In this document: positions 1-64,000 of the stretch, piece after piece | Numbering within the stretch: position 1 is the stretch's first letter | Layout of the letters: each line of letters opens with the position of its first letter | Source: Chloroflexota bacterium | Lineage (GTDB): Bacteria > Chloroflexota > Anaerolineae > Anaerolineales > Villigracilaceae | Assembly: GCA_016235425.1 (NCBI GenBank) | Contig: JACRLC010000069.1 | Span: 1 to 64,000, forward strand | Direction: 5' to 3' | Length of the DNA: 64,000 nucleotides | Program-made: the position numbers and the translations under genes | Notes under the pieces: generated by a model | Databases searched by the model: none | Seen by the model: the letters and a program-made list of their open reading frames with translations, nothing else | What the model was told of the DNA's origin: nothing

Positions 1-14
1 AAGCCAGAGCATTC

Positions 15-150
15 TGCCGCGAATTTCGCTAATTCACACGGATTTTTAAAACCAATTCGCGAAAATTCGTGAAATCCGCGGCTGAGGTTTTGCTTTTTTT
101 CTCTGAAATTGGCGGGCGTAAAAGATGTGGGTAATCACCAGTTGCTTTCA
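15..150. repeat. dispersed intergenic repeat, copy A
   Basis: AT-rich text built of AATTCGCG/CGCGGCTGAGG words followed by a GATGTGGGTAATCACCAG end. The same text recurs at 25536-25608 and 32386-32576, always outside genes. It ends just before the tRNA-Leu promoter. The left end may lie outside the window. It resembles a degenerate non-autonomous element; no protein is encoded. Confidence 0.6.
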
Positions 151-152
151 GG

Positions 153-180
153 TTGACATTCTATTTATTTGGGATAAAAT
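153..180 (+). promoter_or_regulatory. promoter of tRNA-Leu
   Basis: TTGACA (153-158), 16-bp spacer, TAAAAT (175-180). Transcription would start about 8 bases before the tRNA 5' end at 195. Confidence 0.75.
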
Positions 181-194
181 AGGCAGGCACTCAA

Positions 195-278
<84 letters not shown>

Positions 279-291
279 CACAGTGATTGGA

Positions 292-316
292 AACCCGCTT
301 AGAGGCGGGTTTTTTG
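292..316 (+). terminator. rho-independent terminator of tRNA-Leu
   Basis: Stem AACCCGC/GCGGGTT (292-298 and 305-311) followed by a T-run, 14 bases after the tRNA. Confidence 0.85.
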
Positions 317-526
317 TTTCCACCCTTAAGAATCGGCAACATTCCTTGGTGCAATGCCTTCCTCAAAGTTGGCAATGGCCTCTGGCTTTTTCCCTTCGAG
401 GCTTCTGTCTTGGCGTAACACCCTGCAACTTCGCATAAGGTGAGATTTTGACAGCCGCGTCGCGTTTTAGGCCAGGGAGAGCAGTGGTATAATTGCCTTA
501 TTCTAAACGTGTACTTCATTTAATAG

Positions 527-569
527 AAAGACACGAAGTTTCAGGAAAATTTGGCCTTCGTGTCTTTTT
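527..569. repeat. CACGAAG palindrome (possible bidirectional terminator)
   Basis: Perfect 12-bp arms AAAGACACGAAG (527-538) and CTTCGTGTCTTT (556-567), then TT. Related palindromes with CACGAAG cores lie at 25637-25682 and about 47490-47560. Confidence 0.6.
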
Positions 570-613
570 ATGCGCTAAAACTCCCTGTCAGATCTGAATT
601 TTTACAGAGTACC

Positions 614-682
614 GCATAAATAACCAAATCGGAATTGCCAAGTCTTCTCATGATTTTTATCAAAAAGTTTAGTTATTTATGC
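614..682. repeat. 11-bp inverted repeat upstream of gyrA
   Basis: GCATAAATAAC (614-624) and GTTATTTATGC (672-682), 47 bp apart, about 55 bp before the gyrA start. Could be a paired operator or chance in AT-rich DNA. Confidence 0.4.
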
Positions 683-742
683 AACAAGCGGTAGCTCAAA
701 TTGTGTGGCAAAACTTACTTTGTATGACAAAATAGGATGATT

Positions 743-3268
743 ATGACCGAAGATACCGTTCTCGCAGGAAACATCCAACAAGTTGACATAGACCAGCAGG
801 TGCGTTCGGCATTCCTCGACTATGCCATGAGCGTGATCGTGGCGCGCGCCCTGCCAGATTCCAGAGACGGCCTCAAACCTGTCCATCGCCGCATTTTGTA
901 TGCGATGAACGAAATGGGCATCCGCTCCAATACGGCATTCAAGAAGTCCGCCCGCATCGTGGGTGAAGTGCTTGGTAAATACCACCCGCACGGCGACTCG
1001 GCGGTGTATGAGTCCATGGCGCGCATGGCACAGGATTTTTCCATGCGTTATATGCTCGTGGATGGACAGGGTAACTTTGGATCGGTGGACGGCGATGCGC
1101 CCGCGGCCATGCGTTATACCGAAGCCCGCCTCCACAAAATGGCCGAAGAGATGCTGGCCGATATTGACAAGGACACGGTTGATTTTGGCCCGAACTTCGA
1201 CGACTCGCTTGAAGAGCCGCTCGTCCTCCCGGCGCGCCTGCCAAACCTGCTTCTCAACGGCGCTTCGGGTATCGCCGTCGGTATGGCGACGAACATCCCG
1301 CCGCATAACCTGCGCGAACTCGTGGATGCGATCAATTATCTGATTGACAATTACGACCGAATGGATGACATTCCCGTCGAAGATTTGATGAAGCACGTTA
1401 CCGGGCCGGATTTCCCCACTGGCGGAATCATCGTCGGGCGCGAGGGGATCGAGTCCGCGTATGCCACGGGGCGCGGACGTCTCGTCGTGCGCGGTATGGC
1501 CCATATTGAGGAGGGGAAGGGTAACAAGCACGAGATTATCATCACCGAGATCCCGTATCAGGTCAACAAATCTTCGTTAATTGAACGCATTGCCGAACTC
1601 GTGCGCGACGATAAAATTGACATGATCTCAGACTTGCGCGATGAATCCGATCAGCGCGGCATGAGTATCGTGATCGAACTCAAGCGCGGCGCGCAACCCA
1701 AAAAGGTACTCAACCAACTCTATAAATATACGGCCTTGCAGTCCACGTTTGCGGTGCAAATGCTGGCGCTGGTGGACGGCGAGCCGCGCACGCTTCCGCT
1801 TAAGAAGGCCTTGCAGATATTCATCGAACACCGGCAGACGGTGATCGTCCGCCGCTCGAGCTTTGAACTTGCCAAAGCGCGCGCCCGCATCCACATTCTT
1901 GACGGGTTGCTGATCGCGTTAAACAACATTGAGGCGGTCATCAAGACGATCCGCGAAGCGGAAGACGCAGAAGCGGCAAAGACCAGCTTGATGCAACGGT
2001 TCAAGTTGAGCGAATTGCAGGCGCAGGCCATCCTCGACATGCAGTTGCGCCGACTGGCCGCCCTCGAGCGCTGGAAGATCGAAGAGGAACACAAGCAGGT
2101 GCGCGCTACGATTGAATACCTCGAAGATTTGCTGGCAAGCCCAAAGAAAATTCTTGCGCTCATTCAATCCGACTTGAAGGAACTGGCCGAGAAATACGGC
2201 GATGACCGCCGCACGCGCATCGCCAGCGACGCCAAGGAGGATATTCACGACGAAGACCTTGTCGCGGATGAAGCCGTGCTGATCAGCCTCACCGAGCGCG
2301 GGTATATCAAGCGCGTGGCCGCGGCCGCATTCCGTTCACAGAGCCGCGGCGGACGCGGCGTGATGGGGCACTCCACCAAGGAAGAAGATGAAGTTGTAGC
2401 GCTCATCCCGGCTCGCAGTCTCGATACGATGCTGTTCTTCTCGGATAAGGGCAAGGTGTACTCCGAGAAGGTCTACCAAATCCCCGATGCCGACCGCGCC
2501 GCCAAGGGCATTCCGCTCGTCAATGTGCTTTCGCTTGATGCGAACGAACGTGTGACGGCTGCCATTGCGGTTGGAAGTTTCTCCATTAACACTTACTGTA
2601 TGCTGATGACAACGCGCGGCAGGATCAAACGCGTGAGTATGGAAGAATTCTCCTCGGTCCGCCCGTCGGGCTTGATTGCCATGTCACTGGAGGAAGGTGA
2701 CCAACTCGGCTGGGCGCGCGTGACCTCCGGCAAGGACGAGATCATTATCGTCACCCAAAACGGACAGGCGTTACGTTTCGGCGAAGACAAAGTCCGCGCG
2801 ATGGGCAGGCAGGCCGCGGGTGTGCAGGGGATTCGCTTGAAGAAAGACGATGCGGTCACGAGCATGGATGTGGTGGATAAAGAAGGCTCATTGCTTGTTG
2901 TCACAACGGGTGGCCTCGGCAAGCAGACGCCATTGAAAGAATATACTCCCAAAGGACGCGCAACAGGCGGTATCTCAACCATTGACCAGAAGGCTTTGAA
3001 GGAAATCGGCAAGATTGCCGCGGCGCGTGTTGTTCAAAATGCGGATGACCTCACCATTATCACGGCCAATGGCGTGACCCTGCGCCTGAAAGTGAAAGAT
3101 GTCAAACAATCGGGCCGCGCGACGAAAGGCGTGCATCTCATCAAGCCGCAGGAAGGCGATTACGTGGCCTCTGTCGCCCGTATCGCTGTAGAAGATTTGA
3201 AGAAAGCCGGTGCAGACGTCAATGGCAATGAAGCGGAAGTTGTGGAAGAACAGCCAAAATTGATATAG
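743..3268 (+). CDS. gyrA: DNA gyrase subunit A
   Basis: Breaks and rejoins DNA in the GyrA2GyrB2 complex that introduces negative supercoils. The N-terminal breakage-reunion domain shows the [10 protein letters not shown] helix of the quinolone pocket (Glu where E. coli has Asp87) and the [10 protein letters not shown] motif carrying the catalytic Tyr near residue 125. The C-terminal propeller keeps a GyrA-box-like SRGGRGVMG, which argues for gyrase rather than topoisomerase IV. Two ATGs are possible (737 and 743); AGGA at 734-737 fits 743 better, giving 841 aa. A strong terminator follows. A gyrB gene is not in the window. Confidence 0.95.
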
Positions 3269-3272
3269 AGAA

Positions 3273-3304
3273 AAACAGCCAGCAGAAACGCTGGCTGTTT
3301 TTTT
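3273..3304 (+). terminator. gyrA terminator
   Basis: Stem AAACAGCCAGC/GCTGGCTGTTT (3273-3283, 3290-3300) with a T-run, five bases after the gyrA stop. Confidence 0.9.
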
Positions 3305-3416
3305 GCAAAGGACTCCAACATCTCCCAATGTTGGGGAAAGAATGCCGAAGTCGGGGGGGCCCTTCGACAAGCTTAGGGCAACGCTTCGGACTCCGATGTT
3401 TATGAATTGCCAACGA

Positions 3417-3998
3417 TCACGGCGCGGTCGAGAGCCGGATGATGCGCGAGCCTAACTGATTTCCGTTGATCTTTCCGGTGGCATAATCCAGCACATCGTT
3501 CCAGTTGCTGATCACGATCCCTGACTGGGTCATGTGATCGAAGGCTATCAATTGCAGGGTGTGGATCGTCGCGGGAATTTGCTCCAGGATTTTTCCAAGG
3601 ATCTTATCGTTTGCAGTGAGCGCCTGCATCAATGTGACGAAGGTTTCCTCGGGGGTGCAACTGTCCGTGTAAATCCACTCACATTCCACGTGAATGCTCA
3701 GAATCCCGGCCTGGTTCGTCGGCCCGTCCATCAGCACCTGCGCGTCGATGACCGTGAACTTGGCTTCAATGGTTTCCGCCAGTGGATTCGAACCGAGCAT
3801 GGCATTATTCAATATTTCAACAACCCTGCCAGTATTTGGCTCCGGTGTGGCAGATGGTGTTATGGGCGTGGGTGTCCACATGGTGGCGGTGAGGGTTTGG
3901 ATCATTGCGGTTATCTCGGGCGGCGTAATCTCACCAGATGAGGGAACACAAGCGATGAAAAAAATTAAAGGCACGAAGGGTAACAAACGTTTCAGCAT
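3417..3998 (-). CDS. putative lipoprotein, function unknown
   Basis: 193 aa. The N-terminus has a hydrophobic signal peptide ending in a lipobox (FFIAC, Cys17), then a Thr/Pro-rich linker typical of Anaerolineae lipoproteins. The rest is a soluble domain of about 140 residues with two further cysteines (CEWIYTDSC) that could form a disulfide. I do not recognise the domain. It runs convergently to gyrA and alone; the upstream DNA is AT-rich. Confidence 0.7.
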   Translation of the reverse strand: MLKRLLPFVPLIFFIACVPSSGEITPPEITAMIQTLTATMWTPTPITPSATPEPNTGRVVEILNNAMLGSNPLAETIEAKFTVIDAQVLMDGPTNQAGILSIHVECEWIYTDSCTPEETFVTLMQALTANDKILGKILEQIPATIHTLQLIAFDHMTQSGIVISNWNDVLDYATGKINGNQLGSRIIRLSTAP

Positions 3999-4135
3999 TT
4001 ACGACCTCCCAGGCTATTTCGTTTATTTGTACACTATTGCGGAATCCCCTGTCAACGACGTTTCACATACTATTGTGATACTTTTAGCCGATGAAGATTA
4101 AACAAGAATCTATACGCAATTCGCGTTGTAAATAA

Positions 4136-4161
4136 AAAAGGCCCGAAATTTCTCCCGGCCT
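4136..4161 (-). terminator. terminator of the small membrane protein gene
   Basis: On the minus strand GGCC...GGCC arms with an inner GAAATTTC palindrome are followed by TTTTTTATTT. Confidence 0.6.
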
Positions 4162-4170
4162 CCAAACTTG

Positions 4171-4395
4171 TTAAAACAGCCCTATTTTCCCGGTTATCAG
4201 AAGGCACATCATCCCCAGCGTGCAGACAGCGATCATCATCATCACGGCGATGACGAACCGTTGTATCGGCGTCATACCGAGGAATTTTGTTTTACGCATC
4301 GCGGGATCGGCGGTCGTCCCTGCGGCGGGCTGGAACTTGGCTTCATCTTCAAAGAAGGGGGATGCGTTGGCTTCTTCACGGAGATTGTCAAACAT
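4171..4395 (-). CDS. small single-pass membrane protein
   Basis: 74 aa. Residues 1-45 are soluble and charged; residues about 46-70 form one hydrophobic segment (VIAVMMMIAVCTLGMMCLLI), so it is probably tail-anchored with the N-terminus in the cytoplasm. It has its own terminator and lies 39 bp downstream of birA on the same strand, so it may be co-transcribed. No family recognised. Confidence 0.65.
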   Translation of the reverse strand: MFDNLREEANASPFFEDEAKFQPAAGTTADPAMRKTKFLGMTPIQRFVIAVMMMIAVCTLGMMCLLITGKIGLF

Positions 4396-4434
4396 GGCAT
4401 ATCCTTTGGTTGGGGAACACTTTTTTAAATTGTA

Positions 4435-5214
4435 TCACGCCGACGGGCGCAGGCTGACATCCCCAAAGCGGACTATCACGAAATTGCCATGTTCGTCCCG
4501 CAGGCGCAGACTGCCATCCGATGCCAACCCTATCAATTCACCGCTGACGACTTGCCCGCCTCCTTCCCGGACCCGAACCTGCTCGCCGCGAAATGACAGT
4601 TTCTCATCCCAGGCCTTGATCAAATTATTCGAACCCATCTCCGGCAATCTTGCAATCAACGCGGAGAGAATGCCATGCAATAACTCTTCGCGTACTGGTG
4701 CGTATCCAAGAACTTCCTCCAGGCTTATGGCGGGAAACTGCAAATATTCTTCAGCTGGGACGGATGCCTTCATCACGTTGACTCCCATGCCGATGACAAC
4801 CGAATCCGGAATGTCGCCGGACCACGTCGTTTCAACGAGGATGCCTGCCATTTTTCGCCCATCCAGAAGAATGTCGTTCGGCCATTTGATGCGCGCGTCG
4901 AGTTTATACGTCTGCAGGGAATCTGTGATGGATAACGCGGCCAGTCCCACGGTCCGGGAAAGATGCGGGCGCAGGGCGGCGGAGGGGCGCAGGATCAGGC
5001 TAAAGGCGAGGGCGGTCCCCTTTGGGGTGAACCATTTCCGGTCGAGTCTGCCGCGGCCCTGCGTCTGTTCATCCGCAATGACGAGGGAAAGATCGGGCGC
5101 GCCGTCCTTTGCCCAGGTGAGCGCCTCGTCGTTGGTGGAACCGATGGAATCGAAATAACGAAGACCGCCGAGGGGCAGGTCGGATAATTTCTTTTTGAGG
5201 GATGTTTCGTTCAT
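4435..5214 (-). CDS. birA: biotin--[acetyl-CoA-carboxylase] ligase
   Basis: Activates biotin to biotinyl-AMP and attaches it to the lysine of biotin carboxyl carrier protein. Visible motifs are the substrate loop QGRGRLDRKW, KWPNDILLDGRKMAGIL of the biotin pocket, and a C-terminal SH3-like domain (VSGELIGLASDGSLRL). There is no N-terminal helix-turn-helix, so this is a monofunctional class I enzyme and not a repressor. ATG at 5214 (MNETSLKKK) is preferred over an in-frame TTG at 5223. About 259 aa. Confidence 0.9.
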   Translation of the reverse strand: MNETSLKKKLSDLPLGGLRYFDSIGSTNDEALTWAKDGAPDLSLVIADEQTQGRGRLDRKWFTPKGTALAFSLILRPSAALRPHLSRTVGLAALSITDSLQTYKLDARIKWPNDILLDGRKMAGILVETTWSGDIPDSVVIGMGVNVMKASVPAEEYLQFPAISLEEVLGYAPVREELLHGILSALIARLPEMGSNNLIKAWDEKLSFRGEQVRVREGGGQVVSGELIGLASDGSLRLRDEHGNFVIVRFGDVSLRPSA

Positions 5215-5221
5215 GGGAATC

Positions 5222-5240
5222 AAAAGACCCTAAGGGTCTT
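5222..5240 (-). terminator. hairpin between the M23 gene and birA
   Basis: AAGACCC/GGGTCTT arms (5224-5230, 5234-5240) followed on the minus strand by TTTT. It terminates the upstream M23 transcript or attenuates read-through into birA, which starts 8 bases later. A second partial copy (CCCTGAGGG) lies at about 5246-5256. Confidence 0.6.
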
Positions 5241-5262
5241 CAAAACCCTGAGGGTCTGCTTC

Positions 5263-6435
5263 TTACTGAACAATATCGTATGGGTTGACGCTGGAACCGC
5301 CCACGCGGACTTCAAAGTGCAGGTGCGCGCCGAATGAGTTGCCCGTGTTGCCTGCCAGGCCGATGAGCGTGCCCTGGCCAACGGGTGTACACATACCGAC
5401 ATTGATCTGGCTCAAGTGGGCATAGACCGTGACGTAGCCGTTACCATGATCAATTTGCACCACATTGCCGTAACCGTAGTTATAACCGCCCTGCGCCATG
5501 GTGACCACACCCGAACCGGCGGCATAAACAGGGTCGCCTTCGTTCGCTTGAATGTCAATGCCGAGGTGGCCGGGGCCGTAACCGTTGCCGGAGATGTTGT
5601 GCGATGCGGCAGGCCAGCCAAAGCCGCTGGCAACGGGACCGCCTCCGCAGGCGTTGCTTCCGAAATCGGATGTGCCGGTGCTTCCATCGTTACTGCGTGA
5701 TGCAGTTTGCAGGTCTTGAGTCCAATCGCGCAGTTCGCGTGAGCCGCCGGGAATCATCACCAGTGTGCCGGGCTTCATTTTGGGATCGGTTAAGTCAACC
5801 TCGTTGCCGGGGAAGTTCATGATGTCTTCCGGGGTTGCTTCAAACTTCTCGGCCACTGCTTCGAAAGTATCACCGTCTTTCCATTCGTAATACAAGCCGT
5901 CCACCGGCGGGACGGTGAGTTCCATGCCCGGTTTCAGGTTGTGCGGATTATCTTCAAGTTGCGTGTTGACATACAACAGGGTCTCGGATTTGAGCGAGAA
6001 TTTTTCCGCGATTGACAACATGGCATCGCCGCGTGAGACGCGATAGATGGTCGCTTCGTAGCGCGGACGTTCGGGGATGTTCGTCTTCAATTGCAATTCG
6101 CGCGGGATCGCGAAAACGCCGCTCTCACCGGCCCCGGAAGCTGGCAGGCCCACTTCGGGAGGATTCTCGTCCGGTGCAGAGGTGGGCTGTGGGATAAAGC
6201 CGGAGTTGGATGCGCTGACGTTTTTCCACCACACGGTGGAGCCGAGCAATGATGCGACGATCAATACGGTCACAGTCCAACTGACGATCGTAAACCGGTC
6301 TACTTTGCCTTTGGCGCGGGGAGCAGAAGTCGTGGCGCTGTTCTGCGCCTCAGCCTGCCCGCTCTTCGGTTTGCGTTTAAACCTTGAGACAAGCGAGGAA
6401 AAGAAGGATCGGGTTTTTTCCAGAAGATTTTTCAT
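5263..6435 (-). CDS. LysM / peptidase M23 envelope protein
   Basis: 390 aa. A basic cytoplasmic N-terminus is followed by one membrane segment (about residues 48-68), two LysM-like modules (YRVSRGDAMLSIAEKF and YEWKDGDTFEAVAEKF, about residues 130-235) that would bind peptidoglycan, and a C-terminal M23 domain with zinc motifs HLGIDIQ and HLHFEV. All M23 ligand positions I can check look intact, so it is probably an active peptidoglycan endopeptidase or an EnvC-type amidase activator. It is a type II membrane protein facing outward. Confidence 0.9.
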   Translation of the reverse strand: MKNLLEKTRSFFSSLVSRFKRKPKSGQAEAQNSATTSAPRAKGKVDRFTIVSWTVTVLIVASLLGSTVWWKNVSASNSGFIPQPTSAPDENPPEVGLPASGAGESGVFAIPRELQLKTNIPERPRYEATIYRVSRGDAMLSIAEKFSLKSETLLYVNTQLEDNPHNLKPGMELTVPPVDGLYYEWKDGDTFEAVAEKFEATPEDIMNFPGNEVDLTDPKMKPGTLVMIPGGSRELRDWTQDLQTASRSNDGSTGTSDFGSNACGGGPVASGFGWPAASHNISGNGYGPGHLGIDIQANEGDPVYAAGSGVVTMAQGGYNYGYGNVVQIDHGNGYVTVYAHLSQINVGMCTPVGQGTLIGLAGNTGNSFGAHLHFEVRVGGSSVNPYDIVQ

Positions 6436-6446
6436 AAGTGGTGTTT

Positions 6447-6580
6447 GTCATTGCAAGGAGGGTGCCTGCCTGCCCCGAAGTTTTTCGGGGTCCCGACGAA
6501 GCAATCTTCTTTTTATCGGGGATTGCTTCGTCGCAACAAACGCTCCTCGCAACCCCGCCGAAAGCGGGCGGGGCAATGAC
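6447..6580. repeat. palindromic element bounded by GTCATTGC/GCAATGAC
   Basis: 134 bp with terminal inverted repeats GTCATTGC (6447-6454) and GCAATGAC (6573-6580). Inner arms GAAGCAATC/GATTGCTTC and a CCCCGAA/TTCGGGG hairpin lie between. A shorter relative is at about 11864-11911. It fills the gap between rho and the M23 gene, so both genes read through or across it. Confidence 0.65.
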
Positions 6581-6588
6581 ATGGGATG

Positions 6589-7866
6589 TTACGCATCCTG
6601 TGTCAAATTCTCAAGAAATTCCTGGTTGTTCTTTGCTCGATCCAACCGTGTGATGATGGCTTCGGTGGCGACAGCGTTGTCCATGCCTGCGCCCTGGGGC
6701 GGGGGCGAGATCATCTGAATGAACATGCGGCGCATGAGCCAGACGCGTTGCAGGAGATCGGGGCCGAGAAGCAGGTCCTCGCGGCGGGTGGACGAGCGCT
6801 CGATATCCACTGCGGGGAAGATGCGGCGTTCCTGCAATTTGCGGGAGAGGATCAACTCCATGTTGCCGGTGCCTTTGAATTCCTCGTAGACCACGTCATC
6901 GAGACGGGAACCGGTGTCCACGAGGCAGGTGGCGATGATGGTGAGCGATCCACCATCCTCCACGTTACGAGCCGCACCGAAAAAACGTTTGGGCGGGTAA
7001 AGCGCCGAGGGGTCCATACCGCCGGAGAGCGTACGCCCGGAGGGGTTGACAACGAGGTTGTAGGCACGCGCCAGGCGGGTGATCGAGTCCATTAAGATTA
7101 CCACATGACGGCCGATCTCGACGAGCCTCCTTGCACGGTCGAGGGCGATTTCCGCCGTGCGGACGTGGGATGTGACGGGTTCGTCAAAGGTGGAAGCCAC
7201 CACTTCGGCATCCACGGAGCGGTCCATGTCGGTTACTTCTTCAGGGCGTTCGCCGATGAGTGCAATAATAAGATGGGTATCTGGATATTTTGTTGAAATG
7301 GAGTTCGCAATTTGCTTGAGAATTGTAGTTTTTCCCGCCTTGGGGGGTGAAACGATCAGTCCGCGCTGGCCCCGGCCGATGGGTGCGATCAGGTTGATCA
7401 AGCGGGGAGCCAGCGTATCATGTTCTATTTCGAGATCAAAGCGCTTGTCTGGGAAGATCGGAGTCAGGCTTTCAAAAACAGGCCTGTGCAAGGCTTCGTC
7501 GGGTTCCTGCCCATTAATGGATTCGACCTTGAGCAATCCATAATGCCTTTCGCTCTCGCGCGGCGGGCGCACCTGTCCAATGACGAGATCGCCTGCGCGC
7601 AGTTCGTGCCGTCTCAATTGCGCCTGCGACACGTACACGTCCTGGTCGCTGATGCGGTAATTGGTTGCACGCAGGAAACCGATGCCTTCGCTCATGATCT
7701 CCAAAATGCCGCCGCGTAGTTCGATGCCTTCCTTTTGTGCCTCAGCCTCGCGGATCATCATCGCGAGAGCTTCCTTCTTCATGCGGTTGTAGTTTGGAAT
7801 GTTCAGGCTTTTCGCCATGCCGCGCAATTTTGAAAGCGGTTCGTTCTCGAGTTCTAGTATTTTCAT
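6589..7866 (-). CDS. rho: transcription termination factor Rho
   Basis: Hexameric RNA-dependent ATPase that ends transcription. 425 aa, usual length. It has an N-terminal Rho_N helical region (LSKLRGMAKSLNI), a cold-shock-like RNA-binding domain with FLRATNYRISDQDVYVS, Walker A SPPKAGKTT, Walker B VVILMDSITRLARAYN, and the Q- and R-loop region. ATG at 7866. It is expressed from the promoter at 8060-8088 with a leader of about 185 nt. Confidence 0.97.
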   Translation of the reverse strand: MKILELENEPLSKLRGMAKSLNIPNYNRMKKEALAMMIREAEAQKEGIELRGGILEIMSEGIGFLRATNYRISDQDVYVSQAQLRRHELRAGDLVIGQVRPPRESERHYGLLKVESINGQEPDEALHRPVFESLTPIFPDKRFDLEIEHDTLAPRLINLIAPIGRGQRGLIVSPPKAGKTTILKQIANSISTKYPDTHLIIALIGERPEEVTDMDRSVDAEVVASTFDEPVTSHVRTAEIALDRARRLVEIGRHVVILMDSITRLARAYNLVVNPSGRTLSGGMDPSALYPPKRFFGAARNVEDGGSLTIIATCLVDTGSRLDDVVYEEFKGTGNMELILSRKLQERRIFPAVDIERSSTRREDLLLGPDLLQRVWLMRRMFIQMISPPPQGAGMDNAVATEAIITRLDRAKNNQEFLENLTQDA

Positions 7867-8053
7867 GTTGGATTCTCTTGGGGAAATTTAGGATGGAAAG
7901 CAAAACTAACCAGCTCCCCCTGGCGGCGGGCTGGCGATTTTCCTTATAATATTGGTGAAATTGGGAGTTCGGTCAAGGTTCTCGTTACGTTATCTGCGTG
8001 AGTGAAATCTCACCCGCGATTGCACATTTATTTATCAATAACTCAGGGGAAGT
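7867..8053 (-). other. long rho mRNA leader
   Basis: About 185 nt between the predicted start site and the rho ATG. It contains GAGTGAAATCTCACCC-type and CCAGC...GCTGG hairpins and C-rich, weakly structured stretches. In E. coli rho controls itself by Rho-dependent attenuation in its leader; a similar role here is inference. Confidence 0.4.
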
Positions 8054-8059
8054 GACCGC

Positions 8060-8088
8060 ATTATAGCACGCACATGGAAGCGATGCAA
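8060..8088 (-). promoter_or_regulatory. rho promoter
   Basis: Minus strand TTGCAT (8088-8083), 17-bp spacer, TATAAT (8065-8060). Confidence 0.8.
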
Positions 8089-8099
8089 GCAATTGATTC

Positions 8100-11000
8100 T
8101 TAATTTTCATCATTCAATATACGGTTTTGCAAATCCAATAAGCGATGGAACAGGCCGCCCTTGTTGACCAGTTCATCCCGCGTGCCGCGTTCCACGATAC
8201 GGCCATGATCCATCACGATGATTTCGTCCACGTTTTCCAGACCAACCAGGCGGTGTGTGATGAGCAGGGACGTTTTTTGTTTCATCACACTGAACAATGT
8301 TTCGAGCACGTGTTTTTCGGTGAGCGGGTCGAGGTTGGCGGTGGGTTCATCCAGAATCAAAATGGGCGCGTCCTTGATGAGCACGCGCGCAATCGCCAGC
8401 CGCTGACGTTCGCCGCCGGAGAGACGCAGTCCCTGTTCGCCAATCAATGTGTCGTAGCCTTTTGGCAGGTTCAAAATAAAATCGTGGATCTGCGCGGCCT
8501 GCGCGGCGGATTCGATTTCCTCCTGTGTGACTTTGCGGCGGGCGAAGCGCAAGTTCTCGCGGATGGATGTGTTGAAGAAGTATGTATTTTGGGAGACAAG
8601 CCCGATTCGCGCGCGGACCTCATCCTGCTCGTACATCTTGAGCGACTCAGCGCCCAGAACGATGTCGCCTGAACTGTAGTCCCAGAAGCGGAGCAAAAGA
8701 TTGATGATGGTTGATTTGCCCGCGCCGCTTGGGCCGACGATGGCAATGGAAGTCCCGGGTCGAAGGTCGAAGGTCACATTTTGGAGGGCGGGAGTGGGTT
8801 GGTTGGGGTAGGTAAAAGAGAGATTGGAGAATTGGAGACTGGGGGAAGCAGTTTCAGTGCGAATCTCTAATTCTCTAATCTCTGTTACCGCAGACTCAAT
8901 ATCAACGACCTCAAACAACCTCCGCGCGGCTTCGCGGGAGGCGTTCCACATTTGGGCAGCGAGGGGGAGCGGGGTGACCGCTTCAAAGGATGCGAAGGTA
9001 AGCAGAGTTAACGAGGCGAGCATGGGGCCAGCAAGGTTGCCACTAGTCACTTGCGGGATGCAAAGGAGCAGGATTGTCCACAGGCCAAGATTGGTGAGCA
9101 GGGTGGAGATACCAGAGTGGGAGCCTGTCACGCGCGCCATGCGGCGTTGTGCGTTTCCGTAGTCAAGGCCGATGGATGAGATCTGAGTCAGGCGCTCGTC
9201 GGCACGGCCGTAGGCGAGCAGGTCGGCCATGCCCTGGATGCCGTCCACGAGGCGGGTGTGCAAGTCTGCGCGCAGGGTGATGGTCTGCTTGGCAGGGTGG
9301 CGGCTGATGAATTGCGCGAGGGCGGGGAGGATCAGGCCAAGGGCCAAGAAAAAGGCCAGAAAAACGGGAGCAAGTATCGGGTGGAAAGAAGCGAGGAAAA
9401 TCGAAGTGAAGAGGCCAACGAGGAGGGCAGTCAAAGGAGGTGAGACGACTCGAACGTAGAAATTTTCCAAAGTTTCCACGTCGCCGATGATGCGCGCGAG
9501 CAGGTCACCCGCGTGGAATTCCATCAGGCGGGCGGGGGCGAGGGGTTCTAGTCTTTCGTAGAACCAGACGCGCAGACGGGAAAGCAATCGGAAGGTGACA
9601 TCGTGCGAGACGAGGCGCTCGAGGTAGCGGAAGATGCCGCGGGTGATGCCGAAGAAACGCACGCCGACAACGGAGACGCCAAGGTCCGCGACGGATGGAT
9701 GAAGCGCGGCGGTGGAGATGAGCCAGGCGGAGGTGCCCATGAGCGCGACGCTGGAGCCAATGGTGGCCGAGCCGATGAGGACGGAGAGGGCGACGCGCGG
9801 CCAGTTACCTTCGAGGAAGGAGAGGAGGCGAAAGATGATTTTAGATTTTCGATTGACGATTTTCGATTGAGTATGGGTTGAAGGTTGCAGATTGAAGGTT
9901 GAAGGTTCTGGATCTGCACTGTTTATTGCAAGTTGATGATAGTCAGAAGGAACTTTCAACCTTTTACTTTCAACTTGTAACTCGTACGTTCTCACCATGC
10001 TCGCATATATGCCATTGTTCGCAAGAAGTTGATGGTGCGTGCCTTGTTCGATGATGCGGCCTGAGTCGAGGACGATGATTTGGTCGGATTGGAAGATGGT
10101 GTTGAGGCGATGGGCGATGGTGATGACGGTGCGGCCTTGCATAAGTTTGCGCGTGGATCCTTCGAGGAGCGATTCGGTTTCAGGGTCGAGGCTGGAGGTG
10201 GGTTCGTCGAGGATGAGAATGGGGGCGTCTTTGAGGAAGGCGCGCGCGAGGGCGAGTCGTTGGGCTTGTCCGCTGGAGAGACGGGCGCCGCTTTCGCCGA
10301 CGATGGTTTCGTATTTTTGTGGAAGGGATTCAATGAATTCGTGCAGGTGCGCGGCTTGCGCGGCGGTGACGATTTCTTCGTGAGTCGCATCTGCTTTGCC
10401 GAGGCGGATATTGGCGGCGATGGTGTCGTGGAAGAGGTGGGGGCGTTGGGGAACCCAGGCAATAGAGAGGCGTATTGCGTGCTGCGTGCCGGGTGTTGGG
10501 TGGTTGGAGATTGGAGATTGGAGATTAGAGATTGGTAATTGGTGGTTGGTAATTATTTGGCCTTCGGTGGGTTGGAGGAAGCCGAGGAGAAGATTGACGA
10601 GGGTGGATTTGCCTGCACCTGTCTTTCCGACCAGCGCGATTTGTTGGCTCTTATTTATTGTGAGGTTGACGTTTTCAAGCGCGGGGATGGTTTCACCTGG
10701 ATAGGTGAATGAAACGTTTTCCAACCTGATGGATGATACTTCTCCCTCTGACTGCTCACTGCTCACTGATAACTGTTCACTGGAAACTGACGTATCCAAA
10801 ATTTCATAAATCCTCTTCGCCGCGGTTGTGCCAGACATGCCTGCGTGAAAACGTGCGCCGAGGGCGCGTAATGGCATGTAGAACTCGGGGGCCAGCACGA
10901 GCAGGAAGAGCGCGGGTTGGAAATCCATTTTGGCGTAGAGGAGACGGAATCCGATCTCGACGGCGATAATGGCAGTGCTGAGGGTGGCGAGCAGTTCGAG

Positions 11001-11732
11001 CGCGAGCGCAGAGAGGAAGGTGACGCGCAGAACGCCGAGGGTGGTGTCACGGAATTTGTCGCTGATCTGGGCGATGGTGCAAGTCTGCGCTTTGGATTGG
11101 CCGAAGAGTTTGAGGGTGGTGAGTCCCTGCAGGCTGTCGAGGAAGTGTGCGCTCAGGAGGCGCAGGGTTTCGTACTGGCGCTTGGTGACAATCTCCGCGC
11201 CTTTGCCAATTATGATCATGAAGAAGGGGATCAGCGGCGCGGTGACGAGGAAGACGATGCCGGAGAGGATGTCGATGGGAAAGACAAAAATGAGAATGGA
11301 AACGGGAACGAGTGTGGTAATAACCAATTGAGGCAGATACTGGCTGAAATACGCGTCGAGGGCTTCGATGCCTTCGACTGCGGCGGCGGTCAGTTCGCCG
11401 GTGCGCTGTCCGCGCGAGTAGGCGGGGCCGAGTTTGAGGATGTGTGCAAAGAGACGTTCGCGCAAGTCCGTTTTGATTTTGACGGCGACGGCGTTGGCAA
11501 AGATTTCGTTGAGCCACGTCAGGAGCGCGCGTCCGCTGATGGCAATGAGGATGATGAAGAGGGGGCGAGTCACTTGCGCGAGGGATTGTCCCTCCAGGAA
11601 GACGGCATTGACAACACTGCTGAGGAGCCACGCCTGCCAAATGGTCAGCAGCCCAGCTAAAAGTCCAGAAAGAACCGTGAGGGAAAGGGGGAGGCGGGAG
11701 TCGCGGGCGAGGGATAAGAGTCGGCGGTGCAT
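8100..11732 (-). CDS. cydDC: CydD-CydC fused ABC exporter
   Basis: Exports cysteine/glutathione needed for cytochrome bd assembly; normally a heterodimer of CydD and CydC. Here both halves sit in one chain: TMD1, NBD1 (Walker A GKTGAGKST, signature LSSGQAQR), linker, TMD2, NBD2 (Walker A GPSGAGKST, signature LSGGERQR). ATG at 11732 (MHRRLLSLARD) is preferred; 45 upstream codons are repeat-like DNA. Four short-word repeat tracts are read in frame (near 8820-8885, 9838-9960, 10480-10556, 10740-10795), including one within NBD1 between Walker A and the signature. About 1210 aa. It follows cydA and cydB. Confidence 0.9.
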   Translation of the reverse strand: MHRRLLSLARDSRLPLSLTVLSGLLAGLLTIWQAWLLSSVVNAVFLEGQSLAQVTRPLFIILIAISGRALLTWLNEIFANAVAVKIKTDLRERLFAHILKLGPAYSRGQRTGELTAAAVEGIEALDAYFSQYLPQLVITTLVPVSILIFVFPIDILSGIVFLVTAPLIPFFMIIIGKGAEIVTKRQYETLRLLSAHFLDSLQGLTTLKLFGQSKAQTCTIAQISDKFRDTTLGVLRVTFLSALALELLATLSTAIIAVEIGFRLLYAKMDFQPALFLLVLAPEFYMPLRALGARFHAGMSGTTAAKRIYEILDTSVSSEQLSVSSEQSEGEVSSIRLENVSFTYPGETIPALENVNLTINKSQQIALVGKTGAGKSTLVNLLLGFLQPTEGQIITNHQLPISNLQSPISNHPTPGTQHAIRLSIAWVPQRPHLFHDTIAANIRLGKADATHEEIVTAAQAAHLHEFIESLPQKYETIVGESGARLSSGQAQRLALARAFLKDAPILILDEPTSSLDPETESLLEGSTRKLMQGRTVITIAHRLNTIFQSDQIIVLDSGRIIEQGTHHQLLANNGIYASMVRTYELQVESKRLKVPSDYHQLAINSADPEPSTFNLQPSTHTQSKIVNRKSKIIFRLLSFLEGNWPRVALSVLIGSATIGSSVALMGTSAWLISTAALHPSVADLGVSVVGVRFFGITRGIFRYLERLVSHDVTFRLLSRLRVWFYERLEPLAPARLMEFHAGDLLARIIGDVETLENFYVRVVSPPLTALLVGLFTSIFLASFHPILAPVFLAFFLALGLILPALAQFISRHPAKQTITLRADLHTRLVDGIQGMADLLAYGRADERLTQISSIGLDYGNAQRRMARVTGSHSGISTLLTNLGLWTILLLCIPQVTSGNLAGPMLASLTLLTFASFEAVTPLPLAAQMWNASREAARRLFEVVDIESAVTEIRELEIRTETASPSLQFSNLSFTYPNQPTPALQNVTFDLRPGTSIAIVGPSGAGKSTIINLLLRFWDYSSGDIVLGAESLKMYEQDEVRARIGLVSQNTYFFNTSIRENLRFARRKVTQEEIESAAQAAQIHDFILNLPKGYDTLIGEQGLRLSGGERQRLAIARVLIKDAPILILDEPTANLDPLTEKHVLETLFSVMKQKTSLLITHRLVGLENVDEIIVMDHGRIVERGTRDELVNKGGLFHRLLDLQNRILNDEN
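9838..9960. repeat. short-word repeat tract inside cydDC (inter-half linker)
   Basis: Words such as GATTTTCGATTG and GGTTGAAGGTT repeated imperfectly. In frame it encodes an S/N/Q/K-rich linker between NBD1 and TMD2. Related tracts are at 8820-8885, 10480-10556, 10740-10795 (all in cydDC), 11753-11803 and 61862-61912 (intergenic). Confidence 0.65.
10480..10556. repeat. short-word repeat tract inside NBD1 of cydDC
   Basis: Tandem GGAGATTGGAGATT / GGTAATTGGTGGTTGG words. In frame it adds a loop of the LQSPISN type between Walker A and the Q-loop region of the first ATPase domain. Confidence 0.7.
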
Positions 11733-11752
11733 AGGTCGCGTCAAAGGTCGGA

Positions 11753-11912
11753 AGTTGGAAGATGGGTAATTGGTAATTTGTAATTGACTGTGGGATGGCG
11801 GCGCGAATAAAAAGTTGGAAGGTTGAGGAGAGTATACACCGCCAACCTTCCATCTTATGGTTATCATTCCGAAACAAGGGGATTGCTTCGGGAAGTACGC
11901 CCTCGCAATGAC
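11753..11912. repeat. repeat-filled spacer between cydB and cydDC
   Basis: Holds a short-word tract (GGTAATTGGTAATTTGTAATTG, about 11766-11790) and a CATTCC...GCAATGAC element (about 11864-11911) with a GGGGATTGCTTCGGG core like that at 6447-6580. Confidence 0.55.
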
Positions 11913-11914
11913 AT

Positions 11915-12937
11915 TTAGTACACGAGGCTCTTTTTGTCAGTGCTGATGCGTTTGCGGAACATGTAGTACGTCCAGCCTTGATAGGCGAGGACGATGGGGA
12001 CGAAGATGAGCGCAACGATGGACATGACGGTGAGCGTGTATTGCGAGGATGATGCGTTATAGATGGTGAGCGACCAGGCAGGGTTGGTGCTGGAAATCAT
12101 GACGTTGGGGAAGGTCATGCTGAAGAAAGTGACCTGGGTCAGCACGATGTTGAGGGCGGTCATGATGAAAGCCCAGCCTTCCATCTTGCGATTGAGGAAG
12201 AAACCTGTGAGGAGCAGGACGATGACCGCGGTGATCGGGACGATGCCGGGGTTGACGATGCCGCGCGCCCAGAAGCCAGCCGCGTAGGTGAAGACACCGA
12301 GAGCGATGTAAAGTAGGCTGGCGGCAATCCACAGTCTTTTGGCGAAACCATTGACGCGTTCGCGCAGTTCACCTTCGAGTTTGAGACCGAGGAAGTTTGC
12401 GCCGTGCAGGAGGAAGATGACAACGGTGGTGAGTCCGCCGAGCAGGCCGTAGGGATTCAGCAGGGTGAAAAGGTTGCCTGTGTACATCATGTCGGCGTTG
12501 ATCGGCACGCCGCGCGCCAGGTTGGCGAAGGCCGCGCCGAGAAGCAGCGCGGCGAGGAAGGAACCGACTGCGATCATCCAGTCGAAGAGATTGCGCCACC
12601 GGGGATTTGCATCCTTCGAGCGGTATTCAAATGCAACGCCGCGGATGATGAGGCCGACCAGCAGGAGGAACAGCGCGAGATAGAAGCCACTGAACATGGT
12701 GGCGTACCAGTGCGGGAAGGCTGCGAAGGTCGCACCGCCTGCTGTCAGGAGCCAGACTTCGTTCCCATCCCAGACCGAGCCGATGGTGTTGATGATGGCG
12801 CGCCGTTCCTCGTCTTTTTTGCCGAGGAAGGGCAGGAGCATTCCGACACCAAAGTCAAAGCCTTCGAGGAAGTGGAAGCCGATCCACAGCACGGCGATCA
12901 GGATGAACCAAAGAGTTTGAAGAAATTCGTAAGACAT
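11915..12937 (-). CDS. cydB: cytochrome bd quinol oxidase subunit II
   Basis: 340 aa, mostly transmembrane (eight to nine segments). The N-terminus (LWFILIAVLWIGFHFLEGFDFGVGMLLPFLGK) is the typical CydB start. CydB pairs with CydA in the membrane oxidase that reduces O2 with quinol without pumping protons. The start lies 15 bp after the cydA stop with GGAGAAACAAC before the ATG, so the two are one operon, followed by cydDC. Confidence 0.95.
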   Translation of the reverse strand: MSYEFLQTLWFILIAVLWIGFHFLEGFDFGVGMLLPFLGKKDEERRAIINTIGSVWDGNEVWLLTAGGATFAAFPHWYATMFSGFYLALFLLLVGLIIRGVAFEYRSKDANPRWRNLFDWMIAVGSFLAALLLGAAFANLARGVPINADMMYTGNLFTLLNPYGLLGGLTTVVIFLLHGANFLGLKLEGELRERVNGFAKRLWIAASLLYIALGVFTYAAGFWARGIVNPGIVPITAVIVLLLTGFFLNRKMEGWAFIMTALNIVLTQVTFFSMTFPNVMISSTNPAWSLTIYNASSSQYTLTVMSIVALIFVPIVLAYQGWTYYMFRKRISTDKKSLVY

Positions 12938-12952
12938 GTTGTTTCTCCGCGA

Positions 12953-14338
12953 TTAATCTTGCGAGCCTACGGACGCAGGGGCCGCGTCAACCGATTCGTG
13001 CATGGCGGCATCGGGACCGGCGACGGCGAATTTACGCATCAAGTAGAACATCGCGACAGCCAGCGAGCCATACACGACCGTATAGCCGATCAGCGAAATG
13101 AGCAGGTCAACGGTAGTGAGATTTGGCGAGACGGCTTTCTCCACGGTGAGAAGTCCCTGCACGATCCAGGGCTGACGTCCCATTTCGGTCAGGATCCAGC
13201 CGCTCATGTTGGCGATGTACGGCAGGGCAATGACCAGAGGCACGCGCTTCATCCACTTTGCATTTTCGTATCTGCCGCGTGTTGCGAGCAGGAAGAGGAA
13301 GGAGATGAGCATCATCAGGAAGCCGACGACCATCATGAAGCGGAACGTCCAGTAGGTGACGACCATCAGCGGGACGTAATCGCCGGGCCCGTACGTGGAT
13401 TCATATTCGGCCTGGATATCGTTCACGCCGCGGACTTCGCAATTGAAGTTGTTGCAGGCAAGGAAGCTCAACACGGCAGGCATCCGAATGGACCAGACTT
13501 CTTGTTTCCCGCTCAAATCACCGATAGTGAGGATGGAAAACGCGGCGGGCTGTGACGTTTCCCAGTGGGCTTCGATGGCCGAGAATTTCATTGGCTGGGT
13601 CTCGTACATGTACTGTCCGTTGGTGTGACCGCCGAAGAATACCAGCGTGCTTGCAATGAGGCCGACGATGGCAGCCATTTGGAACGAGCGCTTGAACAAG
13701 TCTACGTTTTGTTTGCGGGCGAGATGATAGGCGCTCACACCAAGCATCAGGAAGCTGGCAGTGGTGAGTCCCGCCGCAATGGTGTGCCAGAAGAACAGCC
13801 AGCCTTTGGGATTGCCAACCAATGCAAAGAAGTTGACCAGTTCGGCGCGGTCAGTGACCTCGTTGATCACATAGCCGACCGGGTGTTGCATCCAGCCATT
13901 GGCGAGCAAGATCCATAATGCAGAAAGGTTCGAGCCAATTGCGGCCAGCCAAATCGCTGCGAGGTGGACTTTTTCGGGGACTTTCCCTTCACCGAAGATC
14001 CACACGCCGAGGAAGGTGGATTCCATGAAGAAGGCCAGCAGGGCTTCCACGGCCAGGGGCGCGCCGAAGATGTCGCCCACGTAGCGCGAGTACTCGGACC
14101 AGTTCATGCCAAACTGGAATTCCTGCACGATGCCCGTTACAACACCAATGGCGAAGTTGATGAGGAAGAGCTTTCCCCAGAACTTCGCCATTTTGCGGAA
14201 GGTTTCGTCCCGCGTCTGGTAATAGCGGGTCTGCAAAAATGCCACAAACCACGACAATCCCAGCGTCAACGGGACGAAAAGGAAGTGGTAGACGGTCGTC
14301 AGACCGAATTGCCATCTTGAAAGAGTGATTGGATCCAT
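12953..14338 (-). CDS. cydA: cytochrome bd quinol oxidase subunit I
   Basis: 461 aa. It carries the heme ligand His18 region (TTVYHFLFVPLTLG), the Glu-rich FMESTFLGVWIFGEG helix, and the GWILTEMGRQPW motif of the quinol Q-loop. It is shorter than the 520-residue E. coli protein, fitting the short-Q-loop class. It heads the cydA-cydB-cydDC operon and has a 94-bp upstream element shared with the SQR-like gene. The high-affinity oxidase suits low oxygen or sulfide exposure. Confidence 0.95.
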   Translation of the reverse strand: MDPITLSRWQFGLTTVYHFLFVPLTLGLSWFVAFLQTRYYQTRDETFRKMAKFWGKLFLINFAIGVVTGIVQEFQFGMNWSEYSRYVGDIFGAPLAVEALLAFFMESTFLGVWIFGEGKVPEKVHLAAIWLAAIGSNLSALWILLANGWMQHPVGYVINEVTDRAELVNFFALVGNPKGWLFFWHTIAAGLTTASFLMLGVSAYHLARKQNVDLFKRSFQMAAIVGLIASTLVFFGGHTNGQYMYETQPMKFSAIEAHWETSQPAAFSILTIGDLSGKQEVWSIRMPAVLSFLACNNFNCEVRGVNDIQAEYESTYGPGDYVPLMVVTYWTFRFMMVVGFLMMLISFLFLLATRGRYENAKWMKRVPLVIALPYIANMSGWILTEMGRQPWIVQGLLTVEKAVSPNLTTVDLLISLIGYTVVYGSLAVAMFYLMRKFAVAGPDAAMHESVDAAPASVGSQD

Positions 14339-14442
14339 TTATCATCCTCCATGGTTTTAATTCGGCAATTTTATTCACCGAATTGAGGTGAAAAGGGGCG
14401 GTTGGGTCTTTCATGAAGAAATGACCTTTTAACCTTGAGCTT

Positions 14443-14462
14443 AATAGTAATCGTTTACTATT
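14443..14462. promoter_or_regulatory. palindromic operator candidate upstream of cydA
   Basis: AATAGTAA (14443-14450) and TTACTATT (14455-14462) around a 4-bp spacer, about 105 bp upstream of the cydA ATG. Its binding protein is unknown. Confidence 0.5.
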
Positions 14463-14553
14463 GTAAGGATTTGCGGCCTCGTTGTAATGTGTACTTTGTC
14501 ACAAATCAACCATAATTTAATGTAACATATATGGCTTGCTTTGTAAATTATTT
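14460..14553 (-). promoter_or_regulatory. conserved upstream element, cydA copy
   Basis: 94 bp that align with 16505-16596 upstream of the SQR-like gene, in the same orientation to the gene. Shared blocks on the plus strand: ATTGTAAG.ATTT, TAATGTGT, TGTCA.AAAT, AATGTAACATA and GTAAA.TATTT. Spacing is kept to within two bases. The TGTCACAA half-site corresponds to a perfect palindrome in the other copy. Confidence 0.65.
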
Positions 14554-14570
14554 CACGTCACCGCCCAAAT

Positions 14571-14605
14571 AAAAAAAGTCGGACGCGCCAATCGGCGCGT
14601 CCGAC
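14571..14605 (-). terminator. terminator downstream of the SQR-like gene
   Basis: Perfect 12-bp stem GTCGGACGCGCC/GGCGCGTCCGAC (14578-14589, 14594-14605) followed on the minus strand by seven T. A second 10-bp hairpin TCCAACATCT/AGATGTTGGA lies at 14793-14814, right after the SQR stop. The 200 bp between the two hairpins hold no gene that I can see. Confidence 0.85.
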
Positions 14606-14816
14606 TTCCCTGCCACTCCCTTCAAACCAGCCAGCTAAACAATTCCCCTGCCTGCCGGTCTCAAGCGCGTTTGCTATGACCGACGGCGAGCAATATTTTG
14701 ATATTCAGTACAATAAAACGCCATAATTGGTACAGTTTGAAGTTCATCCAAAACTTTTCAGACTTTGTGAATTCCATGTTTGCCTCTAGCAGTCCAACAT
14801 CTCCAGATGTTGGAAT

Positions 14817-16256
14817 TTATTCAGGGATCAGCGTCCAGCCGGGCAGGGCTTTGAACTTCCAGATGAACGTGTGGTGGAGCATGAACTTCATCCATGCGCC
14901 GCTCACGCCCATTTCGAGATGCGAAGTAAAAAGATCGCGGCCATATTCGTTCTCGAATTTCTTTGGGTCAGGCACAACCGGGTGCATCACGATCACCACC
15001 GCGTTCCCATCCCAAAGCGAATCACCCATCGAAGCGATACACGCCGCCATCATCTCGGACATGCGTTCGCTATGGGTCATCTTGCCCTTGGTGATCAAAT
15101 CCACGATGTTGAGAGCGATTACGCGTCCGATCACACCGCTGACCATGCCTGTGCGAGGGGGAGCGGCCGCGATGGCCAATCCGTTTTTGTTGGTGTGCGG
15201 CTGGGAAATTGGGCCGGGAGGCGCAAATGCGATCCCGCCTGAGAAGATATTCGAATAGGTTGGATTTTGATATGTCGCAGGCCAGGCTTCGGGTGTTTGC
15301 GAGAGTTCAGGATATGCCATGCCATATTTTGCATCCACAAGCACGAAGCCTGCGGGATTCACCATCTTGGATGTGATATCATCACCGGCCTTATTGATGA
15401 ACTGGATTGGCTGTCCCTTGAACTGCGGGATGAGCATGGAAAAATCGAACTCGGTCACGCCCTGTTCGCCCTCGTAGTTCTCCCAATGGATTTTGCCATC
15501 CTCCACTTTCGTCACGCCGGTCTGGATCTGCCACTTGATGCCGTGATCCTTGAAAACGGCCTGCACGAATTCATCGCTCTTCAACACGTGACCGTAACGC
15601 TTGATCTGCACGCCCTTTACGCCAAAGTCACCCAGCGCGCGCTCATTGGAAAGCCACAGCAATTCAGCGTTATCGCGCACGCCCTTCTTCACCAAATCCT
15701 TGTGTGCGTTGACAATGTACTCAAACGCCGCGCCCTGGCACGTCGCGCCCGGATGGCCTGTGCCGATCACGATCTTCAGCTTCTCGCCTTTCTTCATGCG
15801 GTCAACTGCCGCGAGATAAGCATCACGCGTCTTGATCGCGTGAGGGAGCGAGCAGATCGAATGAGTGAACCCGTCCTCAGGACCCAGCCCCGGCGTGCCC
15901 GCGAAGTTCAATTTTGGCCCCGTCGCGATGACGAGATAATCATAATCAAGCCGCACCTTTTCGCCGCTCCCCACCGTTTCGCCGATCACGTATTGTTCGC
16001 CCTCGTCGGGATGAACCTCCTTCAACGCGGCGTGAACGAACTTCACGTTCTTGCGGTCATACACGGGTTTGAGCTTGAACACAGTCTGTTCGGGCTTCAT
16101 GTGTCCCACACCCAGCCAAACCCAGGATGGCAGGTAACTGAACACATCCCGATTGCTCATCACGGTGATCTCGTGTTTTCTCCCGATCCTGTCACCGAGA
16201 TACAGCGCTGCGGTGTGTCCCGCGAACCCCGCCCCAATCACTACAACTTTAGCCAT
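14817..16256 (-). CDS. sulfide:quinone oxidoreductase-like flavoprotein
   Basis: 479 aa. FAD-binding GAGFAGHTAALYLG at the N-terminus and a second dinucleotide fold (KIVIGTGHPGATCQGAAFEY). Cys135 and Cys173 match two of the redox cysteines of SQR; the third, expected around residue 350, is missing (only Cys406 follows). The aromatic C-terminus resembles the membrane-binding tail of SQR. It likely passes electrons from sulfide or a related donor to quinone. ATG at 16256 is chosen for GGAGGAGG six bases upstream. It could instead be another NDH-2/SQR-superfamily dehydrogenase. Confidence 0.75.
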   Translation of the reverse strand: MAKVVVIGAGFAGHTAALYLGDRIGRKHEITVMSNRDVFSYLPSWVWLGVGHMKPEQTVFKLKPVYDRKNVKFVHAALKEVHPDEGEQYVIGETVGSGEKVRLDYDYLVIATGPKLNFAGTPGLGPEDGFTHSICSLPHAIKTRDAYLAAVDRMKKGEKLKIVIGTGHPGATCQGAAFEYIVNAHKDLVKKGVRDNAELLWLSNERALGDFGVKGVQIKRYGHVLKSDEFVQAVFKDHGIKWQIQTGVTKVEDGKIHWENYEGEQGVTEFDFSMLIPQFKGQPIQFINKAGDDITSKMVNPAGFVLVDAKYGMAYPELSQTPEAWPATYQNPTYSNIFSGGIAFAPPGPISQPHTNKNGLAIAAAPPRTGMVSGVIGRVIALNIVDLITKGKMTHSERMSEMMAACIASMGDSLWDGNAVVIVMHPVVPDPKKFENEYGRDLFTSHLEMGVSGAWMKFMLHHTFIWKFKALPGWTLIPE

Positions 16257-16287
16257 ACGAGCCTCCTCCAATTGTGAGAATTAGTAC

Positions 16288-16318
16288 AAAAAAAGGAGCA
16301 GATTATTCTGCTCCTTTT
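16288..16318 (-). terminator. terminator-like hairpin in the SQR leader
   Basis: Perfect 12-bp stem AAAAGGAGCAGA/TCTGCTCCTTTT with a 4-base loop, then seven T on the minus strand, ending 32 bases before the SQR start and downstream of the presumed promoter region (16505-16596). Could attenuate SQR expression. Confidence 0.65.
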
Positions 16319-16504
16319 GATGACGTGGAAAACTTGCCACTATGAACTTGTCCGTTATGCAAGAACTTCATGCAGGCCTCAACAGAATTCCGTTGGATGA
16401 CAAACGCCTCATTCCAGGATTTCAACCTGATTCCGTTTCACAAAAGATCGAACACTCTGGCAGGCTTCCGCTAAAGTTGATAACAGTGGTCAACGATGAG
16501 TATT

Positions 16505-16596
16505 ATTGTAAGAATTTCCGTACAAGAATAATGTGTCTAATGTCATAAATAAGTTATGACAAATGTAACATAGAATTGTGTATCTGTAAACTATTT
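16505..16596 (-). promoter_or_regulatory. conserved upstream element, SQR copy
   Basis: Counterpart of 14460-14553. It contains a perfect palindrome TGTCATAA-N5-TTATGACA (16541-16561). The stretch also lies upstream of the divergent lipoprotein gene at 16722. The region 16340-16500 between it and the SQR hairpin holds no recognisable gene. Confidence 0.65.
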
Positions 16597-16721
16597 GTTC
16601 CCTTAAAATTTGGCTATACTTTGCCAATATTCCCAAATTGGTTACATTGCGTCTCATCCTGCTCATGGAAAAATCCACCCGTTCGGTGCGACGCACCACT
16701 ACTGACTTTGAAAGAGGAACA

Positions 16722-17144
16722 ATGAAAAGGATTCTTTTGCTCGTTTTTGTGTTCACCCTGCTGCTCTCGGCCTGTTCGGGGAGAAAGCCCGCGGAGGTTG
16801 GCGCAGATGCACCATCGGATAACGTCCCTGATATCGTTGGAGAATACGCCGTCAACGGTTTTGACCCGATGGATCAGGAATACGGCGGAAGGCTTTCGAT
16901 CACAGAGGGTGAAAACCCCGGGGAGTACAAACTGCAATGGATTGTCACCGGCGGCATTCAGGAGGGAGTTGGCATCCTCGAAGGCAACAAACTGACTATC
17001 ACGTGGAAAACACTCGCCGGTTCAAATGAAACCGCAACCGGCACAGCGGTTTACACGGTCACGGTCAATGGTGAGTTGTACGGCACGCGCATGGTTGATG
17101 GCGGTGGAGGCGAAGGCACTGAAACTGCCTACCCGAATCAATAA
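16722..17144 (+). CDS. small lipoprotein, function unknown
   Basis: 140 aa from ATG 16722, which has AGAGGAA eight bases upstream. Signal peptide with lipobox LLSAC (Cys18). The mature part is a repeated beta-type pattern (GEYAVNGFDPMDQEYGGRLSIT, GVGILEGNKLTITW) like a small beta-barrel or sandwich seen in secreted proteins. It is divergent from the SQR-like gene across the conserved element, which hints at a linked role. Confidence 0.7.
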   Translation: MKRILLLVFVFTLLLSACSGRKPAEVGADAPSDNVPDIVGEYAVNGFDPMDQEYGGRLSITEGENPGEYKLQWIVTGGIQEGVGILEGNKLTITWKTLAGSNETATGTAVYTVTVNGELYGTRMVDGGGGEGTETAYPNQ

Positions 17145-17148
17145 AATT

Positions 17149-17205
17149 GGAGTCGAAAGTCTCCAGACTTTCAATACAGTCCAAAATCGGGGGATTTTGG
17201 AGTCC
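17149..17205. repeat. double-hairpin GGAGT repeat
   Basis: Two 8-bp hairpins, GAAAGTCT-CC-AGACTTTC (17155-17172) and CCAAAATC-GGGG-GATTTTGG (17181-17200), flanked by GGAGTC and AGTCC. Related to the three-way-junction elements at 28591-28641 and 43677-43721. Confidence 0.55.
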
Positions 17206-17222
17206 AATGCGAAATAAAAATC

Positions 17223-17260
17223 AAGAACGAGAGAAGAATGATGTCTCTCTCGTTCTTTTT
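17223..17260. terminator. bidirectional terminator
   Basis: 12-bp stem AAGAACGAGAGA/TCTCTCGTTCTT (17223-17234, 17246-17257) with T-run on the plus and A-run on the minus side, between the convergent lipoprotein and cytochrome b genes. Confidence 0.85.
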
Positions 17261-17279
17261 GTTGCAAATCAGGGATTGA

Positions 17280-19628
17280 TTATTTCAACGTGAGCAGGAA
17301 TGCCACCAGATCGTCAATCTGTTCATCGGTGAGGATGTCGCCGAGATTTTGAACCATCTGTCCCTTTGGGAAGCCTTCGACGACATACGCGTTTGGTTCG
17401 AGGATGGACTGGCGAATGTATTCCTCCGCTGTCATGCCAGGGACGCGCGTTGCGGCGCGCGTGGCAATGCCGTCAAACGATGGGCCGACGATGATGACGC
17501 CTGGTTCCAGCGAGTGGCAAATGCGGCAGGCGGCGTTTGTGCCTTGTGTGGTTTCGTAATACAGTTGTTCGCCAGCCAGGGGGTTGCCCTTGATGTGCGC
17601 GTCCTTGTAGCTGAGGTTCAAAATCTGCCGCCCGGTAAGAGTGACTTCTCCATCAAAGATTACCTGACCAAAGGAAGGATCGCCGCGATCGTACATTGTA
17701 ACGACGAGGTGGTGTTCGCCGACAGGTACGCGTACTTGCTCAAAGATCAACGCGGCGCGCCCCAGCCCTTCGCCGGTCATTGGGTAGGTTCCATCAATCA
17801 GGGTCTTTGAATCAACTTCCAGCGTGAGGCGTGTCGGATGGTCAAGACCAGGTTCGGGGGCGGTTTGCATCGTCCCGTTTGGGGAAAGCGGAATGTCCTT
17901 AAGCGGGAATCCGCTATGGTGGGTCATGTGAATCGCGACGATGGCTGAGTCCGCAGTGAAGGGTTGAAGGGGACGGTCGCTCAGCCAGAGTTGTCCCGCA
18001 AACAGGGCGGCCAATAGAATGAGCAGGGGAATGATGAAGCGCAGGTGTTTTGCGTTTGGCGTGAATTTATATGACGTGGCTTCGTTCTGCGATTTGAAGG
18101 CGCGCTTGAAATCGGTGGGGTCGAGCCAATCCATACGGACTGATGGTGCAAAGTTGGGCTTGAGTTTGGGGAAGCGCTCGCCGCTGAGACGTCCCTGCAT
18201 CCACACGTTGCCTTCGCGGTTGGCGCAGTCTTCCGCGGGACAGCCGATGAACTGCACCACTTTCGCACCGTTCTCGATGGCTTGCGCGGTGAGTCTCGGA
18301 TTCGCCATGGCGATGCAGGTAAGCGGAACGACGAATGTGTCTTCGCTGTTGAATTGATCGCGCGCGCCGTGAAGCGCGTGGCGTTCGCAGGTGAAGACGA
18401 CTCTGACGTTATTGTTTTTAGAAACTTGCGCGAGGGTGGTTTGCCAAAGCGGGTCGAGCGGGATATCGCCGAAGGTGAGCGCGTTTTCGGGGCAACTGCC
18501 AATGCACACGCCGCAAGCCACGCAAAGTTTTGGATCAATTGTCGCTTCCCATTTTGCGCGCGCGCCATCGGTGCGCGGGGTCATTTTGACGGCAGTGTAT
18601 GGGCAATCGCGTTCGCAGAGAGTACAACCATCGCAGAGACTCAAATCCACTTTGACGGGTTCGATTTTTTTGCGCGGCAGAATCCATGGCAGAAGTGTGA
18701 CGAGACCAACCGCGAGAAGTACGCCGCTCCAGAAAAGCGCAGTGGGGCCGCGCAGTGCCGCAGGCAAGTAAAATAGATAGAATAAATCAATGGAGGATTG
18801 CTCGGGCAATTGCGTGGGGTTGACCGGAGGCAACATGCCCAGGGGAAATAAAATGGCTGCAATGCCGAGAAGTGCAAAGGTGATGATCATCCAGTAGCGC
18901 GGCGGGAGCCATTTGGCGCGGCTCATGCGTTTGAGATGCCACCACAGAAAGAGTCCGACCAGCGCGGACAAGCCAACGTGCAAAAGGATCACAGTGAACA
19001 TGAAAGCCCACCCCGAACTGGCCGCGTCGCTCACCATGAATTTGACGATGAACTCTTCGCCTTTTTGAAAATCACCGAATAAACTGAATAAGGTTTGATT
19101 CAAAATTTGGGCGCGGTTATCCCAGATGAGCCAGTAACCTGTCACGCCGATGAACCACACGACGAAGGCCATGCCGACGCCCGTTGTCCATGCCAGCCAG
19201 CGCGGACCGCGGAAGCGATCCTGGAAGAAGGTGCGCCATCCGTGCAGGAGCGCAAAGATGACGGCGGCGTCGGAGGCGTAACGATGCAGGGCGCGGATGA
19301 ATCGCCCGATCAGGTTCACTTCGATCCTCGAGACCGCTTCATACGAAAGCGTGAAGCCGAAGGGATAAAACATGGTGAGATACAAACCCGTGAACAGGAT
19401 TACGAATAAAAGGAAGATCGTGATCGTGCCTGTGTGATACAACGGGTTGAAGCGCGCGTCACCGACGATCCTGTCGACCGGTTTTTCGGCGAGGAGCGAG
19501 ATGCGCTCCAGGATATTCAACACGCGGCGTACGGGATTATTCAGGCGCGCGCGCCAGTCCACACTGGGGTTGTGCGCGTTCAAGTCATCAATCAGGTTGT
19601 GTTTTGGTTTAACAGTATTGTTCGTCAT
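17280..19628 (-). CDS. cytochrome b / 2[4Fe-4S] / MvhD / cytochrome c fusion
   Basis: 782 aa in four parts. (1) Residues 60-315: bc1/b6-type cytochrome b N-half with bis-His pairs H115/H129 and H217/H231. (2) Residues 328-382: two [4Fe-4S] motifs, CDGCTLCERDCP and CVACGVCIGSCP. (3) Residues 408-482: MvhD-like domain (hydrogenase/heterodisulfide reductase delta) with Cys414, 438, 463, 468. (4) A membrane anchor at 530-550 and an outer C-terminal cytochrome c with CRICH (701-705) and likely Met758 ligand. It probably moves electrons between a quinone or ferredoxin pool and the adjacent ba3 oxidase. It lies 216 bp downstream of coxA, probably in the same operon. Direction of electron flow is unknown. 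Confidence 0.85.
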   Translation of the reverse strand: MTNNTVKPKHNLIDDLNAHNPSVDWRARLNNPVRRVLNILERISLLAEKPVDRIVGDARFNPLYHTGTITIFLLFVILFTGLYLTMFYPFGFTLSYEAVSRIEVNLIGRFIRALHRYASDAAVIFALLHGWRTFFQDRFRGPRWLAWTTGVGMAFVVWFIGVTGYWLIWDNRAQILNQTLFSLFGDFQKGEEFIVKFMVSDAASSGWAFMFTVILLHVGLSALVGLFLWWHLKRMSRAKWLPPRYWMIITFALLGIAAILFPLGMLPPVNPTQLPEQSSIDLFYLFYLPAALRGPTALFWSGVLLAVGLVTLLPWILPRKKIEPVKVDLSLCDGCTLCERDCPYTAVKMTPRTDGARAKWEATIDPKLCVACGVCIGSCPENALTFGDIPLDPLWQTTLAQVSKNNNVRVVFTCERHALHGARDQFNSEDTFVVPLTCIAMANPRLTAQAIENGAKVVQFIGCPAEDCANREGNVWMQGRLSGERFPKLKPNFAPSVRMDWLDPTDFKRAFKSQNEATSYKFTPNAKHLRFIIPLLILLAALFAGQLWLSDRPLQPFTADSAIVAIHMTHHSGFPLKDIPLSPNGTMQTAPEPGLDHPTRLTLEVDSKTLIDGTYPMTGEGLGRAALIFEQVRVPVGEHHLVVTMYDRGDPSFGQVIFDGEVTLTGRQILNLSYKDAHIKGNPLAGEQLYYETTQGTNAACRICHSLEPGVIIVGPSFDGIATRAATRVPGMTAEEYIRQSILEPNAYVVEGFPKGQMVQNLGDILTDEQIDDLVAFLLTLK

Positions 19629-19641
19629 ATCTGCCTGAAAC

Positions 19642-19660
19642 GATGCAGTACAACTGCATC
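19642..19660. repeat. hairpin before the cytochrome b fusion start
   Basis: GATGCAGT/ACTGCATC arms around ACA, 14 bases before the ATG at 19628; it could cover or expose the ribosome-binding region. Confidence 0.45.
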
Positions 19661-19674
19661 AACAATACAAGAAA

Positions 19675-19716
19675 ATTGCGTATTGCGCTCCCCGATTTCG
19701 GAACGCAATACGCAAT
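19675..19716. repeat. 13-bp inverted repeat, coxA downstream
   Basis: ATTGCGTATTGCG (19675-19687) and CGCAATACGCAAT (19704-19716), loop 16 nt. No T-run. Confidence 0.6.
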
Positions 19717-19736
19717 ATGTTTGGTTCAAATGCAAG

Positions 19737-19827
19737 CCCTAAAGGTTTTTTCTGGATAACCGGACAAATCGTTTATGCAAGCTTCTTGCATTATGTGCTT
19801 GTCCGATGGCAAAAGAAACCTTTAGGG
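19737..19827. repeat. nested triple inverted repeat downstream of coxA
   Basis: Outer arms CCCTAAAGGTTT/AAACCTTTAGGG (19737-19748, 19816-19827), middle CGGACAA/TTGTCCG (19761-19767, 19799-19805), inner TGCAAG/CTTGCA (19776-19781, 19785-19790). It would fold into one long hairpin right after the coxA stop; likely an mRNA processing or termination structure or a mobile palindrome. Confidence 0.65.
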
Positions 19828-19844
19828 TTTTGGGAAGCCGCGGT

Positions 19845-21497
19845 CTACCAAACGCGGAAGCCGGGCGAGGTGAGGGCGATGTTCTTGATCAGATCAAACA
19901 GCATCGGTCCGTAAGCAAGAACGATGAGGGCCAGCGTGGCGACAACCCAGGGAGTCCAGCGGTCGAGCCAGGCGGGACCGAGGGCGGGATCCTGCAGCGC
20001 TTCAGCCACCGGCACCTCGACCTTTTCCGTTGCGGGTTGCTTGCTCCAGAACGTGGCGGCCACAACGGTCAGATAGATGGCACCGCTGACGAAGAGGATG
20101 GCACCGCCGATACCAACCTGGAAGAGGCGGCTATTCCACTCAGCGGGGATATAGGGAGCCAGGTTCAAGGGTGTGCGGCGGGGAGCGCCGAGCAGACCGA
20201 GGATGTGCATCGAGTTGGAGAAGATGATCATGCCCACGAACCACAGCCAGGCCTGTGCGACAGCCCATTTGGGTTGCCACAGTTTCTTGCCGGTGAGGTA
20301 CGGGATGAGCCAGTAGGAGATGCCGATGAAAGTCAGCGTGACGCCTGTACCCACGGTCAAGTGGAAGTGGCCGGGTACAAAGGCCGTGTTGTGGAGGACA
20401 AGGTTGACGTTGTAGGAAGCGTTTGCCAAACCGCCGATGCCGCCGAAGAAGAACAACAGACCGGCGAGCAATTGTGCGGCCACCGATGGATTGCTCCATG
20501 GCAAGGCGCGCATCCAGCCAAACATGCCCTTGCCGCCGTTTTGACGAGCGCCATATTCGAGCGAGGCAACGACGGTAAACGCGGTCAGCATGGAGGGGAA
20601 GAAGACCGAGAAGGTCAGCATCGCGTGGATGAACTTCCAGGCCGGGGGAACGCCGGGGTCAACGTACTGGTGATGGAAGCCCAGCGGCACGGAGAGGATC
20701 AGGAAGAGCCAGAAGGCGAAGCGGGCAAGTGAATCGCTGAACATTTTGCCGCCGACCTGCTTGGGAAGCATGGCGTACCACGAAATGTATGCGGGCAGAA
20801 GCCAGAAGTAGACCAGCGGGTGCCCGGTGAACCAGAAATAGGTGCGGGAGAGTTGCGGGTCCACACCGGGGAGCAGGCCAAGCGACCAGGGGATGAGCAT
20901 GGTGAGCATGTCCACTGCGATGCCGATCGTAGCGATCTGCCAGAGAAGCATTGTGATGATACTGCCGAAGGCAATGAACGGTGTGCGGACGCCGGGGTTT
21001 TCCTTGCGCCATGCGGCGTATGTGTAGAAGAAGCCCCATCCTTCCACCCAACTGCCTACCACAACGAGCGTGAGTCCCACGTAGAAGGCCCAGTTCGCTT
21101 TCATGGGCGGGTAGAACGTGAAGAGCACGGTCGCTTCGTTCAAAAGGATCGGGATCGCTGCGAGGACCAAACCCACGACCATGAGCAGGAAGCCGATGAG
21201 GTTGAGGGTGGGGTACTTGAGTGGGCGTTTGAAGCCATAAATTACGGTGAAGGTGAGAAAGCCGGTGATGAAGAAGGTTGTCCACACCAGGGCGTTCAAA
21301 ACACCATGAAGGGTGAGTCCCTGATAATAGGATTTGATAAGCGGATTCAGATATTTGTAGAGATCCCAACCAGCGTGTTCAAAGGCTTGCAAGGGGCCAA
21401 AGAGACTGCCGATCGCCAGGGCGATGATCGCAACAGCCAGATGCCAGCCGATAAAATTCTTGTCTTTTGGGGTGATTTCGTATGCTTGTGTTGACAT
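19845..21497 (-). CDS. coxA: ba3-type cytochrome c oxidase subunit I
   Basis: Catalytic subunit of a B-family heme-copper oxidase: reduces O2 to water and pumps protons. 550 aa, about 13 membrane segments. Ligands: low-spin heme His64 and His379, CuB His226 (with cross-link Tyr230 in GHPLVYFW), His275, His276, and heme a3 His377 (VPGHFH). The A-family D-channel motif is absent, as in B-family enzymes. ATG at 21497 is preferred for GGAG nine bases upstream. It follows subunit II by 16 bp. Confidence 0.93.
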
Positions 21498-21512
21498 GGT
21501 ATCTCCTGCCAC

Positions 21513-22010
21513 TTATGGGCTAACAACGATCTTGCCAGCCATGGCGGCATGCGCGGCGCCGCAGTACTCGGTGCAGATGAAGTTATAGGTACCGGCTTTT
21601 GTAAACTTGACGGTCAATTTTGAAACCTGACCGGGAACAACCTGGAAGTTGACATTGGTATCCTGGATCTTAAAGCCGTGCTGGACATCCATGCTTGTGA
21701 CATAGAAGGTGACGCTCGCTCCGGCAGGTATGCTGATCTCGGCGGGCAGGTATTGCCAGGTCTTGGCAAGGATATAAACATCGTACTTCTCACCGGCTAC
21801 GACTTCGCGAATTCCGGGATTTGACCATGGGCTGTTCGGATCTGATGCAACCGTTCTGGGGTCGACGCGTTGTTCGGGCGCAGGGACCTGGATACCCATG
21901 CCAAAGGCCGCAATACTTACTGCGGTGGCAAACAGCACCAGGAGGATGGCGCTTGCAACCATCCAATTTCTTTCGTATCGATCAACGTGCATTTTTTCTT
22001 GTGCGCTCAT
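21513..22010 (-). CDS. coxB: ba3-type cytochrome c oxidase subunit II (CuA)
   Basis: 165 aa. One N-terminal membrane helix (residues 16-40) and an outer cupredoxin domain with the CuA set His111, Cys146, Cys150, His154, Met157 (CTEYCGAAHAAM). It accepts electrons from cytochrome c, plausibly the cytochrome c domain of the fusion encoded downstream. Its ATG at 22010 overlaps the subunit IIa stop as ATGA, which fixes the start; 15 further upstream codons belong to the other frame. Confidence 0.93.
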   Translation of the reverse strand: MSAQEKMHVDRYERNWMVASAILLVLFATAVSIAAFGMGIQVPAPEQRVDPRTVASDPNSPWSNPGIREVVAGEKYDVYILAKTWQYLPAEISIPAGASVTFYVTSMDVQHGFKIQDTNVNFQVVPGQVSKLTVKFTKAGTYNFICTEYCGAAHAAMAGKIVVSP

Positions 22011-22141
22011 ACTGTGCCTCCGCGTCCTAACAGGATCAGGTAGATCGATCCCCAAAGAACGACGAGCGTGATCACAAAAATGACCAGGATCGCGACCGTT
22101 CCTTGCGGGCGAAATTCGTCATTACTGTTCTTTTTCGCCAT
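22007..22141 (-). CDS. ba3 oxidase subunit IIa-like small membrane protein
   Basis: 44 aa. Short polar N-terminus (MAKKNSNDEFRPQG) and one hydrophobic helix ending LILLGRGG, matching the size and plan of subunit IIa of Thermus ba3 oxidase, which supplies a helix that subunit II lacks. GAGGAGATAAAAA precedes the ATG. It ends in ATGA shared with coxB, so the two are translationally coupled. First gene of the oxidase operon. Confidence 0.75.
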   Translation of the reverse strand: MAKKNSNDEFRPQGTVAILVIFVITLVVLWGSIYLILLGRGGTV

Positions 22142-22547
22142 TTTTTATCTCCTCGTTTAATTTTTTCGAGCTGGATTGTCGTTCGACCGGGTTGCAGTGT
22201 AGATCGGGTTTTTGCTTTCAAGTCGACGACTCAGCCGCATTTACGGCTCCTGCGTGCAGGCGCAGGATGTTATTCACGTGCGCGTTCTCCTCTTTGTTAG
22301 TGCGGATGCACCTCCTGAAATCAGCCTTGCGGCGTTTGGGTGATGCGCTTGAATTGAATAATTTGACGGCCACAATACGATGAGAAATTTTCTGCCGAAA
22401 AAGAGAAAGCCGTCTGAAAATGATAAGCGCATCATGGATAAACCAGTCACTGTGTGACCGGCTAAGCCATCATTATTTGGTCTTGCCTGTTAATCTGCCT
22501 GTGTGATACCGATAAAAGGGAAACGGATTGTGTGCAATACCCGCTTG
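22142..22547. other. intergenic region between sco and the oxidase operon
   Basis: 406 bp without a convincing gene. It holds tandem hairpins AGCCG/CGGCT and TCCTGCG/CGCAGGA at about 22230-22266 that would lie in the oxidase leader, and a short hairpin GTCAC-TGT-GTGAC near 22450. A 25-codon plus-strand frame at about 22380 lacks support. Confidence 0.5.
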
Positions 22548-23141
22548 TTATCTCAACATGTATTTCAAATCTTCCGTAATCTCGTCCACTGTCACGCCAA
22601 AAGGAAGGACCAATTTCAGGTAGCCCTTTTGATCCACCACGATCAAGGTTGCCGTATGATCCACCAGATAGCCGGTGGCTTCGGTGCCGGGGTGTTTCTG
22701 ATAAAAGATGCCGTAAAGCGCGGCGATTTCCGCCAGTTTTTCCGGCTCGCCGGTGACGCCAATAAAGGATGGATGAAAATGGGTCACGTATTCGGCCAGT
22801 TTATCCGGCGTGTCACGTTCCGGGTCCACCGAGATCATGATCAACTGTACTTTGTCGGCTTTATTGCCCAGGGAACGCAATGCCTGTCCCACATTTGCCA
22901 GCGTGGCCGGACAGATATCCGGGCAGAAGGTGTAGCCGAAGTAGAGCAACACCAGTTTTCCTTGATAGTCGCTAAGGGATATGGATTTGCCGCCGGCCGC
23001 ATTGAGCGTGAAATCGTATGCCAGTTCCGGCGATTGAATGACGGTTCCATGAAATGTGTGCGGACGGAACCACATGAATCCCCCGAACAGTCCTGCCAAA
23101 AAAACGAGTGTGCCTGTCACATAGAAAAGTTTGTTTTTCAT
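22548..23141 (-). CDS. Sco1/SenC family copper chaperone
   Basis: Delivers copper to the CuA site of cytochrome oxidase, or acts as its thiol reductase. 197 aa: N-terminal membrane anchor (about 5-25) and an outward thioredoxin fold with Cys73 and Cys77 (CPDIC) and His162 (LVDHTATL), the full Sco copper set. ATG at 23141. It follows a second Sco-like gene by 11 bp and lies on the same strand as the oxidase genes. Confidence 0.9.
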   Translation of the reverse strand: MKNKLFYVTGTLVFLAGLFGGFMWFRPHTFHGTVIQSPELAYDFTLNAAGGKSISLSDYQGKLVLLYFGYTFCPDICPATLANVGQALRSLGNKADKVQLIMISVDPERDTPDKLAEYVTHFHPSFIGVTGEPEKLAEIAALYGIFYQKHPGTEATGYLVDHTATLIVVDQKGYLKLVLPFGVTVDEITEDLKYMLR

Positions 23142-23152
23142 TTTTGCCTGAT

Positions 23153-23827
23153 TTATGGAGCGTAGCAAAGGAATACGTGCGCGGCTTCGTAAGCCAGTTT
23201 TGTAGGCCCTGCGGCATTTTGTACTTCCTGCGAAAGCACACCAAGGTGACGCAGGATGCGGTCAGCGGTGGAGATTTCGGTTTGGTAGCGATACTCGCCG
23301 CGGATGACGCCCCAGCCGTCGACAAGGATGAAGGCCGGGTCAAACGCGTAACTGCCATCCGGCTTTTGTTCATAGTACGTTTGGAAGCCTGAGCCAATGA
23401 TCGCTTTCAGCAGGCTTTCATTTGGGGTGGTGACAAATTTCCATTGTTGCGTATCTGCGCCGATGTTGCGCGCATAGGCCCGCAGGGCGGTGGGTGAATC
23501 GTGCTGGGGATCGAACGAGATGGTGACGAAGGCGGTTTTCACATTGCCAAGCTTGGTCTCACTCAGGCGTGCCTGAATTTCCTTCATGGTCTCATTGATG
23601 TGGTAGCAAGGCTCAACGCAGTTGGTATATGCAAAGGTGTAAATCACCACGTAGCCGCGCAGGTCTTCGCTGGTGAGACGCGCCCAATCCTGGTCGATCA
23701 TGTCGAACGCGGGGGCGAGACGAATGCGCGGCAGGACTTTTATAGGCTGAAAAATCTTAAAAGCAAGCGCCGAAGCGACGAGGATGATCAAAAGCCCATA
23801 GAAGCCGCGTAGCAGGTTGTTTTTCAT
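23153..23827 (-). CDS. Sco-like thioredoxin-fold protein lacking the copper histidine
   Basis: 224 aa. Membrane anchor at about 10-25, then a Sco-type fold with Cys70-x3-Cys74 (NCVEPCYH). Where Sco has VDH, this protein has FDP, so the third copper ligand is absent. The cysteine pair suggests a thiol-disulfide role such as keeping CuA cysteines or the other Sco reduced. It sits between the Rrf2 regulator and the canonical Sco, probably one transcript. Confidence 0.8.
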   Translation of the reverse strand: MKNNLLRGFYGLLIILVASALAFKIFQPIKVLPRIRLAPAFDMIDQDWARLTSEDLRGYVVIYTFAYTNCVEPCYHINETMKEIQARLSETKLGNVKTAFVTISFDPQHDSPTALRAYARNIGADTQQWKFVTTPNESLLKAIIGSGFQTYYEQKPDGSYAFDPAFILVDGWGVIRGEYRYQTEISTADRILRHLGVLSQEVQNAAGPTKLAYEAAHVFLCYAP

Positions 23828-23832
23828 GCTTG

Positions 23833-24327
23833 CTATTCCACAGGGAGATCAATTTTGTTTATACCGGAATCAGATTTCAGGGCGGTGGGATCGGGCAGGA
23901 TCAGTTCTGATTCAATGGCGAGCGCGTCGTCCACAAGCTCCTGAAAAGTTGTCCTGTCGAGTTCGTCCCGAATTGTATTTTTGAGGCGCGCCCAGCGGCG
24001 TGTCACAGGGCAACGCGTGCTGAAGGGGCAGTCTTCGGGTTTGACAACACAGTCTGAGAGGAAAATGGTGCCTTCGAAATGTTCCACTACTTGCAGGAGG
24101 GTGATCTGCGCGGGGGGATACGCCAGGGTAATGCCGCCATCGCGGCCGGCCTGCGTGAGAATAAAACCGCCGCTTGCGAGTTCAGCCACGATGCGTTGGA
24201 TCAGGGCCGGTGGGATCAGCATTTCGCGCTGAATCTCGGATGTTGGAACGCGTGTTCCCCCCGGCCTCTTTGAGAGTGATAGGATGATGCGAACGGCGTA
24301 ATCGGTCTGGCGGTTGATTTTCAGCAT
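23833..24327 (-). CDS. Rrf2-family transcription regulator with Fe-S cysteines
   Basis: 164 aa. N-terminal winged helix typical of Rrf2/IscR/NsrR (INRQTDYAVRIILSLSKRPGG) and a cysteine set C-x6-C-x5-C (CVVKPEDCPFSTRC) that would hold an Fe-S cluster sensing NO, O2 or iron status. ATG at 24327 (MLKINRQ) is preferred; an upstream ATG at 24363 lacks a ribosome-binding site. It precedes the two Sco genes by 6 bp, so it probably controls them and perhaps the oxidase. Confidence 0.85.
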   Translation of the reverse strand: MLKINRQTDYAVRIILSLSKRPGGTRVPTSEIQREMLIPPALIQRIVAELASGGFILTQAGRDGGITLAYPPAQITLLQVVEHFEGTIFLSDCVVKPEDCPFSTRCPVTRRWARLKNTIRDELDRTTFQELVDDALAIESELILPDPTALKSDSGINKIDLPVE

Positions 24328-24497
24328 GAGTTGTTCCAAACTAACATTGAGTCTATTGGTCAATATTTACTGATATTGTATGAGTTTTCCTTCACAATTC
24401 AACCTGTTATTAATCACATTCAAATGTGACAAACGTCATTCTTTCTTTTACTGAGTGTGCGATATATTTTACACAAATTGTCCGAATAAAACGGGCG

Positions 24498-24503
24498 TAT
24501 AAT
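24498..24503 (+). promoter_or_regulatory. -10 element of lgt
   Basis: TATAAT 27 bases before the lgt ATG; no good -35 at 16-18 bp. The divergent lgt/Rrf2 gap is AT-rich and contains AATGTGACAAACGTCATT (about 24424-24441), similar to words in the cydA/SQR element. Confidence 0.5.
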
Positions 24504-24530
24504 CATGCAAATTCACTTGTGAGGTATTGC

Positions 24531-25517
24531 ATGATAGACCCTGTCATTTTTTCCTTCAAGCTGTTAGGTAACATTGTGATTACCCTTCGCTGGTATGGGG
24601 TGCTGGTGATGTTGGGCGCGGTGGTGGGTGCGTGGATTGCCGAAAAGGAGATCAAACGCCGCGGCGAAAACGGCGAGACGATCTGGGACGCGCTGGTGTG
24701 GGTTTTGCCCATTGGCATTATCGGCGCACGCTTGTGGTATGTGATGAATTCGATCCTGGGCGGAAGCCGCTATTACCTCGATGACCCCATCCGAATTTTA
24801 TACATTTCCGAAGGCGGACTGCATTTCTTTGGCGGCCTGCTCTTTGGCGCGGTGACTTTGTTGATCTTCCTGCGCCGCAAGAAAATGGACACCTGGCTTT
24901 TCCTCGATGCCATCGCGCCGGTGACGTTGATTGGGCAGGCGATTGCGCGCCCGGCTAATTTCATTAACCAGGAGCTTTATGGCCAGCCGACTCAACTTCC
25001 GTGGGGCATCCCGATTGACGCCGAACACCGCATCGCTCCCTACGCGGACTTGGGCCTGTATCCCGTTGAATCAACACGTTTCCACCCGACGTTTGCCTAC
25101 GAGATGATCTGGAACTTCCTGGCAGCTTTGTTTTTGCTTTGGTACGCGCGGCAATATAAAGAGAGCGCGAAACCCGGAACGATCTTTGGCGGGTGGCTGG
25201 TGCTGGCAGGCATCGGCCGCGCGATCATCGAGTTCTTTCGCCCCGACCAACCGCTCATTCCCGGCACGATCATTACCTACTCTGCCGCTGTTTCGTTGTT
25301 GATGGCGGTCGCGGGTGCGATCATTTTGCTCGTGCGTTATGGCAGGATACATCTTGCGTTTGCAGAGGGCTGGGAAGATGAGTACCAAATCCCGGAACCT
25401 GAGAAGATGACGCGGGCGCAACGGGTAGTAGAGGTAAGCGCCGAAACCGAGGAAGAGGAAGAACTAGTCAAGCCAAAGAGACGCCCCGCGAAGAAGAGAA
25501 CTGCTTCATCCAAGTAA
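24531..25517 (+). CDS. lgt: prolipoprotein diacylglyceryl transferase
   Basis: Transfers diacylglycerol from phosphatidylglycerol to the lipobox cysteine of prolipoproteins, which are plentiful in this window. 328 aa, about seven membrane segments. Visible motifs: FKLLGNIVITLRWYGVLV start, GARLWYV, EGGLHFFGGLL, and the signature RPANFINQELYG. ATG at 24531 with GAGG upstream is preferred over a longer frame. A charged C-terminal tail (EEEEE, then Lys/Arg-rich) is an unusual extension. Confidence 0.95.
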   Translation: MIDPVIFSFKLLGNIVITLRWYGVLVMLGAVVGAWIAEKEIKRRGENGETIWDALVWVLPIGIIGARLWYVMNSILGGSRYYLDDPIRILYISEGGLHFFGGLLFGAVTLLIFLRRKKMDTWLFLDAIAPVTLIGQAIARPANFINQELYGQPTQLPWGIPIDAEHRIAPYADLGLYPVESTRFHPTFAYEMIWNFLAALFLLWYARQYKESAKPGTIFGGWLVLAGIGRAIIEFFRPDQPLIPGTIITYSAAVSLLMAVAGAIILLVRYGRIHLAFAEGWEDEYQIPEPEKMTRAQRVVEVSAETEEEEELVKPKRRPAKKRTASSK

Positions 25518-25535
25518 AACATTTTCAATGGTCTT

Positions 25536-25608
25536 TCGCGCAGATTTCGCGGATGCGCGCGGATTTTTAAAAACCAATTCGCGTAATTCGCGGCTGAGGT
25601 TTTGGGCT
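25536..25608. repeat. dispersed intergenic repeat, copy B
   Basis: Same AATTCGCG/CGCGGCTGAGG text as 15-91, without the GATGTG...ATCACC end. Confidence 0.6.
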
Positions 25609-25636
25609 TTCCCGTGAAGAATGGTCGAGTCAAAAA

Positions 25637-25682
25637 TAAGCACAAAGAACACGAAAAAGAGTCTTCGTGTTCTTTGTGCTTA
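25637..25682. repeat. 19-bp perfect palindrome (terminator between convergent genes)
   Basis: Arms TAAGCACAAAGAACACGAA and its complement (25637-25655, 25664-25682), loop 8 nt, between convergent lgt and sulfotransferase genes. Member of the CACGAAG family. Confidence 0.75.
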
Positions 25683-25696
25683 TAAACCTGCCATCA

Positions 25697-26893
25697 TTAA
25701 TCCGAAACCGGGATTTGTGCGGGTTGATCCACTCTCGGCTCTGTCCATTCGCGTTTGTCGAATCTGAATCTCTCGAAGATGTCGGGATAAAGCGAAATGA
25801 TCTGCTGGTGTGTGAACCCCATTTCCTCGTAAGAGTAAATGTGATCGCTTTGGTAGGCGAGAGTTTCATCCACGCTTTGCGCCACGATCTGATCCAGCCA
25901 CGGCTGTTCGGCGTAACCGAACCGCTTGTAGAAGTGACGGATGACGCGCTCCGGGTCGCTGATCAGATCGTCGTATTTGATGATCAAGTGGTTTTGGGAT
26001 GAATGCGCATCCAGGTAACTCAGCGGATGCTGATACCAGAACTGCGTCATCTTTACGATCTCATCGAGATAGAGATATTGCTCCTTCGGTTCGGTGAACA
26101 CACTGCGGGCATAATTGATCCACGATGCAGTGGATGGCAACATATCCAGCGGGTTGCGGACAAGGTAAATAATGCGCGCATTGGGAAAGAACTCTACGAG
26201 CGTCTCGATCTTCGAGCTGAAGGCGGGGTTCTTGGCAACGAAATGCCGCTTGCCGGTTGCATACAAATGCCGCTGGAGCATGGACTTGTAAAACGCCATG
26301 ATGCGCCGCTTTTGTTCGGGCTTGAGTGCTTCATCGAAAAATTGATACGGCGGCATCTCGTCCATGAACGGGAAGAGGAACGAGACGAAATACGTTGACC
26401 AGATGTGCATCAAAATATTCTCGTCCTCCTCGGGCTGAAAGAACGAGATGCGATGGATGCGGACTTGTCCGAGCGAGCGGCGGTCAAACGCCATGGCCGC
26501 GCGTTTGAGCGGACTGCCGAAGATGTGATCCACGCGCCCGATGGCCTGTACAATTTTTTTCGATGTGATGGACGGCGATAGATAAATGTCCCACGTGGTG
26601 AGACTGGTGAAGTTTTCCGTATCGCGCGAAAGCAGGCGGTGCAAAAAGGTCGAGCCGCTGCGGAAGTTGCCGAGAATAAAAAGCGGCTTTTCCATGGGAT
26701 GTTTTTTATAAGCGGGGAAGAAAACTTCATCCAGCAAAATTCCCAGCCAGATGAAGAGCGAACCGATCGGCCAGACGAAATAAAACAGCAGGATGAAGAT
26801 GAGTCGTTTGCGGGTGAGCCGTGCAGGGGTGTTCTGTGACTTAAAGAAAGAGCGATAAGCCATGCGCCAGAACAGCCAGAAGTTATAGGTCAT
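25697..26893 (-). CDS. sulfotransferase family protein
   Basis: Would transfer sulfate from PAPS to an alcohol or sugar. 398 aa. N-terminal hydrophobic stretch (about 31-55), then the PAPS 5'-phosphosulfate loop GNFRSGSTFLHRLL (75-88) and the 3'-phosphate motif RIIYLVRNPLDMLPS. The length and membrane segment match membrane-tethered Sulfotransfer_3-type enzymes. Substrate unknown. It is monocistronic between convergent lgt and the tautomerase gene. Confidence 0.88.
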   Translation of the reverse strand: MTYNFWLFWRMAYRSFFKSQNTPARLTRKRLIFILLFYFVWPIGSLFIWLGILLDEVFFPAYKKHPMEKPLFILGNFRSGSTFLHRLLSRDTENFTSLTTWDIYLSPSITSKKIVQAIGRVDHIFGSPLKRAAMAFDRRSLGQVRIHRISFFQPEEDENILMHIWSTYFVSFLFPFMDEMPPYQFFDEALKPEQKRRIMAFYKSMLQRHLYATGKRHFVAKNPAFSSKIETLVEFFPNARIIYLVRNPLDMLPSTASWINYARSVFTEPKEQYLYLDEIVKMTQFWYQHPLSYLDAHSSQNHLIIKYDDLISDPERVIRHFYKRFGYAEQPWLDQIVAQSVDETLAYQSDHIYSYEEMGFTHQQIISLYPDIFERFRFDKREWTEPRVDQPAQIPVSD

Positions 26894-27009
26894 TTGAAAG
26901 CAAATCCTTTACCCCGCTGATTTCGGCGGGACTGCAACATTGAAGAAGGCCGCGCGGGCCTTCTTTTCGTCATTGTATCAGAGAATCCAATCCGGCAATT
27001 AACGGCAAG

Positions 27010-27378
27010 TTAAGGCTCCAATAATTTTCCGCCAAAGGCCACGCGCCCACGCGCTTCCGCTTCATAAAGAATGTGGACGTTCTCCTTCGGACGATTGCAG
27101 ACTCCCGCGATGGATTCTGCCAACCGGTCTGCCTCCTCCCTCAAACCATCCGCATCAACCCTGGACTTTAGAACTGATACGAACACAGGAAAGATATCCA
27201 CGCTGAGGCCGCTTCCGTTTTCCGCGTAATGAGCGGAGTCTATTCCACGCAGTTTCACCCATGTCCCAAGCGGACGCGATGCAAAGACTTCGCCTGCCGC
27301 GTCTGCAATGCGTGCGGCGAGATCGGGGGCAAGCGTTTCACCGGGTTTGAGGACGATTTCAACGTCGAGGATGGGCAT
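27010..27378 (-). CDS. tautomerase-superfamily protein
   Basis: 122 aa. Begins Met-Pro-Ile, giving the catalytic N-terminal proline of the tautomerase/MIF fold after Met removal. Length fits a CHMI- or MIF-like single chain of two beta-alpha-beta units rather than the 60-residue 4-OT type. Last gene of a minus-strand run, 6 bp after the SRPBCC gene. Substrate unknown. Confidence 0.75.
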   Translation of the reverse strand: MPILDVEIVLKPGETLAPDLAARIADAAGEVFASRPLGTWVKLRGIDSAHYAENGSGLSVDIFPVFVSVLKSRVDADGLREEADRLAESIAGVCNRPKENVHILYEAEARGRVAFGGKLLEP

Positions 27379-27384
27379 GAGGCC

Positions 27385-27831
27385 TCAATGATCCTGGCTC
27401 TCCGCAAAAGCTTTAATTCTTTGAAGCATTTCACCGTGAGCCTGGTCAGCCTGTTTGAAGGCGTAATCGAAAAGTATGTCCGGCGCTTTGAGCGTGATGG
27501 TCTCATGCAGAATCACGCCGCCCTCGCAAGGAGTGACTTTGGTGACGTTGATGACGGTCGTATTCGGCGACTGATATGCTTCGGTATGGACGGTATCTTC
27601 GGTGACGGCGAGAATATCGGCGCGGTATTTGATCTTGAATTTGAACGGCCCCCATTGCAGTTGGTCGGTGATAAAGTAACGGCGCACACCGGCAGGCTCA
27701 TCTTTTGCGCGTTCCACGTTGACAATGAGCGGGTGGATTTTCTGATGCTGGCTGTAATCCGCGATCAGGTTGATGACAGTCTTCGCGTTGGCTCGGATGA
27801 ATATTTCTTTTTCGAAGGTTCCCTGTTTCAT
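27385..27831 (-). CDS. SRPBCC-fold protein
   Basis: 148 aa. KEIFIRANAKTVINLIADYSQHQKIHP is the typical start of the START/polyketide-cyclase fold, a hydrophobic-ligand cup; the long C-terminal helix follows. Six bp before the tautomerase gene, so likely co-transcribed. No catalytic residue can be named. Confidence 0.75.
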   Translation of the reverse strand: MKQGTFEKEIFIRANAKTVINLIADYSQHQKIHPLIVNVERAKDEPAGVRRYFITDQLQWGPFKFKIKYRADILAVTEDTVHTEAYQSPNTTVINVTKVTPCEGGVILHETITLKAPDILFDYAFKQADQAHGEMLQRIKAFAESQDH

Positions 27832-27986
27832 GCGCTGATTATACCGTTGTCAGGTGGATCGGATTTCTTTTTGAAATTGCTCGAAGCCTCGGCGCGCCAG
27901 TTTTCTCAATTCATCGAACAGAGCCGGTTCAATAATTCAGGCTCGCTTTCTGCCCAAACCTTCGGGACGGTGTGTAACACCAGTAA

Positions 27987-28517
27987 TTACTTTTTAAGAA
28001 CAGCAACTGCTCTTGAGATTTTCACGATGTTCAAATTGCCGTACGTCTTTTCTACGAAATCGGTTAACTGCAAGGCATGGGAAACATGGTCATTCCATTG
28101 TTCATCGGGCATCCATGCCGCATCGAGCAGGTTGGACACTTTATCGTAGAGTTTCATTAGTTTTGCAATGCTGCTTCGTTCCCAGAGAAATATTTTCTCC
28201 TGCTCGAAGCCATCCGGGAAGGTCATTTCTTCCACGAGTGTTTTCACTTCCGGCTCGACCTCCTCAGGGAGGGGAAAGTCTGTATCTTCCAATATGTCGT
28301 GCCATAACAATGCTTTGTACCCTATTAAACGAACATCCTCCGCCAGGGACGTTTCCGTAAGCAGGGTCATTCCGCACCAGATGGGATGAATCGCGTATGG
28401 TGTTGACCGATCCCACAGACGGATTTTTGCATCGTCTGTTTTGCCGTGATGCGTGTGGGCGTCAATGGTCACTTCAATGGAGGCTTTGATCTCGTTTGCG
28501 AATTGTTCAGTGTTCAT
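27987..28517 (-). CDS. HD-domain hydrolase (RelA/SpoT hydrolase-like)
   Basis: 176 aa from ATG 28517; codons upstream of this are repeat DNA. YAIHPIWCGMTLL with His44 and LWHDILEDT with His73-Asp74 match the metal-binding HD motif of SpoT/Mesh1-type (p)ppGpp hydrolases; no synthetase domain is present. A small stand-alone hydrolase of ppGpp or another nucleotide is likely, but the substrate is inference. Confidence 0.75.
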   Translation of the reverse strand: MNTEQFANEIKASIEVTIDAHTHHGKTDDAKIRLWDRSTPYAIHPIWCGMTLLTETSLAEDVRLIGYKALLWHDILEDTDFPLPEEVEPEVKTLVEEMTFPDGFEQEKIFLWERSSIAKLMKLYDKVSNLLDAAWMPDEQWNDHVSHALQLTDFVEKTYGNLNIVKISRAVAVLKK

Positions 28518-28590
28518 TTGAGCCTGCGCTTTGTCCAACCGGGGAAAATCGAATTGAGAGAGAAACTTATTTTTATCAGGGCTTTCGCCT

Positions 28591-28641
28591 GGAGTGCAAA
28601 ATCTCCTGATTTTGCGCCGAAGTCGGGAGACTTCGGACTCC
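28591..28641. repeat. three-way-junction GGAGT/ACTCC element
   Basis: GGAGT (28591-28595), hairpin GCAAAATC-TCCT-GATTTTGC (28596-28615), hairpin CCGAAGTC-GGGA-GACTTCGG (28617-28636), ACTCC (28637-28641). The outer GGAGT pairs with ACTCC, so the RNA or single strand can form a closed three-way junction. Confidence 0.7.
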
Positions 28642-28660
28642 GTGAAAGCGAAAGTCCTAT

Positions 28661-29404
28661 TTATGATAACCTGTCGTTGCACACTTTGACCCAGGCCGCG
28701 TCCATTTTGATGAGCCGGTTCTTTTTCAGGTTTTCCTTCATGATCCAGCGGATATCCTTGTTCCGGCTGGACAGCCATTTTTCCATCAACGGCTTGCCTG
28801 TTTCAGGCAGGGCGGCGACAGCGACGCTCCAGCAGTAACCCATTCCCTGCCGCAAGATCTTGAATTCTTCGTTTGCAGGGGATTCGGCTGCTTCCATCTT
28901 CTTTGTGATTGTATCCAGGATTTGCAGCGCTTGTTTTGCAACCTTGACTTCTTTCAATAGACGCGGTTCAGCCAGTGCAGCCGCGACTGCGCGCTTTTCC
29001 AGCCAGTTGCCGTTGCTCCATTTTTTCATTTCTTTCAATAACAAATCCATGCTTTGATCGCCCACTAACTGGAGCGCGGTCGCGGTCGCTTCACGGATTC
29101 GCCAGCGCGGATCGGAGGCGTAGCCGCGCAGTCGGACAAATTGCTCATGGTCCCCGTTGGCGATCAGTTTGCCCAGGCCCAGCACACCGCAGAAGACCAA
29201 AAATACTTCGGGCGTGTTTTCCTTTGCTCCTTCAAATGGAATGGACAGAAATTCTTCGATCTGTTTCCTGTTTGCCTCCTCGGCAACCGCGTGCGCCAAT
29301 TCCAAATTCCCGCGCGGACCCGGCAGGCCGGAATTCTTCCGCAGGAAAGGAGCCCAGTTTTTCAACTCTTTTAGTTGCTGGCGGTAGTTGTTGATGCTGG
29401 ACAT
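28661..29404 (-). CDS. HEAT-repeat-like protein
   Basis: 247 aa from ATG 29404, which overlaps the stop of the upstream gene by one base (TAATG). All-helical; SDPRWRIREATATALQLVG and NGNWLEKRAVAAALAEPRLL are HEAT/ARM-type helical pairs. Such scaffolds bind proteins or, in AlkD-type proteins, DNA; no catalytic motif is seen. It forms a coupled pair with the next helical protein. Confidence 0.7.
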   Translation of the reverse strand: MSSINNYRQQLKELKNWAPFLRKNSGLPGPRGNLELAHAVAEEANRKQIEEFLSIPFEGAKENTPEVFLVFCGVLGLGKLIANGDHEQFVRLRGYASDPRWRIREATATALQLVGDQSMDLLLKEMKKWSNGNWLEKRAVAAALAEPRLLKEVKVAKQALQILDTITKKMEAAESPANEEFKILRQGMGYCWSVAVAALPETGKPLMEKWLSSRNKDIRWIMKENLKKNRLIKMDAAWVKVCNDRLS

Positions 29405-30045
29405 TATTCGCGCTTCTTTCCAAATTCCTTGGCGGCCTTGCGCGTTTTTGAACTGCTGCATTCCAGTTGATCTTTTGCGAAGGCGATGACCCTCTTTTTG
29501 TCTTTCGGTGACAGGGTGTCGAAGAGTTGATCGAAGGCGTTGATAACGTCTGCTTTGAGCAGGTCTTTGCGGCTGAGCGGATGTTTGGTTTCTTCTATGT
29601 TCAACAGGCAGGCAATAATTTTGCTTTGAAAATCCGGCCGCGCTTGGTAGATCAGGCCGATGGTTTCCAGAAAGTAGTGACTGACCATTACCTTTGTATC
29701 GTCGAGCAACGTCAGGTAATGATCGAAGATTGGGTCGAGTCTGCAATCCGCATCCACGGACGCGAGATGGGCAATGGCCTGTGCGCCCACCGAGCGATGA
29801 AAGCCGTTGGGACTGTCAATCCCTTCGGCAAAGCGATTCCAGTAGGGATAGAACAACCCCGGCTGGGCCTCGATGGCGCGGAAAAGCACGCGCACACAGT
29901 TGTAGCGGTAGGTCTCATTTTTGGCGAAACTTCCCTCCACAAGTTCGCCGCGCAGTTTGGCATCTTTGAGCACAGGCTGGACGGCATCGTAGAGGGTTTC
30001 CGGTTCTTTTTGCGTCAGGATTTTTCTTGCAGTTGCGGTGTCCAT
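29404..30045 (-). CDS. HEAT-repeat-like helical protein
   Basis: 213 aa. Helical repeats around FHRSVGAQAIAHLASVD and FLETIGLIYQARPDFQSKIIACLLNI; the C-terminus is very basic (SKTRKAAKEFGKKRE). It is translationally coupled to the downstream HEAT-like gene. Possibly a recent duplication or a two-part scaffold. Confidence 0.7.
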   Translation of the reverse strand: MDTATARKILTQKEPETLYDAVQPVLKDAKLRGELVEGSFAKNETYRYNCVRVLFRAIEAQPGLFYPYWNRFAEGIDSPNGFHRSVGAQAIAHLASVDADCRLDPIFDHYLTLLDDTKVMVSHYFLETIGLIYQARPDFQSKIIACLLNIEETKHPLSRKDLLKADVINAFDQLFDTLSPKDKKRVIAFAKDQLECSSSKTRKAAKEFGKKRE

Positions 30046-30067
30046 TGGTTTTCCTCATTTTTGCCTG

Positions 30068-30130
30068 AGGTGACGCCACTTATTTTGTCGCTTGTTCCGA
30101 GCAGAGTCATCCCAAAGTGACTGTCACCTT
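30068..30130. repeat. AAAGTGACTGTCACCTT element
   Basis: AAAGTGACTGTCACCTT (30114-30130) is identical to 33660-33676; an imperfect inverted arm GAGGTGACGCCACTT is at 30068-30082. Lies between the NTF2-like gene and the HEAT gene. Confidence 0.6.
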
Positions 30131-30132
30131 TA

Positions 30133-30519
30133 TTAAACGCGCTGAGTATATGACCAGTGCGTCTGGATGATCTGCCAGCGGTCATCGTCACGCCGGTAGA
30201 CTTCGGTGCAATTCCAGCGGTCTTGTGACTCTCCAGTGTACGAAACGTAATTGAACGTCAACACAGCCGCGTCGCCACAGACTTGCACCAGCGGGTTGAG
30301 CAGTTCGTAACGGTCAATGTGGATTTGGCCGCGGATTTTTTCGTAGTATTGCGTGAGCGCCTCCAGGCCGTCTATCCGTTTTTCGAGATAAGGATCGAAG
30401 TAGACAACATCGGAAGCGGAAATTTCAAGGAAGCCGGATGGGTCGCCTTGACCCCAACGGTCAAGGGCCGAACGTTCGAGGGAGATGATAATGGAGGGGA
30501 TGGCTTGGTTGGTTTTCAT
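30133..30519 (-). CDS. NTF2-like (SnoaL/DUF4440-type) protein
   Basis: 128 aa. Cone-shaped alpha+beta barrel pattern: SALDRWGQGDPSGFLEISASDVVYFDP, DGLEALTQYYEKIRG, and the terminal WQIIQTHWSYT. Typical of small ligand-binding or isomerase-like proteins; function cannot be set from sequence. First gene of the minus-strand run toward the tautomerase. Confidence 0.75.
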   Translation of the reverse strand: MKTNQAIPSIIISLERSALDRWGQGDPSGFLEISASDVVYFDPYLEKRIDGLEALTQYYEKIRGQIHIDRYELLNPLVQVCGDAAVLTFNYVSYTGESQDRWNCTEVYRRDDDRWQIIQTHWSYTQRV

Positions 30520-30530
30520 ATTTTAGAAAA

Positions 30531-31088
30531 TTATTCCACCGCGATCTTCACAAACACTGGATCCCCAAAAGCGACCCCATCCGGGCCATACGCCTGCCAC
30601 GCGGATTCGTAGTTTCCAATCTCATTCGGCGCGATGAAGATAACCCTCAAAGTGACCTGCGTCCCTGCCCGCGCGGGAAACAACGCCTGTTCCGCCGCCG
30701 CGCCGAGCGTGTCGCCGCCAATCCATTTCAGACGGTAGCGCGAGTCCCAGTTGCAGGAGCCGCTGTTGCTGACGATCCATTGCTTGTCAATGCTCGCGCC
30801 GGGTGAGACGATGGTTCCGTCGGGGACGGTGGCGTCGTTCACGAAGGTCAGGTTATCGGTGCAAGGAGGAATGGCTGTGGGAGTTGTGGGAGTGGGGGAT
30901 AGTGCAGGCGCGGACGTGAATAATTGCGGGACGGGCGTAGTGGTGGAGAGAATGGCAGTCGGCCCGGATTTGGTTGGTGGGCGAAAGGGCGTGGGCGTGG
31001 ATGTCGGCGCACAGGCTGTAATCAACCATAGAAAAATAAAGATGAACGCAGATACAACTTTTAAAAATCCATGTGTATCCGCGTTCAT
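30531..31088 (-). CDS. lipoprotein with NBR1-type Ig-like domain
   Basis: 185 aa. Lipobox LITAC (Cys26), Thr/Pro-rich linker to about residue 75, then an NBR1-like Ig fold (FVNDATVPDGTIVSPGASIDKQWIVSNSGSCNW). Surface-exposed binding protein. The start codon and first ten or so residues lie inside a palindrome (31040-31090), and no other start codon precedes the hydrophobic segment. Confidence 0.8.
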   Translation of the reverse strand: MNADTHGFLKVVSAFIFIFLWLITACAPTSTPTPFRPPTKSGPTAILSTTTPVPQLFTSAPALSPTPTTPTAIPPCTDNLTFVNDATVPDGTIVSPGASIDKQWIVSNSGSCNWDSRYRLKWIGGDTLGAAAEQALFPARAGTQVTLRVIFIAPNEIGNYESAWQAYGPDGVAFGDPVFVKIAVE

Positions 31089-31090
31089 CT
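31040..31090. repeat. palindrome overlapping a lipoprotein start
   Basis: AGATGAACGCAGATAC (31040-31055) and GTATCCGCGTTCATCT (31075-31090), 15 of 16 pairs, loop 19 nt. It contains the ATG of the NBR1-domain lipoprotein. Confidence 0.7.
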
Positions 31091-31103
31091 GTGCTTCCCT
31101 AAT

Positions 31104-31128
31104 AAAAAAGGCGACCGCGAGGGTCGCC
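31104..31128 (-). terminator. recA terminator
   Basis: GGCGACC/GGTCGCC stem (31110-31116, 31122-31128) followed by TTTTTT on the minus strand, ten bases after the recA stop. Confidence 0.8.
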
Positions 31129-31137
31129 CCTACGATT

Positions 31138-32256
31138 TTATACTTCCTCTTCCGCCGCGACTGCCGTGGTTTCTCCGCCGCCTTCGCTCATGTCAATCGG
31201 CATGACGATTTCGCCGCTCAACGCCTTCTGCCTCACCACGCCTTCGATCTCGGCCATCAGATCGGGATTGTTTCGCAGATATTCCTTCGCATTCTCGCGC
31301 CCCTGACCGATACGGATGTCGCCATACGAGAAGAACGCGCCACGCTTCGTGATGACCTCGAGTTTGGTCGCCAAATCGAGCAGATCACCAGCCTTTGAGA
31401 TGCCTTCGTTGAACATGATGTCGAACTCGGCGGTGCGGAACGGCGGCGAGACTTTGTTCTTGACCACGCGCACGCGCGTCCGGTTGCCGATCACTTCCTC
31501 ACCCACTTTAATGGACTGGATACGGCGCACGTCGAGGCGAACCGAAGCATAGAACTTGAGCGCCTGTCCGCCGGTAGTGGTTTCGGGGTTGCCGAACATG
31601 ACACCGATCTTCTGGCGCAGTTGGTTGGTGAAAATGACGGCGGTCTTGGTCTGGTTGATTGCGCCGCTCAATTTGCGAAGCGCCTGGGACATCAACCGCG
31701 CCTGCACGCCCATGGTGGGATCGCCCATGTCGCCTTCGATTTCGGAGCGCGGCACGAGCGCGGCCACCGAGTCAATGACCACCACATCCACCGCGCCTGA
31801 GCGGACGAGAGTCTCCGCGATTTCGAGCGCCTGTTCGCCGGTATCCGGCTGTGAGACGAGCAGGTTGTCAATGTCCACGCCACAGCGCGCCGCGTAGGCG
31901 GGATCGAGCGCGTGCTCCATGTCAATGTACGCGGCGGTTCCGCCCATCTTCTGCGCTTCGGCCACGATGTGCTGGCAGATGGTCGTTTTACCGGAAGATT
32001 CCGGGCCATAGATTTCGCTAATGCGTCCGCGCGGGATGCCGCCCACGCCGAGGGCAATGTCCAACGATAAAGAGCCGGTGGGGAAGATTTCGGTCTGCAT
32101 CCCGTGGGCCTCGCCCAGGCGCATGATCGAACCATCTCCGTAACGTTTAAGAATATCGCCAACGGCCTTGTCGAGCACGGCGCGTTTGGCGTTGTCCACA
32201 TTTTCATTAACTTGTTGTTCAGCGGCGGCGGAAGCGCGGGATGATTTTCGAGCCAT
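31138..32256 (-). CDS. recA: recombinase RecA
   Basis: 372 aa, usual length. Forms filaments on single-stranded DNA for strand exchange and triggers LexA self-cleavage. Walker A GPESSGKT, the catalytic MEHALDP segment, loop L1 ([23 protein letters not shown]) and loop L2 ([22 protein letters not shown]) are intact. Promoter with an internal LexA-type box at 32348-32375. Confidence 0.98.
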
Positions 32257-32347
32257 GATTTATTTCTCCATTACAAGTGTAAGTGTCAAAGTTTGTGTAC
32301 AGGCACCGCAGCATCCATTTGTTTTTGTGAGAAGTTGCGGTGCAGGC

Positions 32348-32375
32348 AGTATAGCACAGATGTTCGGTGCGTCAA
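32348..32375 (-). promoter_or_regulatory. recA promoter with LexA-type box
   Basis: Minus strand TTGACG (32375-32370), 16-bp spacer, TATACT (32353-32348). The spacer contains CGAACATCTGTGC (32366-32354), one mismatch from the Gram-positive-type LexA box CGAAC-N4-GTTC. Repressor bound there would block RNA polymerase. Confidence 0.75.
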
Positions 32376-32385
32376 GGTGTTGAGT

Positions 32386-32576
32386 TTGGTGATTACCCAC
32401 CAGTCTGTTTGCGTCATTCAAGATAACTCGGCAGGATTCTTTTGCCGCGGATTTCGAGAATCTTCGCGGATTGGTTTAAAAAATTCGCGCCAATTAGCGT
32501 AATTCGCGGCTGAAAATTTGCGGAAATGACAGGCGCAAAGATGTGAGCGATCACCAGATTGAGCGTCAGGTGTCAT
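32386..32576. repeat. dispersed intergenic repeat, copy C (MITE-like)
   Basis: Imperfect terminal arms GGTGATTACCCAC...GCGTCATT (32386-32418) and AATGACAGGCGC...GAGCGATCACC (about 32524-32556) enclose the same CGCGGATTTCG/CGCGGCTGA text as copies A and B. No coding potential. Confidence 0.6.
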
Positions 32577-32584
32577 GTTTCAAA

Positions 32585-33691
32585 TCAGGGCGTGGGAGTA
32601 ACCGTCGAAACGGGGACAGGCAAAAAGTCGAGGGTGGGAGCGAGGGGGCGGGAAATGTCGAAGCCGTCGTTGCCCGTAAACGTGAAGTACGTCACCTGGC
32701 CGGGATAAATTTCCACCCATGTCTGCCGGTCTTTTTCCTTGATCGGATTTTTTTCGTCCACGTAATGTAACGTCAATTTGTAAAGCCCGGCGGGCAGGTC
32801 GCCGAGGACGACGTTTTCGTTGTAATACGGGTCGGGGTTGATCGCGCCGCCGCCGTACGTTTTGACGATGCGCGTGATGCCGTTCTCCTCCGACCTCACC
32901 GCAATTTGAAGTTGTTGGAGGGCCACGCCTTTGGTGTCCGTCACGCGTCCCACCAGAACGCCCCAGCCTTGAGGCGGCGCGATCCATAATTCGGGATTGT
33001 ACGTGTGGTGAAATGAGTTGGTTGGAAAGCGGACTTCAAAGTGCAGGTGCGGCCCGGTGGTCGCGCCCGTCGCGCCGACAAAACCCAGCAGGTCGCCCGT
33101 TTGGACGTGCGCGCCCTCGACGGCGGTAATCCTGCTCATGTGAGCGTAGACCGTGTAAAGCTGCTGATCCTTGTATCCAAAATCATGGCGCACGACGACC
33201 GCCAGCCCATATGGGTCGGTTACGTCGCCGGGGGTTTCGCGGAAGAGTCCCCAGTCCGTCCAAATGACAGTGCCAGGCCCCGCAGCCATGATCGGCGTGC
33301 CGTCGGGCGCGGGGATATCCACGCCGGTGTGGACGATGTTCGGCGCGAAGAAGATTCCGCCGTAGCGATAATCTGCCAGCGGCCAGTTGACCTGGTTTGC
33401 CGCGATGGGGCGCGCAAAATAAAAATGGTCGTATGGAGACATCGCCCACGGCACAGGATACAAAGGAGGACGCCATCCCGAAACGGGTTCCGCGCCTGGG
33501 GTTGGAAGCGTTAAACGAAATGGTTCGGGCGTTGGAGTCTGCGGCGCTTCAAACTGGACCTCCTCCTGGGTGGCCGCCAAATCAGCGATCACCGGTGTTG
33601 GGTTGACTCCGCCAAGCGCGGTGCAGGAGGAGAGGAGAATAAAGGTGACAGTCACTTTCAAAGTGACTGTCACCTTGCCAAGACATTTCAT
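32585..33691 (-). CDS. M23-domain lipoprotein
   Basis: 368 aa. Signal peptide with lipobox LLSSC; residues about 1-20 include a KVTVTLKVTVTF stretch encoded by a palindrome. Then an M23 fold with HTGVDIPAPDG and HLHFEVRFP zinc motifs, and a C-terminal beta domain of carboxypeptidase-regulatory type (VGRVTDTKGVALQQLQIAV) about residues 270-350. Envelope peptidoglycan hydrolase or binder. The start at 33691 overlaps the propeller gene stop as ATGA. Confidence 0.85.
   Translation of the reverse strand: MKCLGKVTVTLKVTVTFILLSSCTALGGVNPTPVIADLAATQEEVQFEAPQTPTPEPFRLTLPTPGAEPVSGWRPPLYPVPWAMSPYDHFYFARPIAANQVNWPLADYRYGGIFFAPNIVHTGVDIPAPDGTPIMAAGPGTVIWTDWGLFRETPGDVTDPYGLAVVVRHDFGYKDQQLYTVYAHMSRITAVEGAHVQTGDLLGFVGATGATTGPHLHFEVRFPTNSFHHTYNPELWIAPPQGWGVLVGRVTDTKGVALQQLQIAVRSEENGITRIVKTYGGGAINPDPYYNENVVLGDLPAGLYKLTLHYVDEKNPIKEKDRQTWVEIYPGQVTYFTFTGNDGFDISRPLAPTLDFLPVPVSTVTPTP
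33642..33676. repeat. 35-bp near-perfect palindrome inside a signal peptide
   Basis: AAGGTGACAGTCACTTT (33642-33658) and its complement (33660-33676) with a one-base loop. In frame in the M23 lipoprotein gene; the right arm is identical to 30114-30130. Confidence 0.85.
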
Positions 33692-35601
33692 GGAATAACC
33701 GTCGGCGGGGTGGGCGAGAGGGTGGGTGTGCTGGTGGGTGGGATCGGCGTGGGCGTGAAGCTCGGCGTGAATGTGATGCGCGGCGTGCGCGTGGGGACCC
33801 TTGTGCCGGTTGGCGCGGGAGTGCGGGTGGGCGTCAGCGTCGGCGGCAGGACGCGCGTGGGCGTGATCAGCGCTTCCTCCGGGTAGAGTTCGCTCATGGC
33901 GGCATGCCAACTGAGTCCGTTGGTGAGCGCGAATTCCGTGAAACGCGTCCCGGCATAATATGAACGCCAGTTGGGCAGGGCGGGCAGGCGTTCCCAGCCA
34001 TAGGCTTGCGCCAGCGCGGTCACGTCCACCCAGTAGCCGGATGGCACGGGCGAGTAATTGCCGCCCTGCTCATAGGTGAGCGGATCGAGATCGTAGCGCG
34101 CGTTCAAATCCCACGGCGCGTTGTGGATCGGTTCGCCCATCGAACCATCCTGCACCATGCAACGGATGTATAAACGCCAGTAGGTCTGCGCGCCCACGTC
34201 TTCGCGCACGGCAACCATCCAGCCCGCGTTTGCCATGAGCGAGTTGATCGCAAAGGCGCGCCCGGTGTATAGCCAGTCTTCCTCGTAGCCGGGTTCGAGC
34301 GAAGTAGTGAGAGGCACAAAGGCATTTTCAAGGCTGGCGAGTATATCCCAGCCGGTTTCATCGAGCAGGCGGTCGCGCAAGGCTTCAAAGGCTTCGTCGG
34401 TGAGATCGTGCATTTGCGGATACGGAGCCTGCACATCAGACAAGTCCACCACGTGCCATCTTTGCGCGGGAACGTCGTCAACAGGTGTGACAATCGGGGC
34501 CCAGGCCGCTGGCGGTGTGTAGGCCGCGGCTTCTGCAAACGAATCGGGGAATGGGTTCGACATTTCGGCATGTCCCCAAAGCAGCCCGCGCACGCGTCCG
34601 CGCAGGGGAATGGAGGCGAGGAGCAAATTGCCTTTGATATCGTAGGCGCTGAGGAATTGCTGGTTGGGGCCGTCTGTCACTGCGATGACCTGATCCCCGG
34701 CTTCGTTCCACGTGCCGATGTTTCCGTCGCCGATCCAGCGTGCGGCGCGTTCGGGATCGTCAGCCTGCCAGATGTAAATGCCGCTGAATCCCAAGGTCTG
34801 CGAGATCGAGGCCCAGAGCAATTGCGAACCATCCTGGTTCCAAACGGGATGATCCTCCGCGGCCCCGGCGGTATTGCTCAGGTTTTGATAGCGCTCGTCG
34901 CCCGTGAGATCGAGGTCGGCAAGCCAGATGTCGCTATCGCCGCCGCGCGAGGAGACGAAGGCAACGTGCCGTCCATCCGGCGCCCAGGCGGGCGAGTGAT
35001 CGGACGCGGCGTTTTGGGTGAGGCGAATGGTTTCCTGATCCGGGCCAGTGGCGGAGACCAGTGCGATTTCAAGGTTGTCGTCGAAATACGTTTCAAAGAC
35101 CAGCCACTGTCCATCCGGCGACCATGAGGGGGACGAGTCGTAATCGGGCGTATCTGTAATTTGGGTGATGCCGCCGCTTTGCAGATCCAGCAGATACAAG
35201 TCCCAGTAACCGTTTCGGTCGGATGCAAAGGCGAGTTGTTTTCGGTCAGGGCTGAGGGCGGGGGATGTGTCGTTCCATTCACCGGAGGTCAGCCGTGTGA
35301 ATGGCAGGTTCTGCGGGTGGTAGGCAAAGAGATGGGCATAACCGTTCTCTTCCATGGCGAGGAAGATCAAGTCTGCATTGCTGTTGAATTCGATGGCCGC
35401 GGGGAGGGGAGTGGAGGTCGCTTCGGATGCCGAGCTGTTGCCCTGGCCCTCTCCCGAAGAAAGAGGGGATTTCGGCGCGCAGGCGAAGAGCAGAAATGAT
35501 ATTAGGATGATGGAGAGAAAGCCGCCCTTCGACTGCGAACTTCGCGGCGAATGCTCGGTTCTCCGCTCAGGACGAATGGAAATGGGAAGATGCTTGGGCA
35601 T
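33688..35601 (-). CDS. WD40/TolB-like beta-propeller lipoprotein
   Basis: 637 aa from ATG 35601. Lipobox LLFAC, then TolB-type repeats (SPALSPDRKQLAFASDRNG, SPSWSPDGQWLVFET, SPAWAPDGRHVAFVSSRGG), a middle region without repeats, and a very long Thr/Pro C-terminal tail. The N-terminal 28 residues before the hydrophobic segment (TEHSPRSSQSKGG) translate a dispersed repeat (about 35525-35580). Probably a surface scaffold. It is translationally coupled to the M23 lipoprotein gene. Confidence 0.82.
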   Translation of the reverse strand: MPKHLPISIRPERRTEHSPRSSQSKGGFLSIILISFLLFACAPKSPLSSGEGQGNSSASEATSTPLPAAIEFNSNADLIFLAMEENGYAHLFAYHPQNLPFTRLTSGEWNDTSPALSPDRKQLAFASDRNGYWDLYLLDLQSGGITQITDTPDYDSSPSWSPDGQWLVFETYFDDNLEIALVSATGPDQETIRLTQNAASDHSPAWAPDGRHVAFVSSRGGDSDIWLADLDLTGDERYQNLSNTAGAAEDHPVWNQDGSQLLWASISQTLGFSGIYIWQADDPERAARWIGDGNIGTWNEAGDQVIAVTDGPNQQFLSAYDIKGNLLLASIPLRGRVRGLLWGHAEMSNPFPDSFAEAAAYTPPAAWAPIVTPVDDVPAQRWHVVDLSDVQAPYPQMHDLTDEAFEALRDRLLDETGWDILASLENAFVPLTTSLEPGYEEDWLYTGRAFAINSLMANAGWMVAVREDVGAQTYWRLYIRCMVQDGSMGEPIHNAPWDLNARYDLDPLTYEQGGNYSPVPSGYWVDVTALAQAYGWERLPALPNWRSYYAGTRFTEFALTNGLSWHAAMSELYPEEALITPTRVLPPTLTPTRTPAPTGTRVPTRTPRITFTPSFTPTPIPPTSTPTLSPTPPTVIP

Positions 35602-35613
35602 TGACAAGGCCAA

Positions 35614-35985
35614 TTAATCGGAAGCAGTTTCGGGGTCCGCGGGAGGCGGTTTCACATCAAAAGAAATTTGACGCGGCTCATCGGCCGGGCCGTCTGGATA
35701 AAAGAGGTTTGCCGTGAGGGTGTATGGATTTTTCAACTCGCCGCGAATGTGCATGGTGAGTTCAAGCTTCCAGCTCATCGGCTCGACGATGCTGGTGGAC
35801 GTAACCTCTTCGCCGTCCGCGCCGGTGACGTTGATTTCGATGTGCGGGCGTTTTTGGAAGGGCGTGATCTCAAGGTTGACGCGCAGGCGATAGCCATCGG
35901 GATACGGCTCGGCCTTGAGCGTGGTGATGTGAGTTTCTTCGGGGGTGGCGCGGGTGAGGTTGTCTTCGGGTAGAAAGAATTCCAT
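35614..35985 (-). CDS. hypothetical beta-rich protein
   Basis: 123 aa from ATG 35985, which follows GGAGAGAAGTGG. A longer frame to 36036 would translate a CCCTCACCCCTGCCC repeat (MTLTPALSQ) and is rejected. Alternating beta strands (YRLRVNLEITPFQKRPHIEINVTG, SWKLELTMHIRG) suggest a sandwich fold. No signal peptide. Adjacent to the propeller lipoprotein; family not recognised. Confidence 0.65.
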   Translation of the reverse strand: MEFFLPEDNLTRATPEETHITTLKAEPYPDGYRLRVNLEITPFQKRPHIEINVTGADGEEVTSTSIVEPMSWKLELTMHIRGELKNPYTLTANLFYPDGPADEPRQISFDVKPPPADPETASD

Positions 35986-36032
35986 GTTCCACTTCTCTCC
36001 ATCTCCCATTTGGGAGAGGGCAGGGGTGAGGG

Positions 36033-36860
36033 TCATTCGTCAAAGAGAAACGTGGCTTCGGCGTAATAACGAATGCCTTTGTGCTTCATGCGTTCCTCGA
36101 TCCATTGTTGTAAATATGCCTGTTTGTATTCCACCGGCTTGCCGCTGGAAAGTTCGTGCAGTGGGTAATTCAGATGCAGGGCGCGCGGCGAAACCGTGAA
36201 GCGCGTAATGCCGGTGGGAAGCACGGAGCCGCGCCCGGCCAGTTTCAAAACGGTCTTGGTCTCGAAGCGCGGAAAGATGACGAGCGCGCTGAGATCATGA
36301 TAGATGTGCTTGAAGGATTCGATCAGCGTTTGGCTGGTGCGGTCGAGGGAGGCGCGGTCTTTATAGCAATTGACGATGCCGTGCAAAGTTTGTATTTCGG
36401 CGATCAACCCCGGCGGGAGAAAGATGAGATGGATCGTGCCATCCGGCAGGCGAACTTGCGCAGTCATTCCTGTGGGCGGGTGCAATGATCTTTCAGTGTG
36501 GATCTTTTTTAGTTTTATGCCGGGGATTTTTCGGATGCCGCTCATCAGCGTGTGCGCGCTCATTCCCCAAACCACGTGGTTCCACGTGTGCAGGATGGCG
36601 TGTGGGTCGTCCGCTTTTACCACCTGCGCCACGATGTGCGGAAACTCCATCGCTTGCAGGGACGTGACGCGGTTCGCACCGTCCAGCACCATGTAGCGGC
36701 CTGAGCCGTCCTGCAAGGGCATCACGACGGGCGGGTTACGCAGGATACCCTGCGCTCGCAATTTATTGACCAATGGGGCGGTTCTTTGCATGTCATGATC
36801 TTCGTGCAAGACCACTGATTCGATGGGAAGTATTTTGAGGTTGGGCAGGTTTGGGATCAT
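36033..36860 (-). CDS. ParB-like nucleotide-binding domain protein
   Basis: 275 aa from ATG 36860. N-terminal ParB/sulfiredoxin-type domain: LPIESVVLHEDHD, LRAQGILRNPPVVMPL and the DGANR motif (60-64) in place of the DGxHR seen in ParB and free-serine kinases. The remaining two thirds has no helix-turn-helix that I can see. It may be a CTPase or small-molecule kinase of the SerK/SbnI type; this is inference. Confidence 0.7.
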   Translation of the reverse strand: MIPNLPNLKILPIESVVLHEDHDMQRTAPLVNKLRAQGILRNPPVVMPLQDGSGRYMVLDGANRVTSLQAMEFPHIVAQVVKADDPHAILHTWNHVVWGMSAHTLMSGIRKIPGIKLKKIHTERSLHPPTGMTAQVRLPDGTIHLIFLPPGLIAEIQTLHGIVNCYKDRASLDRTSQTLIESFKHIYHDLSALVIFPRFETKTVLKLAGRGSVLPTGITRFTVSPRALHLNYPLHELSSGKPVEYKQAYLQQWIEERMKHKGIRYYAEATFLFDE

Positions 36861-36931
36861 GATTGCCGAAGGATACCACAAGAATCTTGACGGACTTTGG
36901 GTTAATTGGGATTCGCAATGTGCGGCGCGTT

Positions 36932-37621
36932 TTACGTGTTGCGCGTTGCGTTTTGTTCAAGGTGCTTCAATGCGGCTTTGAAATCTTCAGGATATGGCGC
37001 GGTGAAGGTCATCCGTTTTTGGGTTTCGGGATGGATGAACGCCAGTGAATACGCGTGCAACGCGGGGCGCGCGATGATGTTCGTTTCCCCGCTGATTGCG
37101 GGCGGGGTTTCCGGCGCGCTGTAGAGGACGTCTCCCAAAAGAGGATATCCCAACGCATAAGCATGGACTCTGATCTGATGCGTTCTCCCCGTCATCGGTC
37201 TCGCCTCAAGCAGGACGTTGGCCGGGTACCGTTTAAGGACTTTGAATCGCGTCTCGGAGCGGACTCCGTTTTTATCGTCCACCATCGTGCGGTGCTTGTG
37301 CCCCACGTTGACGCGCAGGGGGCGCTTGGTGGTCTTGTCATTCCACGCGGGGACTCCCACTGTAATGGCATGATAAACCTTCTCGATCTCATGCTTCTCG
37401 AATTGGATGTTCAAGGCGCGGTGCGCTTCGGCTGTCCGCGCAAAAACCATTACGCCGCTGGTGAATTTATCCAGGCGATGGATAATCCACGTTTTCCCAT
37501 GTTGTTCTTCAAGCTGCTTAACGAGAAATGGCGCGTCCTTGTCCCAGCCATCGGGGAGGACGGGGAGACCGGCGGGTTTGTTGATGATGAATATCCGGTT
37601 GTCTGAGAATAATATTTCCAC
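36932..37621 (-). CDS. RluA-family pseudouridine synthase
   Basis: 229 aa. Isomerises uridine to pseudouridine in rRNA or tRNA. Catalytic Asp in IIHRLDKFTSGVMVFAR; further motifs KVYHAITVG, RPMTGRTHQIRVHAYALGYPLLGD. There is no N-terminal S4 domain, so it belongs to the short RluA/TruC-like group. Target site unknown. Confidence 0.9.
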   Translation of the reverse strand: MEILFSDNRIFIINKPAGLPVLPDGWDKDAPFLVKQLEEQHGKTWIIHRLDKFTSGVMVFARTAEAHRALNIQFEKHEIEKVYHAITVGVPAWNDKTTKRPLRVNVGHKHRTMVDDKNGVRSETRFKVLKRYPANVLLEARPMTGRTHQIRVHAYALGYPLLGDVLYSAPETPPAISGETNIIARPALHAYSLAFIHPETQKRMTFTAPYPEDFKAALKHLEQNATRNT

Positions 37622-37673
37622 CCTCGTATTTTACCAATATCTGATATTCCCCTCTTCAATGTTTGCAGGAAAA

Positions 37674-37714
37674 GGGACAGCCGCTTCTCCCCGCTCTGCT
37701 AAAGCGGCTGTCCC
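37674..37714. terminator. hairpin between RluA-type and DUF genes
   Basis: 13-bp perfect stem GGGACAGCCGCTT/AAGCGGCTGTCCC (37674-37686, 37702-37714). No strong T-run on the minus strand beyond TTTTCC, so its action is uncertain. Confidence 0.5.
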
Positions 37715-37725
37715 GGTGCCAGTTT

Positions 37726-38691
37726 CTAAGCCTGGGCAGGCGCTTCGCTTGCTTGCGCTATTACATCAATGGCAGCCTGGGTTAATGTGTGCCGGAGCGG
37801 GGCACCCCAGCCATCGTTCACCAGGAATTTGACGATGATCCGTCCCGGCTTGATGCTTTGCTCATACACATAGGCATCCTGATCCAAAATCCCCCACCCG
37901 ATAAACAGGCCAATCCCGCCTCCCACAAAGGAACCGCCGATAACACCGGCAAGCGCGATGATGACCCAAATGGGTTGGAACAGGATTGCCCCGCTCACTT
38001 CAAGACTTGGGGCGCTGGTTTCCGCCGCGCCGATCCCGGCCAGAGCGCCAATCAGAGCTCCCCAAAGCGCCCCTCCTGTCATCCCGGAAAGGAAGGTTTC
38101 GAGTTTTGTTGTGCCCCTGCCCTCGTATAACTCTACGTTCTTTTGGATGGCAACATTCTCAATTGCCTCGGCAGGAATGTCTGATTTCTTCAGTAATTGG
38201 ACTGCCTTCCCGGCGTCTTTTTCAGAATCAAACATTCGGACGATCAGTTGTTTCCCATTCTTTCCCCGCATCAAAGTAACCTGATCGACAACTTTACTAA
38301 TCTCTTCAAATTGATACTCGATTATCTCCCGCGTCTCGGGTGGAAGTTCCTTTCTCAACACTTTTTCATAGGTCCTCTTAACAGCCTTCTCACCGACCAG
38401 CACTTCCTTCAAAACGACCCTTTCCACGCTATCCGCGCCGATGGTCAGCGCGGCAAATATGTCAATACGGCCTCGGTGCAACATTCCGCGAAAACTACTG
38501 CGCGGCTTAAAATGCACGTTCAATCTTTGTGCTTCAGCAAGGATATTCGCTTTGAACCTGGCGCGTTGCTGGGCGTAAGACATGAACAGGATTTTAACGG
38601 CCTGGTTGTTCACATTTGCCGCCGCAACGGCATATCCTTTTTCACCGGCCTCGAGCATTCGATACAAAATACCAAGGGTTTTTATACTCAT
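37726..38691 (-). CDS. helical-bundle plus membrane-glycine-zipper protein
   Basis: 321 aa. Residues 1-120 resemble a ferritin-like four-helix bundle of the DUF2383 type (LGILYRMLEAGEKGYAVAAANV). Residues about 120-210 form a mixed domain that looks like a ferredoxin-like fold. Residues 205-275 hold two Gly/Ala-rich hydrophobic segments (GALWGALIGALAGIG, GGSFVGGGIGLFIGWGIL). A stress-related membrane protein is plausible; function unknown. Confidence 0.65.
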   Translation of the reverse strand: MSIKTLGILYRMLEAGEKGYAVAAANVNNQAVKILFMSYAQQRARFKANILAEAQRLNVHFKPRSSFRGMLHRGRIDIFAALTIGADSVERVVLKEVLVGEKAVKRTYEKVLRKELPPETREIIEYQFEEISKVVDQVTLMRGKNGKQLIVRMFDSEKDAGKAVQLLKKSDIPAEAIENVAIQKNVELYEGRGTTKLETFLSGMTGGALWGALIGALAGIGAAETSAPSLEVSGAILFQPIWVIIALAGVIGGSFVGGGIGLFIGWGILDQDAYVYEQSIKPGRIIVKFLVNDGWGAPLRHTLTQAAIDVIAQASEAPAQA

Positions 38692-38766
38692 GATGGTTTC
38701 TCCTGAACGGTCAAGCGGTTTTAGCCATTTTTGGATGCGACTGTCAACTCATGAGGCCGGTTTGCA

Positions 38767-39252
38767 TCACTTGACGACAAGTGCTCCTGTCATCCCGGCC
38801 TTATAATGCCCTGCGACAAAACAGCCTATCTCCCATTCGCCTTCCTTTCCTGCCGGGACGGTGAATGTCAATGTTACTTTCCCGCCCGGTTCCACCTCAA
38901 CGTGCCATCCCTCTTCCTCGATCTCCTCGGGGCTTCCCACGTGGAACTCATCCCCGTCGGTCCGTACTTCCACTGCGCCCTTGTCGAAGAAATCCTCCTC
39001 GAATCCTTCCAGCTTCCCGTCTTCGCCTATGTGAAGGTTCCGGCCAATCAGGATCTCGTGTTCCACGGCTCCCTCGTTGATCAATGTCAATTGCACCTCC
39101 TGTCCCGCCTGTAAATTGAGTGTCTCGGGAGTAAACGCGAAATCGGTCATGGTCAACTTGTGCGTGTTGGAGCCGGTGGATTGGCATCCTGCAACGAAGA
39201 GAATGGATAAAGCGATCAGGCTGGCAATCCAGAAATTGCGGTTCATGTTCAT
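38767..39252 (-). CDS. cupredoxin-domain lipoprotein
   Basis: 161 aa. Lipobox VAGC (Cys23), then a cupredoxin fold: MTDFAFTPETLNLQAGQEVQLTLIN, VEHEI, and the type 1 copper loop GCFVAGHYKAGM giving Cys, His and Met ligands with His of VEHEI. A central acidic insert (about 75-115, EDFFDKG...EEIEEEG) is unusual. Possible extracytoplasmic electron carrier for one of the oxidases; inference. Confidence 0.85.
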   Translation of the reverse strand: MNMNRNFWIASLIALSILFVAGCQSTGSNTHKLTMTDFAFTPETLNLQAGQEVQLTLINEGAVEHEILIGRNLHIGEDGKLEGFEEDFFDKGAVEVRTDGDEFHVGSPEEIEEEGWHVEVEPGGKVTLTFTVPAGKEGEWEIGCFVAGHYKAGMTGALVVK

Positions 39253-39684
39253 CTCCTATAAAACGTTGATACTCTGTCATGAAAGTTGGCGCGCTATCTC
39301 CGGCAAGCGGCGTTCATTGAGCATTTCCTCTGTATCAGCATACAGGAATGGAAGTTCGTAATCTATAGTTCAAGGTGATCCAGCGGGACTAAAAAGAAGA
39401 CTATTTTTGTCCAATTTACTCCCCGGAATATGGAACTTGAACTAGTACCGAATCACCCTGCAAAGCAGGGCCTCTTTTGTCCCCTTTTCTTCCGCTTATG
39501 AATTACAGAAAATACTTGACATACATTGTCCGATTAATGTACAATGCTAAAAACTATGAGATTTAAGTAAAGGACACCGAAACGGACTATAAACAATTCA
39601 TCATTCAGGCTATCATTGAAGCATACCCGAGGGCAATATCTTCATGGCCGATCTTTATTTCTTTTTATTACTGGTTGAACACAT
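39253..39684. other. intergenic region upstream of the two-component genes
   Basis: 432 bp. It contains a promoter at 39516-39545 and a 14-codon frame (39644-39688) ending in the sensor kinase start. The left 250 bp hold no gene; an imperfect hairpin CACCCTGCAAAGCAGGG lies near 39456. Confidence 0.55.
39516..39545 (+). promoter_or_regulatory. promoter of the two-component operon
   Basis: TTGACA (39516-39521), 18-bp spacer, TACAAT (39540-39545). The leader to the kinase ATG is about 130 nt. Confidence 0.7.
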
Positions 39685-39688
39685 ATGA
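39644..39688 (+). CDS. possible 14-aa leader peptide
   Basis: Reads MADLYFFLLLVEHI, with GAGGG 12 bases upstream of its ATG. Its stop TGA overlaps the kinase ATG (39685-39687), so translation of the kinase, which lacks a good ribosome-binding site of its own, may depend on it. Could equally be chance. Confidence 0.35.
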   Translation: MADLYFFLLLVEHI

Positions 39689-41094
39689 ACGAGAAGGGGT
39701 TGCTTCAGAAAAAAATTAGAACCGGGCGTCGTCATTTCGCGATCATCCTGCTTCTTGGGTTTTGTGTTGTCGTGGTCGAGGGGGCCGAACATTTTTTTAC
39801 AAGGGAATCCCTTATAAACTCCCATTTCATAATCGAAGTCATAATCTATGGCGTTGGTGTTCAACTGCTGGGACTGGTATTGCTTTTTCTGGTCGATCGG
39901 GCGGAGATCGAGCGGGACCAGGCAAAAGGGGATTTGGACCAGCACCTGGCATTCAGCGATGAAGTGACAACTGCCCCGGAGTATGAAGACCTGACGACAA
40001 GAATTGCACATTTTCCGCGTCAGGTACTACCGGTTACGAGTACTTATCTGCATATCTATGATGCGGATAAAGGCCAATTTCAATTGAAAGCGGAATGGAG
40101 CCTGGATGGCCGTATATCCAACCCGGTAAAGCCGGAGCTTATCCGCGATTTGTGTCAGGAATGTGCGCTGGCGAATTTCTCCGATTGCACCCTGCGCCAA
40201 TGTTCATCTGTCCATGATGATGCGCATGTCAAACCGACTGTCCAACGCTTCATGTTGCCGCTTGTTTATGGGAATGCGCTGGTGGCATTACTGCATTTTG
40301 ACCTGCCGGAAAATCACCAATTGACGAACAATCAGATGCGTACTCTTGGCGCATTGGCCCCGGAGATGGCCCTGGCAATAGAGACCGCAAGATTGCGGAT
40401 CACGCACAGTCAAATGGTGGAGGCCACACTCGCCGAACGTCAGCGCATTGCCCGGGAATTGCATGATTCTCTTGGTCAAAGCGTCGCCTATTTACGCCTT
40501 AAACTCGACCAGCTCACCAGCCAGGATATGCTGGCGGGAATCAAAGCCATCCGCAATGATCTTAAACAGATGAAGGATATTGCAAACACAGCTTATGATC
40601 AAGTACGCGGCACGCTCACTGCCTTGCATGCCAGCGGTAAACCTGATCTTATCGAGGAAATTCGGGCACATGCAAAAAGTGCGGGCAAGCGGACAAATCT
40701 TAAGATCGTCATCAACTCAAGCGGGGAACCGCGCTCCCTGTCATCCCACAGTCAGCGTCAAATCATCTATATCTGCCGCGAAGCTTTGTACAATATCGAG
40801 AAACATGCCAGGGCAAAGCTGATAGCCATCGAGCTTCTTTGGGAGACGTCATATTTGATAATCAAAATTAAAGATGACGGATCGGGTTTTGACCCGATTG
40901 ACATGGATAAATACGGCTCCTTTGGGATTGCTTTCATGCATGAACTTGCCGCTGAGATTAATGCCACCGTCAGGATACATTCGGCTCCGAATTCCGGCAC
41001 AGAAGTAACCGTCCATATACCGCTATCAGGCGCCGCTATGCTGAATGCCGAAACTGATATTGTAAAAATGGAAGAAATTCATTCAGTGAGGTAA
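39685..41094 (+). CDS. NarL-type sensor histidine kinase with GAF and cysteine cluster
   Basis: 469 aa. Two membrane helices (about 17-33 and 48-70), a GAF-like domain (about 90-235) with Cys157-x2-Cys160-x7-Cys168-x4-Cys173, a HisKA_3 dimerisation helix with phospho-His260 (RQRIARELHDSLGQ) and a C-terminal HATPase (REALYNIEKHARA, DDGSGFDP). The four cysteines could hold an Fe-S cluster or zinc, making this a redox or NO sensor. It is followed two bases later by its response regulator. Confidence 0.88.
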   Translation: MNEKGLLQKKIRTGRRHFAIILLLGFCVVVVEGAEHFFTRESLINSHFIIEVIIYGVGVQLLGLVLLFLVDRAEIERDQAKGDLDQHLAFSDEVTTAPEYEDLTTRIAHFPRQVLPVTSTYLHIYDADKGQFQLKAEWSLDGRISNPVKPELIRDLCQECALANFSDCTLRQCSSVHDDAHVKPTVQRFMLPLVYGNALVALLHFDLPENHQLTNNQMRTLGALAPEMALAIETARLRITHSQMVEATLAERQRIARELHDSLGQSVAYLRLKLDQLTSQDMLAGIKAIRNDLKQMKDIANTAYDQVRGTLTALHASGKPDLIEEIRAHAKSAGKRTNLKIVINSSGEPRSLSSHSQRQIIYICREALYNIEKHARAKLIAIELLWETSYLIIKIKDDGSGFDPIDMDKYGSFGIAFMHELAAEINATVRIHSAPNSGTEVTVHIPLSGAAMLNAETDIVKMEEIHSVR

Positions 41095-41096
41095 AA

Positions 41097-41780
41097 ATGT
41101 CTCATATAATCCGGTTGATGATTGTTGACGATCACCATGTTTTGCGGGAGGGGTTGGTAAGCATCTTTCGGCAACAGCCTGATTATGAGGTTGTTGCGGA
41201 GGCGGGCACAGTGGCCGATGCCGTGGAAATGGCGAAAAAAACCAAACCCGATCTCGTGCTCATGGATTACGGCATAACGGGAGGCACCGGCGTGGATGCC
41301 ACCCGGGAAATCCTGGCCGAACTTCCTGATACCAAGATTGTCTTCCTGACCATTCATGGAACGGACGAAGAATTGTTCAACGCCATTCGCAGTGGGGCGG
41401 TTGGTTATCTTCTCAAAAACATCTCGGCGGTGAATCTGGTAGCATCCCTGCGCGGTTTGATGCACGGAGAGGCGCCGCTTTCGCGGAAAATGACCGGTCG
41501 TATCCTGGAGGCGTTTGGCCGCAATGAGCGATCGAAGCCAAAGGATGGGTACTTCAACGCCTTGACGCGGCGGGAAGTTGAAATTCTTCAAGCGCTTAGT
41601 TCCGGCGCTACAAATCAGGAGATTGCCGAAAGCCTGTTTGTCTCCATAAATACGGTTAAGAATCATATTCACAATATTTTGGAAAAATTACACCTGGACG
41701 ATCGCCGCGCCGCGGCGAAGTACGCGCACGAACATGGCCTGGCAATTCCGCCGTCCAGATATTATTCAACCCCCGGCTAG
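41097..41780 (+). CDS. NarL/FixJ-type response regulator
   Basis: 227 aa. Receiver domain with acidic pair DD11-12, phospho-Asp57 (VLMDYGI) and Lys of YLLKNI; C-terminal LuxR helix-turn-helix (LTRREVEILQALSSGATNQEIAESLFVSINTVKNHI). The partner of the upstream kinase. Targets are unknown. Confidence 0.93.
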   Translation: MSHIIRLMIVDDHHVLREGLVSIFRQQPDYEVVAEAGTVADAVEMAKKTKPDLVLMDYGITGGTGVDATREILAELPDTKIVFLTIHGTDEELFNAIRSGAVGYLLKNISAVNLVASLRGLMHGEAPLSRKMTGRILEAFGRNERSKPKDGYFNALTRREVEILQALSSGATNQEIAESLFVSINTVKNHIHNILEKLHLDDRRAAAKYAHEHGLAIPPSRYYSTPG

Positions 41781-41801
41781 TGCTGGAACAACCTTAAGTC
41801 G

Positions 41802-41981
41802 ATGGGCTGGCGAAAGCACATGGACTACTTCTGGACACCAAACCTCGACCAACTGCTTGCCCTGGCGAATGGCTGCAACGACGATGCGCGTTTCAAAGCC
41901 AACTTCGATAAAATGCATCCCAGCCTCGCCGGGTTCATGCGCGAAGCAGTGAAAGCGTATGTGGAGCAAAGAAAGAAGTAA
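41802..41981 (+). pseudogene. remnant of a TipAS-domain (MerR family) gene
   Basis: A 59-codon frame reads FWTPNLDQLLALANGCNDDARFKANFDKMHPSLAGFMREAV in parts, matching the C-terminal end of TipAS ligand-binding domains of MerR-type drug-sensing regulators. The MerR helix-turn-helix and most of TipAS are missing; the response regulator gene ends just upstream. It is probably a decayed 3' end. Confidence 0.6.
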
Positions 41982-42004
41982 GAAGAAAGAGGAAAAAAAA
42001 GAAG

Positions 42005-42040
42005 AGAGCCAGTGGAAAAATCTGCTGGCTCTTTGAATTT
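42005..42040. terminator. terminator between convergent genes
   Basis: AGAGCCAG/CTGGCTCT stem (42005-42012, 42025-42032), T-rich on the plus side and A-rich on the left, serving either the plus-strand remnant or the minus-strand ABC operon. Confidence 0.6.
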
Positions 42041-42076
42041 TTTGGATTCGGACAGCTTGCTGTTCGAGCAAAGTGA

Positions 42077-42862
42077 TTAACTGCTTGCGCCGCTGTATCT
42101 TTTTAATCCCGCTTTCCAAACATTTGAAGCAATCCAAAAACTGACGATGCCAACTCCGATAAATATCAGCACCCGACTGATTTCCAGATCGCCGCGCAGG
42201 GCCTGGAGTGGAATGGTCGTTGCCACCGCGATGGGGATGATGAAGGTGACGATGATCCTCAACCATACCGGATAGACTGTCACAGGGTAACGGCCTGCGT
42301 CGAGGAGGGCTTGCAGGATGGTGACATTGTTATCAAATTTGGTGAACCAGAATGTCAGGGCGATCAGCACGATCCAAAGGCTGTAGATGACGATCGCTCC
42401 CGAAACGGCCAGCAGGATAAAGGTCAGGGTGCTGAGCGGGGTGGTTATATCGCCGGACATGTTGATGCCCACCACGATCAAAATGATCGCGAGCACCAGG
42501 TCCCAAATCCGCCAGACGGTGATGCGCGAGAATGTGGTGAGGAACATGCTGTTGACCGGCTGCAGGAGGGTGTAATCCATCGAGCCGTCGCGGATGCTCT
42601 GGTTGAATTTTTCTGTGTTGGGCCAGATGAGCGCGGCCATCAATGTGTTGACGAGGCGGAAGACGCCCAGCAGGGCAATCAATTCGCCGGGGCCCCATCC
42701 GCCGAGGGTCTCTGTGTTGTTGAAGATGATGCTCAAGCCGAGCAGTTCCCAGCCGAGCCACATCAGGTTGAGCAGGATATTGACAACCGTATCGGCGCGA
42801 TAAGCCAGCGACATCTGTATGTTGAGTTTGAGCAGGTTTTGGAGCAATTTCAGGTAATGCAT
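42077..42862 (-). CDS. ABC-2 type permease
   Basis: 261 aa from ATG 42862, two bases after the stop of the paired permease. Six hydrophobic segments; SIRDGSMDYTLLQPVNSMF is the characteristic coupling region of DUF990-type ABC-2 permeases. Pairs with the next permease and the ATPase at 43839-44819 as an exporter. Substrate unknown. Confidence 0.85.
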   Translation of the reverse strand: MHYLKLLQNLLKLNIQMSLAYRADTVVNILLNLMWLGWELLGLSIIFNNTETLGGWGPGELIALLGVFRLVNTLMAALIWPNTEKFNQSIRDGSMDYTLLQPVNSMFLTTFSRITVWRIWDLVLAIILIVVGINMSGDITTPLSTLTFILLAVSGAIVIYSLWIVLIALTFWFTKFDNNVTILQALLDAGRYPVTVYPVWLRIIVTFIIPIAVATTIPLQALRGDLEISRVLIFIGVGIVSFWIASNVWKAGLKRYSGASS

Positions 42863-42864
42863 CG

Positions 42865-43662
42865 TTACGCTCCCACTGCAGAGTAGCGCTTCACGCCTTC
42901 GCGCCACACCCAGTTGAAAAGGAAATACGAGATCGGGAGCCAGATGAGCGCGACGATATAGCCTTCAATGATTTGCCCCGGTGAAAGTTTTCCGAGGATC
43001 AATTGGATTGGGTAATACAACGAAAACTGAAATGGCAAGTAACGGGCAATACTCTGGATAATCGGTGGCATGAGCGTGAGCGGGACGAATTGCCCTGAAA
43101 ACAGGAGGAAGAGCGCAAAGTAGAACTCGCTGATCGAATAGACGCGCGTTGTCCAGAAGGCCACGGATGTGACGGATGCGGAAATCAAAAAGGCGATAAT
43201 GAATCCGAGCATCATGGCAGGAATGGCAAGCGCGATGCCCTGCCAGGTCACACTGCTGAAATTGGGTTGGAACAGGAAGAACAGGACGATCCAGATGGGG
43301 ATGAGTCCCATGATGGACAATGCCTTGAAGGCGATATTATTGACCAGTGTATTGGTCAACATCGGATGGATGGGGCGAATCAATTCACTGGAAAGCGATC
43401 CGTCCTGAACCTTGTAGGCAAAGATATGGAGCGTGATGTTGCTCGTGATCTGGTCAACGATCAGGAGCGTCATGTAATAAGTCACGAAGTCGTTGGCCGT
43501 CAATCCGTTGACATCCCCTTTGCTGGCGGCGATGCTTGTCCACACGGCGAGGTAGATGATGGGGGAGACCAGCCAATAAAGAAGGTACATGAGCAGGTTG
43601 GCGCGGTATTGCCATTGTTCCGCCCAGTTGACCTGCCAGAGGCGTTTGAAGATTTTTAGCAT
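42865..43662 (-). CDS. ABC-2 type permease
   Basis: 265 aa, six membrane segments, with VQDGSLSSELIRPIHPMLTN equivalent to the coupling segment of its partner. Second half of the heterodimeric ABC-2 permease; encoded between the ATPase and the other permease. Confidence 0.85.
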   Translation of the reverse strand: MLKIFKRLWQVNWAEQWQYRANLLMYLLYWLVSPIIYLAVWTSIAASKGDVNGLTANDFVTYYMTLLIVDQITSNITLHIFAYKVQDGSLSSELIRPIHPMLTNTLVNNIAFKALSIMGLIPIWIVLFFLFQPNFSSVTWQGIALAIPAMMLGFIIAFLISASVTSVAFWTTRVYSISEFYFALFLLFSGQFVPLTLMPPIIQSIARYLPFQFSLYYPIQLILGKLSPGQIIEGYIVALIWLPISYFLFNWVWREGVKRYSAVGA

Positions 43663-43676
43663 AATTAATTCCCTTT

Positions 43677-43721
43677 GGAGTCAAGCGGCTTGCCGCTTGC
43701 AGGAGCAAGCTCCTGCACTCC
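43677..43721. repeat. three-way-junction GGAGT/ACTCC element
   Basis: GGAGT (43677-43681), hairpin CAAGCGGC-TT-GCCGCTTG (43682-43699), hairpin CAGGAGC-AA-GCTCCTG (43700-43715), C, ACTCC (43717-43721). Same plan as 28591-28641 with unrelated stem sequences. Confidence 0.7.
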
Positions 43722-43751
43722 AGATTTACCCACTGATGTTACGCAGGTCTC

Positions 43752-43830
43752 TCCCTCATCCCCAACCCTTCCCCCGAAGGGGGAAGGGAGTCCCCTCTCC
43801 CTTCGGGAGAGGGCTAGGGTGAGGGCGCGT
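43752..43830. repeat. CCCTCTCCC palindromic repeat
   Basis: CCCTCATCCCCAACCCTTCCCCCGAAGGGGG and CCCCTCTCCCTTCGGGAGAGGGCTAGGGTGAGGG type text, two nested palindromes in tandem. Related copies lie at 36000-36035 and, in frame within genes, at 47018-47059 and 48438-48470. Confidence 0.75.
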
Positions 43831-43838
43831 AAGGTGGG

Positions 43839-44819
43839 TTACTCATTAAACGCGCGTTCGATCACATCTTCGATGGGCGGATCGGCGATGGTGATGTCGT
43901 GGATGGGCAGATCAGCCAGAAGCCGGGAGGTGACGCGGGTGACTTCGTCCGCGCGGACCCGGATGTATCGCTTCTCCGCATCCTCTTCGTTTTGGACCTC
44001 GGAGCCATATCCGCTTAAATCGTGAGAATCAGCTTCTGACAGTCTGATCCCAATTAATTTGAACGGGGCAATCCTGCGCGAGAGGTCGTTGATGCCGCCG
44101 TCATATTTGAGATTGCCGTGATGGATGATGATGATGCGTTCGCACAAGGCAGTGACATCGGCCATGTAGTGACTGGTGAGCAGAATGGTCGCGCCCGTGC
44201 GGCGGTTGTACTCGCGCAGGAATTCGCGGATGCGCGCCTGGCCGGTAATATCGAGGCCGATGGTGGGCTCATCGAGGAAGAGGACTTTGGGGCGGTGAAG
44301 CAGACCCGCGGCGATCTCGCATTTCATTCGTTCGCCGAGCGAGAGATTGCGGACGGGTTTTTTCATCAGCGGCTCGAGTTCCAGTAATTCGTCTAGTTCC
44401 TTGTAGGTCTTTTTATATTCATTGTCGGGGAGGCGGTAGATGGCCTGGTTGAGCAGGAATGAATCCGCGGCGGGGATGTCCCACGAGAGGCGGTTGCGCT
44501 GTCCCATGACGAGGGTCATCGAGCGCAGGTAATCTGGTTTGAGTTCCCAGGGTGTGAAGCCCAGGACATTGGCTTTGCCGCCTGTGGGATGGAGCAGGCC
44601 GGAGAGCATCTTGAGCGTGGTGGTTTTGCCTGCGCCATTCGGCCCAAGAAAGCCGACGATCTCTCCCGGCTCGATCCGAAAACTGACCTTTTGCACCGCG
44701 TTCACGTCTTTGTATTTGCGTTTGAAGAAACTTCGCACCGCCGCGCCAAATCCGCCTTCGCGTTCGGGGACCTTGTACGTTTTGCTCAATTGTTCAACGA
44801 AAATGGACTCTGTTGACAT
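43839..44819 (-). CDS. ABC-2 exporter ATPase
   Basis: 326 aa. Walker A GPNGAGKTT, Q-loop VMGQRNRLSWDIP, signature LSLGERMKCEIA, Walker B VLFLDEPTIGLD, switch His in LLTSHY. The N-terminal insertion with a FFKRKY motif is typical of ATPases paired with DUF990-type permeases. C-terminal 80 residues form a regulatory domain. Heads the three-gene exporter operon, with repeats in the 176-bp gap to the permeases. Confidence 0.9.
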   Translation of the reverse strand: MSTESIFVEQLSKTYKVPEREGGFGAAVRSFFKRKYKDVNAVQKVSFRIEPGEIVGFLGPNGAGKTTTLKMLSGLLHPTGGKANVLGFTPWELKPDYLRSMTLVMGQRNRLSWDIPAADSFLLNQAIYRLPDNEYKKTYKELDELLELEPLMKKPVRNLSLGERMKCEIAAGLLHRPKVLFLDEPTIGLDITGQARIREFLREYNRRTGATILLTSHYMADVTALCERIIIIHHGNLKYDGGINDLSRRIAPFKLIGIRLSEADSHDLSGYGSEVQNEEDAEKRYIRVRADEVTRVTSRLLADLPIHDITIADPPIEDVIERAFNE

Positions 44820-44820
44820 A

Positions 44821-44851
44821 AAAAAATCGCTCCTATTGGAAGAGCGATTTT
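44821..44851 (-). terminator. terminator of the FAD oxidoreductase gene
   Basis: AAAATCGCT/AGCGATTTT stem (44823-44831, 44843-44851) followed by T-run on the minus strand. Confidence 0.75.
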
Positions 44852-44872
44852 ATCATTAATAGAACAAAAGTG

Positions 44873-45979
44873 CTAGACGAGTCCCCGCCGTTCGAGCGCC
44901 TTGCGCGTCATCGGACGAAGGTCGCGGCCGAAGGTGCAGGTACGGGTGAAGGTCCTTTCGCTGAACTCGTTGCGCAGTTGGTGATAGCGGCTCATGGACT
45001 GCTCCCAGGATTTTTCTCCCGACAGGAACGCGTGCAATTCATCTGCGAGGAAAACTGCGTGCGTGCCGGCCTGATCAATTCCCTGCCCGGACCACGGATC
45101 CATGACCATGGCCGCGTCGCCCACCAACGCCCAGCCCCCTCCAAATGGAATTCGCATGTAGCCGGGGATGCTTCCTGTGCCGCGCACCGGCCCTTCGCGC
45201 CCCGCCTTCGCCAGGCGGTCCGCAAAAGCAGACATGGCTTGCAGCTCCCTCAGCAACTGACCTTCCGGGTCGCGCTTGAAGTTTCCGAATTCATCGATTG
45301 GCACCGAGATGGCCGTCAGGGTTAATCCGCCGTCGCAGGGGAAGACGTACGCCAGATGATTGCCTCGATAATGATATTCTGCGGCGGGCCCATCCTTCTG
45401 TTCGACACCGCGAAAATAGGCATAATACATGGCGCGGTTGACAGGCTCTTCGCGTTCGACCTGAGGCCCGACTTCGCGCGCGACGAACGAATGAATTCCA
45501 TCCGCCCCAATCACGCTTCTCGCGCGGACCTCGTAACTGCTCCCGTTTTCGATCCACTTCACCCCGACAATTTGTTCACCCTCCCGCAGGAGACCGTCTA
45601 CTTTTGCGCCCTCGTGCAAATCAACACCGGGCACGCTCCTCGCGCGGCGAACGAGGATATCGTCCAGTGCGATTCGGCGGACACACAGATAGAAGGGGAA
45701 ATCCTCTGGCTCTGTGACAGGTTCGGGGAAAATGATTCCGTCCACCACGTTGTAGTCGGTGGCAAGGTGCGGCGCGACCGCCAGAACCTCGTCGAGCACT
45801 CCCATGCGTTGGAACGCGCGCAAGGCCGGGGCGCGGAAAAAGTGAGTGGAGAGTGTATCGCTGGGAAAATGCGCGCGGTCGAGGAGCAGGACACGATGCC
45901 CGTGCCGGGCAAGTAATGTGGCGGTTATTGTCCCCGCCACGCGCGCACCGATAATGATCGCATCATGTATTTCGTTCAT
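44873..45979 (-). CDS. FAD-dependent oxidoreductase (geranylgeranyl reductase/PHBH-like)
   Basis: 368 aa. N-terminal Rossmann motif AIIIGARVAGTITATLLARHG, middle GADGIHSFVAREVG, and the second FAD motif ALVGDAAMVMDPWSGQGIDQAGTHA, the usual set of class A flavin monooxygenases and geranylgeranyl reductases. Note the first motif reads GARVAG rather than GxGxxG, as is common in this group. Substrate unknown. Confidence 0.85.
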   Translation of the reverse strand: MNEIHDAIIIGARVAGTITATLLARHGHRVLLLDRAHFPSDTLSTHFFRAPALRAFQRMGVLDEVLAVAPHLATDYNVVDGIIFPEPVTEPEDFPFYLCVRRIALDDILVRRARSVPGVDLHEGAKVDGLLREGEQIVGVKWIENGSSYEVRARSVIGADGIHSFVAREVGPQVEREEPVNRAMYYAYFRGVEQKDGPAAEYHYRGNHLAYVFPCDGGLTLTAISVPIDEFGNFKRDPEGQLLRELQAMSAFADRLAKAGREGPVRGTGSIPGYMRIPFGGGWALVGDAAMVMDPWSGQGIDQAGTHAVFLADELHAFLSGEKSWEQSMSRYHQLRNEFSERTFTRTCTFGRDLRPMTRKALERRGLV

Positions 45980-46009
45980 CGCAACACCTCACGAATAAAT
46001 TTGGTTGCT

Positions 46010-46171
46010 GTCATCCTGAGGGCGCGCTTGGCCTGCCCCGATGCTCTTTCGGGGTGCGACCGAAGGATCTCAACTACGACGAGGGAGACCCTTCAGTTGC
46101 ACGGAACGCTCCTTCACCTGTGCCTGCCCTGTCCCGTCCGGGACCGGACGGGACAGGGCAGGCAGGATGAC
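46010..46171. repeat. palindromic element bounded by GTCATCCTG/CAGGATGAC
   Basis: Terminal arms GTCATCCTG and CAGGATGAC enclose a CCCCGA...TCGGGG hairpin and a perfect 21-bp palindrome (46121-46141/46144-46164) with a two-base loop. It lies between the flavoprotein start and the kynU stop. Confidence 0.75.
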
Positions 46172-46180
46172 ATGCTCACT

Positions 46181-47482
46181 TTATGTAACAGTCAACCTTT
46201 GCTTTGGATACTTCTCGAATCGCTTCTCTTCCATTACTTTGCGGACGCGGTCGAAGCCTTCCCAGATCTCAACATACGATGTGTACAACGGTGCGAAGCC
46301 GAGACGGATGTTATCGGGTTCGCGGAAATCGGGGATGACGTTCATCTCCTCGATCAATACGCGATTGATGCGGTAGCCTTCTTCGTGGCGGATGCTGATG
46401 TGGGAGCCGCGTTTGGCGGGATCACGCGGGGAGCCGAGAGAAAAGCCAAATGGCGCAAGCAGGTTATCGGTCAGGAATGAAGCGTATTCCGTCATTACAA
46501 CGGATTTGGTGCGGATGGCGGTCATGCCTGCCTGGAGGATAGGGTCGAGGGCGGTTTCCATCGTCAACAACGAAAGCATGGGCTGGGTGCCTGCGAGGAA
46601 ACGGTTGACGCCGGGCGCGGGGATGTAGTCGAGGCTGAAGGCGAAAGGCTGGTTCTGCCCCCACCAACCCCAAATGGGCGAAGTGACTTTTTCCTGAATC
46701 GCTTTGTTGACGTAAAGAAACGCGGGCGCGCCGGGGCCGCCGTTGAGATATTTGTAGGTGCAGCCGATGGCAAAATCTGCATTGCAATCGTCGAGCGCGA
46801 CGGGAACCACACCGACGGAATGGCTCAAATCCCAAAGCACGAGCGCGCCTTTGCGATGCGCCATGTCGGTGATGCGTCTCATATCGTAGAGATAGCCGCT
46901 CTTGAAGAGAACGTGGGAGAGTGTGACGAGGGCGGTATCCTCGTTGATGGCTGATTCAAGCGCGGCGAGATCGGGCGTGAGCTCGCCATCTCTTGAGCCG
47001 ATGCGGATGATTTCATATCCCTCACCCCTAATCCCTCTCCCGAAAGGAGAGGGAGATAGCGTTTGGACACAACCTTGCAGGATGTACAAATCCGAGGGGA
47101 AGTTCATCGTATCTGTGACAATCCGCTTCTTTTCTGGACTGGCAGCCAGCGCGGCCATCGTGAGTTTATACAAGTTGACGGAGGTTGTGTCGCTGACCAA
47201 CACCTGCCCCGGCGCGGCGCCGATGAGCTGGCCGATCTTGTCGCCGACGCGTGCGGGCGCTTCCCACCAGCCTTTGTTCCAGCCGCGGATGAGGTCCGCA
47301 CCCCATTCTTCTTCGACGATTTGTTTCGCGCGTTCAACCGCGGCCTTTGGCAGGCGGCCAAGTGAATTGCCATCGAGGTAGACGAGGTCGGGATCGGGAA
47401 TGACGAATTGCCCGCGATAGGAGGCGAGTTTGTCCTGCTTGTCTAACTCAAGAGCGTAGTCGCGGGAGGAGAGGAAGGTCAT
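46181..47482 (-). CDS. kynU: kynureninase
   Basis: PLP enzyme that splits kynurenine to anthranilate and alanine. 433 aa from ATG 47482 (AAAGGAA five bases upstream); an upstream ATG at 47509 lies in a repeat. Visible: LDGNSLGRLPKAA, DTTSVNLYKL, TDTMNFPSDLYILQG, WDLSHSVG, and the PLP lysine in CTYKYLNGGPGAPAFLYV. A 14-residue insert (LSPSPFGRGIRGEG) after ILQGCVQT is encoded by a palindromic repeat at 47018-47059. No other kynurenine-pathway gene is adjacent. Confidence 0.93.
   Translation of the reverse strand: MTFLSSRDYALELDKQDKLASYRGQFVIPDPDLVYLDGNSLGRLPKAAVERAKQIVEEEWGADLIRGWNKGWWEAPARVGDKIGQLIGAAPGQVLVSDTTSVNLYKLTMAALAASPEKKRIVTDTMNFPSDLYILQGCVQTLSPSPFGRGIRGEGYEIIRIGSRDGELTPDLAALESAINEDTALVTLSHVLFKSGYLYDMRRITDMAHRKGALVLWDLSHSVGVVPVALDDCNADFAIGCTYKYLNGGPGAPAFLYVNKAIQEKVTSPIWGWWGQNQPFAFSLDYIPAPGVNRFLAGTQPMLSLLTMETALDPILQAGMTAIRTKSVVMTEYASFLTDNLLAPFGFSLGSPRDPAKRGSHISIRHEEGYRINRVLIEEMNVIPDFREPDNIRLGFAPLYTSYVEIWEGFDRVRKVMEEKRFEKYPKQRLTVT
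47018..47059. repeat. CCCTCTCCC palindrome inserted in kynU
   Basis: CTCACCCCTAATCCCTCTCCC and GAAAGGAGAGGGAG text, 42 bp, exactly in frame, adding 14 residues to a surface loop. Confidence 0.8.
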
Positions 47483-47489
47483 AAATTCC

Positions 47490-47560
47490 TTTTCAAACAC
47501 GAAGGACATAAAGTACTCAAAGGTTTTCCTTTGTGTCCCTTCGTGCTCTTTGTGTTTAAG
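47490..47560. repeat. CACGAAGG...CCTTCGTG palindrome between GMC and kynU
   Basis: AACACGAAGGACATAAAG and CTTTGTGTCCCTTCGTG arms flank an AAAGG/CCTTT core. Overlaps the region upstream of the kynU start and the GMC stop region. Confidence 0.65.
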
Positions 47561-49160
47561 ATTTTCGCTGTATTTTGCTCATCGCGTACTCCGCCAGCGC
47601 CGTAATTGTAAGCGACGGATTCACACCCGGATTCGCCGGCATGACCGAACCGTCAATGATGTACATTCCGGGATAATGATGCACTTCAAAGTTTTCGTTT
47701 ACCACGCCGTCCGAAGCATCCTTTCCAATCGGCGCACCGCCGAGGATGTGGGCGGTCGTTGGCAGGCCCAATAAATTCTCGCCGACCGAACCGAGCGCCA
47801 CGCCGTTCGTGCGCTTCGCAAATTCCTTCGTCAACCCGTGTGAGCCTTCCACTTGCGCGTTGATCTCGTAGCCGGGTTCCTTCTCTGCCACCATGCCCTG
47901 CCTGAAAAGCGTGAAAAGGCTTCGTCCGTTTCGCAGGCGCATTCGATTGTCCGCGTGCTGCATGACGAGCAGGATGGTCACGTTGTGCGCCCAGCCGGGC
48001 AGGATCAGCGCCTTCGCAAAATCAATGGGATGCGTGACGACCCAGCCGATGAAACGCAAAATCCGCATCGGCACCGGCACATCCTTGTCAATCAGCGGCG
48101 CGGCGAGGAAACGCATCAGCGACGATCCATCGGGATAGCGCACAGGCTCGATGCGCGTGATCTCATCGTGGTTGTAAATGGACGAGATCGAAACACCCTC
48201 CGAATAATTGATATTGGACTTTCTTGCCACCGCGCCGAGCAGGCCCTCGGAATTTGTCCGCACCATGTCGCCGAGCCGCGGCGAAAGATTCGGCAACGAT
48301 CTTTTGACGTCGCGCAGATTCAGGAGCAGCTTCATTGTGCCCAACACTCCCGCAGACAAGATCACGCGTCTGGCCTGGACCCTCTTCCGGGTCCCGATAA
48401 AGAGGCGGGTACTCGTCTGGTAGGTGATCTCGTAAAGTCCCTCGCCCTCCGGGAGAGGGGTTGGGGTGAGAGGTCTGATATCCACAACTTCCGCTTCTGC
48501 AACAACCTTTGCCCCGTTCTTCTCTGCAAAATAAAGATAATTTTTGGGAAGTGTATTCTTGGCATTGTATCTGCATCCCACCATGCACGCGCCGCAATGC
48601 TGGCATCCCGCGCGGTCGGGGCCTTCGCCGCCAAAGTATGGGTCAGGGACGGTTTCGCCCTCTTCGCCGAAAAATGCGCCAACGTCCGTGGTGCGGAAGG
48701 TGTGAGCCATACCGCGTTCCTGGGCCATTTCCCTCAAGATGAAATCGGCTTTCCATAATTTGGGATTGCGCGCCACGCCGAGCATTCTCTTGGCCGTCTC
48801 ATAATGCGGACGCAGGATCTCGCCCCATTTCAAGTTTTGATTCCACGCGGGCGTCGCGAAGGTTTCATCGGTCGGCACTTCAAGCACGTTTGCATAACCG
48901 AGGCTTCCGCCACCCACGCCCGCGCCGTGCAGAACCATCACGCCTTTGAGAATGCTGATCTGCAAGATGCCATACGCGCGCAAAGCGGGAAGCCAGAGAT
49001 ATTTCCAGAACTGCCAGTTGGATTTGGCAAAGTCTGTGTCGTTGTAGCGTTTGCCTTTTTCAAGGACAAGCACGGAATAGCCCTTTTCGGTGAGTCTCAT
49101 TGCCGAGGCGCTTCCCCCAAAGCCCGAACCAATGATCACATAATCATAGATTTGATCCAT
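47556..49160 (-). CDS. GMC-family oxidoreductase with cysteine cluster
   Basis: 534 aa. FAD motif IIGSGFGGSASAMRL, GAGVGGGSLGYANVL, and C-terminal HILGGAPIGKD...GMYIIDGSVMPANPGVNPSLTITALAEY typical of the cholesterol-oxidase-like GMC branch. Cys186-x2-Cys189-x2-Cys192-x3-Cys196 (CQHCGACMVGC) is a ferredoxin-like motif. An 11-residue insert LTPTPLPEGEG (231-241) is encoded by a palindromic repeat at 48438-48470. Substrate likely a sterol- or alcohol-like compound; unknown. Confidence 0.87.
   Translation of the reverse strand: MDQIYDYVIIGSGFGGSASAMRLTEKGYSVLVLEKGKRYNDTDFAKSNWQFWKYLWLPALRAYGILQISILKGVMVLHGAGVGGGSLGYANVLEVPTDETFATPAWNQNLKWGEILRPHYETAKRMLGVARNPKLWKADFILREMAQERGMAHTFRTTDVGAFFGEEGETVPDPYFGGEGPDRAGCQHCGACMVGCRYNAKNTLPKNYLYFAEKNGAKVVAEAEVVDIRPLTPTPLPEGEGLYEITYQTSTRLFIGTRKRVQARRVILSAGVLGTMKLLLNLRDVKRSLPNLSPRLGDMVRTNSEGLLGAVARKSNINYSEGVSISSIYNHDEITRIEPVRYPDGSSLMRFLAAPLIDKDVPVPMRILRFIGWVVTHPIDFAKALILPGWAHNVTILLVMQHADNRMRLRNGRSLFTLFRQGMVAEKEPGYEINAQVEGSHGLTKEFAKRTNGVALGSVGENLLGLPTTAHILGGAPIGKDASDGVVNENFEVHHYPGMYIIDGSVMPANPGVNPSLTITALAEYAMSKIQRKS
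48438..48470. repeat. CCCTC palindrome inserted in the GMC gene
   Basis: CCCTCGCCCTCCGGGAGAGGGGTTGGGGTGAG-type text read in frame between two strands of the FAD domain. Confidence 0.8.
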
Positions 49161-49268
49161 GTCTGTGCCCTCCGCGGCGAGTTGGGACGATTATAGCATT
49201 TGATTTGACGCATCGAATCGCCTCTTGAAATAATTTTGATTCGGCATACCATGAAAGGTGGAGGACAC

Positions 49269-49949
49269 ATGAGCCGTATGGCAATCTTCTTTCTGGTTGT
49301 GATCACGCTGGGGCTGACAATCCTTTTGGCCCTGCTTGGACTGGCGACTCTCCGATCCAATTTGCTTGGCTGGTTCCTTCTCGTTTCAGGTCTCATTTAT
49401 TTCTTCGGAATAGTGATTGTTTACTGGGTTCGCAGAATTCGATTTTGGGGGCCTCGGGCAGGCGGAGAAATGCTAAAAGAGGAACGAAACGATTGGTCGT
49501 TTTGGCTGATCGTCGTCGGCATGATCGCTGCGTTTTACCTGCCTCCAATTGAATATCTCTTTTTCGCCGCCGTTTTGCCGCGTCTCGTTTGGATGCAAGT
49601 TATTGGTTTATTCCTCATATTTTTCGGCTCGGTTCTTTTCGTATGGGCGCGTCGAGTGCTCGGAAACTTTTATTCGGGGCATGTCTCGGTGGTGGAAGGC
49701 CAGCAATTGGTGCAGAGCGGCCCGTATCGTTTTATCCGTCATCCTGCCTATGCGGGATATTTGCTGATGGCACTCGGTCTCGCGGTCGGGTATTCCAGCC
49801 TGGCAGGATTGGCGGCCATCCTGTTTGTTCTACTGCCCTCCGTGATTTATCGCATCCGCGTTGAGGACAAATTGCTGGCTGAACATTTTGGCGCGCAATT
49901 CAAAGCGTACACTGCCAGAACCAGGCGGCTGCTCCCCGGCGTTTGGTAG
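49269..49949 (+). CDS. isoprenylcysteine carboxyl methyltransferase-like membrane protein
   Basis: 226 aa from ATG 49269 (GGAGG eight bases upstream). Five to six membrane segments; C-terminal motif QLVQSGPYRFIRHPAYAGYLL and VEDKLLAEHFGAQFKAYTARTRRLLPGVW is the SAM-binding signature of ICMT/PEMT-type methyltransferases. Bacterial substrates are mostly unknown. First of three plus-strand genes with a soluble methyltransferase and an ATC-hydrolase-like gene. Confidence 0.82.
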   Translation: MSRMAIFFLVVITLGLTILLALLGLATLRSNLLGWFLLVSGLIYFFGIVIVYWVRRIRFWGPRAGGEMLKEERNDWSFWLIVVGMIAAFYLPPIEYLFFAAVLPRLVWMQVIGLFLIFFGSVLFVWARRVLGNFYSGHVSVVEGQQLVQSGPYRFIRHPAYAGYLLMALGLAVGYSSLAGLAAILFVLLPSVIYRIRVEDKLLAEHFGAQFKAYTARTRRLLPGVW

Positions 49950-49963
49950 AAAGACTCACGGCC

Positions 49964-50770
49964 ATGCCTGATATTGACGTTCGAAAATTGAAAGGCGTTG
50001 CTGAAACCCTGCTCGTCCCGCTGGCGTGCCGCGCCATCGAATCCATCCGCCCGGATGCCATCCTTCACGACCCGCGTGCTGTGGAAGTGTACAACGCGCT
50101 CGGTGGCAATCCCGAGTTCCTGATGGGCATGCGCGGCGCCGACAAGTTGGTCACGGTAATGCGCGCCCGCCAGTTCGATGCGTTTGCCCGCGCCTTTCTC
50201 GCCAAAAATCCCGCCGGGCTGGTGGTGGATCTTGGCTGTGGATTGGACACGCGCTTCGACCGTCTCGACGATGGACAGTTACATTGGCTTGGTGTGGATT
50301 TGCCCGAAGTCATCGAACTGCGCCGAAAAGTTCTCCCAGATGGCGAGCGTTCCAAAACCATCGCGCAATCCATGCTCGAATTTTCCTGGCTTGATGAGGT
50401 TGCGCGTCAGAACAAACCTGTTATCTTTCTGGCGGAGGGTGTGTTCCCCTATTTCAGCACCGCCGATGTCAGACCTCTCGTGATGGCGATGGCGGCGCGT
50501 TTCCCTGGCGGGGAACTGGTCTTCGATGCGGCATCCCCCTTCCTCTCGCGGCATCACAACCGTACCAGTTCCGTGCTGAAACGCTCCGGGGTTCGTATCC
50601 TTTGGGATGCCAAAAATCCCCAGGAAATTGAAACCTGGGGACTGTGCCTGCTCGATCACTGGTATTACTTCGACACGTCCGAACCGCGCCTGGGCGCTTT
50701 CGGCTGGATGCGTTTTATCCCGTTCATGGCGAAATCAACCGGCATTTTCCACTACCGTTTGGGAAAGTGA
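49964..50770 (+). CDS. PPM1/LCMT-family SAM-dependent methyltransferase
   Basis: 268 aa from ATG 49964, 14 bases after the previous stop. VVDLGCGLDTRFDRL is the SAM motif I of the leucine carboxyl methyltransferase family; FLAEGVFPYFS and the upstream RARQFD also fit. In actinobacterial and Chloroflexi relatives such enzymes methylate small molecules as well as proteins. Substrate unknown. Confidence 0.82.
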   Translation: MPDIDVRKLKGVAETLLVPLACRAIESIRPDAILHDPRAVEVYNALGGNPEFLMGMRGADKLVTVMRARQFDAFARAFLAKNPAGLVVDLGCGLDTRFDRLDDGQLHWLGVDLPEVIELRRKVLPDGERSKTIAQSMLEFSWLDEVARQNKPVIFLAEGVFPYFSTADVRPLVMAMAARFPGGELVFDAASPFLSRHHNRTSSVLKRSGVRILWDAKNPQEIETWGLCLLDHWYYFDTSEPRLGAFGWMRFIPFMAKSTGIFHYRLGK

Positions 50771-50779
50771 CTGACTGCC

Positions 50780-51496
50780 ATGTCCAATCCAACCAACTAC
50801 TATATTTCCCGCAAACCCCGCCTGCTGAAAGAGTTTGACCTGTGTGTGAAATATTCCCATCACGTGCTGGCCAGATACTTTGGCGGGGAGAATGTCAATG
50901 CGCTGGTTGCCGAAACACGCCGTGAATTTGAAAACCTGATTCCCCAACTTCCTTTCATTGGAGGAAAACAACCCTTCACTGAGTTCATCGTTTTTACGGG
51001 GATGTTGCTGGCAGTGTATCGCGTCAACAAGGCGCATGGCAAGACAGCGGAAGAGACCGGCGAGTTGGTTTACGAGATCGGTGGGGCTTTCCTGCGCGCG
51101 TATCCTGCCGTCCTGTTGCGCATGTTTGGAAGGATGAATTTTTCCCGCCTCTATTTGAAGCGCCTGCAAAAGCGCGCTATCGAATCCCATCAACGAAAAT
51201 ACCCCGATGATTATGTCTACGATTTTATCGAGGGTGATGGTAAGAATTTCGATTACGGTGTGGATTATCTTGAATGTGCCTCCTGCAAATTTCTTGCAAA
51301 ACAGGGTGCGCCTGAACTCGCTCCTTACCTTTGCCCCGTTGATATTCTCTACAGCGAAGCATTGGGTTGGGGATTGACGCGCACAATGACACTCGCCGAG
51401 GGTGCTGACAAATGTGACTTCCGATTCAAAAGAGGCGGGCCGACGAAAGTGGCAGTGCCAATCTCGATGCAACACATGGTTGCGCGGAACAAGTGA
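50780..51496 (+). CDS. L-2-amino-thiazoline-4-carboxylic acid hydrolase-like protein
   Basis: 238 aa. Helical N-terminus with FIGGKQPFTEFIVFTGMLLAVYR, then the family core YLECASCKFLAKQGAPELAPYLCPVD and the C-terminal TLAEGADKCDFRFKRG, which match ATC hydrolases (ring opening of thiazoline acid to N-carbamoyl-cysteine). Several conserved cysteines may be catalytic or metal-binding. It follows the methyltransferase by 9 bp. Confidence 0.78.
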   Translation: MSNPTNYYISRKPRLLKEFDLCVKYSHHVLARYFGGENVNALVAETRREFENLIPQLPFIGGKQPFTEFIVFTGMLLAVYRVNKAHGKTAEETGELVYEIGGAFLRAYPAVLLRMFGRMNFSRLYLKRLQKRAIESHQRKYPDDYVYDFIEGDGKNFDYGVDYLECASCKFLAKQGAPELAPYLCPVDILYSEALGWGLTRTMTLAEGADKCDFRFKRGGPTKVAVPISMQHMVARNK

Positions 51497-51663
51497 CGCA
51501 CATCAAAATGATTAACCGCAGGAAGCGAGTTATCTCGTAATTTTTCTGCGTATAGGCGCTTCATTGAAAGATTCCGGTGCGATGCTCATTAGAAAATTTC
51601 CCATTGAATCTGGCGTTTGTTTTATGATACATTGTGAATAACTTACCGTGTGAGAGGAATTGT

Positions 51664-52221
51664 ATGAAAGCCACAAAGATCCTTCGCAATGACCAAGAGA
51701 TGATTGACCGTTTCCTGGCCGCCTTTGGGCTTGGAGCCACTTACGCCGCGCAGAACAAACCGGTCAAACCAGGGTTTTTCATCTACGCCATCAACTTTAT
51801 AAAAGGATACATCCAGGGAAGTTACTTCAAAAAAGAAGAAGCCCTCTTGAAGTCGCTGGAAGAAAACGGCCTCGAAGCTGATCATGGTCCGCTCGCCATG
51901 ATGTTCAACGAGATCAAACAAAGCCATGAACTGAGCGATGAAATTATCAACGCCGCGCGGGCCTGGCAGGCCGGTGACATGAATGGCCGTACGGATGTCG
52001 TTTGGGCCACCAGCTCATACACCTCCATGCTGCGCCAGCACCTTGATCGCTCGCGGAGCATGATCTTTCCCCTCGCAGACCAGCTCATCTCCCCTGACGA
52101 TGAATACAAGATCGCAGAAGCATTCAATCACATTGTTTTTGAAAGGGACGAAATCCAGCTTCCTGATCATTATGAGAAGATCATCAAGGCGCTGGAAGAT
52201 GATGCGGATGAGTGGAAATAG
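51664..52221 (+). CDS. hemerythrin-like (HHE) domain protein
   Basis: 185 aa from ATG 51664, behind GAGAGGAA. Helical; EADHGPLAMMFNEIKQSHELSD, MLRQHLDRSRSMIFPLADQLI and FNHIVFERDE carry His and Glu ligands of a di-iron hemerythrin-like bundle. The extra N-terminal 60 residues are helical too. May bind O2 or NO or store iron; near the terminator at 52226. Confidence 0.78.
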   Translation: MKATKILRNDQEMIDRFLAAFGLGATYAAQNKPVKPGFFIYAINFIKGYIQGSYFKKEEALLKSLEENGLEADHGPLAMMFNEIKQSHELSDEIINAARAWQAGDMNGRTDVVWATSSYTSMLRQHLDRSRSMIFPLADQLISPDDEYKIAEAFNHIVFERDEIQLPDHYEKIIKALEDDADEWK

Positions 52222-52225
52222 CTGA

Positions 52226-52263
52226 AACCAAAAGCCGCCAGCTTTTACTGGCGGCTTTTGGTT
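52226..52263 (+). terminator. terminator of the hemerythrin-like gene
   Basis: Perfect 16-bp stem AACCAAAAGCCGCCAG and complement (52226-52241, 52248-52263). Confidence 0.8.
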
Positions 52264-52271
52264 ATGTATTG

Positions 52272-52376
52272 CTATGAGAAAAACTCGAGCATGATGATAA
52301 CCTCAACTACTTCGCAGACTGCCGCAATCGCCAGAGTGATGATGACCAGCACGTATAATTTACCTGTTTGCCTCAA
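52272..52376 (-). CDS. possible small hydrophobic peptide
   Basis: A 34-codon frame from TTG 52376, or 26 codons from a GTG at 52352, reads LYVLVIITLAIAAVCEVVEVII, a plausible single membrane helix. It lies 9 bp after the winged-helix regulator stop on the same strand. No clear ribosome-binding site, so support is weak. Confidence 0.25.
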   Translation of the reverse strand: MRQTGKLYVLVIITLAIAAVCEVVEVIIMLEFFS

Positions 52377-52385
52377 TCCCCAAAG

Positions 52386-52721
52386 TTAGCCCTCTCCTTG
52401 TGATTTCTTCCAGTCCTCCGTGTTCCTCTTGATCTTGCCTAGTTGCTCCCAATGCTGTTGAATGGCGTTAAGTCCCTTGGGTGTAATCTGGATCTGGGTG
52501 TTTGGTTTCTTTTCGAAGAATTGTTTCTCGATTTGCACCAGTCCCGCCTCCTCCAGTTTGGACAGGTGCGCGGATAGATTCCCATCACTCAATCCCGTAA
52601 TGCGCCGTAGAAAGATGAAGTCAGCGCTTGCGCATGCAGATAGCGCCGTGAGAATGGCGAGGCGGGCAGGTTCGTGGATCAATTTATCCAGGTTGGCGAG
52701 TTCTTCAAATGGGGTGGTCAT
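52386..52721 (-). CDS. winged-helix transcription regulator
   Basis: 111 aa, single DNA-binding domain of the HTH_34/ArsR-like type: EPARLAILTALSACASADFIFLRRITGLSDGNLSAHLSKLEEAGLVQIEKQF. No ligand domain. It overlaps the membrane-protein gene by 17 bp, a frequent arrangement for this family in which the regulator controls its membrane partner. Its likely operators are the two AAAGTACTTT palindromes at 53359-53385. Confidence 0.88.
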   Translation of the reverse strand: MTTPFEELANLDKLIHEPARLAILTALSACASADFIFLRRITGLSDGNLSAHLSKLEEAGLVQIEKQFFEKKPNTQIQITPKGLNAIQQHWEQLGKIKRNTEDWKKSQGEG

Positions 52722-53340
52722 TTGTTTTTGCCTCCATCATGGGCAGGGCGCGCAAGATTCGCAAATGTCCCCAAATCCCCGCGAGGATGATCACAACGCC
52801 AATGACCATGAAAACACTCACCACCTGGGATTTCAGACCGAAAAATTCCCACCAGGAAATGCCGAAGAGGGGCAGGATGCTGATTATTAGGATCACGATA
52901 GCCGCGGCGAGATTTTCGGGAAAGAGGGCGGCGGCCTTGCTCCGAACGGATTCGGTAGCTCTCCAGAAATTCTCGAACAGGGCGGCGGCAAATACTAATC
53001 CAAGCGCACATACAGGGATCTGCATGGCCGCATCCAGCCAGAATGCCAGTAGAGCCAGCAGGCTGAATACAACAGATGCAATGATTTCCCTGTTGAGCTG
53101 TTGACGTGTTTGCTTCACGCGTCCAAAAACGCGATTGTAGTAACGACCTATCAACCAATAGAGCAGGGCGGCTCCAAATGCAGCCAGAAACGGGGCGGTC
53201 AAGTCGGCAGTGGGGCCATGATTGTACATCGCCCAGATCGAGACGAAGACGACCAGCATTCCCACGGGTACTTCTCTCAACCCTTGTAATCTCGAATAGT
53301 TGGCGGCCACGAAGCGGATTTTTGACAGTTCGGCTGACAT
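52705..53340 (-). CDS. multi-pass membrane protein paired with winged-helix regulator
   Basis: 211 aa from ATG 53340 (AAAGGA seven bases upstream). Five to six hydrophobic segments separated by short loops; RYYNRVFGRVKQTRQQLNRE is the main cytoplasmic loop. Family not identified; co-occurs with HTH_34 regulators. The operon has a near-consensus promoter with operators at the start site. Confidence 0.75.
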   Translation of the reverse strand: MSAELSKIRFVAANYSRLQGLREVPVGMLVVFVSIWAMYNHGPTADLTAPFLAAFGAALLYWLIGRYYNRVFGRVKQTRQQLNREIIASVVFSLLALLAFWLDAAMQIPVCALGLVFAAALFENFWRATESVRSKAAALFPENLAAAIVILIISILPLFGISWWEFFGLKSQVVSVFMVIGVVIILAGIWGHLRILRALPMMEAKTNDHPI

Positions 53341-53358
53341 GGACAAATCCTTTCTTTA

Positions 53359-53416
53359 AAAGTACTTTATAAAACAAAGTACTTTATAAGTATAGAATAT
53401 ATTGTGAAATTGTCAA
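53359..53416 (-). promoter_or_regulatory. promoter with two AAAGTACTTT operators
   Basis: Minus strand TTGACA (53416-53411), 16-bp spacer, TATACT (53394-53389). Palindromes AAAGTACTTT at 53376-53385 and 53359-53368, each followed by ATAA on the plus strand and 17 bp apart, cover the start site and early transcript. Confidence 0.8.
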
Positions 53417-53460
53417 GTCCCAAAAAGAAAAAGACCGCCAACATTTGCTGACGGCCGCGC

Positions 53461-53575
53461 GAGAGGATGTGTTGCACCTTGTCAAACGGATCGGTTCAAG
53501 CGGGGGCGGGATTCCGTTTAGCGAGGTTCTCCAATCTGTATGGTGAGACGCACTCGCAAGGTGGTTTAGTATTTT
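53461..53575. repeat. MITE-like element, copy 1
   Basis: About 75-80 percent similar by eye to 54166-54282. Shared words: GGTTCAAGCG, GTTTAGCG, TTCTCC, GACGCACTCGC and TTTAGTA. Its right end contains the stop codon of the 53566 membrane protein gene. Terminal arms are degenerate here. Confidence 0.65.
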
Positions 53576-54126
53576 CCCATTTCCCGACCCCAGACGCCGA
53601 CGATGAAAGCGATCAGGAAAAAGAGGATGGTCAGGAATGGCGCGTCGAAAGTCAGGTTGGAAACTTGGAAGGGGATCCAGGGTTGCAGAGCACCGGATGA
53701 GCTGGCGAATGCAATGACCCACATTCCCGCACTGCCGATCAGCGCAAGGAACAGCCCGGCCCAGAGTCCCGCCCCGCACGCGGCAAGCACAATGGGAATC
53801 ACGAAACCCGCGGACGAAAGCGTGCTGACCCCGTATTCCCTTGAGATTTCAAGCGTGAGGACTGTCAGCAGGGACGTCAACAGCCACAACCCCAAGCGGA
53901 CATTCCCTCGCCGGACGAGCAGCATAATCCCAAACAGAACGAGAGCAAGGACAACACCAGCCGTCACAGTCGAAAGTTCTTCCAGGCTGGCTGTGAAGAT
54001 CCAGAACAGGATGAATACGAGCGTGCCCAGCATCACCGCGCCAGATGTGGATACCACCAGCGCGGCGGAAGCACGATCCGTGCGGCTGGCATCTTTGGGT
54101 AGGAAACGTTCGAGAAGTAAAACCAT
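53566..54126 (-). CDS. six-helix membrane protein, function unknown
   Basis: 186 aa from ATG 54126 (AAAGGAAACCT before it). Six membrane segments in three pairs (residues about 25-45, 50-70, 78-95, 105-125, 128-150, 165-182); resembles the N-terminal sensor part of histidine kinases or guanylate cyclases but has no output domain. The gene is flanked on both sides by copies of one MITE-like element, so it may have been cut from a larger gene or moved with the elements. Confidence 0.65.
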   Translation of the reverse strand: MVLLLERFLPKDASRTDRASAALVVSTSGAVMLGTLVFILFWIFTASLEELSTVTAGVVLALVLFGIMLLVRRGNVRLGLWLLTSLLTVLTLEISREYGVSTLSSAGFVIPIVLAACGAGLWAGLFLALIGSAGMWVIAFASSSGALQPWIPFQVSNLTFDAPFLTILFFLIAFIVGVWGREMGKY

Positions 54127-54165
54127 AGGTTTCCTTTCTGTATGGGCGAGGCCGCGTACCACGAC

Positions 54166-54282
54166 GAGAGGGTGCGTCGCACCTTGCTAAATGGGACTGG
54201 TTCAAGCGAGGGCAGAATTCTGTTTAGCGGGATTCTCCTGTCGGTGTGGTGCGACGCACTCGCGGGGCGATTTAGTACTCTC
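54166..54282. repeat. MITE-like element, copy 2
   Basis: Terminal inverted repeats GAGGGTGCGTCGCACC (54168-54183) and GGTGCGACGCACTC (54248-54261), about 94 bp. Its right margin includes the stop codon of the Roco gene (54272). Confidence 0.7.
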
Positions 54283-57200
54283 CCGCGAACCGCTCATGCA
54301 CCCAGAGAAATTCCTGGCGTTTGTTCATCACGCGGACGAGGCCGCCGAAGCCGGGGTCTTTACTTTTGAGTAGTGAATGGAGTTCGCGCAGGGTCGCGCC
54401 ATCAGAGCGGATGGCGACGCCGTGTTCGAGATTCGTTGAATCTGCCGCGCCCATGAACTCGCCGAGTTTGGTCGCTTCACCGAGGGTCGCGTCAATGATG
54501 CTTTTGCCGAAGTTGAGTTGTTCTTCGATGGCTTCGTAGGAGGGTTTGTCCAGGGCGAGTTTGACGGCAGAGGAGGCGACGGGCAGAACCATGCTCAATG
54601 TGCCTGACAAGAATTTGAGATAGGGGCTGGCTTTTTTGAACCACTCGCGGTCAAGGTCGAGATCGTAGACGCCTTTCTTCATATTGCCATTGTTTAGCAC
54701 AGGGAGCGGAAGGCGGGAATGTTCGCACCACAGCACGAGGCGGAACTTTTCTCGAATCCATTCTTTGGGATTGAATTTACTTCGATCCAGTGGGAAGAGA
54801 CTGAACAGGCGCGGACCTTCTTTGGCTTCGTCGGTGAGGAGATGAATGAGGTCGTCGAAGTTTTTGTCCGCTTGACTGCGAAGACGACGAACATTGACAT
54901 CCACAGAATCAAGTTTGTTTTCGATGGAGGAAAGTTGTCTCTCAAGGATTTCAACTGGAATGGGTTTGGACGCGGCGGGAGCGTTGTGCAAGAGTCGTTC
55001 AATGGATTGCCACTCATTACAGACAGGGCAAGGTTGTTCGGGACGATTGCGCTTGAGATTTTCCATCAACTTGCTGACTTCAAACAAACCGAGACATGGA
55101 ACTGGATTCAAGCAAGGAACAGTTACTTCACATCGTAAGCCTTCCCAGAAACTTTCCACCAAATACCTGACTTCCTCGGTGAGCATGGCGAGGAAGCGTT
55201 CGGGGTACGGCGCGCGGACGGTGATATGCACGTCGTTGCCCTTGTGTTCGAGCAGGGCGCGCCCGTTGTAGTCATCGTCGAGAACCAGACCGCGCTGCCA
55301 GTGGACGCTCTCGGCGTAGGCGGCGCGACCGAGCGAATATTTGTGCAGGCGGACGATGAGTTGATAGAACAAGCCTTCGGCGGTGGCGGTGTTGCCTTTG
55401 TCATCCACGATGCGGCAGATCTGGGTTTGTTGGAGGTCGCCTGAGGATGGGGATGAAATCCATGCGGTAGTGAAATTCTCGGGGCGGTTATCGGGGACGA
55501 GTTGGGCGATCAAACTCTGAGGGTCAGATTCGCCGCGGGATGTGGAATCAGCCACACGGTAGGAAAGATCGAAGCGTTCCATCAGGCGCAGAAAGATCGG
55601 GTGGAGAGTCGCTGGGTAACGCGAATCCGCTGTGCGGGTTGAGTCATCCCATAAATGATTGAGGCGCGAGAATCTCACCAAGCCGTGCGCGGCGCGTGTA
55701 ACTTCATCGTCAAAGATATAACTGATGGCGGTCGCGAGCCAGTCGGGTCTTAAGATGACGATGTCGCGCAGGGCGGGGTCATGCTGGTAATGCGTGAGAT
55801 GACCGAGGCGGTGCGAAATGGTGATGAACAGGCGCGCGATCTCATCGTCCATTTTGTGAGCGCGGCAGATGGCGAGGACTTCGTCCAACGGCAAGTAGGG
55901 CAAGCCTTCGGCTTGCAACGCTTCGCGCACATCCTGAAAACTTTTCGGCACGGAGCGTCCCACTTCGGGCAATGCGGCGGCGAGGCGGGCGATGGCGAGT
56001 TTGAGTTCATCAATGCCTTTGCGGTTGCCGTGCGCGTCGGGCTTGCTATCTACAAAGAAGAAGTCGGCGACGGTTTCCCTGCCGAAGAGATCCCAAAGTT
56101 CTTGACGGTCAATATCGGGCTGGCGCTGCTGCGGACCGCCGTGCGTGGCGACGACCAGAATCTTTGCGTCTGGCTCGCGGTGCTTGACCAGTTTGATCCA
56201 TTCCTTGACGAAGCCCTGCTGGGGACCTTCGCGCGGTTTCCAGACGACGAGATAGACGGCGGGCGCGCTGAAGAACAACTGGTGCGTGGGGCGGTAGACG
56301 CGCTGTCCGCCGAAGTCCCAGCCGTTGAGGGTAATTTCGGTTTGGGTATCGGGGTTGGTGACTTTGAAGGATTTGATTTCAATGCCGTGAGTAGTAGGGA
56401 GTCCTTCAATAAATGGCTCGTCGCGTAATGCGCTGAGCAAACAGGTCTTGCCCACTTCGCCTTCGCCGACGAGGATGAGTTTGGCTTCGTTGAGGGTGAT
56501 TTCGCCACCTGTGTCTTTGGCGTGCAGATAGGTTTTGACGGCTTCGATGCCTTGTTTTTCTGCTTCGGCGAGTTCGGGGTTGAGAGGATTATTGTCAAGT
56601 TTAAATTCTTTCAAGGGAGGATGGGCTAGGGATGGAGGCAAATCAATCAGTTGGTTACTATCAACTTTGAGCCACTGTAACTGTGTGAGATTACCAAGCC
56701 ATTCTGGTAGCGTCGTAAGTCGGTTGCCTTCGAGATATAACAACTTTAATTGCGTGAGATTGCCAAGCCACTCTGGTAACACAGATAGAGGGTTGCCAGA
56801 GAGATCAAGTCCTTGTAATTGTCTGAGTCTGCCAAACGAATCTGGTAACGCCTCCAGTTCGTTGATCTTGAGATCTAAATGCAACAACTGTGTTAAATTC
56901 CCAAGCCACTCTGGCAATTCCGCTAGTCGATTGATGGAGAGATCCAGCCACTGCAACTGCACGAATTGCCCAATTACCTCTGGCACCGTCCTCAGACCAT
57001 TGTACCGAAGACTCAGAGACTGCAACTGTGTGAGTTGCTCCAACGACTTCGGCAGTGTCCTCAGACTATTGCCAGAAAGATTCAGCCATTGCAGTTGCTT
57101 GAGTTGTCCTAACAATTCTGGCAGTTCAGTGATTTTATTTTGACCCCTATCCTTGCCCAATGCTTTAAGAGTGTCCCATCCAAGATCAAGTTTTTGTAAT

Positions 57201-57331
57201 TGAGTCAGTTGAACAATAGATTCTGGCAACTCGGTGAGTTTCATGCTGTTGAGATCAAGTTCCGTTGCACCCGAGCGCCGCGCTTCTTCAATTTTCTTTT
57301 CTGCTTCGTAATAGGCTTCGTCACGCGCCAT
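54272..57331 (-). CDS. Roco protein (LRR-ROC-COR GTPase)
   Basis: 1019 aa from ATG 57331. Residues about 20-250: nine to ten leucine-rich repeats (PEWLGNLTQLQWLxL type). Residues 282-460: Roc GTPase with P-loop GEGEVGKT (289-296), DFGGQ (339-343) and THGG (396-399) where THxD is usual. Residues about 480-735: COR domain. Then a Cys-rich stretch (residues 735-775, ending CPVC), a coiled coil (about 795-835) and a C-terminal domain with hydrophobic segments (about 905-930). Dimeric GTPase switch; bacterial roles are unknown and some belong to defence-like loci. It lies next to a MNT/HEPN pair. Confidence 0.9.
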   Translation of the reverse strand: MARDEAYYEAEKKIEEARRSGATELDLNSMKLTELPESIVQLTQLQKLDLGWDTLKALGKDRGQNKITELPELLGQLKQLQWLNLSGNSLRTLPKSLEQLTQLQSLSLRYNGLRTVPEVIGQFVQLQWLDLSINRLAELPEWLGNLTQLLHLDLKINELEALPDSFGRLRQLQGLDLSGNPLSVLPEWLGNLTQLKLLYLEGNRLTTLPEWLGNLTQLQWLKVDSNQLIDLPPSLAHPPLKEFKLDNNPLNPELAEAEKQGIEAVKTYLHAKDTGGEITLNEAKLILVGEGEVGKTCLLSALRDEPFIEGLPTTHGIEIKSFKVTNPDTQTEITLNGWDFGGQRVYRPTHQLFFSAPAVYLVVWKPREGPQQGFVKEWIKLVKHREPDAKILVVATHGGPQQRQPDIDRQELWDLFGRETVADFFFVDSKPDAHGNRKGIDELKLAIARLAAALPEVGRSVPKSFQDVREALQAEGLPYLPLDEVLAICRAHKMDDEIARLFITISHRLGHLTHYQHDPALRDIVILRPDWLATAISYIFDDEVTRAAHGLVRFSRLNHLWDDSTRTADSRYPATLHPIFLRLMERFDLSYRVADSTSRGESDPQSLIAQLVPDNRPENFTTAWISSPSSGDLQQTQICRIVDDKGNTATAEGLFYQLIVRLHKYSLGRAAYAESVHWQRGLVLDDDYNGRALLEHKGNDVHITVRAPYPERFLAMLTEEVRYLVESFWEGLRCEVTVPCLNPVPCLGLFEVSKLMENLKRNRPEQPCPVCNEWQSIERLLHNAPAASKPIPVEILERQLSSIENKLDSVDVNVRRLRSQADKNFDDLIHLLTDEAKEGPRLFSLFPLDRSKFNPKEWIREKFRLVLWCEHSRLPLPVLNNGNMKKGVYDLDLDREWFKKASPYLKFLSGTLSMVLPVASSAVKLALDKPSYEAIEEQLNFGKSIIDATLGEATKLGEFMGAADSTNLEHGVAIRSDGATLRELHSLLKSKDPGFGGLVRVMNKRQEFLWVHERFAGEY

Positions 57332-57672
57332 GGTTGCCGCCTTTGGTTTCAAGGGTACCGTCCACGAATGGGGTCACGAATAAACGAATAAGGTCGGCGC
57401 GCATTCGTTTATTCGTGGGCGGAATTCGTGGATGGTTGTCTTCGAGCCGCGCTTCTTCGATTTTCTTTTCTGCTTCAAGATAGGCTTGGTCATGGGGCAT
57501 GGGGGGCCGCCTTTGGTTTCAAGGGGACCGTCCACGAATGGGGTCACGAATAAACGAATAAGGTCGGCGCGCATTCGTTTATTCGTGGGCGGAATTCGTG
57601 GATGGTTGTCTTCGAGCCGCGCTTCTTCGATTTTCTTTTCTGCTTCGAGATAGGCTTGTCATGGGGCATGGT
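57272..57672. repeat. tandem duplication of the Roco 5' end plus ACGAATAAACG element
   Basis: A unit of about 170 bp occurs twice (57333-57503 and 57504-57672) upstream of the gene. Each unit carries CCGTCCACGAATGGGGTCACGAATAAACGAAT, its inverted partner ATTCGTTTATTCGTGGGC, and a copy of the first 17 or so Roco codons (AEKKIEEAR) behind an ATG. The gene start itself (57272-57333) is the third copy of that coding part. Confidence 0.85.
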
Positions 57673-57693
57673 TGCCGCCTTTACCCCCACCCA

Positions 57694-57762
57694 ACCTCCC
57701 CCAAATGCGACATAGGAAGTTGGGATGCAAATCTGTAGTCCGGCGTCGAATTTGGGGGAGGT
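57694..57762. repeat. 18-bp inverted repeat upstream of MNT
   Basis: ACCTCCCCCAAATGCGAC (57694-57711) and GTCGAATTTGGGGGAGGT (57745-57762), 17 of 18 pairs, loop 33 nt. It ends 73 bp before the MNT -10 box. Confidence 0.65.
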
Positions 57763-57834
57763 GAATGTGAAGGTGGGATGAAAATAGATGGGAGGTCATC
57801 GGGTGTATTTTACTATGGGCAGAGGCGTTGGGCT

Positions 57835-57840
57835 TATAAT
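57835..57840 (+). promoter_or_regulatory. -10 box directly upstream of MNT
   Basis: TATAAT seven bases before the ATG at 57848. Transcription would start at or next to the ATG, which suggests a leaderless mRNA, unless an upstream ATG (57815) is used. No clear -35. Confidence 0.45.
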
Positions 57841-57847
57841 TGAAGCC

Positions 57848-58168
57848 ATGACAAAGCGTGTCAAATCCCTGATGGCGAAGTTGAAAAAGGGGCTGGTCGA
57901 GTTGTATGGTCCGCGCTTGAAGGCGGTGATCCTGTTCGGCTCCTACGCGCGCGGGGATTACAACAAGAATTCCGACCTGGATGTGATGATCGTGCTGGAT
58001 ACCTACAAAAGCCGTTGGGATGAGTTAGTCCGTTCGGCGGAGTTGGCGAGCGATCTGTCACTGGAATACAACGTGACCATTAGCCGCACAATCATGTCGG
58101 AAGAGCAGTGGAAGAAAGGTGATTTGCCCGTGCTGGCGAATGTCCGCGCGGAGGGGATTCCTGCATGA
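57848..58168 (+). CDS. MNT-type nucleotidyltransferase (MntA-like antitoxin)
   Basis: 106 aa. ILFGSYARGDYNKNSDLDVMIVLD holds the GSxARGxxxxxSDLD motif of minimal nucleotidyltransferases, with all catalytic residues present. In HEPN/MNT modules the MNT adds AMP to the HEPN toxin and silences it. Its stop overlaps the HEPN ATG by four bases. Confidence 0.88.
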   Translation: MTKRVKSLMAKLKKGLVELYGPRLKAVILFGSYARGDYNKNSDLDVMIVLDTYKSRWDELVRSAELASDLSLEYNVTISRTIMSEEQWKKGDLPVLANVRAEGIPA

Positions 58169-58587
58169 AGGAGACCACGCGTCAGTTGTTCGACCGTGCG
58201 GCGGACGCCATCGAAGCCGCTGACATTCTGCTGACCAACGACAAAGCCGACTTTGCCGCAGGTCGCGCATACTACGCCATGTTCTATACCGCCGAGGCTT
58301 TGCTGAACGAAAAGGGATTCAAATTTGGCAAGCATGGGAGCGTCATCGCGGTGTATGGTCAGCATTTTTCAAAGACAAAAGAGTTGGACCCGAAGTTCCA
58401 TCGCTGGCTGCTCACGTCATTTGATCAGAGACAAATCGGGGATTATGCCTTCGATCCAGACGTGGGAAAAGACGTGGTGGTTCGATTTTGTTTTGTGCCT
58501 GGAGGGAGGCTTGGTCATGGGGCATGGTTGCCGCCTTTGTTTTCAAGGGTACCGTCCACGAATGGGGTCACGAATTCACGAATATGA
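58165..58587 (+). CDS. HEPN-domain protein with repeat-derived C-terminus
   Basis: 140 aa. Residues 1-105 follow the HEPN family (DFAAGRAYYAMFYTAEALLNEKGFKFGKHGS, FHRWLLTSFDQRQIGDYAFD). From about residue 106 the sequence no longer looks like HEPN: it translates the repeat that also lies upstream of Roco (58479-58587). The last HEPN helix is thus lost or replaced. No RX4-6H toxin motif is evident. Possibly an inactivated toxin. Confidence 0.8.
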   Translation: MKETTRQLFDRAADAIEAADILLTNDKADFAAGRAYYAMFYTAEALLNEKGFKFGKHGSVIAVYGQHFSKTKELDPKFHRWLLTSFDQRQIGDYAFDPDVGKDVVVRFCFVPGGRLGHGAWLPPLFSRVPSTNGVTNSRI

Positions 58588-58660
58588 GCGGGCATTCGTT
58601 TATTCGTGGTGAAAAACTTGCCTTGAGCCTGTCGAAGGGTTCGTGGATGGTTATTGGTCA
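58479..58660. repeat. third copy of the ACGAAT repeat, in the HEPN tail
   Basis: Starts CGATTTTGTTTTGTGC and continues AGGCTTGGTCATGGGGCATGG, TTGCCGCCTTTG, CCGTCCACGAATGGGGTCACGAAT, ATTCGTTTATTCGTGG as in 57450-57560. A CCTTGAGCCTGTCGAAGGG piece is inserted near 58620-58638. Confidence 0.8.
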
Positions 58661-58687
58661 TTGGGATGTATTTTACCCGCGATTGTT

Positions 58688-58775
58688 GGGGCGACCCATC
58701 AATGCCATCGGTGGTTACGGTTGGCAAAGGGACATTGCCAATAAGCGCGTTGGTTAAACCATGGCGGGTCGCCCT
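58688..58775. repeat. REP element downstream of the RAYT gene
   Basis: 88 bp with terminal inverted repeats GGGGCGACCC/GGGTCGCCC. It abuts the RAYT stop codon. A second copy is inside the RAYT gene at 59001-59090, about 80 percent identical by eye. Confidence 0.85.
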
Positions 58776-59383
58776 TACGTGTGTGGGTTCTCGTCGTCGT
58801 CGTCCCAGCGCGCGGGATTGGATTCGATGTATCGCCAGATATTATCCATTTCACGTTCGTTACGGATGATATGTTCATGGTAATTGCGTTGCCAGATTGG
58901 CGTTCCATTCAATGATGGGATTTTCCATAACTGTTTTGTTACCCGCGATTTGAATTGGGAAACGATTGCGCCCAACGATGCGGGTTTCGGTCCACGTGGT
59001 AGGGGCGACCCGTCAACGCAATCGGTGGTCAATGTTGGCAAAGGCACATTACTAACGGGCGCGTCGGTTAAACCATGGCGGGTCGCCCCTGCGGTTTCAT
59101 GAAAATTCAAAATTCCATGAAAATGATTCGGCATGACCATGTACGCGCCCAAATCAATGTATCGAAATCGTTTTGGCAGATCCAACCATTCCCAGTGAAC
59201 GATTTTGCCGAAATCATTCAACCGCATCTCCCCATTTACCACCTTGCCAAACAAACAATCGCGTTGATACGTGACGATGGTGACGAAATACGCGCCCGCC
59301 TGTGTGTAATCATATCCCTGCAGGCGGATGGATTTTCGGTGGTGTATTTTTGGATCGAATTTGGGATGTGTGTCACGCGCCAT
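58775..59383 (-). CDS. REP-associated tyrosine transposase (RAYT)
   Basis: 202 aa, Y1_Tnp fold related to IS200. HUH-type motif MVMPNHFHGIL, catalytic Tyr in WQRNYHEHIIRNE, and start KSIRLQGYDYTQAGAYFVTIVTYQRDCLFG typical of this group. RAYT proteins are thought to spread REP palindromes. A 30-residue insert between the HUH motif and KPASLGAIVSQFKS is encoded by a REP copy (59001-59090). Confidence 0.92.
   Translation of the reverse strand: MARDTHPKFDPKIHHRKSIRLQGYDYTQAGAYFVTIVTYQRDCLFGKVVNGEMRLNDFGKIVHWEWLDLPKRFRYIDLGAYMVMPNHFHGILNFHETAGATRHGLTDAPVSNVPLPTLTTDCVDGSPLPRGPKPASLGAIVSQFKSRVTKQLWKIPSLNGTPIWQRNYHEHIIRNEREMDNIWRYIESNPARWDDDDENPHT
59001..59090. repeat. REP element inside the RAYT gene
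   Basis: 90 bp, GGGGCGACCC...GGGTCGCCCC termini, read without stop in the RAYT frame. Internal words CGGTGGT, GTTGGCAAAGG, GGTTAAACCATGGC are shared with the copy at 58688-58775. Confidence 0.88.
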
Positions 59384-59429
59384 GGTGTCCGCCTTTTTGG
59401 GTTAGTCATCCCCACCCCAAAATTCCATT

Positions 59430-59520
59430 TTGTCTGCCGGCGTTTTTTGCAGGATGGATTTTTGGGGTGGGCGTCAATGAGGTGGCAGGGGCGCAGTATT
59501 ACTGCGCCCCTGCACGCGCC
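59430..59520. repeat. palindromes between RAYT and the LysM gene
   Basis: CACCCCAAAATTCCAT/ATGGATTTTTGGGGTG and a 14-bp palindrome GCAGGGGCGCAGTA/TACTGCGCCCCTGC (about 59486-59514) with one-base loop. The latter may terminate the LysM gene, which ends at 59529. Confidence 0.6.
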
Positions 59521-59528
59521 CCTGTTTT

Positions 59529-60284
59529 CTATTCGACGACGACTTTATTGATGTAAAACGTAATGGAGTGATTCGAATCTGCGCCCAGGTTGAATTGTCC
59601 CTCGAATTTCTGACCGCCAACCCAGGCAACGTAGATATACCAGCCGGCTGGCACTTTGACATTCATTGTCCCGCTCACCGGGTATTCGTTAATGACATCA
59701 ATCCCGTCCCTCGTTGTGCCCTGCAATGATACATAGACCTCGGCGTTGGCCTTATTGGATAATTTGATTGCCCCATACGGGGTTCCTGGGGGGACTGTGC
59801 CATAGGAAAGCGGAACCGGGGACGCCGTGGGAGTTGGCACAATGACAACCGATGATGAGGCGGGCACATGGATCACCTGCCCGACATACAAAAGGTTGAT
59901 ATTCCAGATTTGCGGATTGGCGGCCCACAGATTGTTTATGCTGACTCCAAAACGACTGGCAATGCCGGAGAATGTGTCGCCAGCCTGGACGATGTAAGTA
60001 CCGGTGTAACTGACCGGGGGATAATAGTTGTAATTGTTGTAGTAACTGCCGGGAAGCGTCAGAACCTGGCCCGCATACAGATATCCGCTGATTCCGGGGT
60101 TGGCGGCATAAATCGCAGAAACGGTGGTACCGCACATCGCCGCAATCGTATCGAGTGTGTCGCCCTGTTCGACAACGTAGGTACCGCCGCAGACTCCTCC
60201 AGCCTGGGCATTGCCCGGAATTGCAAGGAACGCCATCAGGATCAATATGAGAACGGAAACCTGAGCAAAAGTTTTATGTGACAT
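59529..60284 (-). CDS. secreted double-LysM protein
   Basis: 251 aa. Signal peptide to about residue 28 (FLAIPGNAQA), two LysM modules (TYVVEQGDTLDTIAAMCG and TYIVQAGDTFSGIASRFG), a Thr/Pro/Ser linker, and a C-terminal beta domain of about 90 residues (YGAIKLSNKANAEVYVSLQGTT...). Probably binds peptidoglycan and displays the C-terminal domain outside. A 14-aa Tyr/Asn-rich linker lies between the LysM modules. Confidence 0.85.
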   Translation of the reverse strand: MSHKTFAQVSVLILILMAFLAIPGNAQAGGVCGGTYVVEQGDTLDTIAAMCGTTVSAIYAANPGISGYLYAGQVLTLPGSYYNNYNYYPPVSYTGTYIVQAGDTFSGIASRFGVSINNLWAANPQIWNINLLYVGQVIHVPASSSVVIVPTPTASPVPLSYGTVPPGTPYGAIKLSNKANAEVYVSLQGTTRDGIDVINEYPVSGTMNVKVPAGWYIYVAWVGGQKFEGQFNLGADSNHSITFYINKVVVE

Positions 60285-60385
60285 TGTTCATCTCCTTCGC
60301 GTGGAAACCATAAAATCCTTTGACATCATAATAAGACAAAAAAAGGTGAAATACAATCATCAAAAGTCAGTTATTCATCATAAAT

Positions 60386-60416
60386 GACGACAGCCACCCC
60401 GCAGGTGACTGTCGTC
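60386..60416. repeat. hairpin downstream of hbd
   Basis: GACGACAGCCACC/GGTGACTGTCGTC arms, 12 of 13 pairs. It shares GGTGACTGTC with the palindromes at 30114 and 33642. Candidate terminator of hbd without a clear T-run. Confidence 0.5.
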
Positions 60417-60427
60417 TATGGTTATGC

Positions 60428-61273
60428 CTAATACTGATAAAACCCTCTTCCCGTCTTCCTTCCCAAATATCCCGCGTCTACCATCTTCCTCAGCAATGGG
60501 GCGGGACGATACTTATCCTCGCCCAAATCCCTTTGCAGGACTTCCATTACGAACAGCACCACATCCAGCCCGATCAAGTCCGCCAGCGTGAGCGGACCCA
60601 TGGGATGGTTCATTCCGAGTTTCATCACCTGGTCAATGGCTTCGGGTGTGCCAATCCCTTCCGACAGGGCGAAGATCGCTTCATTGATCATCGGGCACAG
60701 GATGCGGTTGGAGATGAATCCCGGCGAGTCATTGGCCTCGACCGGTTCCTTGCCCATCCACTTGCAGACTTCGACGGCGGTTGTCAACGTATCGTCGGAG
60801 GTAGCCAGCCCGCGGATGACTTCGACCAGTTTCATCAGCGGCACAGGATTCATGAAGTGCATGCCGATGACTTTCTCCGGGTGCTTCGTCACCGCGGCGA
60901 TTTTGGTGATCGAAATGGACGAGGTGTTGGTTGCCAGGATCGCATTTGCATTTGCGCCTGCGTCCATGTCGCGGAAGATTTTGAATTTGAGTTCGGGGTT
61001 TTCCGTCGCGGCTTCGATGACCAGATCGGCCCCGCCAATCGTTTTCATATCCGTGACGAAGTGGATCTTTTCGGTGGAAGCCTTTTGCTCGGCGGAGATT
61101 GTCCCTTTTTCGAGCAGTTTGGCGGTGGATTTCTGGATGTTGGCCTTTGCCTTTTCGAGCGCGGCAGGCAGGACGTCCATGCAGGAGACGGTGTATCCGC
61201 TCGTTGCCGCGACCTGCGCGATGCCGTTGCCCATTGTCCCTGCGCCAATGACGAAGATGTGTTTGATGTCCAT
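60428..61273 (-). CDS. hbd: 3-hydroxybutyryl-CoA dehydrogenase
   Basis: NAD(P)-dependent reduction of acetoacetyl-CoA or oxidation of 3-hydroxyacyl-CoA. 281 aa. Rossmann motif [16 protein letters not shown], catalytic His in [19 protein letters not shown]-terminal [23 protein letters not shown] at 61273 with GGAG upstream; the longer frame runs into repeat DNA. It lies near a thiolase gene, together giving C4 acyl-CoA metabolism. Confidence 0.95.
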
Positions 61274-61282
61274 GTTAGTCTC

Positions 61283-61365
61283 CAGTTGGAGTACACAGGT
61301 AGACACGTAAACACGTAAACACGCAGACATGTCCCTTGTGTACCTGTGTACTTGTCTACTTTTTA
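61283..61365. repeat. GTACACAGG/GTAAACACG short-word tract
   Basis: AGTACACAGGTAGACACGTAA, ACACGTAAACACG and GTGTACCTGTGTACTTGTC words, with imperfect inverted arms, between DinB-like and hbd genes. Confidence 0.6.
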
Positions 61366-61366
61366 C

Positions 61367-61855
61367 CTATCCCTGCCTATCCCGCCAGATTTTATAATTA
61401 TTCCTGATCTGCTCGATGTGCCCCGGAACGTGTGCGGAATAAATGTTGAGCCACTGTTCGAAGGTGTACGGCTCGTCATATTCGGGATGTTTGACGGTGT
61501 GAGCAAAGACTTCATCCGGTTGTTTCTTGAGCAGGGCGTAAGTGGTTTGACGCGCGAGCTTCAAGACTTGCAGTGCATCGTCGGGATCTTGATCGTGATA
61601 ATCCAGCTCGATTGCCCACTTATCCTGATCGTATCCCATCAGCGTGCCGCCCGGCTCGACGATCAATTTGCGGGCGCGCAGAGCCGCGTTCGATTCCGAG
61701 TCCGCCAGGTGAATGAGGATCTCATGCACGCTCCACTCCTTGGGCCCGGGTTTAAACTTCCACATTTCGCGTGGAATGTCTTTGAGCGTTGCCATGAGCA
61801 TGTCAAAGCCGCGGCCGTACAGTTCGATCTTTTCGTCTCGTTCTGCGCGATCCAT
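61367..61855 (-). CDS. DinB-superfamily protein
   Basis: 162 aa from ATG 61855. Four-helix bundle with metal-site histidines in EWSVHEILIHLADSE and YSAHVPGHIEQIRNNY, the DinB_2/DUF664 pattern. Such proteins are thiol transferases or of unknown role. The upstream codons to 61879 are repeat DNA. Confidence 0.82.
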   Translation of the reverse strand: MDRAERDEKIELYGRGFDMLMATLKDIPREMWKFKPGPKEWSVHEILIHLADSESNAALRARKLIVEPGGTLMGYDQDKWAIELDYHDQDPDDALQVLKLARQTTYALLKKQPDEVFAHTVKHPEYDEPYTFEQWLNIYSAHVPGHIEQIRNNYKIWRDRQG

Positions 61856-61861
61856 ATTTCC

Positions 61862-61912
61862 CAATTCTCCAATCTCCAATCTCTAATCTCTAGTCTCCAA
61901 CTACAAATAACC
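61862..61912. repeat. CCAATCTC short-word tract
   Basis: CAATCTCCAATCTCTAATCTCTAGTCTCCAA words, the complement of the GATTGGAGATT tracts in cydDC, between DinB-like and thiolase genes. Confidence 0.65.
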
Positions 61913-61925
61913 AATTAAGAATTAC

Positions 61926-63125
61926 TCACTCGATCTCCACCGCCATCGCCACCGCTTCACCGCCGCCGAGACATAACGAGGCGATGCCGCGCTTCAACCC
62001 GCGGTTTTTCAACGCGTAGATCAAAGTCGTCAGCACGCGCGCGCCGCTTGCGCCCAGCGGATGCCCGAGCGCGATCGCGCCGCCGTTGACGTTGACCTTG
62101 TTCCAGTCCCAGCCATCGTTTGCGAGCGCGTATCCATCCGCCAGCACTTGCGCCGCGAAGGCTTCGTTGATCTCGATCAGGTCAACATCCTTCAACGTCC
62201 AGCCGATTTTCTTGAGCAGTTTTGGCATGGCCTGCGCGGGCGCGGCGAAGAGATACTTCGGTTCCACCGCGGCCTGGGCATAGCCCACAATTCTTGCCAG
62301 CGGCTTGAGTCCTTTTTTCTCCGCGTACGCGTGCGATGCAATCACCACCGCCGCCGCGCCGTCGTTCATGGACGAGGCGTTGCCTGCCGTCACTTTTCCA
62401 TCGGGCTTGAACGCCGGTTTCAGTTTCGCCAGGCTTTCCAGCGACGTATCCTTGCGCGGGCCTTCGTCCGTGTCGAAGAGGGTCACTTCGCCTTTGCGTC
62501 CCTTGATTTCAACCGGGGCAATTTCATCCTTGAACTTTCCCGCTTCCTGGGCCGCGACTGCCTTCTGGTGACTCTCCAGCGCAAACTTGTCCATCGCTTC
62601 GCGCGTGACCTCGTACTCGTCACCGATAAATTCAGCCGCCATGCCCATCCCCCAGTTTTCAAACGGGTCCCACAGACCGTCGTTGAGCAGGGAGTCGGTC
62701 AGCTGCATGTTTCCGAATTTCAGCTCGCCCATGCGGCCATTGACCAGGTACGGCGCGCGGCTCATGGACTCGAACCCGCCCGCCACGAACAAGTCCGCAT
62801 CGCCGGCGCGCACCGCCTGCGCGGACATCATCGCCGCCTTCAAGCCCGAACCGCAGACCTTGTTGACCGTCGTTGCGCCGATGGTTGCCGGGATTCCGCC
62901 AAAGATGGATGCCTGCCGCGCAGGGGCCTGTCCCTCCCCGGCCTGGACGACGTTGCCCATGATCACTTCTTCGATATCGTTCGGGTCAATCCCGGCGCGC
63001 TCCATTGCGGCTTTTACCGCGACGGCCCCCAATTTTGGCCCTGGGATTCCGCTTAGTGCACCTTGAAATTTTCCGCTGGGCGTGCGTGCCGCGGAAAGAA
63101 TGACAGCTTCGTTTTCCTTGGACAT
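61926..63125 (-). CDS. acetyl-CoA acetyltransferase (thiolase)
   Basis: Condenses two acetyl-CoA or splits acetoacetyl-CoA. 399 aa from ATG 63125 (CAGGAG eight bases upstream). Nucleophile Cys91 (VNKVCGSGLKA), NEAFAAQ, catalytic His in GGAIALGHPLGASGAR and Cys in LCLGGGEAVAM are all present. Upstream of DinB-like and hbd genes in the same direction; with hbd it forms the first two steps of C4 acyl-CoA synthesis. Confidence 0.96.
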   Translation of the reverse strand: MSKENEAVILSAARTPSGKFQGALSGIPGPKLGAVAVKAAMERAGIDPNDIEEVIMGNVVQAGEGQAPARQASIFGGIPATIGATTVNKVCGSGLKAAMMSAQAVRAGDADLFVAGGFESMSRAPYLVNGRMGELKFGNMQLTDSLLNDGLWDPFENWGMGMAAEFIGDEYEVTREAMDKFALESHQKAVAAQEAGKFKDEIAPVEIKGRKGEVTLFDTDEGPRKDTSLESLAKLKPAFKPDGKVTAGNASSMNDGAAAVVIASHAYAEKKGLKPLARIVGYAQAAVEPKYLFAAPAQAMPKLLKKIGWTLKDVDLIEINEAFAAQVLADGYALANDGWDWNKVNVNGGAIALGHPLGASGARVLTTLIYALKNRGLKRGIASLCLGGGEAVAMAVEIE

Positions 63126-63158
63126 GGTTTCTCCTGTGTGAAATTGTACAATCCAATT

Positions 63159-63191
63159 ATAAAGCCAATGGCAATGAACCATTGGCTTTAT
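63159..63191. terminator. hairpin between DUF3048 gene and thiolase
   Basis: 13-bp stem ATAAAGCCAATGG/CCATTGGCTTTAT (63159-63171, 63179-63191), 10 bases after the DUF3048 stop. Confidence 0.7.
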
Positions 63192-63201
63192 TTTGTGTCT
63201 A

Positions 63202-64000
63202 TTACTTCGAACCCTCCGGCGGATAGAATCTCACCTCCCACACGCCGGGGGATTTTTCGGTCACCGGCGAAAATGGCGTGACGATCAATACCCACGTATG
63301 GCCGGGCTTGAGCGCGGCGGGGGAGCCGTCCAAATTCAGGAACTGGATCGGGCGGCGCAGGCCGGTCTTCTTTTCGTATTCGCCGGATTTCGTGCTCCAT
63401 TTGATTTCATACATCCTGCCGTCGCGGAAAAGCATGGCAGGTTCATGGTTGCCCTGCTCGAGATGGATGTTCAGGTTGGTGAGTGTCACCACTTCATGTT
63501 CTGCAAAGACCACGATCAAATTCTCGAAATGCAGTTGGCGCCCCGTCAGCCGTTCCACTTCGGGGTGCAGGACACCGGCAAGCTCCTCTTCGGATGTGTC
63601 CACGTACCTCAGCCAGGCCTGGTACAACGGATCGTACGTCCAGCCCGATTGATTCAGATATGCAATATACACGTCAACCTGCGAGGCGGGCACACCGCCT
63701 GCGGGGGGTTCATCCATGTACAGGTTGCTGGCGTAATTGAAATCGGAATGTGTCTTGCGGGCGTTGTCCTCGGCGATGGCGCGCATCCGTTCCAGCCCAA
63801 GCATGTAACCGCCGCCCTGGACTTCGTGCGTGACGAACGAACATTGCGGGATCTGCTCGAGCACTTCCGCGGAGGCAAAGGCGTAGATCAAACACGAATC
63901 CTGGAAGAACGCGCTGACGTGACCGTACAACAAACGCCCCGAACGCACCGGTCCCACCTGCGCGAGCGGCATAACGGCGAGCGGATCGGGCGGCGGAGTC
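63202..64000 (-). CDS. DUF3048-domain protein, 5' part outside window
   Basis: At least 265 codons; the frame stays open to the window edge (reads PDPLAVMPLAQVGPVRSGR), so the ATG at 63972 is probably internal. VGPVRSGRLLY...DSCLIYAFASAEVL and the C-terminal FRDGRMYEIKWSTKSGEYEKKTG...PGHTWVLIV are DUF3048 (YerB-like) features. Usually a lipoprotein; function unknown. Confidence 0.8.
   Translation of the reverse strand, partial: TPPPDPLAVMPLAQVGPVRSGRLLYGHVSAFFQDSCLIYAFASAEVLEQIPQCSFVTHEVQGGGYMLGLERMRAIAEDNARKTHSDFNYASNLYMDEPPAGGVPASQVDVYIAYLNQSGWTYDPLYQAWLRYVDTSEEELAGVLHPEVERLTGRQLHFENLIVVFAEHEVVTLTNLNIHLEQGNHEPAMLFRDGRMYEIKWSTKSGEYEKKTGLRRPIQFLNLDGSPAALKPGHTWVLIVTPFSPVTEKSPGVWEVRFYPPEGSK

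Follow-up and report, generated by a model that had tools for sequence, protein, structure and literature searches.

A cytochrome b, iron-sulfur and cytochrome c fusion protein encoded beside the ba3 oxidase of Chloroflexota, a candidate Rieske-free electron-input module

What would a single polypeptide that joins a cytochrome b to two [4Fe-4S] clusters, an MvhD-like domain and a cytochrome c do beside a terminal oxidase, and is such a chain real? Both questions are raised by one gene in the window, i.e. the whole stretch of 64,000 nt analysed here (Chloroflexota bacterium, contig JACRLC010000069.1, positions 1 to 64,000). The fusion recurs in a conserved operon and is probably an electron feed private to the adjacent ba3 oxidase that dispenses with a Rieske protein.

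Architecture and conserved ligands of the fusion

The gene and its parts are as follows.

17280..19628, minus strand: fusion gene of 782 aa, with cytochrome b, 2x[4Fe-4S], MvhD-like domain, transmembrane helix, beta-domain and cytochrome c (reading frame, Pfam, orthologues)
18666..19463, minus strand: cytochrome b, residues 56-321, helices A-F, two bis-His heme sites, Gly 67/81/150/164 (profile, hhalign, model)
18762..18794, minus strand: Qo-type segment SIDLFYLFYLP of the ef-loop, residues 279-289 (alignment with Rieske-linked cytochrome b)
18459..18656, minus strand: 2x[4Fe-4S] ferredoxin domain, residues 325-390 (Pfam, alignment, profile)
18093..18458, minus strand: FlpD/MvhD-like domain, residues 391-512, with C414, H417, C438, C463 and C468 (Pfam, alignment, model)
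17979..18053, minus strand: seventh transmembrane helix, residues 526-550 (model)
17601..17975, minus strand: extracytoplasmic beta-domain, residues 552-676, without Pfam match (model)
17283..17582, minus strand: class I cytochrome c domain, residues 683-782, with CRICH at 701-705 and M758 as probable axial ligand (Pfam, alignment)

The preliminary description of this DNA had proposed one chain with these named domains. Chain and domains stand, to be read on the minus strand (19628→17280), and the list is to be completed by helix 7 (526-550) and the beta-domain (~552-676), which lie between the MvhD-like part and cytochrome c. The domain search that it suggested finds, in this order and each above its own cut-off, Cytochrome_B (residues 61-171, 1e-10), Fer4_7/Fer4 (Fer4_7 at 332-383, 3e-8), FlpD (412-482, 6e-7; 29.8 bits for a PF02662 cut-off of 22.3) and Cytochrom_C (686-782, 8e-6). 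Matches of the last domain in the PDB include the cytochrome domain of a cytochrome oxidase subunit II (1w2l, 4e-8). The beta-domain (residues 552-676) has no Pfam match, and FixG_C gives none in it at E<1.

All the ligands named in the preliminary description are present. The four heme histidines, the eight ferredoxin cysteines (C332/335/338/342 and C369/372/375/379), the four MvhD cysteines (C414/438/463/468) and the cytochrome c motif C701-x2-C704-H705 are invariant in an alignment of 18 orthologues, confirming the cysteine counts and the CxxCH already recognized from the sequence. The heme histidines, the ferredoxin cysteines and Asp281 are even invariant in 56 of 56 rows when paralogues are included. 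An AlphaFold2 model built from 54 sequences (pLDDT 90.4, pTM 0.87), in favour of which a first model from 18 sequences (pLDDT 55.6) was set aside, contains helices A-F, the ferredoxin, an alpha/beta MvhD-like domain, the seventh transmembrane helix, the beta-domain and cytochrome c. With standard topology, the N-terminus, the ferredoxin and the MvhD-like domain would be cytoplasmic, the beta-domain and cytochrome c being outside.

The membrane part is a cytochrome b in every comparison made. The family profile matches cytochrome b6 (7e-30), and hhalign with a Rieske-linked cytochrome b of the same genome (L056) covers 261 columns and takes in helix F (Prob 99.3). In VIA-align, residues 56-320 of the model superpose on 254-256 residues of QcrB-type cytochrome b (Z ~21, rmsd 3.4-4.7), a comparison with solved structures that is dominated by cytochrome b, so that the fold support covers the cytochrome b part. 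As in bc1, the heme histidines are 14 residues apart in helices B and D. The four residues named by the preliminary description are present, with a different pairing: in bc1/b6 topology H115 and H217 would ligate the outer heme bP, and H129 and H231 the inner heme bN. G81, G150 and G164 are invariant and G67 nearly so. The four N-terminal helices are followed by helices E and F and by a degenerate PEWY segment, I-D281-L-F, on which the APWF of L056 aligns, Asp281 taking the place of the PEWY Glu. In the family this segment is xDx[FW]-like, with Asp invariant and Pro, Trp and Tyr not retained.

The middle domain was said to be MvhD, and this holds for the FlpD profile and for the four canonical cysteines; its CxxC is a CxxH, the second Cys of the motif being His in nearly all rows of the alignment. 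The assignment relies on the Pfam profile and the alignment and not on single-sequence phmmer, where the MvhD part alone reaches only E 0.4-0.9 with solved MvhD. Neither HdrA nor hydrogenase genes occur beside fusion-family genes in the neighbourhoods read, and the canonical MvhD genes of the same genome are on other contigs.

Orthologues, operon and relatives

Full-length orthologues occur in 17 named Chloroflexota MAGs, with one of them (L043) split into two frames, and a draw from the same class (Anaerolineae, going by the named MAGs) yielded 22 full-length and 3 contig-end copies among 396 genomes; identities are 45-66% overall and 49-65% for the named MAGs, and the MAG set and the 396-genome set may overlap. 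In a 400-genome draw across the Chloroflexota phylum, matches were confined to the same class. In a tree on the core from cytochrome b to the beta-domain, the 33 rows with fused cytochrome c form one clade (clade A; support 100/100). The check for separate genes also bears out the single chain, since every full-length close relative recovered has the domains in one frame.

The fusion belongs to a conserved operon; the other genes of this locus in the window are the following.

23833..24363, minus strand: Rrf2-family regulator heading the conserved operon (Pfam, conserved order)
23153..23827, minus strand: SCO1/SenC copper chaperone 2 (Pfam, conserved order)
22548..23168, minus strand: SCO1/SenC copper chaperone 1 (Pfam, conserved order)
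21513..22055, minus strand: CuA subunit II, CoxB (Pfam)
19845..21512, minus strand: ba3-type heme-copper oxygen reductase subunit I, coxA, with the cross-link Tyr motif GHPLVY (1ehk match, motif alignment)
16638..17144, plus strand: small predicted lipoprotein without clear family, beside the fusion in many orthologue loci (neighbourhoods)

The order rrf2-sco-sco-coxB-coxA-fusion(-lipoprotein) is kept in most loci with enough flank. CoxA matches the Thermus ba3 enzyme (1ehk) with E 1e-142 and keeps GHPLVY, the Tyr motif of O2 reductases. The architecture was expected to recur beside B-type oxidases, and so it does: of the 25 clade-A cases sampled, 23 have the fusion on the same strand as a ba3 coxA and 60-331 bp away from it, and the two others, one with coxA on another contig and one without coxA at the strict threshold, carry no weight either way. 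About 20 ba3 coxA genes (identity at least 56%), mostly of family f52, have no fusion on their contig; in the f52 loci read, the flanks of coxA are present and the fusion is absent. Thus, some related ba3 operons lack a nearby fusion, and the oxidase is not dependent on it in every case. The fusion operon contains no Rieske gene, those of the genome being on other contigs, and the core operon contains no candidate for a soluble dehydrogenase or flavoprotein.

Several features surround this locus. The Rrf2 regulator (23833-24363, minus strand) has three cysteines in its sensor region (DCVVKPEDCPFSTRC) and is possibly an Fe-S redox or NO sensor. Downstream of the fusion, a type III SQR-like flavoprotein (14817-16271, minus strand) could supply quinol; a similar gene is also downstream of the fusion in L039, L040, L044 and L009, and in L103 such a gene accompanies a member of clade B. 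Right after the ba3 cluster come the cytochrome bd genes cydA and cydB, together with a cydDC fusion encoded as a single chain of 1255 aa (8100-14338, minus strand), in the same order as in L039 and L049.

The relatives display the same parts in other combinations. A sister clade B (34-41% identity) is without the cytochrome c domain; its oxidase is again ba3, and 23 of 28 copies are within 9 kb of a ba3 coxA. In three of its loci (L099, L100 and L102) the space between coxA and the gene of the shorter cytochrome b-ferredoxin-MvhD protein holds a gene for a monoheme cytochrome c. This separate cytochrome c indicates that the three components act as a functional unit. In L011, L012, L135 and L136, fused and separate cytochromes c occur together.

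More distant members (27-38% identity) belong to operons with another heme-copper subunit I, where the cross-link Tyr is replaced by Gln in an aligned motif GH[PS][AS]QQ. Such a Gln characterizes eNOR nitric oxide reductases (PMC8756737). A cupredoxin subunit is adjacent in most cases, a Cu P-type ATPase is near most eNOR-linked members, and many eNOR-adjacent branches are without cytochrome c. All MvhD cysteines are gone in one eNOR subclade (family f1), and other eNOR members retain them. The genome studied here contains one eNOR-linked paralogue of the fusion (L002/L095); it is grouped with an eNOR-type subunit I and a Cu P-type ATPase (L095:8584-15706), and its MvhD domain is devoid of any Cys, the ferredoxin cysteines being retained. 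L014 and L015, from eNOR operons and with MvhD cysteines, branch with the ba3 group, so that eNOR partners are found to either side of the midpoint root. The only relative outside Chloroflexota found in a limited search of other phyla is on an alphaproteobacterial plasmid of Defluviimonas (NZ_CP156080), where a cytochrome b-ferredoxin-MvhD gene and a separate TM-beta gene have an eNOR-type subunit I, SCO, heme o synthase and hemerythrin as neighbours, the hemerythrin-family gene (L094:17107-17511) following directly. Collectively, the loss of MvhD cysteines and the variation in cytochrome c indicate a constant core made of the hemes, the ferredoxin clusters and Asp281, with the MvhD cluster and cytochrome c being optional.

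Two other gene groups occur near family members. A second COX1-family protein beside eNOR (L097:2770-4350 and L098:11142-12593), with the HH pair of copper ligands changed to PY and other motifs differing, is a degenerate or unclassified heme-copper relative. In L135:11336-16847, L103:848-6266 and L101:12593-18001, a GltD-like FAD/NAD(P)/[4Fe-4S] protein is encoded with a cytochrome b6, a subunit-IV-like protein, a Rieske protein and a triheme cytochrome c; these operons look like a Chloroflexota counterpart of the Rieske/cytochrome b complexes that are coupled to NAD(P) in anammox bacteria.

Proposed function and alternative readings

The compact quinone/cytochrome c module suggested at the outset is still the best functional reading. 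In its present form it makes the fusion a complex III-like electron-input module, free of Rieske protein and specific to the ba3 oxygen reductase encoded with it in one operon, which we consider moderately probable. The cytochrome b part would probably bind menaquinol/menaquinone, and its two hemes would carry electrons across the membrane. Outside, the fused cytochrome c would reduce the CuA centre of the oxidase. Towards the cytoplasm, the two [4Fe-4S] clusters and the MvhD-like cluster may form a connection between the inner heme and a soluble redox partner encoded elsewhere. The covarying cytochrome c (fused in clade A, a neighbour in several clade B loci), which comes between cytochrome b and a CuA oxidase, speaks for electron delivery, and the eNOR-linked branches also accompany enzymes with CuA/cupredoxin subunits. 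Against this speak the altered PEWY segment (xDx[FW]), the related ba3 operons without a nearby fusion and the many eNOR-adjacent branches without cytochrome c. The preliminary description let the MvhD-ferredoxin part receive electrons from a soluble dehydrogenase, which is possible, as is flow the other way; for this iron-sulfur arm we lean towards cytoplasmic input or exchange rather than a bifurcating output. As the genome has two Rieske/cytochrome b pairs besides the fusion, the latter is not its sole complex III-like route.

A first alternative, unlikely in our estimate, is a maturation factor akin to CcoG/FixG, whose hemes and [4Fe-4S] clusters would reduce Cu(II), or the thiols of SCO or CuA, outside the membrane during assembly of the heme-copper reductase. 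CcoG, a cupric reductase, carries two [4Fe-4S] clusters and, on the outer side, an Ig-like domain (PMC7558416); the layout of membrane part, 2x[4Fe-4S], TM helix and outer beta-domain parallels it. The SCO neighbours, and the Cu P-type ATPase and DsbD_2 protein beside eNOR, are reminiscent of fixGHIS; SCO genes and Cu-ATPases would indeed also fit an assembly role. Besides, a scan of 41 genomes with FixG_C gave no match in the genome studied here, and in a few relatives gave matches of which many are in very long frames, taken to be repeat proteins. However, a cytochrome b that binds heme makes up the membrane part, a fused or adjacent cytochrome c suits electron delivery better, and hhalign of the beta-domain with the CcoG Ig domain gives a Prob of 0.1, a weak test with only four CcoG sequences.

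Less likely still is a quinol-bifurcating reductase, i.e. a Rieske-independent bifurcation in a single chain during respiration of O2 (in relatives, of NO). Menaquinol would be oxidized at the outer PEWY-like site, one electron going up to cytochrome c and the ba3 oxidase and the other via bP and bN down into the [4Fe-4S]/MvhD clusters, yielding a low-potential cytoplasmic reductant. It is tempting to see in the invariant Asp281 at the PEWY Glu position, in the Fe-S arm joined directly on the heme bN side and in MvhD, the electron-entry partner of HdrA, the elements of such a device. Yet the Rieske protein, usual one-electron acceptor enforcing bifurcation, is missing, the operon has no flavoprotein, and the MvhD cysteines are lost in one eNOR subclade. 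For a cytoplasmic Fe-S arm on the bN side there is one proposed precedent, the anammox complexes in which Rieske/cytochrome b is combined with an NAD(P) oxidoreductase and which have been argued to produce NAD(P)H through bifurcation (PMC12954380).

Finally, a joining of the domains by assembly error, frameshift or chance, conceivable because some are separate in more distant relatives (cytochrome c in clade B, the TM-beta gene in Defluviimonas), deserves practically no credence: 17 MAGs and no fewer than 22 of the sampled genomes have the same full-length frame, which rules out an artefact, and the core forms one clade with 100/100 support.

Novelty and comparison with known systems

The cytochrome b family represented by the fusion, with its link to heme-copper reductases of the CuA type (ba3 O2 reductases and eNOR-type NO reductases), is apparently undescribed. 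If electrons are transferred as proposed for the input module, complex III-like chemistry would be possible without Rieske protein, and a cytoplasmic iron-sulfur wire would be coupled directly to O2 or NO respiration. Gene order offers natural intermediates, with loci where the parts are separate, others where cytochrome c stands apart and others where everything is fused, and the MvhD cysteines may be retained or missing; a comparison of clades can therefore test what each arm does. The ba3 and eNOR respiratory chains of Chloroflexota MAGs would then have to be redrawn.

The opinion that no complex with this domain order has been described holds for the family, the operon and the function, of which no description was found in the openly accessible literature. 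It needs amending for one reading frame, RME88945.1, listed without comment in a 2022 appendix (Table A3) with cytochrome b6, DMSOR-beta-like, FlpD and C1 cytochrome domains (PMC8756737). By these listed domains it evidently belongs to the fusion family; the entry is a domain list, without discussion of operon, family or function.

With MvhD/FlpD proteins, and the MvhD parts of HdrA2, the fusion shares a score above the Pfam cut-off and C414, C438, C463 and C468 on the canonical cysteines. It differs by the His in place of the second Cys of CxxC, by the absence of adjacent HdrA or hydrogenase genes and by its junction to cytochrome b. With the cytochrome b of bc1, b6f and bcc complexes it has in common the six-helix A-F core, two bis-His hemes, the Gly pairs and the ef-loop segment. 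Unlike them, its operon has neither Rieske nor cytochrome c1/f genes, PEWY has become xDx[FW], and a cytoplasmic [4Fe-4S]/MvhD arm and a class I cytochrome c belong to the same chain. CcoG/FixG resembles it in the succession of TM, 2x[4Fe-4S], TM and outer beta-domain and in gene location beside a heme-copper oxidase, but lacks the cytochrome b, MvhD and cytochrome c domains. The partners of the fusion family are ba3 or eNOR-type enzymes, and the cbb3 association of CcoG/FixG was not encountered. A further parallel concerns the anammox complexes Kuste4569-4574 and Kustd1480-1485, which also combine a complex III-like cytochrome b with cytoplasmic [4Fe-4S] clusters and outer c hemes (PMC12954380). 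These complexes are multi-subunit, with Rieske protein, flavoprotein and multiheme cytochromes, whereas the fusion is one chain, linked to ba3, without Rieske or flavin domain.
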